Source of the DNA: Sphingorhabdus sp.
GTDB lineage: Bacteria; Pseudomonadota; Alphaproteobacteria; Sphingomonadales; Sphingomonadaceae
Length of the DNA: 64,000 nucleotides
Assembly: GCA_028279555.1 (NCBI GenBank)
Contig: JANQNO010000005.1
Location: 434,001 to 498,000 of the forward strand
Direction: 5' to 3'
Both the position numbers and the translations under genes were made by a program. The notes below the pieces were generated by a model. That model searched no databases. It saw nothing but the letters and a program-made list of their open reading frames with translations, and was not told the DNA's origin. Every line of letters begins with the position of its first letter. The stretch's first letter is position 1. Below are positions 1 to 64,000 of the stretch, piece after piece.

Positions 1-1
1 G

Positions 2-709
2 CCGCAGATCATGGAAGCAGTGCTGCGCTCGCAGACGCAGGCCTATTACACCCCCACCCATATCGGCCATTTCGGGCTGGCGCTGGGGAGCTATGCGCAT
101 TTCACATCACCCATCCGCCGCTATGCCGATCTGCTCATTCACCGCGCGCTGGTGGGCGCTTACGGCCTTGAGCAGCCGCAGATAAAAAACAATAAAATTC
201 AGAAAACTACAGCGCTCTCCGGAGAAGAAGCGAGCAAGCTTGACACAATATCGGAAGCCATCAGCCGGACCGAGCGCCGGGCCATGGAGGCCGAACGCGA
301 AACCATCGACCGCTATGTGGCGGCCTATTTGTCGGAACAGGTGGGCCAGATTGTCGAAGCCCGCATCACGGGCGTCCAGAATTTCGGATTTTTCGCGACA
401 GTTGAGGCTATTGGCGGCGATGGCTTGATACCCGTATCAACATTGGGGACAGGCTATTTCGACTATGATGAGGGTGCCCAGAGCCTGACGAGCGAGGACG
501 GCGAGACGGTTTATCGCCCGGGCATGCGTTTGCAACTGCGTTTGGCAGAGGCGAATCCGGTCTCCGGATCGCTGCGTTTTGAGCTTCCGGAAGTACGCGA
601 ATCCGCCCGGAAGTTTGCGCCCACCGGCAAAAGGCAGGGGAAATACCGCGTGGGGAAACGTGGAAGGCCTTCAAATATAAGACATAAAGGCAAACGGAAA
701 CGCCGCTGA
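2..709 (+). CDS. rnr: Ribonuclease R, C-terminal part (5' end outside window)
   Basis: This is the last 235 residues of a 3'-5' exoribonuclease of the RNase II/R family, which degrades structured mRNA and rRNA. The reading frame is open to the window's first bases, so the start lies upstream. The family signature [17 protein letters not shown] is at residues 34-50 of the fragment. An S1 RNA-binding domain follows (about residues 112-200, with [17 protein letters not shown]). The basic tail, rich in Lys and Arg, is typical of RNase R rather than RNase II. An AT-rich stretch at 180-212 encodes an Asn/Lys-rich loop (IKNNKIQK) between the catalytic core and the [10 protein letters not shown] helix. 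It looks like a small recent insertion. The gene converges on the stress-protein gene downstream. Confidence 0.93.
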
Positions 710-740
710 CATCCGCAAACTTAGCTTGGCTGTATCAAAA

Positions 741-815
741 ACCGCTTGTCTCCAGCGAAGTCGAGAGACGGGCAGGCTAGCAGTTCATGTCTCGACTCGG
801 CTCGACACGAACGGC
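741..815. repeat. Intergenic imperfect inverted repeat (REP-like, family-1 relative)
   Basis: The arms are 741-770 and 787-815. The left arm reads ACCGCTTGTCTCCAGCGAAG and continues TCGAGAGACG. The reverse complement of the right arm begins GCCGTTCGTGTCGAGCCGAG. Arm ends and core (ACCG..., GTCGAG) resemble the in-frame repeats in pdhC and carA. It lies between the convergent rnr and universal-stress genes, where a long hairpin could act as a bidirectional terminator or mRNA stabiliser. That role is inference, because there is no clear T-tract. Confidence 0.6.
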
Positions 816-828
816 GTTGGAAATAGCA

Positions 829-1284
829 CTAGCTCAACTCTTCGATCATCGCATCATCGAGCCCGCCAGGAATGATAAGGACGGGCCGTGAGAGCGTTCC
901 GCAATCATTACCTGTAAAGTATGAAACCAGCGGGCCAGGATTGCCTTGCGCCGCAGCAGCAAGCACCAGCAGGTTGATATCGGGATTCTCGTCGAGCACT
1001 TCGCGCACGACTTTCACCGCGTCGCCATTCTTGACCGTAATCGAGGGGCGCGTGCCCATTTCGGCCATAATCTCGCCGGCGGCCTGCTGGACAATCTCGA
1101 CTGCTTTTGCCTCGGCATCTGCGGCCATGGTTGCCTGCACTCCCCCAAAGGCAACAAACTCGGCTTGCTCGACCAGCGCGAGGATATGAACTTTACCATT
1201 TGTCTTCACCGCGCGCCGGGCAGCAAAGCGCAGCGCCTTGTGCGATTCGGTGCTTTCATCGACGACCACCAGGTAGCTTCGCAT
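829..1284 (-). CDS. Universal stress protein UspA family
   Basis: A 151-residue single-domain UspA-like protein, cytoplasmic, of the family that binds ATP/AMP and is induced by growth arrest. The N-terminal strand YLVVVDESTESHKALRFAARRA is the usual Usp opening, with an acidic residue after the first strand. The C-terminal half contains LLVLAAAAQGNPGPLVSYF followed by PVLIIP, the normal last strand. The expected G-2x-G-9x-G(S/T) ATP loop is not clean, so nucleotide binding is uncertain. A strong purine-rich site (GGGAGGGG) precedes the ATG by three bases. The gene is divergent from pdhC. Confidence 0.85.
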   Translation of the reverse strand: MRSYLVVVDESTESHKALRFAARRAVKTNGKVHILALVEQAEFVAFGGVQATMAADAEAKAVEIVQQAAGEIMAEMGTRPSITVKNGDAVKVVREVLDENPDINLLVLAAAAQGNPGPLVSYFTGNDCGTLSRPVLIIPGGLDDAMIEELS

Positions 1285-1426
1285 TTGCCCCTCCCGTCAT
1301 CTTCCCTGTTTCCGGCACCAAGCCTGCGCGAAAAGACTACCATATGCAAGCCATTGCGGCTTGACGCTGGGGAAAGCGCGGGCTTAATGCGGCGAAGAGC
1401 AAATATCAGATGCGAGAAGGCCCGAC

Positions 1427-2746
1427 ATGCCCATCGAACTCAAAATGCCTGCGTTATCGCCGACCATGGAAGAAGGGACGCTGGCCAAATGGCTGGTCAA
1501 GGAAGGCGATGAGGTCAATGCGGGCGATTTGCTGGCCGAGATCGAAACCGACAAGGCAACGATGGAGTTCGAGGCGGTCGACGAAGGCACCATTTCTCAA
1601 ATCCTGGTGGCCGAAGGCACCGACAATGTGAAGGTGGGCGAGACAATCGCCATGATCGCCGGAGAGGATGAGGACGCATCGGCAGCTTCTGCTGCGGCCC
1701 CAGAAGCGGCTACTCCGCCCCCACCGCCTCCGGCAGAGCCAAAAGCGGAAGCCGCACCAGCCAAAAGCGCATCGCTCTCTGGCGACATGGTCAAGAAAGC
1801 GCCAGCGGCACCCAGATCGGGCGGCGACCGGATTATCGCCTCGCCGCTTGCCCGGCGGATTGCCGAACAATCGGATGTCGATCTGGCGCATGTCACCGGA
1901 ACCGGCCCCGGCGGACGGATCGTCAAGGCCGATGTGGTCGGCGCGCAATCTCTGGACCGGAGTGCTGAGCCTGTCGAAGCACGAGGCGCGGCAGTGAGCC
2001 GCCCTTCGACCGGCTCAGGGCTTGCGGTCCAAAGCCAGCCTGTCGACCCCGGCGATATTCCGCATGAGGTCGAGAAGCTATCCAACATTCGCAAAACGAT
2101 TGCCCGCCGCCTGACCGAAGCGAAGCAAACGATCCCGCATATTTACCTGACTGTGGATATTCAGCTCGACAAGCTGCTCGAGCTGAGAAAAGAGCTCAAT
2201 GCATCGCTGGAAGAGCAGGGCGTCAAGCTTTCGGTCAATGACCTTTTGATCAAGGCGCTGGCCAAGGCGCTGATCGCTGTGCCGAAATGCAATGTCTCCT
2301 TCGCGGGCGATAATATGATCAAATATAGCCGCGCGGATATATCTGTCGCGGTCAGCACCGAAAGGGGTCTTATCACGCCAATTATCGAGAGCGCGGACAC
2401 AAAGGCCGTGGGCGCAATCTCGACCGAAATGAAGGCGCTTGCTGAGAAGGCGCGCGACGGCAAGCTGCAACCGCATGAATATCAGGGCGGCACTGCAAGC
2501 CTTTCCAATATGGGCATGTTCGGCATCAAGCAGTTCGATGCGGTCATCAATCCGCCGCAAGCGATGATCATGGCGATCAGCGCAGGCGAACAGCGGCCTT
2601 ATGTGGTCGATGGCGCGCTTTCCGTCGCCACCGTGATGAGCGCCACGGGAAGCTTCGACCACCGCGCAATCGATGGCGCTGATGGTGCGGAATTGATGAA
2701 AGTGTTCAAGGCATTGGTTGAAAACCCGCTGGGGATGCTGGCTTGA
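1427..2746 (+). CDS. pdhC: Pyruvate dehydrogenase E2, dihydrolipoamide acetyltransferase
   Basis: The 439-residue core subunit of the pyruvate dehydrogenase complex transfers the acetyl group from lipoamide to CoA. One lipoyl domain (residues 1-80) carries the lipoylated Lys43 in ETDKATMEF. An Ala/Pro-rich linker follows, then the peripheral-subunit-binding domain (about 136-170, [11 protein letters not shown] ... GTGPGGRI). The catalytic domain (about 212-439) ends with the active-site motif DHRAIDG near His412. Residues 175-202 are foreign to the family and are encoded by an in-frame palindromic repeat, in the flexible linker just after the binding domain. Its stop overlaps the next ORF's TTG. 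E1 subunits pdhA-pdhB lie 57 kb away in this window and are the obvious partners. Confidence 0.96.
1950..2034 (+). repeat. Family-1 palindromic element inserted in frame in pdhC
   Basis: Left arm 1950-1979 and right arm 2004-2034 are inverted copies. Both contain TTGGACCG or TCTGGACCG, then CTGAGCC, then GTCGAAG, separated by a 24-base centre. The element adds about 28 codons without a stop or frameshift. The encoded peptide contains [18 protein letters not shown]. The same element in opposite orientation is in carA (48716-48804). The insert-free length is inferred from the usual E2 linker, not from an alignment. Confidence 0.85.
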
Positions 2747-3417
2747 GTTACACGGATTTCTCGCTGAAGGGAAAATACATCACGATAATGCTCTATGGCT
2801 ATATGTTTGAAGAGATTCGACAAATGGGAGCAGTTTCTAGAGCGCTTTATGGCTTAGAAGAGTTGGGCGAAGAGCAATTTCATGGAAAGTCGCTAAACTT
2901 TGGCCCGCAAATCAACGAAACATATTTTGTGAAAGCTGTAGAAAATTTTGTTGTCTATTATGTGGGCATAATTGCAGTAATCTTCATACTTCATCCCAAG
3001 GCGCTTTTCGAAAAGAAGTTTGATATCCGCTTGGCGTTTGAAACAGATACCATTGATGAGCTTCGTTTTCACGCCATCGAACATGAGGTGAATAGTCTGT
3101 CATACAAGGGCATTTTGGATCTTGCAGGAATCATTGAAAAAAAGACGAATTTTTCACTTTTTGAAACTGATTTTCAAACTAGACGCGCAGCTAGGTTGAT
3201 GGCAATTAGAAACCTGCTTGTTCACAATCGAGGAATTGTAAACAGGCGGTATATTCAAAACTCAGCAAATCGATCACTGAAACCAGGTTCAGATATCCAA
3301 GTGCCAAACAACCTACGCGTCCGCAACTGGCTAGGAATTCAAGCAAGAATGATGGATCACAGATTTCGGGAAAAATTTGATGTGCCGAAGGACTACCTTC
3401 GCTGGCGCAATGACTGA
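2743..3417 (+). CDS. HEPN-like protein of unknown role, AT-rich, within the pdhC-lpd operon
   Basis: I do not recognise a named family with certainty. The 224-residue protein is mostly alpha-helical by inspection and contains RNLLVHNRG near residue 162. This matches the RNxxxH catalytic motif of HEPN ribonucleases, with the hydrophobic-His-Asn-x-Gly continuation seen in RiboL-PSP-type HEPN proteins. A hydrophobic stretch ([15 protein letters not shown], about residues 69-83) could be a membrane segment or buried helix. The TTG start overlaps the pdhC stop (TTGA), with GGGGAT as a plausible ribosome site. An alternative start is the ATG at 2788. Base composition is clearly AT-richer than the flanking pdhC and lpd, so recent acquisition is likely. 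The ORF is intact and cotranscription is implied. Confidence 0.6.
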
Positions 3418-3431
3418 AGAAGGCCAATCAA

Positions 3432-4867
<1,436 letters not shown>

Positions 4868-4868
<1 letters not shown>

Positions 4869-5788
4869 TGGCCCAAGGTACCCATGATTTTGCGCCCGAT
4901 CCGCGCAACGACGAAATCCTGATCAATATCAATGGCAAGCTGGTACCGCGCGCGCATGCGGGTATTTCAGTCTTCGATAGCGGCTTCATGCTGGGCGACG
5001 GCGTTTGGGAGGGTATCCGCGTTCACAAGGGCAAGATGGCCTTTCTGGATGCGCATCTCGACCGTCTGGAAGAAGGTGCCAAGGCTATCGTCATCGAAAT
5101 TAGAATCAGCCGGGAAGAACTGACGCAGCGGCTTTATGAGACCATAGATGCCAACACTATGGATGCTTGCCATATCCGGCTCATGGTGACGCGGGGGATC
5201 CGCTCGACGCCCTATCAGGATCCGCGCACGATCATCAGCCCGGCCACCATCGTGATCATCGCCGAGCATAAGGAACCACTACCCAAAACGGTGGAGGAAG
5301 GGATTTCGCTCTTTACCGTGCATGTGCGCCGCGGCGATCCTGCGGTACAGGATCCCAAGCTTAACAGCCATTCGAAGCTGAACTGTATAACTGCCTGTAT
5401 TCATGCGATACGTGCAGGGGCCGATGAAGCGCTGATGCTTGATCCGCACGGCTTTGTTGCGACCTGCAATTCGACGCATTTCTTCATTGTGCGCGGCGGC
5501 GAGGTATGGACGTCGAGCGGCGATTATTGCCTGGGCGGGATTACCCGCGGCAATGTCATCCGCCTGTGCCGCGAGAATGGCATCCCGGTTTTCGAAAAGA
5601 ACTTCTCGCTGACCGATGTCTATGGGGCGGACGAAGCCTTTGTTACGGGTACTTTTGCCGGCGTAGTGCCAGCCCATACCATCGATGGCCGTATCCTCAC
5701 GCAGGGGCGCGGACCGATGGTCGAGCGGCTGCAGGGATTATACAAGGCGCTGATCGAGCAGGATATTGCGGAGCACAAGCGCCCATGA
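4868..5788 (+). CDS. Aminotransferase class IV (branched-chain / D-amino acid aminotransferase-like)
   Basis: A 306-residue PLP-dependent fold-type IV transaminase. The family opening with the GDGVWEGIRV motif (residues 38-47) is present, and the Schiff-base lysine is probably in HSKLNC (about residue 177). The usual class IV signature, where a Glu and an Asn frame the cofactor, reads VATCNSTHFF here: the Glu position holds Thr and the Asn holds His. Substrate and even reaction are therefore uncertain. It could act on a branched-chain or D-amino acid, or as a lyase. It overlaps lpd by one base upstream and the sulfotransferase-like gene by four bases (ATGA) downstream, so it is translated as part of one operon. 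Confidence 0.8.
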
Positions 5789-6558
5789 GTGATATTGTCC
5801 GTATCGCCATGTGGTCGGGGCCGCGCAATATCTCGACCGCGATGATGCGCAGTTTTTCGTCGCGCAAGGATTGCTGGGTGAGCGATGAGCCCTTCTATGG
5901 CGCGTTTCTCAAGGAAACAGGGCTGGAACAGCCGCTTTCCGAAGAAACGATGGCGAGTATGGATTGCGACTGGCATTCGGTTGCCGATGCCGTCCGGGGC
6001 TCGCCGCCGGACGAGAAAACGATCTGGTATCAGAAGCATATGCCGCATCACATGGTGGGCCCGATCGATATTCTCGATTTTCCGGGGCACGCCCATGCCT
6101 TTTTGATCCGCGATCCCGATCTGGTCGTGGCCAGCTATGCTGCCAAGAATGACCTGCGCGAAGCGCATCTGCTGGGCTATGCCAAACTGGCCGACTATCA
6201 CAGGCGCATTTCGGATAGGCTGGGCGAGGCTGCACCGGTTATCGACAGCAATGCCATCCTCGCAAATCCCAAGGCGCAGCTTTCCGCTTTGTGCAATTCG
6301 CTCAAGATTGCCTGGGATCCAGCGATGCTCGCCTGGAAGGAGGGGCGGCATCCAGCCGATGGCGCCTGGGCAGATCATTGGTATAATGCAGTTTGGAATA
6401 GCAGTACTTTCGGACCGCCAACGCCTTTCAAGCCGCTGTCCGGCGATGCGCGGCGGATTTCGGACGAGTGCCGGGCCGACTATGATTATCTGGTGGGCTT
6501 CTGCATAGGCGGCGAGGAACAGACGGCCCGAATGCGTGCCACTGGCAATGCAGAGTGA
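5785..6558 (+). CDS. Sulfotransferase-like P-loop protein
   Basis: A 257-residue protein. I chose the ATG at 5785 because it overlaps the preceding stop (ATGA) and puts the conserved strand at the N-terminus. The reading frame extends further upstream only as antisense-type noise within the aminotransferase gene. WSGPRNISTAMMRSF (residues 9-23) resembles the 5'-phosphosulfate-binding loop of PAPS sulfotransferases, and AFLIRDPDLVVASY (about 104-117) resembles the 3'-phosphate-binding region. Substrate is unknown. Translational coupling to a class IV aminotransferase suggests the two act on the same amine or amino acid pathway, which is inference. Confidence 0.7.
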   Translation: MSDIVRIAMWSGPRNISTAMMRSFSSRKDCWVSDEPFYGAFLKETGLEQPLSEETMASMDCDWHSVADAVRGSPPDEKTIWYQKHMPHHMVGPIDILDFPGHAHAFLIRDPDLVVASYAAKNDLREAHLLGYAKLADYHRRISDRLGEAAPVIDSNAILANPKAQLSALCNSLKIAWDPAMLAWKEGRHPADGAWADHWYNAVWNSSTFGPPTPFKPLSGDARRISDECRADYDYLVGFCIGGEEQTARMRATGNAE

Positions 6559-6606
6559 TTTTGGCTAGGCGTCGAAAATTCGGATTCACAAACAGAAAAG
6601 AGACGG

Positions 6607-7587
6607 ATGCAGCCGCCCGCCAATATTGACAGTTTTTTGGATAGCGCCGGTTTTGGAGATGCCGAGGTCAAACCGCTTGCCGGTGATGCCTCTTTCCGGC
6701 GCTATTTTCGTTTGCAGCGTCCCGACGGGCGTAGCGCGATCCTGATGGATGCACCGCCACCACATGAAGACCCGCGCCCCTTTGTTGCTGTCGCCAAATA
6801 TCTTTCAAGCCATGATTTTCACGCGCCAGAAATCTATGCCGAAGATCTGAATCGCGGTCTGGTGGCGCTCGAGGATTTTGGAGAGCGCCGCATGCGCGAG
6901 CATGCCGATGCCAACCCTTCCCAGGAAGAAGACATTTATCGCAAGGCGATCGATACGCTGATCCGGCTGCGCGAGGTCGAAACCGCCGATTTGCCGCCCT
7001 ATGACGAGGCTGCCTATCTAAAGGAGCTCAATCTTCTTACCGAGTGGTATTTGCCCGCTATGGGGATCGAGGCCGATCAGGGCGAGTGGGAAGCCATGTG
7101 GCACGAATTGCTGCAGGCGCTGGAAGGCGAGATGAACCACTGCGTTACAACGCTGCGCGATTATCACTCGGAAAATCTGATGCTGCTTGATACCGGCGAG
7201 CAGGGACTGATGGATTTCCAGGATGCGCTGGTCGGCCATCCCGCCTATGATCTCGTGTCGCTTTTGCAGGATGCACGGCGCGATGTCGCGCCAGAGCTGG
7301 AAGCGGAAATGCTTGGCTATTATCGGCATCAGACCGGGGTGGGCGCGGATTTCGGGCATCACTACGCGCTGCTGGGTGCGCAGCGGAATATCAAGATCAT
7401 CGGTATATTCACTCGCTTGTGGAAGCGCGATGGCAAGCCGCGCTATCTGGATTTCCTGCCACGTATGTGGGGTCTGCTCGAACGCGATCTCAAACATCCG
7501 GAGCTTGCGAAGTTACGCCGATGGATCGATGGGCATGTTCCACGGGAGCTAAGGCAACGCTCTCCGCAGGAGATGCAGGCGGCATGA
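6607..7587 (+). CDS. amgK: N-acetylmuramate/N-acetylglucosamine 1-kinase (AmgK)
   Basis: A 326-residue aminoglycoside-phosphotransferase-fold kinase. It has a small N-lobe (LAGDASFRRYFRL, residues 24-36), the catalytic loop RDYHSENLM near residues 184-192 (catalytic Asp and Asn) and the metal-binding MDFQDA near 201-206. Its immediate partner is a MurU-type uridylyltransferase with overlapping ATGA. Together these identify the AmgK-MurU route that phosphorylates MurNAc at C1 and converts it to UDP-MurNAc, bypassing fosfomycin-sensitive de novo synthesis. A tsaE gene, often found just upstream in related genomes, is absent here. Confidence 0.85.
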   Translation: MQPPANIDSFLDSAGFGDAEVKPLAGDASFRRYFRLQRPDGRSAILMDAPPPHEDPRPFVAVAKYLSSHDFHAPEIYAEDLNRGLVALEDFGERRMREHADANPSQEEDIYRKAIDTLIRLREVETADLPPYDEAAYLKELNLLTEWYLPAMGIEADQGEWEAMWHELLQALEGEMNHCVTTLRDYHSENLMLLDTGEQGLMDFQDALVGHPAYDLVSLLQDARRDVAPELEAEMLGYYRHQTGVGADFGHHYALLGAQRNIKIIGIFTRLWKRDGKPRYLDFLPRMWGLLERDLKHPELAKLRRWIDGHVPRELRQRSPQEMQAA

Positions 7588-8309
7588 GCAAAAGTGCCAT
7601 GGTGATGGCTGCGGGGCTGGGTACGAGAATGCAGCCGCTTACCGACAATTGTCCAAAGCCGCTGATCGAGGTCGGCGGTAAACCGCTTCTGCAATATACG
7701 CTCGACAAGCTTCGCGAGGCGAAGGTAAAAAAGATTGTCGTAAATGTCCATTACCTCCCTGAAATGATGGAAGAATACCTGCAGGAATTCTGCCAGGGCT
7801 TTGACTTGCACATTTCCGATGAGCGCGCGTTGCTAATGGAAACAGGCGGCGGCTTAGTGCAGGCGCAGCCTCATATTTCCGAGGAGCCATTTTACTGCGT
7901 GAACAGCGACAATATCTGGACCGATGATGATGTTCCCTCCCTGTCCCTGATGGCGGGCATGTGGGATGGCGAGCAGATGGATGCGCTGTTGCTCCTGATA
8001 CCGAAGGAACGCGCGCATAATCATAGAGGGCCTGGCGATTTCAGTCTCGACGCGAATGGGCGGCTGATCCGCCGCGGCGATGCGCCAAGCGCGCCTTATG
8101 TGTTTACCGGTATTCAACTGATTTCGCACCGCTTGCTGCGCGATCCGCCGGAAGGCCCTTTCTCGACCAATTTTTTGTGGGATCGGGCGCTGGAGGAAGG
8201 CAGGCTCTTTGGCGTGCTGCATCAGGGGGACTGGTTCGATATTGGTCATCCCGGCGCAATTGCTCCTACCGAAGGGATGCTAGGCAAGCTCGCCAGGGCG
8301 CATGGTTGA
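7584..8309 (+). CDS. murU: N-acetylmuramate-1-phosphate uridylyltransferase (MurU)
   Basis: A 241-residue nucleotidyltransferase. The ATG at 7584 overlaps the amgK stop, which fixes the start, although the frame remains open upstream. The nucleotide-binding signature AAGLGTRMQPLT is at residues 8-19 with CPKPLIEVGGKPLL following. The metal-binding Asp is in YCVNSDNIW (about 108-116), and the product-release segment WFDIGHP is near the C-terminus. Known MurU enzymes couple MurNAc-1-P with UTP. The stop overlaps the addB start by eight bases. Confidence 0.86.
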   Translation: MSKSAMVMAAGLGTRMQPLTDNCPKPLIEVGGKPLLQYTLDKLREAKVKKIVVNVHYLPEMMEEYLQEFCQGFDLHISDERALLMETGGGLVQAQPHISEEPFYCVNSDNIWTDDDVPSLSLMAGMWDGEQMDALLLLIPKERAHNHRGPGDFSLDANGRLIRRGDAPSAPYVFTGIQLISHRLLRDPPEGPFSTNFLWDRALEEGRLFGVLHQGDWFDIGHPGAIAPTEGMLGKLARAHG

Positions 8310-11300
8310 GGCCATCCGGCCATCAATTTTCACTCTGCCATTTGGCGGCGACCTGTGTGAGCAAACGGTAGAACTGGTTCTCAAACAATGTGGGCCAGCG
8401 CCGCTTGCGATTTCAAGGGCCACTATCTTCCTTCCCAACAATCGCGCAATCCGGGCGATGCAGGAGGCTTTTGTAAGGCGCGCGGAAAATGGCCTGCTGA
8501 TGCCCCGTCTGATTGCAATCGGCGATCTGGCGCTTGACGAGGCGCTCTCGCCCATGCTCGATCCCGTCGATGGTGAAGCGGATACGCCCGGCCTCATCGG
8601 CCCGCTGCGAAGGCAGCTCATCCTCGCCGGCTTGATCCGGCAGCAATATCGCAAGCAGGCGAAAGAAATCGATGCGACCGAGGTGATGCGCCTCGCGCGG
8701 CTGCTGGCCGAATTGATCGACGAACTGGATATCGAGAAGATTGGGCCGAAGGCATTCGAAGAGCTGGCAGGGCAGCGCGAAGTGGCCGATGACCCTGATT
8801 TGGCGGGGCACTGGCAAAGCTCTTATGAAAATTTGCTGGAGATCCTCCCGCTTTACCGAAAGGAAATGCAGAAACTCGGGCTCGAAGGCCCCGCGGCCTT
8901 GCGCAATATTTTACTGGCGCGGCTGAAGGATCGGCTCGGGCGCGGCGTGCTGCCCAGACCGGTCTTTGCCAGCGGTATTTCAACGGCGGCTCCGGCGATA
9001 GCCGACTTGCTCTCGGCAATTGCAAAATTGGCCGGTGGACATGTCATTTTGCCGCACATCGACCTGGGCATGGATGATGAGGGTTGGGAGGAACTTGGTC
9101 CACCCCCGCAGGAAAAAGGCAAACTTCCCGAATTCGGAAAGGAAACCCATCCGCAATTTCATCTGAAACTGCTGCTTGAAAGGATGGGGGTCAATCGAGG
9201 CGAGGTCGCGCTTCTTGGCAGCGACAAGCGAAATGTCGCGGGCGCGATCAACAGCATCTTTTGCCTGCCAGAGGCGACAACCGCCTGGTCATTGCTAACG
9301 CCAGCCAGGAAAAAGCTCCCGTCGCTGCGGCTTACGGTTGCCGAGGATAGCGCGGAAGAGGCTTTGGCGATCGCGATCATGGTGCGCCGGGCGTTGGAAG
9401 AGCCAGGAAAGCGCATCGCGATTGCGACCCCCGACCGTGAACTGGCAAAACGCATCTCGGAACAGCTCAAGCGCTGGGATATCGCGGTAGACGACACGGC
9501 AGGAAAGCCGCTCCTCCAAACGCCGCCAGGCATGCTGCTTGTTGCACTGGCTCAAATGGTCGCCGATCAATTTTCTGCGTCCAGCCTGCTTGGCGTTGCC
9601 AAACACCCGCTGGTGAGGCCCGAACATCGTCTCGAATGGCTGGAGATGACCCGGGCGCTGGACATGGAGCTAAGGGGGCCGTCTCCCGGACTGGGTCTCA
9701 AGGCGATAACGCGCCAGCTCGCGCGGGCCGCGAAAAACCCTCGCAACAAGGCGCGGAAGGACGAACTCAAGGCTCTGCAGGAATGGTGGAAGCAGTTTGC
9801 CGAGCAGATCTCGCCGCTCGAAAAGGCTGTGGCGCAGGGGTTTGACGCCTTTCTGGCGACGCTCGCCGACATAGCAGGCGAGCTGAGTGATGGCGCGATC
9901 TGGAAAAAGGCCGAAGGGAGGCAGCTTTCTGCCTTTCTGGACGAGCTGAGCGGGCATGATTTCAATCTGGCTGGACATATCGAACGCGAGGCTCTGCCTG
10001 CCTTTTTCGCCGAGCTTGTTGCCGGACAGGTTGTGCGTCCGCCCTATGGCGGGCATCCAAGGGTAGCGCTGTTCGGGCTGCTGGAAGCGCGATTGCAGCA
10101 GGCGGACTTGCTCATATGCGCGGGATTGAATGAAGGCAGCTGGCCGCAATTGCCGACGCCCGACCCCTGGCTCGCCCCCCGCATCCGCAGGCAGCTGGGC
10201 CTTCCGGCATTGGAGCGCAATATCGGGCTGTCCGCGCATGACCTTGCGGGCGCGATCGGTGCGAAAGAGTGTATCATCACGCGGGCAAGGCGTGATCGCG
10301 CTGGGCCCACGGTTGCGTCGCGATTTCTGTTGCGAATCGAGGCATTTCTGGGATCGGCGCTACAGCAGGAAGAAGAGGCAATTGCTCTGGCGCGCAAGCT
10401 GGATCAGCCGGAGGCCAGCGAGCGGCATCTTTTCCCGGCACCGGAAATCAGGCCCAGCGCAGCTCAGCGTGCTGTCCGCCTTTCGGTCACCGATTTCGAC
10501 CGGCTCTTGTCCGACCCCTTTGCGATTTATGCCAAACGTATTTTGCGCCTTCAGCCGCTTGACAGCGTCGATGCAGGGGCGACCCATGCCTGGCGCGGGA
10601 CGCTGGTGCATGACATACTCGAAAAATGGGCGGATGAAGACAATAGCGATCCGGCCAGGCTGATGCAGCGCGTGGATTGCGCGCTTGGTGATGCCGAGCT
10701 GCATCCCGGCCTGCGCGTTCTGTGGCAGCCGCGTATCCTGCAGGGCCTCAAATGGGTGGCGGAAGAAACGCAGCGGCAAATGGATGCAGGCCGAAATCTG
10801 CTATTGGCCGAAGCCGATGGCAAAATCCAGCTTGCAGGAACAGATGTAACCGGCAAGGTCGACCGCATCGATCTGGGCGAGGATGGAAGCCTGACAATCA
10901 TCGACTACAAAACGGGCCAACCCCCAGCGCCCAAGCAAATCAATGCAGGTTATGCCCTGCAATTGGGCCTGCTGGGACATATGGCCATAAACGGATGTTT
11001 CGCTAGACGGAAAAGGCCGGTCGCTGCCCTTGAATATTGGAGTCTGGCCAAGGATCAGCAGGCGAAAGACGGGGCCAATCCTTTTGGTTACCGCCGAAAG
11101 CTGGGTTCGGGCCGGAGCGCGCAAAAAAAAGCGAGTGAAGATCTGATAGCCGATATGGTGGCGCGGGCTGAAGAAGCGATCGAAAAGTGGATCAAGGGCG
11201 ATGCCCCCTTCGTTGCCAAGCTCAGGCCGGAATTCACCAATTATGACGATTATGACCAGCTATCCCGGCTGCAGGAATGGGACCAGCGTCAAAGTCAGCT

Positions 11301-11325
11301 TCGATCCGCGGGAGAGCGGGCATGA
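8302..11325 (+). CDS. addB: Double-strand break repair protein AddB
   Basis: The 1007-residue partner of AddA in the helicase-nuclease that processes double-strand ends before RecA loading. The C-terminal RecB-type nuclease domain is visible, with KVDRIDLGEDGSL then IIDYKTGQPP (catalytic Asp and Lys near residue 867) and a following Gln-containing helix. The middle contains helicase-like but degenerate segments. No Walker A motif is evident in the N-terminal region, consistent with AddB's inactivated helicase core in alphaproteobacteria. It overlaps murU by eight bases and addA by four. Confidence 0.92.
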   Translation: MVEAIRPSIFTLPFGGDLCEQTVELVLKQCGPAPLAISRATIFLPNNRAIRAMQEAFVRRAENGLLMPRLIAIGDLALDEALSPMLDPVDGEADTPGLIGPLRRQLILAGLIRQQYRKQAKEIDATEVMRLARLLAELIDELDIEKIGPKAFEELAGQREVADDPDLAGHWQSSYENLLEILPLYRKEMQKLGLEGPAALRNILLARLKDRLGRGVLPRPVFASGISTAAPAIADLLSAIAKLAGGHVILPHIDLGMDDEGWEELGPPPQEKGKLPEFGKETHPQFHLKLLLERMGVNRGEVALLGSDKRNVAGAINSIFCLPEATTAWSLLTPARKKLPSLRLTVAEDSAEEALAIAIMVRRALEEPGKRIAIATPDRELAKRISEQLKRWDIAVDDTAGKPLLQTPPGMLLVALAQMVADQFSASSLLGVAKHPLVRPEHRLEWLEMTRALDMELRGPSPGLGLKAITRQLARAAKNPRNKARKDELKALQEWWKQFAEQISPLEKAVAQGFDAFLATLADIAGELSDGAIWKKAEGRQLSAFLDELSGHDFNLAGHIEREALPAFFAELVAGQVVRPPYGGHPRVALFGLLEARLQQADLLICAGLNEGSWPQLPTPDPWLAPRIRRQLGLPALERNIGLSAHDLAGAIGAKECIITRARRDRAGPTVASRFLLRIEAFLGSALQQEEEAIALARKLDQPEASERHLFPAPEIRPSAAQRAVRLSVTDFDRLLSDPFAIYAKRILRLQPLDSVDAGATHAWRGTLVHDILEKWADEDNSDPARLMQRVDCALGDAELHPGLRVLWQPRILQGLKWVAEETQRQMDAGRNLLLAEADGKIQLAGTDVTGKVDRIDLGEDGSLTIIDYKTGQPPAPKQINAGYALQLGLLGHMAINGCFARRKRPVAALEYWSLAKDQQAKDGANPFGYRRKLGSGRSAQKKASEDLIADMVARAEEAIEKWIKGDAPFVAKLRPEFTNYDDYDQLSRLQEWDQRQSQLRSAGERA

Positions 11326-14300
11326 CGTCCGCTGACACAACCGGCCATGCGCTTTATCCGCTCACCGGCGAGCAGAAAGAGGCCGTCAGGCCCGGCGCGC
11401 AGGTCTGGCTGAGTGCATCGGCGGGCACGGGCAAGACCCAGGTGCTGACGGCCCGTGTGTTGCGGCTGCTGCTAACCAAAGGGGTGCGCCCGGAAAACCT
11501 GCTCTGCATTACCTTCACCAAAGCCGCTGCCGCCGAAATGGCGGACCGGATCAATGGCTTGCTGGCGCGCTGGGTGCAGATGGATGACGGGTTGCTCTTT
11601 GCCGATCTGGAGGCGATCGGCGCGCCGTCTGGACCTGGTGCGCGGGCAGAGGCGCGAAAGCTCTTTGCCCGCGTGCTGGATGCGCCTGGCGGTGGCCTGC
11701 AAATCATGACGATTCACAGCCTTGCGCAATCGCTGCTCGGCAGCTTTCCCGAAGAGGCCGGGCTGTTCCCGGGCTTTCGCGCGATCGAGGGACGCGAACA
11801 GGATTATCTTTTCGAGGATGTTCTGGCTGAATTGATCACGGAGTTGGAGGAGAGCGGACGCCAGCATATCATCACGCATTTCCAGAATTTAAGCATCGCC
11901 ATGGGCGAGGAAGCCGCGCTGGCTTTCCTGAAGAAATGCGCGTCCGAAACCGAAGTGATGGCGGACATTCCGGACGATAGAGGAGCCATTGTCTATGCGC
12001 GGAGGATAGCGGGCGTTTCTTTTGCTGACCAAGACCCTCGCGACTGGCTCGCGAAGCAGCTGGCCGATAGTGTCATCGATCGCCGGGCAATAGAGGCAAT
12101 CGCAGAATGGAACACCGAATGGGGAGAAAAAAGCGCGCGAGGGCGAGCGCGCGCATCCATCATCCGGGAATGGTTGGCGCTCGAACCGGCTGTGCGCGCA
12201 GAGAATTTTGCCAGGCTGCATCATTGCTGGACGAAGGCGAACGGCGAACCGCTGATCAGCTCCAAAGGCTATACGCCGCCAAACGATGGCTATGCCGAAG
12301 TCGCGCTGGATTTGTATCAATGGTCGATGCAGCTGACGGCGCAGCTTGTCCTTGCGGATTATGCCGACCGTCTTGCAAGCGCGCTGATCGCCGGGAAAGC
12401 CTATGCGCTGCGCTATGCCGAAGCCAAGAAGCGGCGCGGACTGATCGATTTTGACGACATGATCCGGCATGCCGCAGCATTGCTTGGCAAGCCTGGAATT
12501 GCCGAATGGATTCGTTTCAAGCTCGACCAGCGGATCGACCACATTCTGGTAGACGAAGCACAGGACACCAACCGCAAGCAGTGGAGCATCATAGAGGCGC
12601 TATCGGATGATTTCTTTGCCGGACGGGGCGCGAAAGACGAAAAGCTGCGCACGATCTTTTCTGTTGGCGATTTCAAGCAGGCGATTTTCGGGTTTCAAGG
12701 TACCGATCCTGCGCAATATCTGGCCGCGAAGAAGCGCTTTGCCGCGCGTATAAAGGCAGGCGAGGGTGAATTGGAGGAATTGTCGCTCAGCCAGAGCTTC
12801 CGTTCGTCGCAGCCCGTCATCGCTTTTGTCAACGCCCTGACCGGCTCGCTGCCCGATGGGGCCATGGGCGATGTCGAGCTGGAAGAGCATGTCAGCCAAT
12901 TTCCGGATATCGGCGCAGTCGAACTGCTAGAGCCGGTCAACCCCGATCTCGCCGGGGTGCCCAAAGACGATCAGGATTGGGTAGCAGATGAAAAAAGGCT
13001 GCTGGCCGAAAGGCTGGCGGACCGGGTCAAGGCATTGGTCGATGATGCGCCAGTTATTTTCAATCGTGACAAGGAAAAATCGCGGCCGCTGAGGCCCGGT
13101 GACATTATGATCCTGCTGCGTTCGCGCGGCGAGCTGGCATCCGCCATCATCGGTCAGTTGCATGACCGGGGCGTGGCTGTGGCCGGGATCGACCGGCTGA
13201 AAATGCAGGAGCCACTGGCAGTGCAGGATATGCTGGCGGCCATTCGCTTCGTTCTGCAACCGAATGATGAATATAGCCTGGCCTGCCTGCTGGTTTCGCC
13301 CTTGATTGGCTGGAGCCACGAAAAATTGCTGGAGTTCGGATATCGCAAGAAAGGTACAGGCCTTTGGGAACATCTAAAGGCGCAAGAAGTGGTGGCCGCC
13401 GATATCGCCCCGCTGGCAGTCCTTCTTTCCATTGCCGACTTTGTCAGCCCGCATGCTTTTCTCGAGCATATCCTATCCGGCTCCATGCAGGGGCGCAGGA
13501 AATTGACCGCGCGACTGGGCACAGATTCGCTGATCCCGCTCGACGAGCTTATCAATCTGGTTTTGCAGTTTGAGGCGGAAGGCGGCGGGACATTGCAATC
13601 CTTCCTGCACTGGTTCGAAAATGGCGAAACGCAGATCACGCGCGAGCAGATCCCGTCGAGCGACGAGGTGCGCGTCATGACGGTCCACGGCTCGAAGGGA
13701 CTGCAGGCACCGGTCGTGATTCTGGGCGACATCTGTTCCGACCCCTCGCAAAGCCGCGATGGCTGGCTACCGCTTGAGCTGGACCGCTTCGATGAGGATT
13801 CCGCTGGCCGCGAATTGCCGCTGCTTCGGGTCCGTAAGGCGGAAGAAATCGGTCAGCTAGGAGAAACCAAGCAGCTCAAGGCCGAAAGGGATGTGCAGGA
13901 GCATCTCCGTTTGCTCTATGTTGCCGCGACCCGGGCGGAAGAGCACCTCATCATGACCGGGTCGCTGGGCGAGAAAGCGCGCAAAAAAGACGTTGGATTC
14001 GTTGCGCCAGATAAGAGCTGGTATCCGCATATAGAAAATGCACTGCTGTCGCTTGGATGTGTGTGGGAGGATGACGCTGCCTTTGGCGGGTGTTTGCAAC
14101 TTTCCGGGAGAGAAGCGGCAGTGCTGGCGCACGATAGAGCAGACGAGAAATCGCCTTATGCGACAGAACTGCCCGACTGGTTGTTGAAACCCGCGCCGGA
14201 AGAAGAAACGCCGCCCAGACCGCTTGCGCCGTCGCAGCTCGATACTGATGATTATGGCGAAGCACCATCGGGCGGCGCGCTTCGCATTGCCACCGAAAAG

Positions 14301-14780
14301 GGCAGGCTGGTGCATATGCTCTTTGAACGGATTTCCGGTGACATACCGGCTGCCCTGGCCAAAGCCGAAAAATGGCTAGAGCGGCAAGCCATTCCCGACG
14401 ATCTGGATCCGGCAGAGATATTGTTGATGGTATCGGACATTGTCACCGACCCGGAGTATGCCGCGTGGTTTGGGGAAGATGCGCTGGCCGAGGTGCCGCT
14501 TGCCGCGCTTGTCGGCGAAACGGTGATTTCAGGCCGTATCGACCGGATGATCGTGAGCGAGAAGGGGATCAAAATTCTGGATTTCAAAACCGGAAGGCAT
14601 GTTCCAGAGAATGCCGAGTCCGTTCCCACCGCCTTCTTGCGCCAGATGGCGCATTATGTCGCTGCTATGGAGGCCATTTTCCCAGATCATAAAGTGGAAG
14701 CAGCACTGCTCTATAGCCAAGTACCCCGAATTATTTACCTGCCCGATTCCCTGTTGGAGCCGCTCAGACCCCAGGCTTGA
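11322..14780 (+). CDS. addA: Double-strand break repair helicase AddA
   Basis: A 1152-residue UvrD-like superfamily 1 helicase fused to a RecB-type nuclease. The Walker A motif ASAGTGKT is at residues 32-39, the Walker B motif VDEAQD near 409-414, motif VI in LLYVAATRAEEHL (about 866-878), and the nuclease motif ILDFKTGR near 1085. The start was set at the ATG overlapping the addB stop (ATGA). An in-frame codon 45 bases upstream lies inside addB and is less likely. With AddB it forms a complete AddAB enzyme. Confidence 0.94.
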   Translation: MTSADTTGHALYPLTGEQKEAVRPGAQVWLSASAGTGKTQVLTARVLRLLLTKGVRPENLLCITFTKAAAAEMADRINGLLARWVQMDDGLLFADLEAIGAPSGPGARAEARKLFARVLDAPGGGLQIMTIHSLAQSLLGSFPEEAGLFPGFRAIEGREQDYLFEDVLAELITELEESGRQHIITHFQNLSIAMGEEAALAFLKKCASETEVMADIPDDRGAIVYARRIAGVSFADQDPRDWLAKQLADSVIDRRAIEAIAEWNTEWGEKSARGRARASIIREWLALEPAVRAENFARLHHCWTKANGEPLISSKGYTPPNDGYAEVALDLYQWSMQLTAQLVLADYADRLASALIAGKAYALRYAEAKKRRGLIDFDDMIRHAAALLGKPGIAEWIRFKLDQRIDHILVDEAQDTNRKQWSIIEALSDDFFAGRGAKDEKLRTIFSVGDFKQAIFGFQGTDPAQYLAAKKRFAARIKAGEGELEELSLSQSFRSSQPVIAFVNALTGSLPDGAMGDVELEEHVSQFPDIGAVELLEPVNPDLAGVPKDDQDWVADEKRLLAERLADRVKALVDDAPVIFNRDKEKSRPLRPGDIMILLRSRGELASAIIGQLHDRGVAVAGIDRLKMQEPLAVQDMLAAIRFVLQPNDEYSLACLLVSPLIGWSHEKLLEFGYRKKGTGLWEHLKAQEVVAADIAPLAVLLSIADFVSPHAFLEHILSGSMQGRRKLTARLGTDSLIPLDELINLVLQFEAEGGGTLQSFLHWFENGETQITREQIPSSDEVRVMTVHGSKGLQAPVVILGDICSDPSQSRDGWLPLELDRFDEDSAGRELPLLRVRKAEEIGQLGETKQLKAERDVQEHLRLLYVAATRAEEHLIMTGSLGEKARKKDVGFVAPDKSWYPHIENALLSLGCVWEDDAAFGGCLQLSGREAAVLAHDRADEKSPYATELPDWLLKPAPEEETPPRPLAPSQLDTDDYGEAPSGGALRIATEKGRLVHMLFERISGDIPAALAKAEKWLERQAIPDDLDPAEILLMVSDIVTDPEYAAWFGEDALAEVPLAALVGETVISGRIDRMIVSEKGIKILDFKTGRHVPENAESVPTAFLRQMAHYVAAMEAIFPDHKVEAALLYSQVPRIIYLPDSLLEPLRPQA

Positions 14781-14864
14781 CAGGCCGATAGATATTCTTT
14801 TGCGCGCGCCGCTTGCCACTGCCGGGCGCAATTCATAAATGAAGATCAACAAAGGAGATTTAAC

Positions 14865-15185
14865 ATGGCTACCATTCCTGTCGGCGATGATGATTTTGAG
14901 AGCGCCGTGCTGGGCAGCGACAAGCCCGTATTGGTGGATTTCTGGGCCGAATGGTGCGGCCCCTGCAAAATGATCGGCCCCAGCCTTGAAGAACTTAGCG
15001 AAGAGCTCGGTGAGCAGGTGACCATAGCCAAGCTGAATATCGACGATCATCCCGATACGCCGGCCAAATTCGGTGTTCGCGGCATCCCGACCATGATCCT
15101 GTTCAAGAGCGGCGAGGCGGCCGACAGCAAAGTTGGCGCAGCACCCAAGGCGCAGATCAAGGAATGGCTTGAAGCCGCGCTATAG
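14865..15185 (+). CDS. trxA: Thioredoxin 1
   Basis: A 106-residue cytoplasmic disulfide reductase. The active site WCGPCK is at residues 30-35, the buried Asp at 25 (LVDFWAEW), and the cis-Pro in RGIPTMILF. Its length is normal for TrxA. A strong AAAGGAG ribosome site lies seven bases upstream of the ATG. It follows addA after 84 bases with no evident terminator between, so it may have its own promoter in that gap. Confidence 0.96.
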   Translation: MATIPVGDDDFESAVLGSDKPVLVDFWAEWCGPCKMIGPSLEELSEELGEQVTIAKLNIDDHPDTPAKFGVRGIPTMILFKSGEAADSKVGAAPKAQIKEWLEAAL

Positions 15186-15205
15186 GCGCTGCCGGAGTTA
15201 TCTGG

Positions 15206-16105
15206 TCAAACTGCCGTAAGGATTTGGCCCATGCGGGGGAAGTGAACATGCACTTTGCCCGCCTCGGGCGTTTGCCTCGATAGCGAGATGCGTTTGTCAT
15301 CCAAGCCAATCAACGCCCCGGTAACTGCGGCAGGGTCGGGAGAATCGGTTTTCACGGAAACCGTTTGGCCGAGTTCAAATCCGCTTTTCGTGTCGACTTC
15401 ATCTCCATGGGCAGGTTCATGCTGCGCAGCATGTTCAATCGCTTGCTGCGGAGTCCAGCTTTCGCTTTGACCAAAACCAATTTTCGAGACGCGTTCGTAC
15501 CAGCCAGCAACTTCCGGTCCCAAATCAGCCGGCGTGATCCCGGACATGCCAACAAACTCCAAATTCATGCACATTGCGAAGTCAGCGTGACCGGCGGATT
15601 CACCAGCAATGAACTTGCGACCATCGGCCAATGTTCGCTTCAGCAGGTTGGCACCGGCGTAAAACTGCCCCTGCATATGCGGGACTGCGGGAAGGAAGGT
15701 CCGTCGATCCATTCCGAACCGCTTGGCCCGGTCTTCCCAGAATGCATCCGGCAACTGCTCGTGGTTGTTGCCCAACGCCGTTCCCACAGCCGGCATAAAC
15801 CAGAGGTTTCCGGACCATAATGCGATAAACTTTGCTGCACGGCCCATCGCGCCAGGATAAAGGCTGGGCTCGGTCTGGTGGCTTTCGAGCGCTTCGGTAA
15901 TGCAATCGGTATCGCAGTAAATGTCAGCGCCAATTTGTAGGACAGGAATGCGCTCATAGCCGCCAGTCAACGCCGAAAGTTCCGGTTTAGGGCTGACCAT
16001 GGGCGCTTCTACGGATTTCCATGAAATTCCCTTCAGAGCCAGGCATCTGCGCATAGCCTGACCGAATGGCGATGCCTCATAGTGATGCAATATGACTTCG
16101 GGCAT
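15206..16105 (-). CDS. Glutathione S-transferase family protein
   Basis: A 299-residue protein with an N-terminal thioredoxin-like GST domain. HHYEASPFGQAMRRCLAL (residues 7-24) opens the fold, and RIPVLQIG, followed by IYCDTDCITEALE (about 63-75), corresponds to the cis-Pro and glutathione-binding (E/D)S region, altered here. An all-helical GST C-terminal domain runs to about residue 210. The last 80 residues form an additional strand-rich segment (VSVKTDSPDPAAVTGALIG) not seen in ordinary GSTs. Activity and substrate are unknown. It is convergent with trxA. Confidence 0.78.
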   Translation of the reverse strand: MPEVILHHYEASPFGQAMRRCLALKGISWKSVEAPMVSPKPELSALTGGYERIPVLQIGADIYCDTDCITEALESHQTEPSLYPGAMGRAAKFIALWSGNLWFMPAVGTALGNNHEQLPDAFWEDRAKRFGMDRRTFLPAVPHMQGQFYAGANLLKRTLADGRKFIAGESAGHADFAMCMNLEFVGMSGITPADLGPEVAGWYERVSKIGFGQSESWTPQQAIEHAAQHEPAHGDEVDTKSGFELGQTVSVKTDSPDPAAVTGALIGLDDKRISLSRQTPEAGKVHVHFPRMGQILTAV

Positions 16106-16140
16106 GGAATTTTCCTCTCGATGATAGACTCATAACTTTG

Positions 16141-17364
16141 TTAGCTGCGATAATCCGCATTGATCTCGATATAACCGTGAGTGAGGTCGCAGCCCCAGAC
16201 TTTGGCGCGGCCATCGCCAAGACCGATGTCGATGGCGATGCGGATTTCATTGCCCTTTAGATGCTCGGCGACGGGCGCTTCGTCATAGCCCTCGACCGCC
16301 AGTCCCTTCTCGGCCACCCTGGTGTTTCCGAAGCTAATCGCCAGCCGGTCGCGGTCAGCTGGCTCTCCAGCCTTGCCAACCGCCATGACGACCCGGCCCC
16401 AATTCGCGTCTTCGCCTGCTATGGCGGTTTTGACGAGCGGTGAATTGGCAACGGACAGGCCGATATTGCGGGCGCTGTCATCGTCTGTGGCCCCGGTTAC
16501 GCGGATCTCCACAAATTTCTGTGCGCCTTCGCCATCGCGCACAACCAGCTGTGCGAGTTGCAGGCATATATCATCGAGCGCCGCCGCAAAGGCATCGGCA
16601 CCCGGATCATTGAATGAGGATAGGCTGGCGTTACCGGCCCTTCCGGTTGCAAAGGTCAGCACGGTGTCGCTTGTCGAGGTGTCCCCATCGACGGTGATGC
16701 AGCCGAAGCTCTTTTCATTTGCTGCGGCGAGCAACTGCTGCAGAAACTCCGGCGCGATGGCTGCATCGGTAAAGATATAGCCGAGCATCGTCGCCATATC
16801 GGGGGCGACCATGCCGCTGCCCTTTATGATCGCGGACAGATGCACGGTTTTGCCATCCACGATCGCGCTCGCCGTCGCGCCCTTCGGAAAAGTGTCTGTG
16901 GTGGAAATAGAGCGCGCTGCCTCTTCCCAACTACAGCGCTCGGCGTGGAACACGGCCTCCAGCCCGGCTTTCGCCTTGTCCTGCGGTAGCGCCTCACCGA
17001 TAACGCCGGTCGAGGAGACGAAGACCTCCCCCGGCTCGCAGCCGAGATGCCCAGCAACCTGCGCCATGATCGCTTCTACCGCTTCGCGGCCGCGATGGCC
17101 GGTAAAGGCGTTGGCATTGCCGGCATTGACGATGAGTGCACGCGCTTTTCCGGCCTTTATCTGCTCTCGGCCAAGCTCGACTTCCGGCGAACAACAGACA
17201 TTATTGGTGAACAGGCCCGCCACAGCGGTGTCCTCGTCCAGTTCGACATAGGTGAGATCGGCCCGGCCCGAATATTTATAACCGGCTTCTGCCACGCGCA
17301 ACTGGACGCCGCCAATGTCTGGCAGTTCGGGGAAGGGCCTCGCGAGCGGGGATATACTGGACAA
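16141..17364 (-). CDS. argJ: Bifunctional ornithine acetyltransferase / N-acetylglutamate synthase
   Basis: A 407-residue arginine-biosynthesis enzyme that recycles the acetyl group from N-acetylornithine to glutamate. The self-cleavage site is in KGSGMVAPDMATMLG (residues 181-195), where Thr192 becomes the N-terminal nucleophile of the beta chain. AGNANAFTG (81-89) and the oxyanion motif VSSTGVIGE (116-124) are present. In related genomes argJ commonly sits near secA. Here it is divergent from the TonB-domain genes that precede secA, with 57 bases between the two starts. Confidence 0.96.
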   Translation of the reverse strand: MSSISPLARPFPELPDIGGVQLRVAEAGYKYSGRADLTYVELDEDTAVAGLFTNNVCCSPEVELGREQIKAGKARALIVNAGNANAFTGHRGREAVEAIMAQVAGHLGCEPGEVFVSSTGVIGEALPQDKAKAGLEAVFHAERCSWEEAARSISTTDTFPKGATASAIVDGKTVHLSAIIKGSGMVAPDMATMLGYIFTDAAIAPEFLQQLLAAANEKSFGCITVDGDTSTSDTVLTFATGRAGNASLSSFNDPGADAFAAALDDICLQLAQLVVRDGEGAQKFVEIRVTGATDDDSARNIGLSVANSPLVKTAIAGEDANWGRVVMAVGKAGEPADRDRLAISFGNTRVAEKGLAVEGYDEAPVAEHLKGNEIRIAIDIGLGDGRAKVWGCDLTHGYIEINADYRS

Positions 17365-17421
17365 TTCAATGGCTTTCGATCAGTTAGTGGACAGATTAGC
17401 CGTAACAGGGGAGTGCCCGCA

Positions 17422-18915
17422 ATGAGTTTTGCAATTGGTCTGATTGTTTTTGCCTTGAGCCAATCCACGCAGGCGCAGCCCGCTCCAACTATTGACCGAC
17501 CGCCACCGGCTCCTCCCGAAGCACTGCCGACAATTGAGCTACCCAGCACTGTTCCAGCGCCCATACCATACCGCCTGCCAAAGCCGCCAAAAGGCAAGGC
17601 CAGCGATCCTATGCCGCGCAGCAGGCCCCACACTTGGGTAACATCTGCGGATTATCCTTCCGCTTCTCTCCGTTCGGAAGCGGAAGGGACAACGCGCGTA
17701 AATCTGATTGTCGGCGCACATGGGCGCGTTGAGAATTGTGGGGTAACGGCCTCAAGCGGTCATCATTCGCTGGATAGTGCCACCTGCAGAAATTTGGTCC
17801 GCCGGGGCCGATTCTACCCGGCGCAGGACAGTCAGGGGCTCCCGCGTCGCGGCAGCTATTCGACGTCTGTGGCATGGCGTATTCCCGGCAGCAATTTTGT
17901 GAATGAGAGCTTTCCAACCGGGCCGAAACCCTATTCCTACACAATGTTCAGCCTGGATATGGTTGACTATCCCGAAAAGGCGGAAAAGGAAAAACGCCAA
18001 GGGCGCGCTGTCGTCGAGACGCATGTCAATGAATTGGGGGACGTCACATCCTGCAGCGTGATCGATAGCAGCGGTCATGCCGATCTGGACAAAACCTCAT
18101 GCGAGTTTGCGCGCGAGAACTGGCATTTCCGTCCGGCGCGGGACATCGATGGCAATGCGATCGCCGGGAAGGTCAGGCGGTCGTTTCGCTGGCGATTGCC
18201 GCGACCGCCTGTGGTTTCTGCCCCAGCGCGCAGAACCACACGGCCATCATTCCGGACGGAACATTTCCCCAGGCCGCCCTATATGAGCGGCTTCTTCCCC
18301 TGGCGTCAGCTCACAAAAGCCGACTACCCGGCAAAAGCATTGGCAGAAAAGCGAGAGGGCGAAACCCTGGTGGTGATGACGGTGACGCCAGAAGGGAATT
18401 GGGGCAGCTGCGAAGTGACCTCCAGCAGCGGCCATAAAGATCTGGATGCAGCGGCCTGCCCGCTGATCAAGTCCAAAGCACGTATCAGAGCCGCAACAGG
18501 TCTTGATGGCAAGCCGGGGCCGGGACGGATAGAATCCGGCGTCAACTGGCGCATTCCCCATCAAGCTGAGGCTGCGGATATTCCAAATGTCACGGCGACT
18601 CCCGCACCCCCTAATGTAGCGCGCCCGCGAACACCCAATTTTTTTGCAGAGCCGGGTACCGCCAATCTCGAGTTGATCATGAACAAGGACGGCAGAATCC
18701 GTGACTGCGAGCTCGATCATGATTTCAAGAAGGGCGAAGCGGCTAGAATGCTGGGACTGGCGAATGTCAGCTTCTGTAGAGAAATCGAGAAAGGCCGCGA
18801 CCGCTTTGTGCCCTTCAAGGATGCAGACGGCAATGCGATTGAAAAGAAAATCAAGTTGCAGCTGGAATTGAAGACCGAGGATTTTGCTGCGGATGCCGGG
18901 GAGAAACCTGAGTGA
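17422..18915 (+). CDS. Secreted protein with three TonB C-terminal-like domains
   Basis: A 497-residue protein. The ATG at 17422 was chosen because it gives a classical signal peptide (MSFAIGLIVFALSQSTQAQ); longer in-frame extensions run into argJ antisense. A Pro-rich linker leads to three repeats of a TonB C-terminal-like domain at about residues 70-155, 175-255 and 293-375. Each has a DYP-x-x-A motif, SSGH-x-x-LD, two conserved Cys about 16 residues apart and a final WR(I/L)P. A fourth, degenerate copy lies at about 411-490. Without a separate transmembrane anchor and energising domain this is not an ordinary TonB. A periplasmic binding or scaffolding role is inference. Confidence 0.75.
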   Translation: MSFAIGLIVFALSQSTQAQPAPTIDRPPPAPPEALPTIELPSTVPAPIPYRLPKPPKGKASDPMPRSRPHTWVTSADYPSASLRSEAEGTTRVNLIVGAHGRVENCGVTASSGHHSLDSATCRNLVRRGRFYPAQDSQGLPRRGSYSTSVAWRIPGSNFVNESFPTGPKPYSYTMFSLDMVDYPEKAEKEKRQGRAVVETHVNELGDVTSCSVIDSSGHADLDKTSCEFARENWHFRPARDIDGNAIAGKVRRSFRWRLPRPPVVSAPARRTTRPSFRTEHFPRPPYMSGFFPWRQLTKADYPAKALAEKREGETLVVMTVTPEGNWGSCEVTSSSGHKDLDAAACPLIKSKARIRAATGLDGKPGPGRIESGVNWRIPHQAEAADIPNVTATPAPPNVARPRTPNFFAEPGTANLELIMNKDGRIRDCELDHDFKKGEAARMLGLANVSFCREIEKGRDRFVPFKDADGNAIEKKIKLQLELKTEDFAADAGEKPE

Positions 18916-19913
18916 CTTTGTCCGTTCTTATGGCAATGGTTGCTGCAACATTAGGTGCGGAAAACCGCGTGGCGGAGAAGTTGCAATCGCCTACCGCCTG
19001 CCCTGACGGGCAACAGCAGCACGGCAATGGATGTGCCGCGCAGCCGCGCGTTGCAGTTGATCGAGGTACTCCTGCGAAGCCCGCAAACAACCGCGCCAGA
19101 TGGGTAACCACCAGTGACTATCCAGCAGCTGCGTTGCAGAAGAGAGCTGAAGGCACGACAGGAATTATTTTGACGGTCAGCCCGGAAGGCAGGGTGACGA
19201 AATGCAAGGTATATTCGAGCAGCGGCAATTCCGATTTGGATCTCGCAGCATGTGATGCAGCCAGCAGGCGTGCACAGTTTGAACCGGCTCGTGATCGGAA
19301 CGGCAAGGCAACAGTTGGAAGCTATGCGACGCGCATCCGTTGGCAAATCCCCAGCGGTTTGCCCAACCCAATACCGGACGCGGTCAAGATAGTACAAAGC
19401 TATGTGATCGAAAAGGATGGTTCGGTCTCAAACTGTAAATTTGAAAGGACGCCGAAGGTAGAGGATCCGGGCACAAGTCCCTGTGATGTTATGGAGAGAT
19501 TCGAACCGCCTACCGATGCAGAAGGAAACCCGATTCGCAAGAAGGTGGCAGTAGCGGTTGTCACCAGGGTCGAGGATATTTCCGACAAGAACTCTACCCA
19601 AAAAGTCAGGTCGGATGATTTGAGCCGGAAGCTAAAACCGCGCGGCAATGTGGCAAGGTGGATTACGGCCAATGACTATCCAGCAGATGCCTTGCGAGAC
19701 AAGGCCGAAGGCACAACCCGTTATCGGCTGATCGTGTCACCTGCAGGCCGATCCCGGGCTTGCGTGATAATTGCTTCCAGCGGTCATTCGTCGCTGGATC
19801 GTGCGGCTTGCAGAAATGCCCAGCGCCGCGCACGGTTCGACCCTGCCCTGGACAGAAAGGGTCTACCCATTGCTGCAAGTTGGGTTGGCTCCTACCGTTG
19901 GAAACTTCCCTGA
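18912..19913 (+). CDS. Secreted protein with two TonB C-terminal-like domains
   Basis: A 333-residue paralogue of the preceding gene. It starts at a GTG overlapping the upstream stop (GTGA) and has a short signal peptide (LSVLMAMVAATLGAE). Complete repeat domains occupy about residues 62-145 and 249-333, each with DYPA-x-AL, SSG(N/H)-x-x-LD and a Cys pair. A degenerate middle copy (about 160-225) retains only KDGSVSNCKF. The two genes appear to have arisen by domain duplication. Same-operon coupling suggests a joint periplasmic function. Confidence 0.75.
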   Translation: MTLSVLMAMVAATLGAENRVAEKLQSPTACPDGQQQHGNGCAAQPRVAVDRGTPAKPANNRARWVTTSDYPAAALQKRAEGTTGIILTVSPEGRVTKCKVYSSSGNSDLDLAACDAASRRAQFEPARDRNGKATVGSYATRIRWQIPSGLPNPIPDAVKIVQSYVIEKDGSVSNCKFERTPKVEDPGTSPCDVMERFEPPTDAEGNPIRKKVAVAVVTRVEDISDKNSTQKVRSDDLSRKLKPRGNVARWITANDYPADALRDKAEGTTRYRLIVSPAGRSRACVIIASSGHSSLDRAACRNAQRRARFDPALDRKGLPIAASWVGSYRWKLP

Positions 19914-19926
19914 CAGGAATAGCTAT

Positions 19927-19947
19927 GGACGAATGGCTCCATCGTCC
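19927..19947 (+). terminator. Possible hairpin after the TonB-domain operon
   Basis: GGACGAATGG pairs with CCATCGTCC around CT, with one bulged A. It follows the stop of the TonB-domain gene by 13 bases. There is no T-run, so factor-independent termination is doubtful. Confidence 0.3.
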
Positions 19948-19970
19948 CTAAATGGGCGGCTAGACAGACT

Positions 19971-20240
19971 ATGCGTATTTTCGTTTATCTTCTCGCCCTC
20001 CTGACGGGCCTTTCGGCGGCACAGAATGCCGAGGCGCGGGTTGCTGCACCTGATGAGATTAGCGCCGCCGAAGCGGTTTCGGCCATCGGCTTGCAAGCGA
20101 ATGAAGTGGCTGCCGAGAGCGCCGTATATCTTGCATTGGCGGCTGTCGAACTGCCGGCGAGATCGGAACCCATCGGAGCAGCCTTGCCTTCGGGAGCGAT
20201 TGAAGCGCGGACCCTGCGGAGCGATCGCGCGCTAGAATAG
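19971..20240 (+). CDS. Small secreted protein directly upstream of secA
   Basis: A predicted 89-residue protein with a clear signal peptide ([20 protein letters not shown], cleavage probably after AEA) followed by an Ala/Glu-rich mature part of about 65 residues ending [11 protein letters not shown]. No family is recognised and no known arrest motif (such as SecM's or RAPP/RAPG) is visible. It sits 115 bases ahead of secA, where some bacteria keep a secretion-monitor peptide. It has no cysteines. It may be an ordinary small periplasmic protein. The coding call rests on the signal peptide and uninterrupted GC-rich codon use. Confidence 0.5.
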
Positions 20241-20313
20241 CGCGCAACTTCGGTCAACTCGCGCCATTTTTGCAGCGCATTTTTCCCATAAGTTTCAGAC
20301 CAATCAGGTCTTT

Positions 20314-20331
20314 GTCAGCCAGTTCGCTGAC
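20314..20331 (+). promoter_or_regulatory. Hairpin in the secA leader
   Basis: GTCAGC and GCTGAC form a perfect 6-bp stem around CAGTTC, ending 12 bases before the secA AAGGAA ribosome site, with an AT-rich spacer that includes TTTTT. It could be a leader structure or a weak terminator of the upstream small gene. Direct sequestration of the ribosome site is not evident. Confidence 0.35.
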
Positions 20332-20355
20332 ACGCATATTTTTAAGGAATTCAAA

Positions 20356-23112
20356 ATGTTCGGCGGTTTAGCCAAGTCAATTTTCGGGTCGTCCAACGAC
20401 CGTTATGTCAAATCGATCATGAAGACCGTGAGCCGGATCAACGATCTGGAAGGCGATATGGAAGCGCTCAGCGATGATGAGCTCAAGGCGCAGACACCTG
20501 CCTTTCGCGATCGCCTGAACGCGGGCGAGACGCTCGATGACATTCTGCCCGAAGCCTTTGCCACCGTGCGGGAGGTTTCCCGCCGCGTTCTTGGTATGCG
20601 CCATTTCGATGTGCAGATGGTGGGCGGCATCGTGCTTCACCGCGGCGAAATCGCCGAGATGCGGACCGGCGAGGGCAAGACGCTGGTGGCGACGCTGGCG
20701 AGCTATCTGAATGCGCTGGAAGGCAAGGGCGTGCATGTCGTGACCGTCAATGACTATCTGGCCCGCCGCGATGCCGAATGGATGGGGCAGATATACGAGT
20801 TTCTGGGGCTGAAAACGGGCGTGATCATACCCAATCTCAACGAGACCGAACGCCGCGATGCCTATAATTGCGACATCACCTATGCGACAAATAATGAGCT
20901 GGGCTTCGATTACCTGCGCGACAATATGAAGTTCGAGCGTGGGCAGATGGTCCAGCGGCCCTTCAATTTTGCGATTGTGGACGAGGTTGACTCGATCCTT
21001 ATCGACGAGGCGCGCACACCGCTCATCATTTCAGGCCCGACCGATGACAAGGCGGAACTCTATAATGCAGTGCATGCAATTGTGCTGCAGCTGGACGAAG
21101 AGGATTACGAAAAGGACGAAAAATCCCGCAATGTCCTGCTGACCGAAGATGGCACCGAAAAGGCCGAGCGCCTGCTGGAGGAGGCCGGGCTGCTGCAGGG
21201 CAACAATCTGTATGACTTCGAAAATACGCAGGTTGTCCATCATCTCGACAATGCGCTCAAGGCCAACATCATGTTTCGCCGCGACACCGACTATATCGTC
21301 AAGGACGGTAAAGTCGTCATCATCGACGAGTTTACTGGGCGCATGATGGATGGCCGGCGCTGGTCAAACGGCCTGCACCAGGCGGTGGAGGCCAAGGAAG
21401 GCGTCAATATCGAGCCGGAAAACCAGACGCTGGCGACGATCACCTTCCAGAATTATTTCCGCATGTATCCCAAGATCAGCGGCATGACCGGCACGGCGGC
21501 GACCGAAGCGGGCGAGTTCCACGAGATTTACAAGCTGAATGTCGTTGAAATTCCGACGAATGTGCCGGTCCAGCGCATCGATGAAGATGACCAGTTCTAC
21601 AAGAACACACAGGATAAATTCGGGGCGATTGCCAAGGCTATCCGCGAGGCGCAGGAGCGCGGCCAGCCGGTGCTGGTCGGCACGGTTTCGATCGAGAAAT
21701 CCGAACTGCTTTCCGAATATCTGGAGAAGGAGAAGGTCGAGCACAGCGTCCTTAATGCGCGCATGCATGAGAAAGAGGCCTATATCGTCGCGCAGGCGGG
21801 CAGGGCAGGCGCGGTGACAATCGCCACCAATATGGCTGGCCGCGGCACCGATATTCAGCTTGGCGGCAATCTCGAATTCCGTATCGAGGAAGAAATCGGC
21901 GACATCGAAGAAGGCAAGAAGCGCGACAAGGCGATCGAGAAGCTGAAGGCAGAAGTGGCCGAAGAGCGCGAGCGCGTGCTTGCAGCCGGCGGGCTTTTTG
22001 TTCTGGCGACCGAGCGGCATGAAAGCCGCCGGATCGATAACCAGCTGCGCGGACGGTCGGGCCGCCAGGGCGATCCCGGTCTATCGCGCTTCTATCTGTC
22101 GCTCGACGACGATCTTTTGAGGATTTTCGGATCCGAAACGCTGTTTTCCAAAATGATGAATAGCAGCCTCGAGGACGGCGAGGCGATTGGCGGAAAATGG
22201 CTTTCGAAGGCCATCGAAACCGCGCAGCGCAAGGTGGAGGCGCGCAACTATGATATCCGCAAGCAGCTGGTCGAATATGATGATGTCATGAATGACCAGC
22301 GCAAGGTCATCTATTCGCAGCGCGATGAAATCATGGATGCCGACCGCGTCGATGATGTGGTGGAGGATATGCGGTCCGATACCGTCAATGCCGTTGTCGG
22401 CAAGCATTGTCCTTTTGGCAGCTATCCCGAGCAGTGGAATATCGACGGCCTCAAGGAAGAGACCAAATCCATCCTGGATGTCGAGAGCGATATCGATAGC
22501 TGGCTTGAGGAAGACGAGCTCGATCCAGAAATCATCGAAGAGCGGCTCGACAAGCTGAGCGCCGAGAGGGTTACCGAAAAGAAAGCCGATGTTGACGAAG
22601 AAATCTGGCATCAGGTAGAGAAAAGCATTCTTCTTCAGAATCTTGATCATCATTGGAAAGAGCATCTCTCAACATTGGATGCGCTCCGTCAGGTGGTGCA
22701 TCTGCGCTCTTATGCGCAGAAAAACCCGATCAACGAATATAAGCAGGAAAGCTTCGGTCTGTTCGAGAATATGCTGGCCGCCATCCGCGAGGATGTGACC
22801 AAGACGATTTCGACCAGCGAATTCCGGGCGCAGGATGAGATCGAGGTGCCAGAGCTTCCCGAACTGCCCGATTTTCTGACAACCCATATCGATCCGCTTA
22901 CAGGCGAGGACAATAGCGATGATATCGATGGCGGCTCGCTGGGGCTGGTAACCACCAAGCTTCCACCGCGGCAGGTCGCCGCACCGGCACCAGGTGAGGG
23001 TGAGAATCCCTATGCGCATATGAATGTGCGCCGCAATGACCCGTGCCCCTGCGGTTCGGGGCGGAAGTACAAGCATTGCCACGGCCGCCTGAGCCATAGC
23101 GTCAGCCTTTGA
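20356..23112 (+). CDS. secA: Preprotein translocase ATPase SecA
   Basis: The 918-residue motor ATPase that drives unfolded preproteins through SecYEG. The Walker A motif [11 protein letters not shown] is at about residues 102-112 and the [19 protein letters not shown] segment at about 212-230. The second nucleotide-binding region contains [13 protein letters not shown], and [13 protein letters not shown] is the arginine-finger region. The C-terminal zinc-binding [14 protein letters not shown], which contacts SecB and phospholipid, is complete. AAGGAA lies six bases before the ATG. Confidence 0.98.
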
Positions 23113-23183
23113 TGCATTTGCAGCCAAGACCGAGGATACCTGTTTCGAGGCAAATTCCTGCTGGCACAAGGTCTGGAACCTAA

Positions 23184-23936
23184 ATGGCTCTTTTGTGGCT
23201 GGCGCTCCTTTTTGCTCTGGTAGCGCTGGCCTATGCCTCGGTCGGCTTTGGCGGCGGATCGACCTACAACGCGCTGCTGGCGCTGTCGGGTATCGAATAT
23301 GCGCTGATTCCGATCATCGCGCTCGCCTGCAATATCGTTGTCGTTACCGGCGGAACGCTGCGTTATTGCCGCGCAGGCCTCTATGACGCGCGCGCCATAG
23401 TCCCGCTCATTGCGGTTTCTGCGCCAGCCGCCTTTGTGGGTGGGTTGATCCCGCTTCGGGAGACGACCTTCTTCCTCATTCTTGGTACTGGTCTGCTCTT
23501 TTCCGCGCTGGCGCTGTTGTTCTCACCCGATAAGTCGAAGAAACGCGCTATTCCTCCCGGCACCCTTCTCGCTTTGTCTGGCGCTACCGGACTGCTCGCA
23601 GGCATGTCGGGTATCGGTGGCGGGATATTTCTTGCGCCGCTGCTGCATCTTGTTCGCTGGGCGGAAGCAAAGCGCATAGCCGCCTTTGCGAGCCTTTATA
23701 TCCTGATCAATTCGATTGCAGGGCTGGCCGGGCAATTTGCCAAGAGCGGTTTTGAGCAACTTGCCGAAGTGGCAACTGAATATTGGCCCTTGCTTGTTGC
23801 CGTGCTCATTGGCGGGCAAGTCGGCGGAATGATTGGCCTTCGGCTGTTCGACGCAAAGCTGCTGCGCTGGGCGACGGCAATTTTGGTTGGCTATGTTGCA
23901 ATCAGGCTGTTAGGCACGAACCTTCTTGTAAAATGA
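23184..23936 (+). CDS. TauE/SafE-family membrane permease
   Basis: A 250-residue inner-membrane protein with seven to eight hydrophobic segments. It shows the inverted-repeat signature of the TauE/SafE (sulfite/organosulfonate exporter) family: VGFGGGSTYNALL near residues 21-33 and GMSGIGGGIFLAPLL near 139-153. Substrate cannot be read from sequence, and family members move sulfite, sulfoacetate and other anions. It stands alone between secA and the hemopexin-like gene. Confidence 0.85.
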   Translation: MALLWLALLFALVALAYASVGFGGGSTYNALLALSGIEYALIPIIALACNIVVVTGGTLRYCRAGLYDARAIVPLIAVSAPAAFVGGLIPLRETTFFLILGTGLLFSALALLFSPDKSKKRAIPPGTLLALSGATGLLAGMSGIGGGIFLAPLLHLVRWAEAKRIAAFASLYILINSIAGLAGQFAKSGFEQLAEVATEYWPLLVAVLIGGQVGGMIGLRLFDAKLLRWATAILVGYVAIRLLGTNLLVK

Positions 23937-23961
23937 TCTAAAATGCAAAGAGGGGGCGTTT

Positions 23962-24729
23962 GTGAATAAGTTTGAAAAGATACAAAAATTTGACCGGATT
24001 GATTCGGGATATCCCAAAAATATTTCGAGTGGTTTCAAAAATTGGCCCAGCGGCTGGTCCAATGGAATCGACGCGGCTCTGGTTCAGAAGAAGAGCATCA
24101 CCAGCGCGCAAAAACTATATTTCTTCAAGGGAAGCCAGTATATTCGCTATACGCCCGGCAAAGGCGTGGACAGCGGCTATCCCAAACCGATTGCTGGCAA
24201 CTGGAAAAAATGGCCCAGCGACTGGTCAGACGGAATAGATGCCGCGGTTTTGCATCCGAATGGAAAATACTATTTCTTCAAAACGATCATGGACGATTCA
24301 CGTGTCTATCCACCTCGCGCCATGCCACGGGCAAAATATATTCGATATACTCCGGGGAGGGGCGTCGATAGCGGATATCCAAAGGACTGGGCGGACTATT
24401 GGGAGATTGTTGAACGCAAGCACTATACGCTGGAGGATCTTGCAAAGGGGATCACTTCGGCTTCGGAACGTGAGGGTAGAATTTTCCTCTATAACCACAG
24501 ATATTATTTGGCCTATGATCCCGGATACGGTCCGGCAAAAACCAAACTGGGCGACGATCGAGGTTATGGCCATTCCATCGATGGTCCGCAGTATGATGAT
24601 GGCTGGAATTATGAAGGCGATCTCGGGGCGTTCATGGAGAATCTGGACGCCGAAATCCAGCATCCAAACGGAAAGGTCTACAGTTTCAAGGGATCGAAAT
24701 ATATCCGCCGGACCGGTCGGGTATTCTGA
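23962..24729 (+). CDS. Hemopexin-repeat protein
   Basis: A 255-residue protein rich in Tyr, Trp, Lys and Gly. It starts at a GTG with AGGGGG upstream. At least three hemopexin-like blades are visible, each combining a YFFKGSQYIRY-type strand with a VDSGYPKxI...NW turn and an IDAA(V/L) strand. They lie at about residues 10-35, 50-90 and 95-150, with a diverged C-terminal blade (YSFKGSKYIR). No signal peptide is seen, so it is cytosolic or exported by another route. Related bacterial proteins (photopexin type) are of uncertain function, and ligand binding is inference. Confidence 0.75.
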   Translation: MNKFEKIQKFDRIDSGYPKNISSGFKNWPSGWSNGIDAALVQKKSITSAQKLYFFKGSQYIRYTPGKGVDSGYPKPIAGNWKKWPSDWSDGIDAAVLHPNGKYYFFKTIMDDSRVYPPRAMPRAKYIRYTPGRGVDSGYPKDWADYWEIVERKHYTLEDLAKGITSASEREGRIFLYNHRYYLAYDPGYGPAKTKLGDDRGYGHSIDGPQYDDGWNYEGDLGAFMENLDAEIQHPNGKVYSFKGSKYIRRTGRVF

Positions 24730-24741
24730 TACGATCGAAAA

Positions 24742-24816
24742 TGGCTCCCCGGGACGGATTCGAACCGCCGGCCAATTGATTAACAGTCAACTGCTCTACC
24801 GCTGAGCTACCGGGGA
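24742..24816 (-). tRNA. tRNA-Asn (anticodon GTT)
   Basis: On the minus strand the gene begins TCCCCGGTAGCTCAGC and ends CCGGGGA-G-CCA. It forms a 7-bp acceptor stem with an encoded CCA (24742-24744). The anticodon loop CTGTTAA gives GTT (Asn). The T arm contains GGTTCGAATCC. Confidence 0.96.
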
Positions 24817-24890
24817 GTGGCCCGGATTGCTCCGGACGAGGCGCGCCTATAGCAGCGCCTTTTCGGCTTTGGCAAGCGCTGTTCGCAAGC

Positions 24891-25661
24891 TCAGGTGATA
24901 AACTGCTCCATCGCGATGCGGTCGTCCAGCGCATGGTCCGGATCGAACAGTAACTCAAGCTCCCGGTTACGGTCGAGCGCAACCTCCACCCGCGCCACAT
25001 CGCGGATTTCGCGCTGATCGGCGACGGCGCTGACGGGGCGCTTGTTATGCTCACGGATATCAAGGACGATCCGGTAGCGATCGGGCAAAATGGCACCTTT
25101 CCAGCGGCGCGGCCTGAACGGGCTGATCGGCGTCAGCGCAAGCAGCGGCGAGTCGAGCGGCAGGATCGGACCGTTGGCGGAGAGATTATAGGCAGTCGAG
25201 CCAGCCGGGGTGGAAACCAGAACGCCGTCGCAGATCAGTTCCGGGATAACTTCGCGTTTGTTTACCGTTATTCCGATCTTTGCCGCCTGCCGCGTTTCAC
25301 GCAGCAGAGAGATTTCGTTGATTGCGGGAAGGGTGAATTTCTCTCCGTCGGCAGTCGAGATAACGACCTCGAGCGGTTTCACGCCAAATCGCTTGGCACC
25401 AGCGATGCGCGAGAGGAGGTCATGCGTCGACCAGCTGTTCATGAGAAAGCCGACGGTGCCCAGATTCATGCCATAAACCGGGAGAATTCTGCGTGCTTCC
25501 AGCATCTGATGCAATATCTGCAGCATATGCCCATCGCCGCCCAGCGCGACGACAAGATCGGCATCTGCGAGCGGCACGAATTCATGCGCCGCGCGAAGCT
25601 CCTTCTCGGCATCGCGGGCCTGTTTGGTAGAGGAAGCGATGAGCGCAATATTCTCGGCCAT
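24891..25661 (-). CDS. nadK: NAD kinase
   Basis: A 256-residue cytosolic enzyme making NADP from NAD and ATP. The catalytic GGDGHML motif is near residues 41-47, NLGTVGFLMN near 66-75, and the NAD-binding GVLVSTPAGSTAYNLSANG segment near 146-164. I chose the ATG at 25661 because it follows GGGAGG by a reasonable distance and begins at the usual first strand (MAENIALIAS). An in-frame ATG eight codons upstream would overlap moaA. It lies eight bases after moaA, in the same operon. Confidence 0.93.
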   Translation of the reverse strand: MAENIALIASSTKQARDAEKELRAAHEFVPLADADLVVALGGDGHMLQILHQMLEARRILPVYGMNLGTVGFLMNSWSTHDLLSRIAGAKRFGVKPLEVVISTADGEKFTLPAINEISLLRETRQAAKIGITVNKREVIPELICDGVLVSTPAGSTAYNLSANGPILPLDSPLLALTPISPFRPRRWKGAILPDRYRIVLDIREHNKRPVSAVADQREIRDVARVEVALDRNRELELLFDPDHALDDRIAMEQFIT

Positions 25662-25668
25662 ATGCCGG

Positions 25669-26655
25669 CTAGCCTCCCGTCGCATTCATATGACGATCCA
25701 GCCGGTAGCCGGGCTTGGCCATTTGCGTCTCGAAATCATGCCGCAGCGGCTTTAGCCGCAATGCCTTCTCTATCAGAGAATCGACCGCCGATACGCCGCC
25801 CTCGCGAATGGCCTGTTTGAAGTCGACATGCATGTTAGACCCTAGGCACATGAATATCTTGCCATCGGTTGTCATCCGCAAACGGTTGCAGTCATCGCAG
25901 AAATTCTCGCTCATCGGCGTAATCAAACCAAGCCTCAGGCCGAGCGGTTCCAGCCGCCAGTAGCGTGCCGGGCCAGCGCTGCGATGCGCAATGGCGCGAA
26001 AATCCTGGGTTTCGCGCAGCGGAATTGTGAACTCTTCGAGCGGGATATAGCAATCCTGCCGTCCCGCTACGCCCCGGCCAAGGGGCATCGTCTCGATGAT
26101 GGCCAGATCATGGCCGTTATCGGCGCAAAACTCCGCCACAGGAAGCAGATCAGCTTCATTCTGGCCGCGCAGGGCGACCATATTGATGCGTATCGACATT
26201 CCGGCGTTCGCTGCGGCTGCGATACCATCCATCACTGCTTGCAGCTCTCCGCCGCGGGTAATCGCTCGAAATCGGCTCGGATCCAGACTGTCGAGACTCA
26301 CATTGATCCGCCTTACGCCTGCCTCTGCTAGCACCGGGGCAAAATTGGCGAGCCGACTGCCGTTTGTCGTCAGGGTGAGCTCGTCCAGTTGCCCGGAATG
26401 CACGAAATTGCCAAGCGCGGTGATCAGGCTCTCTATTTCGCGCCGAAGCAGAGGTTCGCCGCCAGTTAGCCGGATTTTTTTGATTCCGTGGGCCATAAAG
26501 CGCGAGGCGATATCGGTGATTTCACGATATTCGAGCAAGGCGTCGCGCGGCAGGAATTTGTGATTTTGCGGCATGCAATAGTGACAGCGGAAATTGCAGC
26601 GGTCGGTGACCGATATTCTCAGATAGTCGATTTGCCTGCCGAACGCATCACGCAT
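25669..26655 (-). CDS. moaA: GTP 3',8-cyclase MoaA
   Basis: A 328-residue radical SAM enzyme for the first step of molybdenum cofactor synthesis. The SAM cluster cysteines are Cys20, Cys24 and Cys27 (CNFRCHYC). A second cluster is formed by FCDDCNRLR and the later MCLG. The C-terminus ends in the Gly-Gly (ATGG) required for activity in this family. No other moa gene is in the window. Confidence 0.95.
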   Translation of the reverse strand: MRDAFGRQIDYLRISVTDRCNFRCHYCMPQNHKFLPRDALLEYREITDIASRFMAHGIKKIRLTGGEPLLRREIESLITALGNFVHSGQLDELTLTTNGSRLANFAPVLAEAGVRRINVSLDSLDPSRFRAITRGGELQAVMDGIAAAANAGMSIRINMVALRGQNEADLLPVAEFCADNGHDLAIIETMPLGRGVAGRQDCYIPLEEFTIPLRETQDFRAIAHRSAGPARYWRLEPLGLRLGLITPMSENFCDDCNRLRMTTDGKIFMCLGSNMHVDFKQAIREGGVSAVDSLIEKALRLKPLRHDFETQMAKPGYRLDRHMNATGG

Positions 26656-26741
26656 GGCAACCTGCTAGTGCAAATGTGACGCGAGCAAAAGCCCGTAATT
26701 GGTTAGTCTTATGAAAGATATTGCTGCTATGTACCGATATC

Positions 26742-28028
26742 ATGAGCGATAGCCCTGCCAAGGAACGCCGGAAAGTGGCGCGCGCGCGTGATACGCGCGA
26801 ATGGCTTGCGGCCTATGACAGCCGGCGTGATCCGCCGATTGCGCTGATGGTTATCGGTATTCGCGATCTCAAACAGATCAATGAGCGCCATGGCCGCGCC
26901 TCGGGCGATCAGGCGATCGAGGCGACGGGCGATGCCATTTGCCGATACGCCCGGCGGTCGCGGCTTGATGTTGCGTTGGTGGGCCGGCTCCCGGGACGGG
27001 AATTTCTTCTCGTGGCACGCGGGAACATGTCGCGGGCAACATTGAACGAAGAAGCACGAAAGTTGATCGATGATCTTTGGGTGCCGCCCGGCAAGGAGAG
27101 CGGCAGTATCCCGGTGAGCGTCCGCATCGGGCTCAGTAAATCGGGAAAGGCCGATAGCGGCACGGATTTGTTGCACCGGGCAACAGCAGCGCTTGGCGAA
27201 GCATATTCGCGCAAGGGTGAACGTATTGCCTATGCCAAGGCCAGCGGACAAAGCGGAAGAAAAATCGCGCAAAAGCTTGATAACGGCCTGCGCGATGCGA
27301 TTGCCGGTCGCGAGATTTCCATCATGCTCCAACCGCAATTTGCCGTTGCTGACAAGCATCTGGTGGGTGCAGAAGCGCTGGCGCGATGGCATCATCCGGA
27401 ATTGGGTGAAGTGGGAGCAGATCGGCTATTTGCCGCTGCCGATCGCTGCGACCTACGCGAGGAGTTGTCACAGCTGCTGCAAGAAGAAGCGATTGCCGCG
27501 GCATCGCGCTGGCCGGCGGCGCTCAATGATTTACGTCTCTCTGTCAATCTGGGAGCGGGCGAACTCAGCGGTTCCTATGCACAGCAGCTCATGGCGCTTC
27601 TTGCCGGGACCGGCTTTCACGCCCAAAGGCTGACACTGGAGCTGACGGAAGAAAGTCTGGTGCGGGATTTGGAGCAGGCCTCGAGCATTTTGGAAAGGCT
27701 GCGCAGCGAAGGCATTCGCATCGCGCTTGACGATTTCGGCACAGGCTATTCCAGCCTGGCCTATCTCAAGACGTTGCCGCTCGACTATCTGAAGCTGGAC
27801 AAGGGTATGACGCCCGATATCGGCGGTGAGGGCAAGGAACGGATCGTGCTGAGAGCTATCATCGCCATGGGGCAGGCTCTGGGTCTAAAGATCATTGCCG
27901 AAGGCGTCGAAAGCGAAGAAGAATTGGCGATGCTGCGCGAAGAGGCCTGCGAATATTTTCAGGGGTTTCTGCTCGCACCGCCGCTGACGCCGGAGGAATT
28001 CGAGAAATTCGCGCTCAGAAGCGATTGA
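26742..28028 (+). CDS. Degenerate GGDEF + EAL domain protein (probable c-di-GMP phosphodiesterase)
   Basis: A 428-residue cytoplasmic protein without membrane segments. The ATG at 26742 is preferred over a TTG 21 bases upstream. The N-terminal GGDEF domain (about residues 35-165) has its active-site loop degraded to PGREF, so diguanylate cyclase activity is unlikely. The EAL domain (about 185-425) keeps the expected residues: EALARW, Asn in SVNLG, Glu in LELTEE, DDFGTGYSSL, KLDK, EGVE and FQGFL. It should therefore hydrolyse c-di-GMP. A c-di-GMP-binding PilZ protein is encoded 6 kb downstream. Confidence 0.88.
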   Translation: MSDSPAKERRKVARARDTREWLAAYDSRRDPPIALMVIGIRDLKQINERHGRASGDQAIEATGDAICRYARRSRLDVALVGRLPGREFLLVARGNMSRATLNEEARKLIDDLWVPPGKESGSIPVSVRIGLSKSGKADSGTDLLHRATAALGEAYSRKGERIAYAKASGQSGRKIAQKLDNGLRDAIAGREISIMLQPQFAVADKHLVGAEALARWHHPELGEVGADRLFAAADRCDLREELSQLLQEEAIAAASRWPAALNDLRLSVNLGAGELSGSYAQQLMALLAGTGFHAQRLTLELTEESLVRDLEQASSILERLRSEGIRIALDDFGTGYSSLAYLKTLPLDYLKLDKGMTPDIGGEGKERIVLRAIIAMGQALGLKIIAEGVESEEELAMLREEACEYFQGFLLAPPLTPEEFEKFALRSD

Positions 28029-28077
28029 GTAGCCGATCGGCCGGACCCGCACCGGATTTCAACAAACCGCTCGCGAC

Positions 28078-31000
28078 CTAAGAGGCGAGTTTCGCCAGCC
28101 CTTTGGAGAGTTGTAGGCAGCCATGCAGCCGTCCTTCTGGATTGTGCCAAACGCGGTTGATAACGAGCTTGCTGTCGGGTCTGAGCCGCGCTGTCTCGCC
28201 CAGTTTTTCGACATAGCTCAATAGGCCAGTGATGTTGGGCGGCGCGTCATTGTGGAAGGTGACCAGCGTTCCGCGCTCGCCAACCTCCATTTTCGAGATT
28301 CTGGCGCGGCGCGCATTCTGCTTGATCTGGATGAGCTTCAGGAGATTTTCGGTTGGCTGCGGCAACTTGCCGAACCGGTCGGTCATTTCGGCTGCAAAGG
28401 CCTCGATCTGGTCGGCATCCTCCAGCTCGTTGAGGCGGCGGTATAGCGCCATGCGAACCGAAAGGTCTGGCACATAGTCTTCCGGGATGAGGATCGGCGC
28501 ATCGACGGTGATCTGCGGCGAAAAGCTGTCTTCAGGTGCGGTTACGCCGGCCGCATCGGCTTTTACCGCAAGGATCGCCTCTTCGAGCATCGATTGATAA
28601 AGCTCGAAGCCCACTTCCTTGATATGACCGGACTGCTCGTCGCCAACCAGATTGCCGGCCCCGCGAATATCGAGATCATGGCTCGCAAGCTGGAAACCGG
28701 CCCCCAGACTGTCGAGATCGCCCAGCACTTTGAGCCGTTTCTGGGCAGTTTCGGTGAGGACGCGGTCTCCAGCGGTCGTCAGATAGGCATAGGCCCGGGT
28801 CTTGGATCTCCCAACGCGTCCGCGAAGTTGATAGAGCTGTGCCAGGCCGAAACGGTCTGCCCGGTGGATAATCAGAGTGTTGGCGCTGGGAATATCGAGG
28901 CCGCTTTCGACAATGGTCGTCGACAGCAAGACGTCATATTTCTTGTCGTAAAAGGCGCTCATCCGCTCTTCGACCATGCCAGCAGGCATCTGGCCATGCG
29001 AGGTGACGAATTTGATCTCATCGATTTCCTCGCGCAGAAATTCCTCGATTTCCGGCAGATCGGCGATGCGCGGGACTACGATAAAACTCTGCCCGCCGCG
29101 ATAATGCTCGCGCAGCAGAGCTTCCCGCAGTACCACTGGGTCCCAGGGCATCACATAGGTGCGCACTGCCAGCCGGTCGACAGGCGGTGTCTGGATGACC
29201 GAGAGCTCGCGCAGCCCTGTCATTGCCATCTGCAGTGTGCGCGGGATGGGCGTCGCCGTCAGCGTCAGCATATGCACGTCGTTCTTGAGGGCCTTGAGCT
29301 TTTCCTTATGGGTAACGCCAAAGCGCTGTTCCTCATCGACGATAACGAGGCCCAGCCTGTTGAAGTTTATGGACTTTGCCAAAACTGCATGGGTGCCAAT
29401 AACGATATCGACCGTGCCGTTTGAGAGCCCTTCGCGCGTTTTGGCGGCCTCGGCATGCGGCACCAGCCGAGAAAGCCGGCCGATATCGAGCGGAAGGCCA
29501 TGAAAGCGCTCGACAAAATTGGCATAGTGCTGCCGTGCCAGAAGTGTAGTGGGCGTTACAATTGCAACCTGGTGGCCTGCCATGGCGGCGGCGAAGGCAG
29601 CGCGCATCGCCACCTCGGTCTTGCCGAAGCCGACATCCCCGCAAACCAGCCGGTCCATCGGTTTTCCGCCAGCCAGATCCGCCAGAACCTCGTCGATAAC
29701 GCGCGCCTGATCTTCGGTTTCCTCATAGGGAAAGCGATCGACAAAGCTTGCAAGGGCTTGCGCTTCGCTCTCGATCACAGCGCCCGGGCGAAGCGCACGC
29801 ATGGCGGCGGTCTTGATCAATTCATGCGCAATCGCGCGAATGCGTTCCTTCAGCTTCGCCTTGCGCCGCTGCCAGGCTTCTCCGCCCAGCCTGTCCAGCG
29901 TTGCCGCTTCATTGTCGGAGCCATAACGCGAGAGGACGTCGATATTTTCGACCGGCACATAGAGCTTGTCACCGCCAGCATAGGACAGCGAAACGCAGTC
30001 ATGCGGGCTTTTCCCGACGGTGACCGAGATCAAACCTTCATATCGGCCAATACCATGCTCGCTATGAACGATGAGGTCGCCGGGCGACAAAGCCTGCAGT
30101 TCGGCGAGAAATGCATCGGCATCCTTGCGTTTCTTCTGCCGGCGCACCAATCGATCGCCGAGCATATCCTGCTCGCTGAGCAGGGAGATGCTCTCGCTGG
30201 CAAAGCCATGGTCTATGGGCAGCACGACCATGGCAACATGCTTGGCCGCCCCACCCAGCGCTTGTTGCCAGCTGTCATGAAACTCCAGAGGCGGGGCTCC
30301 ATGCTCTGTGAGGAGGCCTTGCAGACGCTCCCGCGCGCCCGCTGAATAGCTGGCGATGACAGGCTTCTTTTCCTGCTTGATCAGGTCTGAAATATGCGCT
30401 GCAACCGACTCGTAAATATTGCTCTTTTGCGCGCGTTCAGGTGCAAAGTCGCGCGCAGCAGCAATGCCGAAGTCGATGACATGCGCGCTTTCGGGCTGGG
30501 TGAAGGGCGATAGCTGGTGGACGGGCTTGTCGGCAAACAGCGCGTCGATTTCCGCCTGGTCCAGATAAAGCAGTTCTGGCGGCAGCGGGCGGTAGCTGCC
30601 GGGTTCGCTGCTTTCGACGCGCTGGCGATTCTCATGATAGTCGGCAACGGACTCCATGCGGGCATGCATCGCGGCGTCGCTGCCCGAATCGCGCAAGGCG
30701 AGAATATTTGCATCCAGATGGTCAAAAATGGTGACCATCTTTCCTTCGAGCAAAGGCAGCCAGTGATCCATCCCTGAAAGCCTGCGGCCTTCGGAGACCG
30801 CCTGATAGAGCGGATCGCCAGTCGCTGTGGCGCCAAATCGCTCGCGATATTGGGTGCGGAACCGGCGAATCGACTCCTCCTCCATCAACGCTTCCACAGC
30901 CGGGAGGAGATCGAAATACGGCGCATCTCCCGAGCTGCGCTGCGATGCCGGATCAAAAAGGCGCATGCTGTCTATTTCGTCGCCGAAGAAATCCAGTCGA

Positions 31001-31539
31001 ATCCCGCTCTCGCTACCCGCCGGGATCAGATCGACGATACTGCCGCGTATTGCGAACTCTCCGGCCTCCGCAGTGGTATCCACCCGAAAATAGCCATTTG
31101 CCTGAAGCAGCTCTGCCAGGCGGTCGCGCGAAATTTCCAGCCCGGGTTGCAACCGCTCACCCGACTGGCGAATTCTAAATGGCGAAATGACCCGCTGTGA
31201 AATCGCGGCAGCCGTCGTCAATATCAGCTGGGTGCCCTTTGGCGTTTGTTGCAACGCATGAAGGCAGGCCATCCGCTGCGATGTGATCGCCAATGACGGT
31301 GAAGCGCGGTCATAGGGGAGACAGTCCCAGGCGGGGAATTGCAGGATTTCGATTTCCGGCGCGAAGAAAGGAACGGTATCGGCAAGCGCGCGCATGGCCG
31401 CATCATCGCTTGCAATGAACAGCGTTCGCGTTCTTGCAGCCCGGGTCAGATCGGCAAGCAGCAGCGGCGTGAAACCCGCCGGCACCGATGACAGTGTGAG
31501 CGGCTCATTCGCTTCGATTATGCTGGAAAGCTCAGGCAC
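28078..31539 (-). CDS. mfd: Transcription-repair coupling factor Mfd
   Basis: A 1153-residue SF2 translocase that removes stalled RNA polymerase and recruits UvrA. The N-terminal UvrB-like region (about 1-330) is followed by the RNA-polymerase-interaction domain with SPGDLIVHSEHGIGRYEGL (about 480-498). The RecG-like motor has GDVGFGKTEV (Walker A, about 632), DEEQRFGV (Walker B) and LTATPIPRTLQMA. A TRCF C-terminal domain completes the protein. Length is normal. It is adjacent to sdhE on the same strand and convergent with the EAL gene. Confidence 0.97.
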   Translation of the reverse strand: MPELSSIIEANEPLTLSSVPAGFTPLLLADLTRAARTRTLFIASDDAAMRALADTVPFFAPEIEILQFPAWDCLPYDRASPSLAITSQRMACLHALQQTPKGTQLILTTAAAISQRVISPFRIRQSGERLQPGLEISRDRLAELLQANGYFRVDTTAEAGEFAIRGSIVDLIPAGSESGIRLDFFGDEIDSMRLFDPASQRSSGDAPYFDLLPAVEALMEEESIRRFRTQYRERFGATATGDPLYQAVSEGRRLSGMDHWLPLLEGKMVTIFDHLDANILALRDSGSDAAMHARMESVADYHENRQRVESSEPGSYRPLPPELLYLDQAEIDALFADKPVHQLSPFTQPESAHVIDFGIAAARDFAPERAQKSNIYESVAAHISDLIKQEKKPVIASYSAGARERLQGLLTEHGAPPLEFHDSWQQALGGAAKHVAMVVLPIDHGFASESISLLSEQDMLGDRLVRRQKKRKDADAFLAELQALSPGDLIVHSEHGIGRYEGLISVTVGKSPHDCVSLSYAGGDKLYVPVENIDVLSRYGSDNEAATLDRLGGEAWQRRKAKLKERIRAIAHELIKTAAMRALRPGAVIESEAQALASFVDRFPYEETEDQARVIDEVLADLAGGKPMDRLVCGDVGFGKTEVAMRAAFAAAMAGHQVAIVTPTTLLARQHYANFVERFHGLPLDIGRLSRLVPHAEAAKTREGLSNGTVDIVIGTHAVLAKSINFNRLGLVIVDEEQRFGVTHKEKLKALKNDVHMLTLTATPIPRTLQMAMTGLRELSVIQTPPVDRLAVRTYVMPWDPVVLREALLREHYRGGQSFIVVPRIADLPEIEEFLREEIDEIKFVTSHGQMPAGMVEERMSAFYDKKYDVLLSTTIVESGLDIPSANTLIIHRADRFGLAQLYQLRGRVGRSKTRAYAYLTTAGDRVLTETAQKRLKVLGDLDSLGAGFQLASHDLDIRGAGNLVGDEQSGHIKEVGFELYQSMLEEAILAVKADAAGVTAPEDSFSPQITVDAPILIPEDYVPDLSVRMALYRRLNELEDADQIEAFAAEMTDRFGKLPQPTENLLKLIQIKQNARRARISKMEVGERGTLVTFHNDAPPNITGLLSYVEKLGETARLRPDSKLVINRVWHNPEGRLHGCLQLSKGLAKLAS

Positions 31540-31548
31540 GGTGCAGCG

Positions 31549-31863
31549 TTAATTCTTTTCCAAACCATCGGGAAGGCGAATGAAATCGAGCCGCTGGAGC
31601 TGGTCCATCATCGCGCCTTCGAATTCTTCCGGTACAGGAATCGTGCCCATTGCCCAGCCCATAATGTCGACATCCTGCTGCTCCAGAAGTCTCTCAAACC
31701 AGGCAAAATCATCCCGCGACCAGCCACCCGAGTATCGGTCAAAAAAGCCGCCCACCATGGCATCGGCTTCGCGCGTACCGCGATGATGTGCACGATAGTG
31801 GAGCTTGCGGCGATAGGCATCAGGGCCCATGTCAAAATCCTCTTGCTGGCTGGCTTGTAGCAT
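31549..31863 (-). CDS. sdhE: Succinate dehydrogenase assembly factor SdhE (FAD assembly, DUF339)
   Basis: A 104-residue small helical protein that promotes covalent flavinylation of succinate dehydrogenase. RRKLHYRAHHRGTREADAM carries the RGxxE-type motif (RGTRE) essential in this family. The remainder (WFERLLEQQDVDIMGWAMG) matches the five-helix fold. The start at 31863 is the only good ATG, because the frame stays open upstream into recG antisense. It is divergent from recG with 30 bases between starts. Confidence 0.9.
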   Translation of the reverse strand: MLQASQQEDFDMGPDAYRRKLHYRAHHRGTREADAMVGGFFDRYSGGWSRDDFAWFERLLEQQDVDIMGWAMGTIPVPEEFEGAMMDQLQRLDFIRLPDGLEKN

Positions 31864-31893
31864 GCGCCTGAATAGGGAATAAGGCGGATAGCC

Positions 31894-33954
31894 ATGCGCC
31901 CCGATATTCTCAATCCGATATTTGCCGAAATTACCACGCTTAAGGGAATCGGACCCCGACTGGCCAAGCCGCTCGAGCGATTGAAAATCGCGCGGATCAA
32001 GGATCTGCTCTATCACTTTCCTTCCGGGTGGATCTATCGCAAGCAGGTTTCGCTTCTGAGCGAGAGCGATGTCGGCCAGAATATCATTATCCGCCTGGTC
32101 ATTACCGATCACAGGAACAGCTCTCGCCCGCGCGGGCCGCTGCGTATCTTCGGCTCGGACAGCGAGGGCAACTATGTCACGCTGACCTTTTTTGGGCGCA
32201 ATGGCGGATGGGCGCGCAAGCAACTGCCTGTTGGCGAGGAGCGGGTCGTTTCCGGCAAGCTTGAACGCTATGGCGACGAGCTGCAGATTGTGCATCCCGA
32301 CCATATGGAAAAGCCGGGGAGCAAAGCGCAGCCGGCTCTTGCCGAGCCGGTATACCCGCTTTCGGAAGGGATTACGTCCAAGCGCATTGGACAATTGGTG
32401 GCCGATGGATTGACGCGGGTGCCGGAGCTTGGCGAATGGATCGAACCATCGCTGCTGAAGACAAGGGGTTGGAGCCCCTGGGCGCAGGCGCTCGCGGCGG
32501 TGCACAGTCACGATAATTCGGCGCATCGCGACCGGCTTGCCTATGACGAACTTTTCTCCAGCCAGCTGGCGATGCAGCTGGTGCGACAGGCGCTTGACCG
32601 CCGAAAAGGCTCATCCGTGGCTGGTGACGGACGCCTTGTGGACAAGCTGAAACTGCCCTTCGAGCTTACCGATGCGCAGAAACGCACCATTTCCGAGATA
32701 GATGGCGATCTTCGCCAATCGCGCCCCATGCTGCGGCTCCTGCAAGGTGATGTCGGGTCGGGCAAGACTGTGGTTGCGCTGATCACCCTTCTGAAGGCGG
32801 TAGAGGCTGGAATGCAGGGAGCTATGCTGGCACCGACGGAAATATTGGCAAGGCAGCACTATGAAAGCCTGCGCCAGATGCTTTCCGGATTGCCCGTCAA
32901 TATCGCCATCCTGACGGGCCGTGACAAAGGCAAGCCGCGCGAATCGACGTTGATGGGTCTTGCCGATGGCTCGATCGACATATTGGTCGGCACGCATGCC
33001 ATCTTTCAGGAGGCGGTGCAGTACAAACATCTCGCGGTTGCGATCATCGACGAGCAGCATCGTTTTGGCGTGTCGCAGCGGTTGATGCTTTCCCGCAAGG
33101 GCGCGGGCGTTCCGCATCTGCTGGCGATGACGGCAACGCCAATCCCGCGCAGCCTGGCGCTGGCCAACTATGGCGACATGGATACATCGCAGCTCGACGA
33201 ACTGCCGCCTGGTCGAACGCCTGTCGAAACGCTGGTCATGTCGGAAGAAAGGCTGGTTCAGCTTGTCGAGGGTGTCGGGCGGCATCTTGCTTCGGGCGGG
33301 CAGGCATTCTGGGTATGTCCACTGGTCGAGGAAAGCGCCAGCAGTGACCTGGCGGCGGCGGAACAGCGCGCGCATCAGCTGAGCCTGCGTTTTGGCGACA
33401 AGGTTGCATTGGTCCATGGCCGGATGAAGGGGCCGGAGAAAGACGCGGTCATGGACAAATTCGCCGGGGGAGAGGCGCAGCTGCTGGTGGCCACGACCGT
33501 TATCGAGGTTGGCGTCGATGTGCCCAATGCATCGCTTATGATCGTTGAAGCCGCTGACCGCTTCGGTTTGGCCCAATTGCATCAGCTCAGGGGCAGGGTC
33601 GGGCGCGGGGCGGAAAAATCGCGCTGTGTTCTGGTAAGGAGTGCCCAGATCGGCGAAACGGCCAAGGCGCGGCTTGCGCTCATGCGCGAAACCAATGACG
33701 GCTTCAGAATTGCTGAAGAAGATCTCAAACTGCGGGGCGCTGGGGAATTGCTCGGCGTGCGGCAATCGGGCGAAAGCCCCTTCAATATCGCAAGCGATGA
33801 GCAAATTCGCGAAATGATCGGCCTGGCCGCCGATGATGCCAAATTGCTGCTGGAGCGCGATGGCGGGCTTACCGGGCCGAGAGGTGCGGCTGCGCGCAAC
33901 GCATTATATCTGTTTGAGCGCGACGCGGGAGTTGCGACGCTACGAAGTGGCTGA
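31894..33954 (+). CDS. recG: ATP-dependent DNA helicase RecG
   Basis: A 686-residue SF2 helicase that remodels stalled forks and Holliday junctions. The N-terminal wedge/OB domain is at about 1-180. The helicase core has GDVGSGKTVVA (about 285-295), DEQHRFGV (about 385), MTATPIPRSLALA and, near the C-terminus, LRGRVGRGAEKSRCVL. Length is normal. Confidence 0.96.
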   Translation: MRPDILNPIFAEITTLKGIGPRLAKPLERLKIARIKDLLYHFPSGWIYRKQVSLLSESDVGQNIIIRLVITDHRNSSRPRGPLRIFGSDSEGNYVTLTFFGRNGGWARKQLPVGEERVVSGKLERYGDELQIVHPDHMEKPGSKAQPALAEPVYPLSEGITSKRIGQLVADGLTRVPELGEWIEPSLLKTRGWSPWAQALAAVHSHDNSAHRDRLAYDELFSSQLAMQLVRQALDRRKGSSVAGDGRLVDKLKLPFELTDAQKRTISEIDGDLRQSRPMLRLLQGDVGSGKTVVALITLLKAVEAGMQGAMLAPTEILARQHYESLRQMLSGLPVNIAILTGRDKGKPRESTLMGLADGSIDILVGTHAIFQEAVQYKHLAVAIIDEQHRFGVSQRLMLSRKGAGVPHLLAMTATPIPRSLALANYGDMDTSQLDELPPGRTPVETLVMSEERLVQLVEGVGRHLASGGQAFWVCPLVEESASSDLAAAEQRAHQLSLRFGDKVALVHGRMKGPEKDAVMDKFAGGEAQLLVATTVIEVGVDVPNASLMIVEAADRFGLAQLHQLRGRVGRGAEKSRCVLVRSAQIGETAKARLALMRETNDGFRIAEEDLKLRGAGELLGVRQSGESPFNIASDEQIREMIGLAADDAKLLLERDGGLTGPRGAAARNALYLFERDAGVATLRSG

Positions 33955-33967
33955 ACCCGAAAGCCGG

Positions 33968-34297
33968 TCAGGATTTGCGCAATTTGGGGCTTACTTCGTC
34001 CAGCAATTCCAGAAAGTCGGGAAGGCGGATGACGCGTTCGAACTGAAAACCCGCACGTTCTTCGACCGACCAGATGAGATGCGCTTCGATCCGGCCAACC
34101 ACGGGAAGACGCAGTTCGATGCGATCACCGCGTTCCAGAACCTCATTATTGTCGATCATGAAGCCATGCGCCGATACATTAACGATATGCAGCTTCTGGT
34201 CTCCATGCTGCCTGCTTTCCGCAATAGCATTGTGATCTGCCCGGTGCCGCGCGGCGCGGCGCAGGTCGAGATCCTGGTTGGCATTTGCCTGTCCCAT
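33968..34297 (-). CDS. PilZ-domain protein
   Basis: A 109-residue single-domain protein. DLRRAARHRAD (residues 10-20) supplies the RxxxR c-di-GMP-binding motif and NVSAHGFMI (about 40-48) the D/NxSxxG motif. Likely a cytoplasmic c-di-GMP receptor with an unknown partner. It is convergent with recG. Confidence 0.8.
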   Translation of the reverse strand: MGQANANQDLDLRRAARHRADHNAIAESRQHGDQKLHIVNVSAHGFMIDNNEVLERGDRIELRLPVVGRIEAHLIWSVEERAGFQFERVIRLPDFLELLDEVSPKLRKS

Positions 34298-34390
34298 TTA
34301 CGGCCCTTCTCATTTCCCCTGTTCGAAAAGCCTAGATCGCAGAAAAAAGCAAAAATAATGTAAACCAAAGCAAACCGGGGCGGCTGCCCG

Positions 34391-35623
34391 TTAGCTGGAA
34401 AAATTCAATAATCCGTGTTTTTTCTTTCCAGCAGAGAGCCTTATCGGATCTTGCTGGCTAGAAATGACAAGTGCCTCGTCGTCCACTTTTTCGCCGGCGA
34501 TGCGAATGGCACCCTGCGCTATCATTCGCCGCGCCTCTTTTTTAGAAGACACAAGGCCCAGCGCGAGCAAGGCATCCAGCAAGCCGATATCGTCTGCTTC
34601 AACCCGGTGGCTAGGCAGATCGCTGCCAGCCCCGCCTTCTTCAAACGTCTTTCGCGCCGTACGTTCTGCCGACTCCGCTGCCTGTCTGCCGCGGCACATG
34701 GCCGTGGCTTCATTGGCAAGCAGGATTTTGGCATCGTTGATCTCAGAGCCTTCAAGCTTCTCGAGCCTTTCGATCTCCGTAATCGGCACATCGGTAAACA
34801 GCCGAAGGAACTTGCCGACATCGCGGTCGTCCGTATTGCGCCAGAATTGCCAGTAGTCGAAGTGAGACAGGCGATGGCCCCCCAGCCAAATGGCTCCATC
34901 GACCGATTTACCCATTTTGGACCCATCGGCCTTTGTGATCAGCGGTGTTGTCACGCCGTAAAGTTCCCGGCCATCGATACGGCGTGCCAGCTCGATGCCA
35001 TTGACGATATTTCCCCACTGGTCAGAGCCGCCAAGCTGCAATTGGCAATCATGCCTGCGGGACAGTTCGAGGAAATCATAGGCCTGGAGTATCATATAGT
35101 TGAATTCGAGGAATGTGAGCGGCTGTTCGCGGTCCAGCCGCAATTTCACGCTGTCGAATGTGAGCATCCGGTTGATAGTGAAATGACGACCGATCTCCCT
35201 CAGAAACGGGATATATTCAAGCTCGGCCAGCCAATCGTCATTGTCGACCATGATTGCGCCTGTCGCGCTGTCATCAAAGGACAGAAAGCGCTCGAAGCTG
35301 TTACGAATTTTGGCAAAATTTGCAGCAATCCCCTCGTCATCGAGTAGCTGCCGCATTTCATCCTTGCCTGACGGGTCGCCGACTTTTGTCGTTCCACCAC
35401 CCATCACCACGATAGGTTTGTGACCAGCCTGTTGAAGCCGCCGAAGCAGCATGATTTGCACCAGATTGCCGACATGCAGCGAATCTGCCGTCACATCAAA
35501 GCCGATATAGCCCGGAATGATTTTCTGGGAGGCGAGCTTATCCAGCCCTTCCGCATCGGTGAGCTGATGTATATAGCCTCGCTCATCGAGCAGGCGCAGC
35601 AGATCTGATCGATATTCTGACAT
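34391..35623 (-). CDS. tyrS: Tyrosyl-tRNA synthetase
   Basis: A 410-residue class I aminoacyl-tRNA synthetase. The HIGH-equivalent is LHVGN (residues 49-53), the tyrosine pocket includes YDFLELSRRHDCQLQLGGSD, and the KMSKS-equivalent is SKMGKS (about 235). A C-terminal S4-like RNA-binding domain (KKEARRMIAQGAIRI) is present. Length is normal. Confidence 0.97.
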   Translation of the reverse strand: MSEYRSDLLRLLDERGYIHQLTDAEGLDKLASQKIIPGYIGFDVTADSLHVGNLVQIMLLRRLQQAGHKPIVVMGGGTTKVGDPSGKDEMRQLLDDEGIAANFAKIRNSFERFLSFDDSATGAIMVDNDDWLAELEYIPFLREIGRHFTINRMLTFDSVKLRLDREQPLTFLEFNYMILQAYDFLELSRRHDCQLQLGGSDQWGNIVNGIELARRIDGRELYGVTTPLITKADGSKMGKSVDGAIWLGGHRLSHFDYWQFWRNTDDRDVGKFLRLFTDVPITEIERLEKLEGSEINDAKILLANEATAMCRGRQAAESAERTARKTFEEGGAGSDLPSHRVEADDIGLLDALLALGLVSSKKEARRMIAQGAIRIAGEKVDDEALVISSQQDPIRLSAGKKKHGLLNFSS

Positions 35624-35655
35624 CTTGAGGGCGCGCTTAGCAGGGAGTTTCGGCT

Positions 35656-36216
35656 TTGAGTAGTGGTTTAGGCAAACACCGGTTGGAACCGCATGAAAGC
35701 TCTGTGCCTCTCGATTTGGATGTCGGGATAAAGACTGAATATTTCGCTGTAGATGTATTGAAGGTTACCTATGTGCTTGAAGGCGCGCTCGATGTTTTGG
35801 ATATCGGCGAAGCTTCGCTTGGCACGCGCAAGGATGGTTTGTGGAAAGACACCTGTTTTGAAGCCTTTTTCGGTTTTTCCGAAAGCGGCGAATATCTCGA
35901 GTATAATTTCTCGCCATCGGGCGACTATGCGATCTACAGATTCGATTCCTATCGCGAGGGTATGCAACCGGCGTTGAATCTGCGCGCGCCAGAGATTTAC
36001 ACGCGTTGGCCGAGTGATAAGGTTTTTCACCTGATCGCTTTCCTCAACATAGCAAAGCTGTCGCGGCATATGCCGCTCGATTGCGGGCTGACTGCGGTTA
36101 TCAAGACGAAGCAGGGCGATATGTCCCACTGGGCGCTTGCGCATCCTGCGGGCAAGCCAGATTTTCACAACAGGGATTGCTTTACGCTGAAACTCGCGCC
36201 ACCAAACGCTGTATGA
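35656..36216 (+). CDS. DOMON-like domain protein
   Basis: A 186-residue protein starting at a TTG with GGGAG nine bases upstream. The beta-rich sequence contains DTCFEAFFGFSESGEYLEYN and NFSPSGDYAIYRFDSYREGM, the hallmark region of DOMON-like (carbohydrate- or heme-binding fold) proteins. No signal peptide is visible. The stop overlaps the start of the downstream muramidase gene (ATGA). Co-occurrence with a peptidoglycan-sugar hydrolase suggests a sugar-binding role, which is inference. Confidence 0.7.
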   Translation: MSSGLGKHRLEPHESSVPLDLDVGIKTEYFAVDVLKVTYVLEGALDVLDIGEASLGTRKDGLWKDTCFEAFFGFSESGEYLEYNFSPSGDYAIYRFDSYREGMQPALNLRAPEIYTRWPSDKVFHLIAFLNIAKLSRHMPLDCGLTAVIKTKQGDMSHWALAHPAGKPDFHNRDCFTLKLAPPNAV

Positions 36217-37421
36217 AATTCGGCGTCGAAAGACTGATTGAAGACAAGGCATTGCGGGCCCCGTTAGTGGGGAAGCGCGTTGCCCTTGTTGCCCATCCCG
36301 CATCGGTCACCGCCAACCTGACGCATAGTCTGGATGCGTTGGCGGCGCTCGATGACATCAATATTACGGCTGCTTTCGGGCCGCAACATGGTCTGAAAGG
36401 CGACAAGCAGGACAATATGGTCGAGAGCGCTGACTATACCGATCCGCGCTATGGGATCCCGGTCTTCAGCCTCTATGGCGACGTTCGGCGACCGACCGGG
36501 CAAATGATGTCGGCTTGCGATGTGATCCTCATCGATTTGCAGGATCTGGGTTGCCGGATTTATACTTTCATCACGACGCTTCTCTATATCCTCGAAGAAG
36601 CCGCACGGCATGATGTGGCGGTTTGGGTGCTCGACAGGCCGAACCCCGCCGGGCGGCCCATCGAAGGCCTGAAGCTGCGCCATGAATGGCAGAGTTTTGT
36701 GGGTGCCGGGCCCATTCCGATGCGGCATGGGCTGACAATGGGGGAACTCGGGCGTTGGTTTGTCGATCTTTTCGGCCTCGACGTCGAGTATAGTGTTATC
36801 GAAATGCAAGGCTATGATCCCGACGATCCGTGCGGGTTCGGCTGGCCTGCCGAGCGGATATGGATCAATCCCAGCCCCAACGCGGCAAATGTCAATATGG
36901 CGCGCGCCTATGCCGGGACGGTGATGCTGGAGGGTGCGACATTGAGCGAGGGCAGGGGCACCACCCATCCGCTGGAGTATCTCTTCGGTGCGCCCGACAT
37001 CGACGCGCGTGCAGTGCTGTCTGAAATGGAGCGGCTCGCGCCGGAATGGCTTGCTGGATGCATCTTGCGCGAATGTTATTTCGAGCCGACCTTTCACAAA
37101 CATGCGCATAAGCTGTGCAACGGCATTCACATCCACGCCGAAGGTCAGGGCTATGATCATGGTCGCTTCAGGCCCTGGCGGCTGCAAGCGCTTGCGTTCA
37201 AGGCGATCCGCAGCCTTGAGCCCGACTATCAGATCTGGCGCGGCACTGATTTTGCCTATGAATATACCGAGAACCTGCTGGCCATCGATGTGATCAATGG
37301 CTCTCCTTTGCTGCGCGAATGGGTCGACGATCCCGCAGCAGAAACCGGCGATCTCGATCAGCTGACGACACCGGATGAAGCGGCCTGGGCCGAAGAATCG
37401 AGGGAGTTTTTCATATACTGA
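36213..37421 (+). CDS. Exo-beta-N-acetylmuramidase NamZ family (DUF1343)
   Basis: A 402-residue protein of the DUF1343 family, whose characterised member NamZ releases terminal MurNAc from peptidoglycan fragments. The start at 36213 overlaps the upstream stop and begins at the usual MKFGVERL. Family motifs visible are FGPQHGLKGDKQDN (about 59-72), VPVFSLYG-like IPVFSLYG, DLQDLGCRIYTFI, and LDRPNPAGRPIEG. No signal peptide is apparent, so it is either cytoplasmic or anchored by unknown means. It could supply the MurNAc recycled by AmgK/MurU encoded about 29 kb upstream. Confidence 0.83.
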   Translation: MKFGVERLIEDKALRAPLVGKRVALVAHPASVTANLTHSLDALAALDDINITAAFGPQHGLKGDKQDNMVESADYTDPRYGIPVFSLYGDVRRPTGQMMSACDVILIDLQDLGCRIYTFITTLLYILEEAARHDVAVWVLDRPNPAGRPIEGLKLRHEWQSFVGAGPIPMRHGLTMGELGRWFVDLFGLDVEYSVIEMQGYDPDDPCGFGWPAERIWINPSPNAANVNMARAYAGTVMLEGATLSEGRGTTHPLEYLFGAPDIDARAVLSEMERLAPEWLAGCILRECYFEPTFHKHAHKLCNGIHIHAEGQGYDHGRFRPWRLQALAFKAIRSLEPDYQIWRGTDFAYEYTENLLAIDVINGSPLLREWVDDPAAETGDLDQLTTPDEAAWAEESREFFIY

Positions 37422-37429
37422 TGATTTAA

Positions 37430-37528
37430 AAACCTACTGGCCCTGAACCGCTCTACCGAAAGTCATCGGGCCGCTGGCATAATTACGAAAAGCACATCGC
37501 GCCGCTACTGGAGGCGTTTGGAAGTTAG
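37430..37528 (+). pseudogene. Remnant of a sulfotransferase-family gene (C-terminal 32 codons)
   Basis: The plus strand encodes GPEPLYRKSSGRWHNYEKHI and then APLLEAFGS before a TAG. This resembles the C-terminus of TPR/sulfotransferase-family proteins (RWRxYExxLxPLLxAL). An in-frame stop at 37427 cuts it off, and there is no start or ribosome site. The TAG overlaps the tail of the convergent VWA gene. Probably a deletion scar. Confidence 0.55.
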
Positions 37529-38703
37529 GCTTTGCGTGTCAATTCCCGCATCGCATCATCGAGGCCTTCCAGGGTAAGCGGATACATGCGATCATTCATC
37601 AGCTCTTTCATGATCTTGGTCGACTGCGAATAGCCCCATTGCTTTTCAGGCACAGGATTGAGCCATACGGCAGCGGGGTAGGTATTGGTGAGCCGCTGCA
37701 TCCAGGTTGAGCCCGCTTCCTCGTTGAAATGCTCGACCGAGCCGCCGGGATGGGAGATCTCGTAAGGGCTCATCGCCGCATCGCCGACGAAGATCAGTTT
37801 ATAGTCATGCGGGAATTTATGCAGCACATCCATTGTCGGCGTGCGCTCCGAAAAGCGCCTTCGATTGTCCTTCCACAGGCCTTCATAAGGACAATTGTGG
37901 AAATAGAAAAATTCCAGGTTTTTGAACTCGCTGGTCGCTGCACTGAATAATTCTTCGCAAAGCTTTATGAACGGATCCATCGACCCGCCGACATCGAGCA
38001 TCAGCAGAACCTTTATGGCATTGCGCCGCTCTGGCCGCATGCGAATATCCAGCCAGCCCTGCCGCGCTGTGCCGCGGATGGTGCCGGGAATATCGAGCTC
38101 ATCGGCTGCGCCCTCGCGCGCGAAACGGCGCAGGCGACGCATCGCGATCTTGATATTCCGCGTGCCCAGTTCACGCGTATTGTCCAAATTCTGGAATTCC
38201 CGCTTTTCCCAGACTTTGACGGCCCGTTTGTGCTTGCTTTCGCCGCCGATCCGTACACCCTCGGGGTTATAACCGCTATTCCCGAAGGGACTGGTTCCTC
38301 CCGTGCCGATCCACTTGTTCCCGCCTTCGTGGCGCTTTTCCTGTTCCTCGAGTCGCTTTTTGAGCGTCTCCATAATCTCTTCCCAGCTGCCGAGCTTTTC
38401 GATCTCGGCCATTTCCTCTTCGCTGAGCATTTTCTCTGCCACCGCTTTCAGCCAGTCGATGGGAATTTCGGCTTCGGCGGTTCCATATTCCGTGAAAATG
38501 CCCTTGAAGACCTTGTTAAAAACCTGGTCAAAGCGGTCGAGAAGCGCCTCATCCTTGACCAGCGTGGCGCGCGACAAATAGTAGAATTCCTCCGGATTCT
38601 GGGCAATGACGTCGGCATCAAGCGCGGCAAGAAGCGCCAGATGCTCTTTGGTAGAGGCTGGAATGCCAGCCTCACGCAGCTCTTCAAGAAAGGAGAAAAA
38701 CAC
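37525..38703 (-). CDS. CoxE-like von Willebrand factor A domain protein
   Basis: A 392-residue protein, starting at a GTG. The N-terminal half is a helical CoxE-type region. The VWA domain starts with LLMLDVGGSMDPF (about residue 230), where the metal-site motif reads DVGGS rather than DxSxS, as is common in CoxE relatives. Such proteins pair with MoxR-type AAA+ ATPases in metal-cofactor insertion or complex assembly. The MoxR gene is nearby on the same strand but separated by a chemoreceptor gene on the opposite strand. Confidence 0.85.
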   Translation of the reverse strand: MFFSFLEELREAGIPASTKEHLALLAALDADVIAQNPEEFYYLSRATLVKDEALLDRFDQVFNKVFKGIFTEYGTAEAEIPIDWLKAVAEKMLSEEEMAEIEKLGSWEEIMETLKKRLEEQEKRHEGGNKWIGTGGTSPFGNSGYNPEGVRIGGESKHKRAVKVWEKREFQNLDNTRELGTRNIKIAMRRLRRFAREGAADELDIPGTIRGTARQGWLDIRMRPERRNAIKVLLMLDVGGSMDPFIKLCEELFSAATSEFKNLEFFYFHNCPYEGLWKDNRRRFSERTPTMDVLHKFPHDYKLIFVGDAAMSPYEISHPGGSVEHFNEEAGSTWMQRLTNTYPAAVWLNPVPEKQWGYSQSTKIMKELMNDRMYPLTLEGLDDAMRELTRKA

Positions 38704-38782
38704 CGGTTTAATCGTCCTGTTAAAATTTGGACCATTCTCTGGACGCCCCGGGCTTCCGCGTCAATCCCGCATTGGGTAACCA

Positions 38783-38794
38783 ATGGTTAACCAT
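38783..38794. promoter_or_regulatory. 12-bp perfect palindrome upstream of the chemoreceptor (possible CtrA-type site)
   Basis: ATGGTTAACCAT is a perfect palindrome 42 bases before the chemoreceptor start, preceded by GGTAACC at 38775. TTAACCAT is the half-site form recognised by CtrA in alphaproteobacteria, where it often controls motility genes. Assignment is inferential. Confidence 0.35.
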
Positions 38795-38836
38795 AAATAC
38801 CTACGCAGGATTTTACCGGACAAAGAGGGTCGTAAA

Positions 38837-40234
38837 ATGAAAATGGAAAAGATCGCGCCGCCGCAGGATGACAGGGTCAATGCAACCGCTCAGATTTGCG
38901 GAGAAGTCACAATTGGCTGCACTGAAACCGCCGGCATTCTGGGGCAGGCGATCGCCTCTGCCGAGCATGTCAAGAAAAGCAATTCCGACCTAGCCCTGAT
39001 TACCGAGCAGCTCGAAACCGATATCGCAGCGGTCGCAGAAGCCACCGACGAAGCGAAAGTACTCTCCTTCCAGGCGCAGAAGAGGCTGGCCACGGGAAAC
39101 AGGGATATAACGCTCTCGATGGAGAGCTTTTCCGATCTGATTACGCTGGTGCAAAATCTCGGGATTCAGGTCACCGGCTTTGCGGCCGCAATGGATCAGG
39201 TCAAGCGCGTCTCGCAAAATATCGATACCATCGCGCGGACGACGAATATGCTGGCCTTGAATGCCGCTATCGAGGCCGAAAAGGCGGGTGAGGCAGGGCG
39301 CAGCTTTGGCGTCGTTGCAGCGGAGGTCAAGAAGCTGGCTTCGGACTCGCGTAACGCTGCCATTGAAATTACCGAGACGGTGAATTCGCTGGCAGGCGAG
39401 GCAGGCAAATTCGTTGGGCAGATCGAAAATGGTATTGCGACCAGCGACGAGGCCAAGGACAGGCTGGCGGGCCTCAATGCGCTCGTTCACGACGTTACCG
39501 AAACGATGATCAGCGTCGGCAACCACAATCAGGATATCGCGAAAAGCTCGGCCGACGTGCATGATCGCCTGCTGCAATCGCAAAATGTGCGCCTTTCGGT
39601 GGCGGCTGCCAACGACCAGATGCATGAATGGCTGGCAAATGCGCATGACAAGGTCGAGTTGCTGGAATTGCAGGCCAACAGGATGTTCGACCATATCGTT
39701 CATGGCGGCATGTCGGCGAGAGATCAGGCCTATGTCGATCTGGCCCTGGAGACCGCTGCCGAGGTTACCAGGATAACGCAGGCCGCCTTGAGCGAGGGAG
39801 AACTGACAAAAGAAGGCCTGTTCGACACAGATTATCAGTTGATCGAAGGCAGCAAGCCCGAGCGGTTCCGCACCAGGCTGACCGAGTGGGCGGACCGGAA
39901 CTGGCGGCCTTATTTCGACGGCGTCAAGGGCGAACGGGCCGATATCATGTCTGTCGTTTGCACCGATTTGAACGGCTTTCTGCCCACACATTTGTCGAAA
40001 TATTCACAGGTGCCCAATGGCGATCTGGCACATGATACCAAAAATTGCCGCAATGGCCGCATCATGTTTGAAGGTGTCGACAAGATCGCCAAGGCAAGCG
40101 ATGAAGACTACACGATGGCGGTCTATCGCCATGAAGGCGACGGCAACAAGCATGTTACCGTGCGCAATGTCTATGTCCCGCTCTATTTCGAGGGCCGCCG
40201 CTGGGGCGATCTCGAAATAGCTTATGTGATCTGA
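38837..40234 (+). CDS. Soluble methyl-accepting chemotaxis-type receptor
   Basis: A 465-residue cytoplasmic receptor with no transmembrane segment or HAMP. I chose the ATG at 38837 because AGAGGG lies just upstream. An ATG at 38783 is inside a palindromic operator-like site. The signalling hairpin is near the middle of the N-terminal helical half ([20 protein letters not shown], about residues 135-154). The C-terminal domain (about 320-465) contains [13 protein letters not shown] and [15 protein letters not shown], a globular module found at the end of other alphaproteobacterial cytoplasmic receptors. No che genes are nearby. Confidence 0.85.
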
Positions 40235-41077
40235 TTACCCGTTACGCCGCGCCATAAAGGCCAGCCGCTCGAACAGCATCACATCCTGTTCATTCTTGAG
40301 CAGCGCGCCATGCAGTGGCGGGATGGCCTTGGTGGGATCGCGTTCCTGCAGCACATCGAGCGGCATATCCTCATGCATCAGCAGCTTGAGCCAATCGAGC
40401 AGCTCCGAGGTGCTGGGTTTCTTCTTGAGGCCTGGGACTTCGCGGACTTCATAGAAGATATCCATTGCCTTTTTGACCAGTGTTTTCTGGATTTTGGGGA
40501 AGTGGACGTCGATAATTTCCTGCATCGTCTCGCGGTCGGGAAATTTGATATAATGGAAGAAGCAGCGGCGCAGGAAAGCGTCGGGCAGTTCCTTTTCATT
40601 GTTGGATGTAATGATCACGATCGGGCGATCCTTGGCCTTGATCGTCTCATGCGTTTCATAGACATAGAATTCCATCCGGTCGAGTTCCTGCAACAGGTCA
40701 TTGGGGAACTCGATGTCTGCCTTGTCGATTTCGTCGATCAGCAGAACCGGGAGCTTTTCGGACGTAAAAGCTTCCCACAGCTTGCCGCGCTTGATGTAGT
40801 TGTTGATATCATGAACGCGTTCGTCGCCCAACTGGCTGTCGCGCAGGCGGGCAACCGCATCATATTCATACAGCCCCTGATGCGCCTTGGTGGTCGATTT
40901 TATATTCCATTCGATAAGCGGCATATCCAGCGCTTCGGCGATCTCGGCGGCTAGCACGGTCTTGCCGGTGCCAGGCTCGCCTTTGACCAAAAGCGGCCTG
41001 CGAAGTGTGGCAGCGGCATTGACGGCCACCTTCAGATCATCGGTTGCGACATAATTGTCCGAGCCATCGAAGCGCAT
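40235..41077 (-). CDS. MoxR-type AAA+ ATPase
   Basis: A 280-residue AAA+ ATPase. The Walker A motif is GEPGTGKTVLA (about residues 37-47), the Walker B motif LLIDEIDKAD (about 112-121), sensor 1 IVIITSNNEKELPDAFLRRC, and the arginine finger is in that last segment. Partner of the CoxE-like VWA protein in related genomes. Likely a chaperone for an unidentified metalloenzyme or membrane complex. The stop directly abuts that of the convergent chemoreceptor gene. Confidence 0.88.
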   Translation of the reverse strand: MRFDGSDNYVATDDLKVAVNAAATLRRPLLVKGEPGTGKTVLAAEIAEALDMPLIEWNIKSTTKAHQGLYEYDAVARLRDSQLGDERVHDINNYIKRGKLWEAFTSEKLPVLLIDEIDKADIEFPNDLLQELDRMEFYVYETHETIKAKDRPIVIITSNNEKELPDAFLRRCFFHYIKFPDRETMQEIIDVHFPKIQKTLVKKAMDIFYEVREVPGLKKKPSTSELLDWLKLLMHEDMPLDVLQERDPTKAIPPLHGALLKNEQDVMLFERLAFMARRNG

Positions 41078-41177
41078 GGAAAATCCCTATCGTTTAATCG
41101 TTTGATTAACCGATTAGGTCGCTGCGCGCTGCATTGCAACATCCCATTTGCCGGGGCAGCCAGAATCTCTGGATAAT

Positions 41178-41882
41178 TTATCCCAGCTCGCGAATTTCAG
41201 CGTGCCTGGCCGCAACGATCTGCCAAAGGCCGCGTTGCAGCGCCAGCAGTTGATCAGAGCCGAAATTCATGGCGCGCTCGATGCGGTTGGTTTCTGCCAG
41301 CATGCTGGCGAGCGCGCGGGTTTCCTGCTTTTCCGGCAATTCGCATTTGGGTGGTTTGACGCCAAGCAGAAGCGCAACGCCATCGAGCAGAGGCCGCGAT
41401 ATCTGCCAATCAACAACAAAGGCCATGGCCGCACCGGCAGGGCAGCCGGCTCGGTCTGAGGTCGCGAGCATCTCGAAATTTTTCGACTGGGTTGCGAGAA
41501 TGGCAGACACTTTTTCCTGGCCGCTATGGCTGTGCATCGGTCCGGCTGCCACCGTCAGCTTGGTCAGAAAAGCACGTTCCTTGGCAAAGGCCTCGATCGA
41601 TTGGACGAGCCAACTGCGCGCCGAATCCTCGACAATTTTCGATGCGGCGTGATCTACAACGCCGGGATGGCGGCCATGTGACACACACATGAAATGGGCA
41701 ATGTCGGCGATCAGCGCGGCCCTTGCCAGCTTTCCGGCCGAACGGAGGGTCGCCATATCCCGGCACTCGGCGAGGAATTCCTCGAGCGGATGGATCAGCG
41801 AAAGACTACCATCTTTTTCGATGGCATGGACAAATGCACTGCCAAAATCAGCCTGCTTTTCGGGGCGGGCAAGATTGTCCAT
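41178..41882 (-). CDS. Conserved-looking hypothetical protein
   Basis: A 234-residue mainly helical protein without signal peptide or membrane segment. Possible features are a central HSHSGQEKVSAIL segment and CPAGAAMAFVVDWQ, but I recognise no family. The GC-rich codon use matches neighbouring core genes, so it is likely native. The order MoxR then this gene on the minus strand leaves a 100-base gap, making cotranscription uncertain. Confidence 0.6.
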   Translation of the reverse strand: MDNLARPEKQADFGSAFVHAIEKDGSLSLIHPLEEFLAECRDMATLRSAGKLARAALIADIAHFMCVSHGRHPGVVDHAASKIVEDSARSWLVQSIEAFAKERAFLTKLTVAAGPMHSHSGQEKVSAILATQSKNFEMLATSDRAGCPAGAAMAFVVDWQISRPLLDGVALLLGVKPPKCELPEKQETRALASMLAETNRIERAMNFGSDQLLALQRGLWQIVAARHAEIRELG

Positions 41883-41991
41883 TTAATTCTCCGGTCTGCA
41901 TGGGCGAGCCGAACGACGCCGTCTCTAATCGCTCCAGATAGCAGCAACTCCTAAATGACTGGTTTACAAGATGCGCGGAAATACTTGGCCT

Positions 41992-42195
41992 TCAGCCGCT
42001 GAATAGCGGGTGGAAATGGACCGGCTTTGCGGGGTGATGCGGTTGCCAAGACAGAATCATGAAATATTCTCGCGGTTGGCCATCCGGCGCGAGGGCAGGG
42101 GCGTTTTTAAATCCGAATCGGCGATAATATTCCGGGTTCCCAACCAGGATACAGGTGCTTGCGCGGCGCTTCTCCAACAGATTCAGGCCATGCGC
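41992..42195 (-). pseudogene. GNAT N-acetyltransferase remnant (C-terminal end)
   Basis: The minus strand encodes CILVGNPEYYRRFGF followed by PREYFMIL and a final FHPLFSG. These are the C-terminal acetyl-CoA-binding and closing motifs of YhbS-like GNAT enzymes (GDPAYYGRFGF ... YHPAF). The N-terminal two-thirds is missing. The break coincides with a REP-like repeat at 42207-42242. Confidence 0.7.
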
Positions 42196-42206
42196 GGTTT
42201 TTGGAG

Positions 42207-42242
42207 CACCCCCACCCAACCCTCACCCTCAAGGGGAAGGGC
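42207..42242 (-). repeat. C-rich REP-like repeat (diverged family-3 copy)
   Basis: The plus strand begins CACCCCCACCCAACCCTCAC and continues CCTCAAGGGGAAGGGC. It resembles the 33-bp repeats bordering the DUF559 gene but its stem is less perfect (CCCTCAAGGGG core). It marks the broken end of the acetyltransferase remnant. Confidence 0.6.
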
Positions 42243-42324
42243 ATTTTAGGAATGATCCTCAGCTGAAGGGCATAGTTGCCCATCAAACCCTGGTTCGCAA
42301 TGACGCGAAATTGAGTGGTCGAAT

Positions 42325-43065
42325 CTAATCCTGACTAGAATTCCATTTTTGGGGTGCAGCTAACTCGCCGTCATCATCAAACTGAAAAAACCTGCCCGGC
42401 AATTCGTTCTGCAACGCCAGCGCATTTTGTATCTTGCCTTTTGAAATACCGGACTTGAATCCCCGGCCCGATGGATGCGCGATGCAAATGGCATGAGTCC
42501 AAACCAGCCTGCCGTTAAGATGGTAGGTGTAGAACCGGCTGTCGGACATGTCCGCCTCTGCCGCTATCCTGGCAGGAACTGGGCCAGTGTTCACACAGTT
42601 CTCTGGCGGCAGTTCGTTCCATGCACGATAGCTGGTTACTATGAGCAAGGCAGGCGTTGTGATTTCAAGTTGCTTCAGAAACGCTATTCTTCCCTTGTCC
42701 CATTGTTCTTGCGTCGGTGCCTTGCGGGATTTCGGCAAAACCTCTTGTACAAAATTTGAGAAAGCCAATCTGCCCCATATGGCTTGGCGGTAGTCCCCAG
42801 ACTTTTCGACATTCAAAATACCAGTGAAAAGATTGGCGAGTTTTGTAAAAAAGCCGCTACAAGAGGATTGTTGCAAGGCGCATTCGCGCATTATTCTTAT
42901 AGTGTTTCCCGGTTCGTTTTCATGAGGCTCGCCATAATGCGATTCGCCCATAAGATGGATCAATGGCGTCTGAAAAAGCGCTCCGGTTGCATCATCTTCA
43001 AAGCTCTGCAGCCGGTCTTTTTGGCTATTGGCGTAGTGCTCTCCGATCCAGGGCTTGAAGAACAT
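42325..43065 (-). CDS. Hypothetical protein, possibly uracil-DNA-glycosylase fold
   Basis: A 246-residue protein in an AT-richer stretch. LIHLMGESHYGEP (about residues 36-48) and PALLIVTSYRAWNELP (about 143-158) recall the first strand and a later strand-helix unit of uracil-DNA-glycosylase-superfamily proteins. RLAFSNFVQEVLPKSRKAPT (about 101-120) fits the intervening conserved region. The match is by eye only and weak. Codon use and base composition differ from rpoD beside it, suggesting transfer. The ribosome site is poor. Confidence 0.5.
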   Translation of the reverse strand: MFFKPWIGEHYANSQKDRLQSFEDDATGALFQTPLIHLMGESHYGEPHENEPGNTIRIMRECALQQSSCSGFFTKLANLFTGILNVEKSGDYRQAIWGRLAFSNFVQEVLPKSRKAPTQEQWDKGRIAFLKQLEITTPALLIVTSYRAWNELPPENCVNTGPVPARIAAEADMSDSRFYTYHLNGRLVWTHAICIAHPSGRGFKSGISKGKIQNALALQNELPGRFFQFDDDGELAAPQKWNSSQD

Positions 43066-43085
43066 CCTTCTGTCGGATCAATCCA

Positions 43086-45110
<2,025 letters not shown>

Positions 45111-45131
45111 TGTGTTACCCCGACTATTGTC

Positions 45132-46979
45132 TCAATAAACACCGTCACCCTGCAGCAATTCCAGCAGGCGGCGTTCAAACTGTTCCTTTTCGCTTCGCAG
45201 CCGCTGCTGCTCGGCGTAATTTTCTTCCGTCAGATCTTCGCTGGCGCGTCGTGTGGCCACATCAAGCGCTTCTTCCAATGCAGGCCGTTGCCGCATTAGC
45301 TTGATGGCTTCTCCCAGTTCGTCAGATCTTCGGGAAGCAACTTCCCTTTGCCCGGAGCTGATTCGGCGATTGAATCCAAAGGCTTTTCCGTCCCCATGAA
45401 GCAGCTCTTGAGCCCTATTATACAACTTCTCCCCCAATATGGTAGGCAAGTCTTGCTTATCAAGGCTTTCTTTTTCGTAGGATGCGGAAATCAGGGCATC
45501 GAGCAAGGCGGCGTCATCACCGCTTTTGGGAATAAAATCCTCCAGCGCGTCGCGGTGCTCGGTAATCTGGCCGGGATCGAGCAGGAAACTGGCAATGATG
45601 CCATGCAAGAGGAGATCACTGCCCTGTTGGCTGAAAGACCGCGTTTCCTTCCCTGGCGCAGCGTAACGGCCCTGTTTCCAACCCCCTTTTGCCTGGGTCC
45701 TTCGCTGTGATTGATATTGCTGCCTTGCGAAAAGCAGATCGAAGCGTTCGCGAAAAGCATCGGCATAGTGACGTCTGATCTCGCTGTTTGCGATGTTGGA
45801 CAGGTGAACGCCGAGCCTTGCCTTCAGGCCGGCCCTGTCTTCCGGGGTTAAAAGCGGCTCGGCGGAATATTCGGCTTTCCAGAGCTTTTCGACCAGCGGT
45901 TCGGCCTGTTCCAGCAGGTCGGCAAAAGCTATCGATCCCGATGATCTCACCACGTCATCGGGATCCTGACCTTCGGGCATGGTGACAAAATTAAGGCTAT
46001 GGCCGGGTTTGAGCAGCGGGAGCGCTCGCATCGCAGCGCGCATCGCTGCCTTCTGGCCGGCATTATCGCCATCGAAACAGAGCAGGGGCTTTTCGGTCAG
46101 CCGCCAGAGCATCTGGATTTGCTGTTCGGTGACGGCCGTGCCAAGTGGTGCCACCGCATCTGTAATGCCAACCTGTGCCAAAGCGATCACATCCATGTAG
46201 CCTTCGCAGACAATGACGCGGCCCGTCTGGCGCGAGGCGGGCGATGCCTGATCGAGATTATAGAGCGTGCGTCCCTTGTCGAAGAGCGGCGTGTCCGGCG
46301 AGTTCAGATATTTGGGTTCGCCGTCGCCTAATATACGACCGCCGAACGCAATCACGCGCCCGCGTGGATCGCGGATCGGGATCATCAGGCGGCCGCGGAA
46401 GCGGTCATAGGGCTCCTTGTCCTCGACCGAGATCAACAGGCCCGCCTCGATCAGCTTTTCTTCGCCAAACTCCTGGAGGGCGGACTTGATGGCCCCGCGA
46501 TTGTCGGGCGCGAAGCCAAAGCCGAAGCGTTTTATCGTTTCGGGCTCAATACACCGCTTTTCCAGATAATCGCGCGCCTTCGCGCCTTCGATGCTGCCCA
46601 GCTGCCGGACGAAGAAATCCTGCGCCGCCGTCATGACGTCATAGAGCGAATTGCGCTTTTCGGCGCGTTTGGCAGCGCGCGGATCGGGAGCCGGGACCTC
46701 CATTCCGGCCTCGGCGGCGAGTTCCTTCACGGCATCCATAAAGCCCAGCCCGCGCTGTTCGGTCATCCATCGGATCGCATCGCCATGCGCGCCGCAGCCG
46801 AAACAGTGGTAAAAGCCCTTCTCGTCATTGATCGTGAAGCTGGGTGTTTTCTCGTTATGGAAGGGGCAGCAGGCCTTATATTCGCGCCCCGCCTTCTGGA
46901 TGCGCAAACTGCGCCCGATCAGCGACGAAAGCGTGATCCGGCCCCTGAGTTCATCCAGCCATTGCGGGGAAAGCGCCAC
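45132..46979 (-). CDS. dnaG: DNA primase DnaG
   Basis: A 615-residue primase. The N-terminal zinc ribbon (CPFHNEKTPSF ... CFGCGAHGD, residues 38-64), RNA-polymerase/Toprim core (VIVCEGYMDVIAL then LCFDGDNAGQKA) and a C-terminal helicase-binding domain are present. The start is a GTG at 46979 directly after the TGA of the DUF559 gene. Its ribosome site GGGAGGGG lies inside the terminal repeat of that inserted cassette. Confidence 0.97.
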   Translation of the reverse strand: MALSPQWLDELRGRITLSSLIGRSLRIQKAGREYKACCPFHNEKTPSFTINDEKGFYHCFGCGAHGDAIRWMTEQRGLGFMDAVKELAAEAGMEVPAPDPRAAKRAEKRNSLYDVMTAAQDFFVRQLGSIEGAKARDYLEKRCIEPETIKRFGFGFAPDNRGAIKSALQEFGEEKLIEAGLLISVEDKEPYDRFRGRLMIPIRDPRGRVIAFGGRILGDGEPKYLNSPDTPLFDKGRTLYNLDQASPASRQTGRVIVCEGYMDVIALAQVGITDAVAPLGTAVTEQQIQMLWRLTEKPLLCFDGDNAGQKAAMRAAMRALPLLKPGHSLNFVTMPEGQDPDDVVRSSGSIAFADLLEQAEPLVEKLWKAEYSAEPLLTPEDRAGLKARLGVHLSNIANSEIRRHYADAFRERFDLLFARQQYQSQRRTQAKGGWKQGRYAAPGKETRSFSQQGSDLLLHGIIASFLLDPGQITEHRDALEDFIPKSGDDAALLDALISASYEKESLDKQDLPTILGEKLYNRAQELLHGDGKAFGFNRRISSGQREVASRRSDELGEAIKLMRQRPALEEALDVATRRASEDLTEENYAEQQRLRSEKEQFERRLLELLQGDGVY

Positions 46980-47366
46980 TCAAATCCCCTCCCGTTCACG
47001 GGAGGGGTTAGGGGAGGGCATATTTCGAATGCAATTCGAAATCCCAGTCAGCACACCTTCCACATTGTTCAAAACTTCATTATTCCAGAACCTTATAACA
47101 CTGTATCCTTCAGCTTCGAGATATCGTGTGCGAGATTGATCATAGCCAATCTGATGGCCATGAGACTCTCCATCCAGTTCGATCACCAGTTTGCGGCTCC
47201 GTGAGGCAAAGTCGCAGATATAGGGACCTATACAGACCTGCCGATTGAACCGAACGCCTTCCATTTTTCGTGCGGACAAATAGGGCCAAAGTTTCTTTTC
47301 TGCGGGAGTAGCCGCATTCCGCAACTCTCTTGCCCGAACTGTCTTTCTGGGTTTGAACTGTCTCAT
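46980..47366 (-). CDS. DUF559 (Vsr-like) endonuclease-domain protein
   Basis: A 128-residue protein. The ATG at 47366 is preferred over an in-frame TTG four codons upstream that lies within the repeat. The PD-(D/E)xK-type fold is indicated by RFNRQVCIGPYICDF (about 39-53), then LVIELDGESH (about 60-69), and GYSVIRFWNNEVL near the C-terminal part. The last dozen codons (SPNPSREREGI) and the upstream ribosome site are formed from flanking 33-bp inverted repeats. Biochemical function of the family is unsettled. It may act on DNA ends or repeats. It interrupts the yqeY-dnaG-rpoD operon. Confidence 0.85.
   Translation of the reverse strand: MRQFKPRKTVRARELRNAATPAEKKLWPYLSARKMEGVRFNRQVCIGPYICDFASRSRKLVIELDGESHGHQIGYDQSRTRYLEAEGYSVIRFWNNEVLNNVEGVLTGISNCIRNMPSPNPSREREGI
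46986..47018. repeat. Left 33-bp terminal inverted repeat of the DUF559 cassette
   Basis: The plus strand begins CCCCTCCCGTTCACGGGAGG and ends GGTTAGGGGAGGG. CCCCTCCCG and CGGGAGGGG form a 9-bp stem around a 4-base loop. It is the inverted partner of 47368-47400, 28 of 33 bases identical, with four of five differences in the loop. Confidence 0.88.
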
Positions 47367-47367
47367 T

Positions 47368-47400
47368 CCCTCCCCCAACCCCTCCCGCTTGCGGGAGGGG
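47368..47400. repeat. Right 33-bp terminal inverted repeat of the DUF559 cassette
   Basis: The plus strand begins CCCTCCCCCAACCCCTCCCG and ends CTTGCGGGAGGGG. It has the same 9-bp stem with loop CTTG as its partner. It lies 15 bases beyond the yqeY stop and ends just before the DUF559 start. Confidence 0.88.
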
Positions 47401-47415
47401 AGTAAAGTTCCCGTA

Positions 47416-47865
47416 TCAGCCCAACGCCGCCTTCACAGCCGCGCTTGCCTTGCCCATATCGAGCTCGCTGCCATGGCGCTGCTTCAAAAGCCCCATGACT
47501 TTTCCCATATCCTTCATGCTTTCCGCGCCGACCTCCGCCTTGATGGCGTCGATGGCTGCGGCCATTTCCGTATCGCTCATCTGTGCGGGCAAATAATTCT
47601 CAATCACCGACAGCTCGGCCTTTTCTGCCGCAGCCAATTCATCGCGGCCGCCTTCCTCATACATCTGGATGCTTTCCCGGCGCTGCTTGGCCATTTTCTG
47701 TAGCACGGCCATGACATGCGCGTTGTCATCGGCAATATCCTTGCCGCGCATTGCGATATCCTCATCCTTGATCTTTGCCGCGATCAGGCGGAGCGCCGCC
47801 ACCTTGGCTTTTTCGCCGGCTTTCATTGCGGCGACCTGCGCGGATTTTATGTCGTCTCTCAGCAT
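47416..47865 (-). CDS. GatB/YqeY domain protein
   Basis: A 149-residue cytosolic protein of the YqeY family, related to the tail domain of GatB amidotransferase. It is fully helical and typical in length. Visible family features are the N-terminal DDIKSAQVAAMKAGEK and the C-terminal DMGKVMGLLKQRHGSELDM. Proposed to affect tRNA-dependent amidation, though its role is unproven. First gene of the dnaG-rpoD operon, now separated from dnaG by the DUF559 cassette. Confidence 0.9.
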   Translation of the reverse strand: MLRDDIKSAQVAAMKAGEKAKVAALRLIAAKIKDEDIAMRGKDIADDNAHVMAVLQKMAKQRRESIQMYEEGGRDELAAAEKAELSVIENYLPAQMSDTEMAAAIDAIKAEVGAESMKDMGKVMGLLKQRHGSELDMGKASAAVKAALG

Positions 47866-47921
47866 CGTGTTATCCCGTCATTCACAACCTGTTTTGCTTC
47901 GGATTTTCTCGCCAAGAGGCG

Positions 47922-48007
47922 TTGTCCTGAACTTGTTTCAGGATAACTCTATCGACCAGCATTACTAAGGTCGCAAGAGCGTTATGCTGAAATAAATTCA
48001 GCATGAC
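47922..48007. repeat. Paired hairpin repeats in the yqeY-carA intergenic region
   Basis: Hairpin 1 (47925-47943) is TCCTGAA / TTCAGGA around CTTGT. Hairpin 2 (47984-48004) is ATGCTGAA / TTCAGCAT around ATAAA. The two units face each other as an imperfect inverted pair (GGATAAC ... GTTATGC). A REP/BIME-type element. The remaining bases up to carA presumably hold its promoter, which I could not pin down. Confidence 0.7.
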
Positions 48008-48128
48008 GAGGTTCTGGGCAGCTTATCCACATCTCTTTCCATTCAGCGATTGACGCTGGCAGATGACGGCACTAGCAGCGGTGCCTTAGCGACATTGCGA
48101 GAACCACCGATTCACGAGGAGCGCCTCT

Positions 48129-49364
48129 ATGGCTAACCCCGACATGACTGCTGCGCCTGAAGGAGCAACGGGCGTATTGGTTCTGGCGGATGGCAGCGTC
48201 GTGTGGGGCAGGGGCTTTGGGGCCGAAGGCGATGCGGTCGGCGAGCTATGCTTCAACACCAGCATGACCGGTTATCAGGAAATCATGACCGACCCGAGCT
48301 ATGCCGGGCAGGTGATCTGTTTCACTTTCCCGCATATCGGCAATGTTGGGACAAATGCGGAGGATGTAGAGGCGGATGAGCCGCATGCGCTGGGCTGCGT
48401 GCTACGTGAAGATGTGACAGACCCTTCGAATTTCCGTTCGACGCAGCATTTTATCGACTGGATGGAAGAAAATGGCCGGATTGGCCTCGCGGGCGTCGAT
48501 ACCCGCGCGCTAACGCGGCGGATCAGGCTGGCGGGCGCACCCAATGTGGTGATCGCGCATGCGGCGGGCGGCCAGTTCGATATCGATGCACTGCTCGCCA
48601 AAGCGCGGGGCTGGGCAGGCCTTGAAGGCATGGATCTGGCGAAAGATGTGACGCGCGAAGACCAAGCCGACTGGACGGGCGGCGTCTGGCGATTGGGTGC
48701 GGGGTATGAGGGTGAATCAAACACCGCAAGCCCTGAGCCAGTCGAAGGGCGGCTCAAGACCGAGAAGCGTGCTTTGACAAGCTCAGCACTAACGGTTTCT
48801 GATCGACCCCATGTCGTCGCCATCGACTATGGCGCGAAGCATAACATATTCCGAAATCTTGTGAAAGCTGGTGCAAAAGTCACTGTGGTTCCAGCGAAAA
48901 CATCACTGGAAGATATACTCGCGCTTGGGCCGGCAGGCGTGTTCCTGTCCAATGGTCCGGGCGATCCGGCGGCCACAGGCGAATACGCGGTGCCGGTGAT
49001 TGCGGGTCTGCTGGAGCGCGATATTCCGCTTTTCGGCATATGTCTGGGGCATCAGATGCTGGCGCTGGGGGCGGGCGCGAAAACCACCAAGATGCATCAG
49101 GGGCATCGCGGCGCCAACCACCCGGTAAAGCGCCACGCGGAAGGAGTGGTGGAGATCACCAGCATGAATCACGGCTTTGCGGTCGATGGCGCGACGTTGC
49201 CGGGCAATATCAAGGAAACGCATGTCAGCCTGTTTGACGGCTCCAATTGCGGGATCGAGATCGAAGGCAAACGCGCCTTCGGCGTGCAATATCACCCCGA
49301 AGCCTCACCAGGCCCGCAGGATAGCTTCTATCTCTTCGAGAAATTTGTGGGGATGTTGGGGTGA
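48129..49364 (+). CDS. carA: Carbamoyl-phosphate synthase small subunit
   Basis: A 411-residue glutamine amidotransferase subunit providing ammonia to CarB for arginine and pyrimidine synthesis. The N-terminal CPSase domain includes SMTGYQEIMTDPSYAGQ. The class I amidotransferase domain has GICLGHQ (nucleophile Cys) and YHPEASPGPQD (His/Glu). GAGGAG precedes the ATG. Residues about 197-226, just before HVVAIDYGAKHNI, are encoded by a family-1 palindromic repeat placed in frame in the inter-domain linker. The stop overlaps the following ORF. Confidence 0.97.
   Translation: MANPDMTAAPEGATGVLVLADGSVVWGRGFGAEGDAVGELCFNTSMTGYQEIMTDPSYAGQVICFTFPHIGNVGTNAEDVEADEPHALGCVLREDVTDPSNFRSTQHFIDWMEENGRIGLAGVDTRALTRRIRLAGAPNVVIAHAAGGQFDIDALLAKARGWAGLEGMDLAKDVTREDQADWTGGVWRLGAGYEGESNTASPEPVEGRLKTEKRALTSSALTVSDRPHVVAIDYGAKHNIFRNLVKAGAKVTVVPAKTSLEDILALGPAGVFLSNGPGDPAATGEYAVPVIAGLLERDIPLFGICLGHQMLALGAGAKTTKMHQGHRGANHPVKRHAEGVVEITSMNHGFAVDGATLPGNIKETHVSLFDGSNCGIEIEGKRAFGVQYHPEASPGPQDSFYLFEKFVGMLG
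48716..48804 (-). repeat. Family-1 palindromic element inserted in frame in carA
   Basis: Left arm 48716-48750 and right arm 48770-48804 are inverted copies. The outer ends are ATCA and TGAT, with inner CCTGAGCCAGTCGAAG matched by CTTTGACAAGCTCAGCAC. Read on the minus strand it aligns with the pdhC element through both arms and differs mainly in an 11-base centre. It encodes EPVEGRLKTEKRALTSSALT. Confidence 0.85.
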
Positions 49365-49999
49365 TGGATTTGAACGAACGGGATCTGCTCGTTCTCAGTA
49401 TTTTGCTAACACAGGTTGGCGACCGTATTGGTACGTTTCGTGAAGTGGTAGATATGGAACGTCCATTTATTTCAGCAGATCAGATTGAAGATTCGCTTTT
49501 TGAACTGGATAACATGCACCTAATTACGGCATCAATTATCGCCAGTGTTGATCAGCCACTGCCTGAAAGCGACATGATCGAATTGACACCCAGAGGACTC
49601 GGCTATTGCATTACAAACGAAGCTAAAATTTTGACCGCTGCACTTGGCGGCAGCACGGAACATATCGGGGAAGTAAGACAAGCATATGACCGCATAAGAG
49701 ATAGACATGGACTTGGCGTTGACAGCTCAAATTGGACAGGGCTGACCAAAAGGCTCGGGCCGGAAAAGATCAAGCAGGTCCGTCAAGGTGCCAGAGTGCT
49801 TGTGGAGGTTGTTGAGCAATCTGATCTCAAAGGAACAGACAAGGAAAACGCGCTTGCTTGCGCCAAGGCGGTAGAAGAGCTTGTCAAAGCACCTGATCCA
49901 CAGTGGAAGCAGGTGATAGAGATACTGAATTCAAGCCCCCTGACGGCTTTTCTCAATGCAGCTAGCATGCTGACCATCATCCTAGGGATTATTGCTTAA
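49364..49999 (+). CDS. Unknown protein inserted between carA and carB
   Basis: A 211-residue protein of no recognised family. The ATG overlaps the carA stop by one base (TGATG), and its TAA is one base from the carB ATG. The N-terminal 80 residues resemble a winged-helix: [14 protein letters not shown], then [19 protein letters not shown], then [10 protein letters not shown]. The middle is helical and charged. The last 20 residues ([16 protein letters not shown]) are a C-terminal hydrophobic anchor. Composition is AT-richer than carA/carB. In most genomes carA and carB are adjacent or separated by unrelated genes, so this is probably an acquired, translationally coupled insert. Confidence 0.65.
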
Positions 50000-50000
50000 G

Positions 50001-53393
<3,393 letters not shown>

Positions 53394-53494
53394 ATTCGAG
53401 CAGTATCTCTCCAAACAATTGAAACTGCAGCAGCGGATGACCATCTGGTTAGCCCGCCGAAGAAGAATTTTGTTGAGTTAAGAAGGAAAGACAC

Positions 53495-53971
53495 ATGGCA
53501 AGTGTGGAAAAATTCCCGATGCTTTCGGAAGGCTATGACAAGCTGGCTGCCGAGCTGAAAAAGCTGCGCGATGAGCGTCCCCAGGTAGTCGATGCGATCG
53601 AAGAAGCGCGGGCGCATGGTGATTTGTCTGAAAATGCCGAGTATCACGCCGCGAAGGAGCGCCAGGGCCAGATCGAGGCCAGCATCGGAGATCTCGAGGA
53701 CAAGATCAGCCGCGCGCAGATTATCGACCCCGCAACGCTTTCGGGCGACAAGGTCATTTTTGGTGCTACCGTCACGATGCTCGATGAGGATGACAAGCCC
53801 ATCAGGTATCAGTTGGTCGGCGAAACTGAGGCTGATGCCAAGGGCGGAAAAATCAGCTACAATAGCCCGCTCGGCCGCGCGCTGATTGGGCGTTCGGTTG
53901 GCGATGAAGTCGAACTCACTGTGCCGTCGGGCGACAAATATTATCTGATTGAAAGAATCGAGTTCGTCTAA
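53495..53971 (+). CDS. greA: Transcription elongation factor GreA
   Basis: A 158-residue factor that stimulates transcript cleavage by backtracked RNA polymerase. The N-terminal coiled coil contains [20 protein letters not shown], the loop with catalytic acidic residues. The C-terminal FKBP-like domain ends with the family motif [18 protein letters not shown]. Length normal. AGAAGGA precedes the ATG. Confidence 0.97.
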
Positions 53972-53998
53972 AGCGGGGAAAGAGGAAGGCAGGCGGAT

Positions 53999-54634
53999 AT
54001 GCGCGCGCAGCTGGGCCCGGCAACCAAAGTCCTGCTGGCGCTGAATGTACTGCTTGGCCTGCTCTTTCTTTCAGGCGATATCTGGAGACAGGCGGTCTTT
54101 GCGGGGGGGCTGATTCCGATCCGCTTCACCATGCCCGATGTGGAAACCACCGGCTTTCTGCTGCCGGTGCTGGTGACGCCCTTTACGGCCGCTTTCCTAC
54201 ATGGCGGTATTGGCCATTTGCTGCTCAACATGCTGATGCTCACCCTGATGGGCGGGATGGTCGAAAGGGTTTATGGCTGGAAGATATTCCTGCTGCTCTA
54301 TGTCTGCGGCATCGTTGCGGCAGCATCGGCCGAAATAATGGCTGATCCTGGCTCCACAACGCCGGCGATCGGCGCAAGCGGTGCGATTTCAGCGATCATT
54401 GCCGCCTATGTCATGCTGTTTCCGGCCAAGGAACCCCAGCCAGTCGGGCCGATACCGGCAAAAATCGCCCGGCCCGCCACGCTGTTTATTGGCTGGTGCC
54501 TGCTGAATCTCATGATCGGTTTTCTCGCGCCTGACTTCGGGATCAATATTGCCGTCTGGTCGCATATTGGCGGATTTGCCGCTGGCCTGCTGCTCGCTTT
54601 TCCGCTGCTGCAGCTGAAATACAGAAACGCTTAG
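53999..54634 (+). CDS. Rhomboid family intramembrane serine protease
   Basis: A 211-residue protein with about six membrane segments. The catalytic serine lies in IGASGAISAI (about residue 127) and the partner histidine in SHIGGFAAG (about residue 190). FLHGGIGHLLLNM gives the conserved HxxxN region. Substrates are unknown. It follows greA by 27 bases and its stop overlaps the convergent DUF4170 gene. Confidence 0.9.
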   Translation: MRAQLGPATKVLLALNVLLGLLFLSGDIWRQAVFAGGLIPIRFTMPDVETTGFLLPVLVTPFTAAFLHGGIGHLLLNMLMLTLMGGMVERVYGWKIFLLLYVCGIVAAASAEIMADPGSTTPAIGASGAISAIIAAYVMLFPAKEPQPVGPIPAKIARPATLFIGWCLLNLMIGFLAPDFGINIAVWSHIGGFAAGLLLAFPLLQLKYRNA

Positions 54635-54867
54635 CCAGTTTCTTCAGTTGGAAGTTCGGGCTCCAGCAGCCTGTGGAGATGGACGACGACATATTTCATC
54701 TCGGCATCGTCGACCGTGCGCTGCGCCATTCCGCGCCAGGCATCCTCAGCCTCTTCGAAATTCGGATAGACGCCAACCAGATCGATATTCTCGAGATCGT
54801 TGAAATCGAGTGATTGCGGATCCGAGACGCGCCCCCCGAAAACGAGGTGAAGCTTTGGCTTGCTCAT
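54631..54867 (-). CDS. DUF4170 protein
   Basis: A 78-residue protein matching the alphaproteobacterial DUF4170 pattern: KLHLVFGGRVSDPQSLDF, then VGVYPNFEEAEDAWRG and AQRTVDDAEMKYVVVHLHRLL. Function unknown. Last gene of a five-gene minus-strand cluster. Confidence 0.88.
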   Translation of the reverse strand: MSKPKLHLVFGGRVSDPQSLDFNDLENIDLVGVYPNFEEAEDAWRGMAQRTVDDAEMKYVVVHLHRLLEPELPTEETG

Positions 54868-54870
54868 ATT

Positions 54871-55377
54871 TTACTCCCCCTTGCGCGCGGAATCAGCGGC
54901 GGCCTTGCCAGCAGCTTTAGCCGCTTCGGTTGCCTTTCCGAACACGTCTTTGAATTGCTCGCGGGCATGGTCTGCGTCGAGGCCGACCTCCGCCATTTTT
55001 GCCTTGCCGGCTTCCTTGGCTGCATTCGCGGCTTTCCGGGCGGCATCGTTCATTTTCTTGCCGGTCTTGCCCAGAACCTTCTGCTCGCGTTCACTTTTCG
55101 GGAGCAAAGCGCCCAGAATTGCGCCCAGGGCCAAGCCGCCTGCCACAACGGCCAGCGGATTTCCCTCGATGGTTTCGCCAGATTTCTGCTTGGCCTTTTC
55201 TGCCATTTCCTTCGAGCTTTTTGCGCTGCGGGCCGCAGCATCGCGACCGCGCTCATAAACCTCCCCGGCTTTGCGGCGGGCGGCACCTCCGGTTTTGCCG
55301 GCACGCTTGCGCGTAGAGTTAATGCCGCCCTTGGCTTTCGCTTTGGCTTTCTTCGTGGCATCGCTCAATTTGCTCAT
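54871..55377 (-). CDS. Ala/Lys-rich protein with glycine-zipper membrane segment (DUF883/ElaB-like)
   Basis: A 168-residue protein. Long basic amphipathic helices flank GNPLAVVAGGLALGAILGALL (about residues 73-93), a glycine-rich hydrophobic segment like the anchors of ElaB/YqjD-type stress proteins. Here the segment is central, followed by a second helical KAANAAKEAGKAKMAE region. It begins one base after the preceding stop, so it is co-translated with the upstream genes. Function unknown. Confidence 0.65.
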   Translation of the reverse strand: MSKLSDATKKAKAKAKGGINSTRKRAGKTGGAARRKAGEVYERGRDAAARSAKSSKEMAEKAKQKSGETIEGNPLAVVAGGLALGAILGALLPKSEREQKVLGKTGKKMNDAARKAANAAKEAGKAKMAEVGLDADHAREQFKDVFGKATEAAKAAGKAAADSARKGE

Positions 55378-55378
55378 G

Positions 55379-55675
55379 TTAGCTCTTCCCGTCTCTGAGG
55401 TTTCGGATTGCTTTTAAAATGGGTTTCCTTACTGTGAATAACAAGGCTCCAGCAGCAGTAATTCCAATGATCGGTGCATTTTTCTTCGCCGCCGATTTCC
55501 CGCCATCTACCATGGCGGACAATTTGGTCGACTGCCGGTTCTTCCAGCGTGCAAGCAAGGCAGCAGGCGCAATCTTCAAGCGCGCTGCCTGACCGTTGTC
55601 GACAAGCGTGGACCGTGCTGATCTGCGGCGACCATCCTGCTCGATAACATCGTTGCGGCTTGGTTTGTCAGTCAT
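55379..55675 (-). CDS. Small basic membrane-associated protein (possible YqjK counterpart)
   Basis: A 98-residue protein. The ATG at 55675 overlaps the end of the holin-like gene (ATGACTGA). The basic N-terminal half is followed by APIIGITAAGALLFTVRKPI (about residues 71-90), a single membrane helix. By size and position after a YqjE-like gene it resembles YqjK of enterobacteria, an inference from order rather than sequence identity. Confidence 0.55.
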   Translation of the reverse strand: MTDKPSRNDVIEQDGRRRSARSTLVDNGQAARLKIAPAALLARWKNRQSTKLSAMVDGGKSAAKKNAPIIGITAAGALLFTVRKPILKAIRNLRDGKS

Positions 55676-56054
55676 CCTCATGGGCCTTGTCAAAAGTCAG
55701 TTTCCGTGCATACCGCCGCGCCAAGAAAGCAGACACCACGGCGAATAACAAAAATGTCCCGACCACAATCACGGTTGCCGGGACCGTACCAAAACTATCT
55801 GCTGTTATTGCCAGAAGGCCGACGACCAGCCCGATAAGCGCCGACAATAGCCCGAAAAGTGCAAGCACGACATAGATGCTGATCCATTTGGCGAGCCGGC
55901 CGCTATAGGCCGCGCGCACCTTCAGATATTCGATTTCGGCCTTTGCAAGATGCCGAAAGTCCGAAACCAGCGCCGATAACTCCTGTTTGACCAGTGCTGC
56001 TTCGCCGATATCGTCGTCTGTTTCTTTTATTTCGGTGCTCTGCTCGTCGGCCAT
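55668..56054 (-). CDS. Phage-holin-like inner-membrane protein (YqjE-like)
   Basis: A 128-residue protein. A charged N-terminal half (ALVKQELSALVSDFRHLAKAEIEYLK) leads to two membrane helices (ISIYVVLALFGLLSALIGLVV at about 58-78, then VIVVGTFLLFAVVSAFLARR at about 93-112). This is the layout of holin-X/YqjE-type proteins. Not a functional phage gene: no other phage genes are nearby. Confidence 0.75.
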   Translation of the reverse strand: MADEQSTEIKETDDDIGEAALVKQELSALVSDFRHLAKAEIEYLKVRAAYSGRLAKWISIYVVLALFGLLSALIGLVVGLLAITADSFGTVPATVIVVGTFLLFAVVSAFLARRYARKLTFDKAHEDD

Positions 56055-56132
56055 GGAGCCGTCATAATGCGCAAGCCGTGCAAACCCAAGTGCAGATTTG
56101 CGGTTGGCTGTGCTTTACAGTGCGTCCGAAAT

Positions 56133-56651
56133 CTAGGCCTGATCGTTACCCGATCTGAGCAGCCTCACCAGCACGAAACCGACGGCGGCGGCGGCACCGA
56201 TGGCGACAGCAGGGCTCTTGCGGACAAATTCGCGCGCGCCTTCGACCATGTCGTCGATTTCCCTTTCATCGACCTTGTCGGCGAATCCTTCGACAGCATC
56301 GGCAGCTTTGCGGGCATAATCGCCATATTGCTGGCCTACGCTCTCATCGACTGAATCTGCGCTATCGCGGATCATCTTGCTGATGCTTTCCATCGCTTCG
56401 GCGGCGCGATCCTTACCGCGTTCGGCGGCGCTGCGTGCTGCATCACCGGCCCGCGATTTGATGTCGTTGACTTCCGATTTCACCTTGGATTGCGTTTTGC
56501 CGCGCTGAGGTGCCTTCTTGGCGACGGCTTTCTTGGTCGATGCGCTTTTCCTGGCAGCGGTTTTCTTCGCAGCCGGCTTTTTGGCTGCGGTCTTCTTTTT
56601 GGCGGTGCTCTTCGCCTTTGCTGCCGGTTTCTTTTTCGGGGCTTGTGCCAT
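56133..56651 (-). CDS. Histone H1-like tail fused to DUF883-type membrane-anchored domain (YqjD-like)
   Basis: A 172-residue protein. Residues 1-55 are almost entirely Lys, Ala, Pro and Thr (repeats such as KKPAAKKTAARK), like bacterial H1-type DNA-binding tails. Residues 60-140 are helical (VNDIKSRAGDAARSAAERG ...). The end, SPAVAIGAAAAVGFVLVRLL, is the C-terminal membrane anchor seen in DUF883 proteins, whose member YqjD binds ribosomes in stationary phase. First gene of the cluster. It is divergent from eno. Confidence 0.75.
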   Translation of the reverse strand: MAQAPKKKPAAKAKSTAKKKTAAKKPAAKKTAARKSASTKKAVAKKAPQRGKTQSKVKSEVNDIKSRAGDAARSAAERGKDRAAEAMESISKMIRDSADSVDESVGQQYGDYARKAADAVEGFADKVDEREIDDMVEGAREFVRKSPAVAIGAAAAVGFVLVRLLRSGNDQA

Positions 56652-56802
56652 TGGGATACTCCTGTTTGATCAGCTTCACCTAACCATATTAGAACGCTAG
56701 GTGACTTATTCAACTATTACACCTGCAGAAAATTAAACTGCCTGACAGATTCTGCGCCCGGATGCTCTTTCGCCGATTGCAATGCAGCGCTCGGGCCGAT
56801 AG

Positions 56803-58116
<1,314 letters not shown>

Positions 58117-58170
58117 TGATCGGCCGTCCGGCGGCTTGCGCGACTCACTTTAATATGGTGCAATTGCCAC

Positions 58171-58482
58171 ATGGCACGGCGCAGAAAAAAACCGGCAATC
58201 ATGCAATCGATCATTGTTCCGGGGCTGTCGCTTCTCGCCCTGCTGGGTATTGCGACCTACGCCCTGCTTGGCCCGACTGGAATAATCGCCTGGACCGACT
58301 ACCGCTCGGCCATCCAGGAGCGCAGCAAGGAGCTGGCCGCGCTGGAAAAAGAGCGCGATGCGCTGCGCAACAGGCAGCGCCTGCTCAATCAGGACAATGT
58401 CGATCCCGATCTGGCGGGCGAGCTGATGCGCAAGGAGCTGAATGTCGTTGCGCCGGATGAAATCGTCGTCCCGATGAAATAG
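58171..58482 (+). CDS. FtsB/DivIC-type septum formation initiator
   Basis: A 103-residue bitopic protein. The basic cytoplasmic start (MARRRKKP) is followed by one transmembrane helix (SIIVPGLSLLALLGIATYAL) and a periplasmic coiled coil (ERSKELAALEKERDALRNR) ending in the DPDLAGELMRKELN motif. Its location directly after eno is the usual one for FtsB, a partner of FtsL and FtsQ at the division site. Confidence 0.86.
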   Translation: MARRRKKPAIMQSIIVPGLSLLALLGIATYALLGPTGIIAWTDYRSAIQERSKELAALEKERDALRNRQRLLNQDNVDPDLAGELMRKELNVVAPDEIVVPMK

Positions 58483-58494
58483 AGCCTAAAAAAC

Positions 58495-58512
58495 CGGTTT
58501 CCAAAGAAACCG
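58495..58512 (+). terminator. Hairpin downstream of the FtsB-like gene
   Basis: CGGTTTC and GAAACCG form a perfect 7-bp stem around CAAA, 13 bases after the stop. It is followed by CTGTTTC rather than a continuous T-run, so termination is only possible. Confidence 0.35.
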
Positions 58513-58614
58513 CTGTTTCACGCGCTTTGCTCTTCCCAAAAAGCAACATATTTACTAGGCGCAAATGGAGCATTCCGTTACGGCTATGGCCATCCTGCGT
58601 AGAAGGACGATATC

Positions 58615-59700
58615 TTGGCGAAAGCTGCAAAGAAAAAGACGCCTGCGAAGAAACGCACCAGGAAAAAGGCGACCACAACACCTGGCGATATGATCCCCAA
58701 TCGCGAACGTCCAAAGGAACCCGATCTATACCAGGCAAACAAGGAAGAGCTTTTACAGTTTTATCAGCAGATGCTGCTCATTCGCCGATTTGAAGAAAAG
58801 GCAGGGCAGCTTTACGGGCTCGGGCTGATTGGCGGCTTTTGTCATCTATACATAGGCCAAGAAGCGGTCGCGATCGGCCTGCAATCCGCGCTCACGCCGG
58901 GCAAGGACAGCGTAATCACCGGTTACCGCGATCACGGCCATATGCTCGCTTACGGCATCGATCCCAAGGTGATCATGGCGGAACTAACGGGACGCGCTGC
59001 GGGCATATCCGAAGGCAAGGGCGGATCGATGCATATGTTCTCGACCGAGCATAAATTCTACGGCGGCCACGGCATTGTCGGCGCGCAAGTCTCGCTGGGG
59101 GCAGGGCTGGCCTTCAAGCATAAATATACCGAAGATGGAGGCGTGTGCCTTGCCTATTTCGGCGATGGCGCTGCCAATCAGGGACAGGTCTATGAAAGCT
59201 TCAATATGGCCGAGCTTTGGAAACTGCCGATTATTTTTGTCATAGAGAATAACCAGTATGCCATGGGAACGAGCGTGAACAGGGCATCTTCGGAAGATCA
59301 GCTTTATCGCCGGGGCGAGAGCTTTCGGATTCCCGGACTCCAGATTGACGGCATGGACGTTCTCGCCGTTCGCGGGGCCGCGGAAACCGCGATCGAGTGG
59401 GTGCGCGGCGGGAAAGGTCCCATCCTGTTGGAAATGAAGACCTATCGCTATCGCGGTCATTCGATGTCCGACCCGGCAAAATATCGCAGCCGTGATGAAG
59501 TTCAATCGGTCCGGGAGAAAAGCGATCCGATCGAACGATTGAAGGCCGAGCTCGCCAATGTCGGCGTATCGGATGACGAGATGAAAGCGCTCGATAAGGA
59601 AATCCGTCAGCAGGTCAATGCTGCGGCTGATTTCGCCGAAAATTCGCCCGAACCGGAGCCGTCAGAACTCTATACGGACGTGCTGGTGGAGAGCTACTGA
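58615..59700 (+). CDS. pdhA: Pyruvate dehydrogenase E1 alpha subunit
   Basis: A 361-residue TPP-dependent decarboxylase subunit. It starts at a TTG with AGAAGGA upstream. The TPP-binding motif runs from [13 protein letters not shown] to IENNQYAMG (about residues 181-216), and [15 protein letters not shown] is the phosphorylation-loop-like segment. The first 22 residues are a Lys/Ala-rich extension ([14 protein letters not shown]) absent from most E1 alpha chains. The stop overlaps the pdhB start by one base. Confidence 0.96.
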
Positions 59701-61058
59701 TGGCAATCGAGCTTAAAATGCCTGCTCTCTCTCCTACGATGGAGGAAGGCACGCTTGCCAAGTGGCTGGTCAAAGAAGGCGATGAGGTCACCGCCGGCGA
59801 CATCCTGGCCGAAATCGAAACAGACAAGGCGACGATGGAATTCGAGGCGGTCGATGAAGGCACGGTTTCGTCGATCCTGATCCAGGAAGGAACCGACAAT
59901 GTCGCGGTCGGGACCATCATCGCGACGCTGACGGGCGAGGATGACGATGCTGACGCGGGCGCTGCAGCTTCACCGCCGCCGCAAGCCGAAGAAGCGCCTC
60001 AACCTGTTGCCGAGAAACCGCCAGCTCCAGTCATCTCTCAGCCCACTGCCGATCCTGCAATCCCCGAAGGCACCGCAATGCAATCGACGACAGTTCGTGA
60101 GGCTCTGCGCGATGCAATGGCGGAAGAAATGCGCAGCGACGAGCGGGTTTTCGTTATGGGTGAGGAGGTTGCGGAATATCAGGGGGCCTACAAGGTCACG
60201 CAGGGCCTGCTCGATGAATTCGGCGACCGGCGGGTGATCGATACCCCGATTACGGAATATGGCTTTGCAGGGATTGGCACTGGCGCGGCGATGGGCGGGC
60301 TTCGCCCGATTGTCGAATTCATGACATTCAATTTTGCCATGCAGGCGATCGACCATATCATCAACAGTGCTGCCAAGACCAACTATATGTCCGGCGGGCA
60401 GATGCGCTGCCCTGTTGTGTTTCGCGGACCGAATGGCGCAGCCGCAAGGGTCGGTGCGCAGCATAGCCAGAATTTCGCACCCTGGTATGCAGGCGTGCCG
60501 GGTCTGATTGTGATTTCACCCTATGACGCGGCCGATGCAAAGGGGCTGTTGAAGGCGGCCATCCGGACGACGGACCCCGTCGTATTCCTTGAAAATGAGC
60601 TCCTATACGGGCGCAGTTTCGATGTGCCGGAAATCGATGATTATGTCCTTCCCATCGGCAAGGCTCGGATCATACGAGAGGGAAGCGATGTGACCATCGT
60701 CAGCTATTCGATCGGCGTGGGCATGGCGCTGGAAGCAGCCGAAACGCTGGCAGGCGAGGGGATCGATGCCGAAGTCATCGATCTGCGCACCATCCGTCCG
60801 CTTGACCGGCAGGCTGTTCTGGATAGTCTCGCGAAAACCAACCGCATGGTGGTCGCCGAGGAAGGCTGGCCGGTTTGCAGCGTGGGCAGCGAAATTTTGG
60901 CGATCTGCATGGAGGAGGGATTCGACGACCTCGACGCACCGGTGCTGCGCGTGACCAACGAAGATGTACCGATGCCCTATGCAGCCAATCTGGAGGCGGC
61001 AGCGCTGGTCAATGCCGACAAGATTGCTCAGGCTGCCCGCGCAACGCTGGGACGTTGA
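59700..61058 (+). CDS. pdhB: Pyruvate dehydrogenase E1 beta subunit with N-terminal lipoyl domain
   Basis: A 452-residue protein. Residues 1-80 form a lipoyl domain (modifiable Lys43 in ETDKATMEF). A Pro/Ala linker (about 85-125) leads to the E1 beta transketolase-like domain with [20 protein letters not shown] and [19 protein letters not shown]. The lipoyl domain on E1 beta is characteristic of alphaproteobacteria. It is nearly identical to the lipoyl domain of pdhC in this window. Partners: pdhA, pdhC, lpd. Confidence 0.97.
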
Positions 61059-61073
61059 CTATCATACTTGCAG

Positions 61074-61802
61074 TCAGGGGCAGCTAGACACCTGAACATT
61101 TTCAGCGTTGTAGATCTGAGTGAAATCGCGGCGGTCGCGCACGACCATCGAGGCGACTTTGCTGATTGTCCGGTCGGTCACCCTTGTGAAACCGTTGAGA
61201 ATGACTGGCGTGTAGTAGAATTGCGTTTCCACGAACATGATTGCACCATCTTCCGGAGGTATGATCTCACGGCCCGTCGGGCCGATATGATCAATGGATT
61301 GGGAATCAGCGACAGTTCCATAGTTAGACTGGTAATGCGTGCCTGACCCGACGCAGCGTTGCCAGCGAATCCGGTATTTTGGATCATCCGGATCGAAGGA
61401 AGCCACAGGCTCGACGCTTGACAGGGTTATCAGCGCATTCCCGCGCAGAGTAACATTTTGTGTGCTGGGATCGGTGTAGGCATGCTGGCCATCAAGCAAC
61501 AAGGACTCGCCTTCGCGCAATGTGCCTGCAAAGACGTCATTAATGTGCATTTCCTTGATCTGCTTAACGGCCAGCACAGTATCTTCACCCATACGTGCGG
61601 CACTATCTGCCGTGTGAATGGTAATCTGGTTTACCTTCATCACAACATTGGCATAGTTGGCCATTTCAAAACCGCCGATCGTCAGGCCCAAAAAGAATGG
61701 AAGCGAGATGGCAAATTCCACCATCGCAAGGCCGCTATTGTCCCTTTTGAGCTGCTGGAGCTTCTTGGCAATCTTTCTGAATTTCGATGCTTTAGCTATC
61801 AT
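61074..61802 (-). CDS. TadE/TadG-type pilus minor protein
   Basis: A 242-residue protein. The ATG at 61802 overlaps the upstream stop (ATGA) and is preferred over codons further upstream. A basic N-terminus and NSGLAMVEFAISLPFFLGL (about residues 22-40) form the TadE-like prepilin-type segment with the conserved Glu. The rest is extracytoplasmic. It belongs to the Flp/Tad pilus system. The core tad genes are not in the window. Confidence 0.82.
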   Translation of the reverse strand: MIAKASKFRKIAKKLQQLKRDNSGLAMVEFAISLPFFLGLTIGGFEMANYANVVMKVNQITIHTADSAARMGEDTVLAVKQIKEMHINDVFAGTLREGESLLLDGQHAYTDPSTQNVTLRGNALITLSSVEPVASFDPDDPKYRIRWQRCVGSGTHYQSNYGTVADSQSIDHIGPTGREIIPPEDGAIMFVETQFYYTPVILNGFTRVTDRTISKVASMVVRDRRDFTQIYNAENVQVSSCP

Positions 61803-62410
61803 GTGCAATTCCTCTGGATTGCGGTGCCATACTGGTCTTGTGCCGCATAAGGCTGGTTTGCCAATATCGAGTCGGACAGGAAGACGACATCGTTGTTCCA
61901 TCCCAGCAAGCCAGCCATCGGGAACATGCGGGGATAAGTGACATTCACCTTCATCAAAACAACGTCTTTTGCGCCGCCCTGGCCATCATCGCCGCCATCG
62001 GCATCCCATGTATCGTTCAGGTTTTCGTCAATATAGGGCTCGTTGTTGTTGCAGGTGCCGTCACCATCCGTATCGGTCCATTGTTCTGCCTGTGCAGCCG
62101 CAGCTTTCGTGAATGTCTTGTAAAAGCGGCGAGTCACCGTCACCGTCGCGTTGGGAGAAACATTCTTGATTGCATCTGTGATTTTCTGGTCCATCAGTTG
62201 CTGCTGCGCGGTAACCGCCGCCCCCTCGAGCGAAGAGTCGCGCGCAAGATCCTCCATTTTGCCGGCAATTACCGTCTTCACATAATAGCCGTGACCCAGG
62301 TCGAAGGCACCCAAAAGCATCACGATCAGCACCGGGGAAATCAGCCCGAATTCGGTAACGGATACTCCATCTTGGTTGACCAGGAGCTTCTTGAATTTTC
62401 GTAAGAACAT
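61799..62410 (-). CDS. TadE-family pilus protein with calcium-loop-like insert
   Basis: A 203-residue protein. DGVSVTEFGLISPVLIVMLL (about residues 14-33) is the TadE membrane segment with its conserved Glu. Residues about 111-140 contain two Asp/Asn-rich loops, DTDGDGTCNNNE and DENLNDTWDADGGDD, resembling dockerin/EF-hand calcium loops. Lies between the two other pilus genes in one operon and overlaps the downstream gene by four bases. Confidence 0.82.
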   Translation of the reverse strand: MFLRKFKKLLVNQDGVSVTEFGLISPVLIVMLLGAFDLGHGYYVKTVIAGKMEDLARDSSLEGAAVTAQQQLMDQKITDAIKNVSPNATVTVTRRFYKTFTKAAAAQAEQWTDTDGDGTCNNNEPYIDENLNDTWDADGGDDGQGGAKDVVLMKVNVTYPRMFPMAGLLGWNNDVVFLSDSILANQPYAAQDQYGTAIQRNCT

Positions 62411-62421
62411 CAGGAATATCC

Positions 62422-64000
62422 TTAGCTTGTCAGTCGCAGATTGGAGAGTTCAGAAGCGATCGCCTTAAACTCTCTGACGAGGTCAGCAACACTGGTCGCC
62501 TGGATATACTTGTTTGGCGACGCGCAATTTTGCAGCCGGGTTTCAGTTGTACTGCTGACGCCGCCGCCATAGGAAACAACCCACAATGTGATGTTCATAT
62601 TCTTGACAGCTGTGCAGATTGCCTGCGCCCTTGCGTCGTTATTTGCCCTTAGCCAGGCCGAGCTGGGCGCAGAAACCCCGTCATTCTGTCGGCGGTCCCA
62701 CCAGTTCAGGCCATAGGCAGAATAATCCGACGTGTTGTTAACGGTGTCGCCATCGGTCATGAAGATCATGTGACGCTCGACGGTTTTTCCGGGCTGTGCG
62801 GTGATACCCGAGAAGATTCCGGTGGGCGACATAAGGCGCGCACCCCACAGCAAGCCAATATCATGGTATGTGTTGTTCGTCGGAGACAGACCGTTGATAT
62901 AATCCATAAATGCCGTCGGGCCCCAATTCTGGTAGGTTTTAGATTCCATTGGGCAGCTATAAGCACCATCATCAACGTCGCCGCTGTTGTAATGATAGCC
63001 CGGCGTGTAGTTCTCAACGTCATACAGGTTGGACTCGCCAGTCCCGTAAAGCGTTCTTGTGGTGAAACTGCCATTCGGCCATTCGCGCTCATAGGTGACA
63101 TCATCGAGCATAGGGCCCCATTGCGTGGCGGAATCGCCGGTATTGGGGACCATGTCGATATTCATGTCATGGGCAGTCGAGGGAATGGGATCCCAGTTGT
63201 CCGATGGATCACTGTCATTGACGCGCGCCGTCTGACGCTCCTCGATACAACCGTCCCAGGTTATGGTCCGGTTGGTACCGTTACTTCCGATCGGCAGATC
63301 GATGGTCGTACGCCATGCATTTGCCGAAGTGTTTTTGAGCGCACTTACGTCGAATGTTACCGGCTTGTAATGCCAGCCTTCGAAGGACTGGTCCGATACC
63401 CAGGTTATTGGCACCGTTGTCGTGAAGAGCTGGGTCGATTCAGTGCTGCTCGAATAGCGGCGCTGCAGGCGGCAGCGGCGCCAGCTGAAATACCTGTAGC
63501 GATATTCTACATTGCCAGTCGTAGTGACCTGCTCGTAGGTGCGGGTCACATGTGTGTCAGGATGTGATGGCGGATCGGGCGTCTGCGATACAAAGTTCAG
63601 GCTGCCCGTGCTGGTATCGGTCCCGTTTGGCGGAGGTGAAACCCTGTTGCATTGCCATGGCCAGCCGCGGAAGCTGCTGGAATAGGTTGTTCCACCGACC
63701 GTCACGTTCGAATAAAGCGTTTGCCAGCCGGTTGCTCCGCCATTTGTTGTAGTGGGCGACCCCGACGGCGATGGGCTGCTTTCTGTTCCATAGTTGGGGG
63801 CATAGCCAGAGCCTCCAGACCACTGGGCTTCGCGCGACTGATATGTCCAATTGTCGGCCATATAGTCGAGTGGCAGCAATTTCCCGACATTCACATTGAC
63901 CGAATAGGGAACGAAGCCATAACGCAGCGAGACGTCAGCCGAGTTGCCACCGTTCGGATCGGTTGTTTCTCCGCAATCAGCAGGTGAGATATCCGTGATA
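62422..64000 (-). CDS. TadG-like VWA-domain pilus protein (5' end outside window)
   Basis: At least 525 residues. The frame is open to the window edge and the start lies beyond. A GTG at 63894 is internal. The C-terminal part has a VWA-like domain: HMIFMTDGDTVNN (strand plus metal-site acidic residues), then AICTAVKNMNITLWVVSYGG and a final KYIQATSVADLVREF. The middle is rich in Thr, Ser, Trp and Tyr, typical of exported TadG proteins that display a VWA domain near Tad pili. Two pilus genes follow within 12 bases. Confidence 0.8.
   Translation of the reverse strand, partial: ITDISPADCGETTDPNGGNSADVSLRYGFVPYSVNVNVGKLLPLDYMADNWTYQSREAQWSGGSGYAPNYGTESSPSPSGSPTTTNGGATGWQTLYSNVTVGGTTYSSSFRGWPWQCNRVSPPPNGTDTSTGSLNFVSQTPDPPSHPDTHVTRTYEQVTTTGNVEYRYRYFSWRRCRLQRRYSSSTESTQLFTTTVPITWVSDQSFEGWHYKPVTFDVSALKNTSANAWRTTIDLPIGSNGTNRTITWDGCIEERQTARVNDSDPSDNWDPIPSTAHDMNIDMVPNTGDSATQWGPMLDDVTYEREWPNGSFTTRTLYGTGESNLYDVENYTPGYHYNSGDVDDGAYSCPMESKTYQNWGPTAFMDYINGLSPTNNTYHDIGLLWGARLMSPTGIFSGITAQPGKTVERHMIFMTDGDTVNNTSDYSAYGLNWWDRRQNDGVSAPSSAWLRANNDARAQAICTAVKNMNITLWVVSYGGGVSSTTETRLQNCASPNKYIQATSVADLVREFKAIASELSNLRLTS

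What the first reader, a model, noticed from the sequence alone, without database searches (positions are those of the whole stretch)
46980..47400. A DUF559 nuclease gene bounded by 33-bp inverted repeats looks like a minimal mobile cassette
The two repeats are inverted relative to each other, 28/33 identical, and each folds into a perfect 9-bp stem with a tetraloop. Nearly all differences are in the loops, so structure is conserved. The only gene between them is a Vsr-like endonuclease. Its start region and last dozen codons are made of repeat sequence. It interrupts the conserved yqeY-dnaG-rpoD order. This suggests a nuclease that mobilises or maintains its own hairpin repeats, analogous to REP-associated tyrosine transposases but with a different enzyme.
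Basis: partly seen in the sequence, partly recalled or inferred. Interest (0 to 1): 0.82.

Follow-up and report, generated by a model that had tools for sequence, protein, structure and literature searches.

The report
Nuclease gene paired with hairpin repeats
A small DNA-cutting enzyme gene sits between two hairpin-forming repeats, and the same pairing recurs in many bacterial groups, which makes this enzyme family a leading candidate for the unknown partner of bacterial hairpin repeats that have no known transposase.

Summary
The window gene is a DUF559 (Vsr-fold) nuclease between two inverted hairpin repeats. Inverted flanking repeats occur at 54 of 62 DUF559 genes of the order (7 of 787 neighbouring control ORFs), 44 of 67 elsewhere in the phylum (3 of 153 controls) and 69 of 80 named loci from many taxa. 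The nuclease tree splits once by repeat class (60 labelled rows). Within genomes, nuclease similarity predicts repeat similarity (r 0.62; 0 of 2000 permutations). The repeats also occur as gene-free inverted doublets (REPIN-like) that do insert: 4 of 24 congeners carry different doublets in frame at one codon position of valS. The gene-bearing unit itself looks old: patchy at yqeY-dnaG, divergence tracking dnaG among close relatives, a one-hairpin scar in two. Stand-alone GIY-YIG nucleases show the same architecture with other repeats, including CGTC-tagged REPs, which a 2013 survey says lack a dedicated transposase; the two enzyme families share three intergenic sites. Best reading: a nuclease-REP partnership analogous to RAYT-REPIN but with a homing-endonuclease-type enzyme. 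That the nuclease mobilises the repeats is inferred, not shown.

The parts
46980..47366 (-). DUF559 (Vsr-fold) nuclease gene; ORF as listed runs 46980-47378 from a TTG inside the repeat, likely start ATG at 47366
   Evidence: fold
47368..47400 (-). yqeY-side (upstream) repeat: hairpin 47379-47400, G-rich tail 47368-47378 pointing into the gene, end type TTG
46986..47018 (+). dnaG-side (downstream) repeat: hairpin 46986-47007, G-rich tail 47008-47018 pointing into the gene, end type TTA; encodes the C-terminal codons of the nuclease on the - strand
46978..47408 (.). whole unit with 44-nt inverted arms (46978-47021 and 47365-47408)
   Evidence: absent from 25 of 30 genomes at this site
47416..47865 (-). 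yqeY, upstream neighbour
   Evidence: annotated order yqeY-DUF559-dnaG in Sphingomonas parapaucimobilis
45132..46979 (-). dnaG, downstream neighbour

Best explanation
The locus is one instance of a nuclease-REP system: a small Vsr-fold (homing-endonuclease-like) DUF559 enzyme together with its own class of hairpin repeats (C-rich arm, loop, G-rich arm, then a second G-rich arm pointing inward). Shown: the architecture, its recurrence, the match between nuclease lineage and repeat class, constraint on the nuclease, and insertion of gene-free repeat doublets. Inferred: the nuclease recognises hairpin plus tail, perhaps as extruded single strand, nicks or cuts there or at the target, and break repair copies a doublet (about 86 to 150 bp) into the cut with loss of a few target bases and no target duplication. 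The gene-bearing unit is the stable source; the doublets are its non-autonomous passengers.
For: Inverted flanks at 54/62, 44/67, 25/28 and 69/80 DUF559 loci against 7/787 and 3/153 control ORFs. By strict patterns 26 of 62 loci show the same directional class on both sides with tails inward. Class I and II repeats correspond to one split of the nuclease tree, 41 and 19 rows, although class II nucleases sit at many loci. Within genomes r 0.62, 0 of 2000 permutations. Repeat counts follow nuclease counts in the genus (Spearman 0.58) and are higher in E. coli with ycjD (median 22 against 7.5; clonally confounded). Doublets have unlike ends in 35 of 36 pairs. Insertions in valS. dN/dS 0.06-0.12. 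E16, E56, D58, H62 invariant and D45 in 90% or more of 26 members. A Caulobacter DUF559 protein is needed for the SOS response of a methyltransferase mutant (PMC12907096, passages).
Against: No biochemical evidence. Linkage alone (gene and repeats inherited together) could give the match. G036 and G057 carry class C repeats without a class II nuclease among the hits found; 3 of 13 congeners without a counted nuclease still have one or two A repeats. Eight of 62 DUF559 genes score below the threshold, three of them a lineage without repeats. Two of eight genomes show little within-genome match. E. coli ycjD has a repeat on one side only. RAYT genes in these genomes were not searched for.
Confidence: 0.66

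Rival explanations
1. Passenger model: the repeats are moved by another enzyme (a RAYT or unknown factor). The nuclease gene merely lives between two copies, uses them as leader and terminator, and is inherited with them.
For: Nuclease divergence tracks dnaG among close relatives; a G-rich tail lies where a ribosome-binding site would; repeats occur in some genomes without the matching nuclease.
Against: Of 787 control ORFs only 7 have such flanks and the strongest is another nuclease, GIY-YIG; the match of class and lineage holds across many loci; neither window repeat has the GTAG tag of RAYT repeats.
Confidence: 0.17
2. Intergenic homing endonuclease: the enzyme cuts the empty yqeY-dnaG (or other) allele in a recipient and the unit is copied in by recombination; the repeats are secondary, for example expression signals or recombination scars.
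For: Nearest folds after 3hrl include the homing endonuclease I-Bth0305I; patchy occupancy of fixed conserved sites; three sites are shared with GIY-YIG nucleases, a family also known for homing (recalled).
Against: Does not explain dispersed doublets or their insertion inside valS; close-relative divergence fits vertical descent.
Confidence: 0.12
3. Genome-maintenance enzyme: a Vsr-type repair or hairpin-processing nuclease that keeps hairpin repeats from harming replication, sitting next to its substrates by selection.
For: Vsr fold; Caulobacter VsrA is proposed as a mismatch-repair enzyme (PMC12907096, passages).
Against: Far below the Vsr family cut-off; often absent while repeats remain; does not explain repeat spread.
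Confidence: 0.05

Closest known systems
RAYT (TnpA-REP) with GTAG REPs / REPINs
   Same: Small enzyme gene flanked by inverted REPs; dispersed inverted dimers without a gene; few gene copies; enzyme lineage and repeat class go together (last point for RAYTs recalled)
   Different: Enzyme is a Vsr-fold nuclease, not an HUH tyrosine transposase; repeats have a G-rich inward tail and the window copies have no GTAG tag
CGTC REPs (Di Nocera et al. 2013, PMC3733652; abstract, sections 6 and 17 and passages read)
   Same: Short dispersed palindromes, mostly dimers, intergenic and intragenic, no dedicated transposase known
   Different: Window repeats are CCCTCCC-type without CGTC; CGTC-like copies were seen here flanking GIY-YIG genes instead
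I-Bth0305I homing endonuclease (3r3p)
   Same: Fold (TM 0.68 by query length) and profile relation (E 7.2e-5)
   Different: A phage intron enzyme with no palindromic repeat family (recalled)
Vsr mismatch endonuclease (1vsr); Caulobacter VsrA
   Same: Fold; VsrA contains a DUF559 domain (PMC12907096, passages)
   Different: 16.8 bits against a Vsr cut-off of 97.85; link to methylation not tested here
E. coli YcjD (b1289)
   Same: DUF559; a CCCCTCGCCCC-hairpin-GGGTGAGGGG repeat lies downstream; 22 places in K-12, the ycjD place included
   Different: Repeat on one side only; the repeat resembles the old 'box C' repeat (recalled, not checked)

Membership tests
DUF559 (PF04480) | profile match over the curated cut-off | tested here: met
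   128.3 bits against 20.6
Vsr-like PD-(D/E)XK nuclease fold | fold and conserved acidic/His core | tested here: met
   Foldseek 3hrl, 3r3p, 1vsr; E16, E56, D58, H62 invariant, D45 in 90% or more. Catalysis itself not tested
Vsr mismatch endonuclease (TIGR00632) | score over the curated cut-off | tested here: not met
   16.8 against 97.85 bits
RAYT-REP system | HUH tyrosine transposase between the REPs | tested here: not met
   the only gene between the repeats is DUF559
RAYT-REP system | GTAG-tagged palindromes | tested here: not met
   no GTAG in either 33-nt window repeat
RAYT-REP system | dispersed inverted doublets without the gene | tested here: met
RAYT-REP system | enzyme binds and cleaves the repeat | not testable with these tools
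   needs purified protein
CGTC REPs | terminal CGTC motif and CCA tail | tested here: not met
   window repeats start CCCC and have a G-rich tail
DDE insertion sequence or MITE | target-site duplication | tested here: not met
   valS doublet of G075 replaces about 10 nt, no duplication seen (one well-matched case)
Homing endonuclease | cleavage of the empty allele | not testable with these tools
   empty alleles exist
Known anti-phage defence protein | PADLOC model match | tested here: not met
   0 families at E 0.01

The most novel reading that the evidence does not exclude
Bacteria carry a widespread class of transposase-free repetitive elements: REP/REPIN populations driven by stand-alone homing-type nucleases of two unrelated folds (DUF559/Vsr-like for G-tailed REPs, GIY-YIG for CGTC and related REPs), which spread hairpin doublets by break-and-copy rather than by transposition.
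Probability: 0.45. Interest if true: 0.93.

Novelty: new variant of a known kind. Interest (0 to 1): 0.85.

Why it matters
[quoted passage not shown] The genomic pairings found here name candidate enzymes for that class (GIY-YIG) and for a second, G-tailed class (DUF559), give a testable role to a family annotated as of unknown function, and can be tested in laboratory E. coli K-12, which has ycjD and about 20 copies of a matching repeat.

Tried and rejected
Rejected: chance palindrome (reversed control 0; control ORFs). Rejected: known RNA family (none at E 1 in 46700-47700). Rejected: known defence protein. Phage or plasmid origin as the main story is not favoured: tblastn at 1e-5 finds relatives in 5 of 50,697 phage records and 39 of 72,556 plasmid records. 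The toxin-subunit rows at E 0.2-0.63 are taken as chance and were not followed.

Considered: G-quadruplex capacity of the G-rich strand. A four-tract motif is on the inward strand of 48/116 and 49/134 DUF559 flanks (opposite strand 15 and 20; shuffles 0.060 and 0.034) and 2/66 GIY-YIG flanks. Suggestive only.

Limits of the counts: the threshold of 19 was chosen. DUF559 flanks were measured from the domain ends, control flanks from ORF ends (with 20 nt of overlap), and GIY-YIG and genus flanks with slightly longer windows. Of 75 DUF559 rows, 62 were used and 13 left out. L080 was left out of the controls. One of the three controls over threshold (L223) scores 96, unexplained. Repeat labels were set by eye; L089 was mislabelled D, corrected to E after and recounted (1 change; 2 as first labelled). 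L076 (fragment) was left out of the tree, which has only 106 columns. Of 29 new genus loci one (L363, weak) was left out. GIY-YIG: 33 of the listed hits of the window's family and 7 from other families were fetched (L122 not analysed); of 30 loci, 5 of the window's family were left out. In one search G063's weak hit counts as none and weak second hits of G287 and G072 were dropped; no phylogenetic correction. In one search two outward-facing pairs of G075 were left out. In one search, 24 of 30 loci were aligned. In one search one plasmid row was dropped. The yqeY comparison failed and is not used. The ribosome-site scan (39 of 57) is loose, with some hits far upstream.

Full report
OBSERVATION. 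At 46978-47408 a DUF559 gene lies between two hairpin repeats in inverted orientation: 28/33 identical, each with a perfect 9-bp stem and tetraloop, four of the five differences in the loop and one in the tail. The gene matches PF04480 (E 1.5e-37) and separates yqeY from dnaG. The G-rich tails point into the gene. The likely start ATG (47366) follows the tail GGGGGAGGGA, so the repeat may also supply the ribosome-binding site (sequence reading; the scan is loose).

THE SAME GENOME. The 2.75 Mb genome has two DUF559 genes. The second (L002) is also bounded by palindromic repeats, of another class. The window's stem pattern matches 17 distinct sites; four pairs lie 37 to 100 bp apart, at least two of them tail-inward and one tail-outward.

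GENERALITY. I scored local inverted similarity between the two flanks of each DUF559 domain. In the window's order 54 of 62 score 19 or more; of 787 other ORFs in the same regions 7 do, and the only one at 25 or more is a GIY-YIG nuclease gene. In the phylum outside the window's family 44 of 67 do, against 3 of 153 controls. In the window's genus 25 of 28. In 80 named loci from a separate collection 69 of 80: 27 of 30 Sphingomonadales and 42 of 50 others, with record titles such as Rhizobium, Dyella, Desulfobacteraceae, Smithella, Melainabacteria, Binatia and Marinimicrobia among those over the threshold. Exceptions exist: a lineage with shared neighbours (L099, L110, L113) has no repeats. By eye a common design runs through most repeats: C-rich arm, loop, G-rich arm, short spacer, second G-rich arm, with or without a second hairpin. 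By strict patterns 26 of 62 loci have the same directional class on both sides with tails inward; L104, L115 and L002 show another order or class; in the rest the patterns miss a side or match only the undirected stem.

NUCLEASE AND REPEAT MATCH. Repeats fall into class I (CCCTCCC or CCCTCTCCC-like stems) and class II (TCCTCCCC stems followed by GGGGACC or GGTGGC and a second hairpin). On a quick tree of 65 nuclease domains (106 columns), 41 class I and 19 class II rows need one change; five rows are unlabelled (labels by eye, one corrected). The splitting branch has support 99. Class II nucleases occupy many loci, and one site (s4, next to an accC-like gene, name recalled) holds class II units in three genomes and a class I-side nuclease, L117, with a repeat on one side, in another. 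A label-free test among copies of one genome gives a pooled correlation of 0.62 between protein and repeat similarity, 0 of 2000 permutations as high (8 genomes, 43 loci; G048 0.03 and G039 0.26 are weak). Hitchhiking of repeat with gene would also give this.

SOLO REPEATS. With fixed patterns over the same 60 genomes, class A repeats occur in 14 of 60 (13 of 16 in the window's family, 1 of 44 elsewhere) and class C in 12 of 60 (12 of 16, 0 of 44), up to 168 A matches in one genome; reversed controls are 0. G018 and G042, with only weak DUF559 hits, have neither. Against this, G036 and G057 have class C repeats and no class II nuclease among the hits found. Within the genus, nuclease and A-repeat counts correlate (Spearman 0.58, p 2e-4, 36 genomes); 14 of 23 genomes with a nuclease have A repeats, 3 of 13 without (no phylogenetic correction).

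DOUBLETS INSERT. A-type repeats often form tail-inward pairs of 86 to 106 bp, several with related spacers. In two genomes 35 of 36 such pairs have unlike ends (YYG at one, YYA at the other); the window unit has the same two ends. In valS (name recalled from sequence) 4 of 24 aligned congeners carry a doublet in frame at the same position: A type in G075, A-like in G088, class II types in G086 and G066. Fourteen others have 11 nt there, four have 26, one 14, one 44. In G075 the doublet replaces about ten bases, without target duplication. Another doublet lies in an open frame that reads as uvrA in G086.

THE GENE UNIT IS OLD. At yqeY-dnaG 5 of 30 genomes (the window's own included) are occupied and 25 are not; G067 and G084 keep one degenerate hairpin without the tail. 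Occupancy needs 5 changes on the dnaG tree. Yet among G073, G066 and G086 nuclease and dnaG DNA identities agree (0.89/0.88, 0.81/0.80, 0.78/0.79), while in more distant pairs the nuclease is less conserved (0.56-0.60 against 0.72-0.74), and dN/dS is 0.06-0.12. This fits vertical descent with repeated loss better than recent hopping of the gene. The same order yqeY-DUF559-dnaG is annotated in a Sphingomonas parapaucimobilis replicon, with inverted flanks (score 40).

THE ENZYME. In 26 members R9, E16, W20, E56, D58, G59, H62, D69, R72 and R85 are invariant and D45 nearly so. The model (pLDDT 92) matches 3hrl, then the homing endonuclease I-Bth0305I (3r3p); E. coli Vsr (1vsr) is sixth, behind two mitoribosomal chains. 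Profile search agrees (3hrl 6.4e-34, 3r3p 7.2e-5). A DUF559 protein of Caulobacter, VsrA, is required for the SOS response of a methyltransferase mutant (PMC12907096; passages seen; the terms palindrom, REP element and inverted repeat do not occur in that text).

A SECOND ENZYME FAMILY. Stand-alone GIY-YIG genes have inverted palindromic flanks in 29 of 33 fetched from the window's family and 2 of 7 from other families of the order, and in 17 of 25 elsewhere in the phylum, with other repeat families, among them CGTCATTCCCGC-type copies. GIY-YIG and DUF559 units share three sites: yqeY-dnaG, odhB-lpd and accD-folC (the last two named from sequence, recalled). Di Nocera et al. 2013 (PMC3733652; abstract, sections 6 and 17, passages) state that CGTC REPs lack a dedicated transposase and that none of the RAYT or IS200 genes is flanked by them.

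E. COLI. K-12 ycjD (b1289) is DUF559; a matching repeat lies downstream but no inverted partner upstream (score 11). ycjD is found in 3365 of 5426 genomes. Repeat places per genome have median 19. In 59 listed chromosomes they number 14-33 (median 22, the ycjD place included) in 37 with ycjD and 2-23 (median 7.5) in 22 without (Mann-Whitney p 1.8e-8). Clonal structure confounds this, and several genomes without ycjD keep 15-23.

LITERATURE. Searches for DUF559 with palindromic, DUF559 or repetitive extragenic palindromic (13), DUF559 alone (14), GIY-YIG with REP or palindromic terms (26, 42, 85), REPIN, RAYT and nuclease (43), UPF0213 with palindromic (46), Vsr with REP sequences (76) and homing endonuclease with REPIN (86) listed no paper whose title or abstract start links either nuclease family to REPs; PMC12306157 was only searched for terms. 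The library lacks most subscription journals and all bioRxiv preprints.

MECHANISM. Shown: architecture, recurrence, matching, constraint, doublet insertion. Inferred: that the nuclease recognises and cuts its repeat or the target, and that repair copies doublets. I put this at 0.66; passenger, homing and maintenance models share the rest.

Noticed in passing
window 48129-49364 (carA-like ORF): The protein carries an internal stretch [17 protein letters not shown] that looks like the product of another palindromic repeat inserted in frame (similar to repeats seen beside a GIY-YIG gene in L154).
   Followed up: no
window 47920-48010: Between yqeY and carA lies another repeat-like stretch (GAACTTGTTTCAGGATAAC ... 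CTGAAATAAATTCAGCATGACG).
   Followed up: no
L154-L186 and L374-L399: Stand-alone GIY-YIG nuclease genes are often flanked by inverted palindromes, including CGTC-type REPs reported to lack a dedicated enzyme.
   Followed up: partly
L420, L422, L425, L440 (valS): One position of valS has received different repeat doublets in four congeners, all kept in frame.
   Followed up: partly
L414: A doublet lies in an open frame that reads as uvrA in G086.
   Followed up: no
L450 1700-1744 (E. coli K-12): The repeat downstream of ycjD has many copies in most E. coli, but only 3-4 in three O25:H4/ST131 records listed; a fourth ST131 record shows no ycjD beside fabI.
   Followed up: partly
L099, L110, L113: A divergent DUF559 lineage with shared neighbours (sufC-like, recalled) has no flanking repeats; it may be domesticated.
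   Followed up: no
L223: A control ORF near two DUF559 genes of G250 also has very strong inverted flanks (score 96).
   Followed up: no
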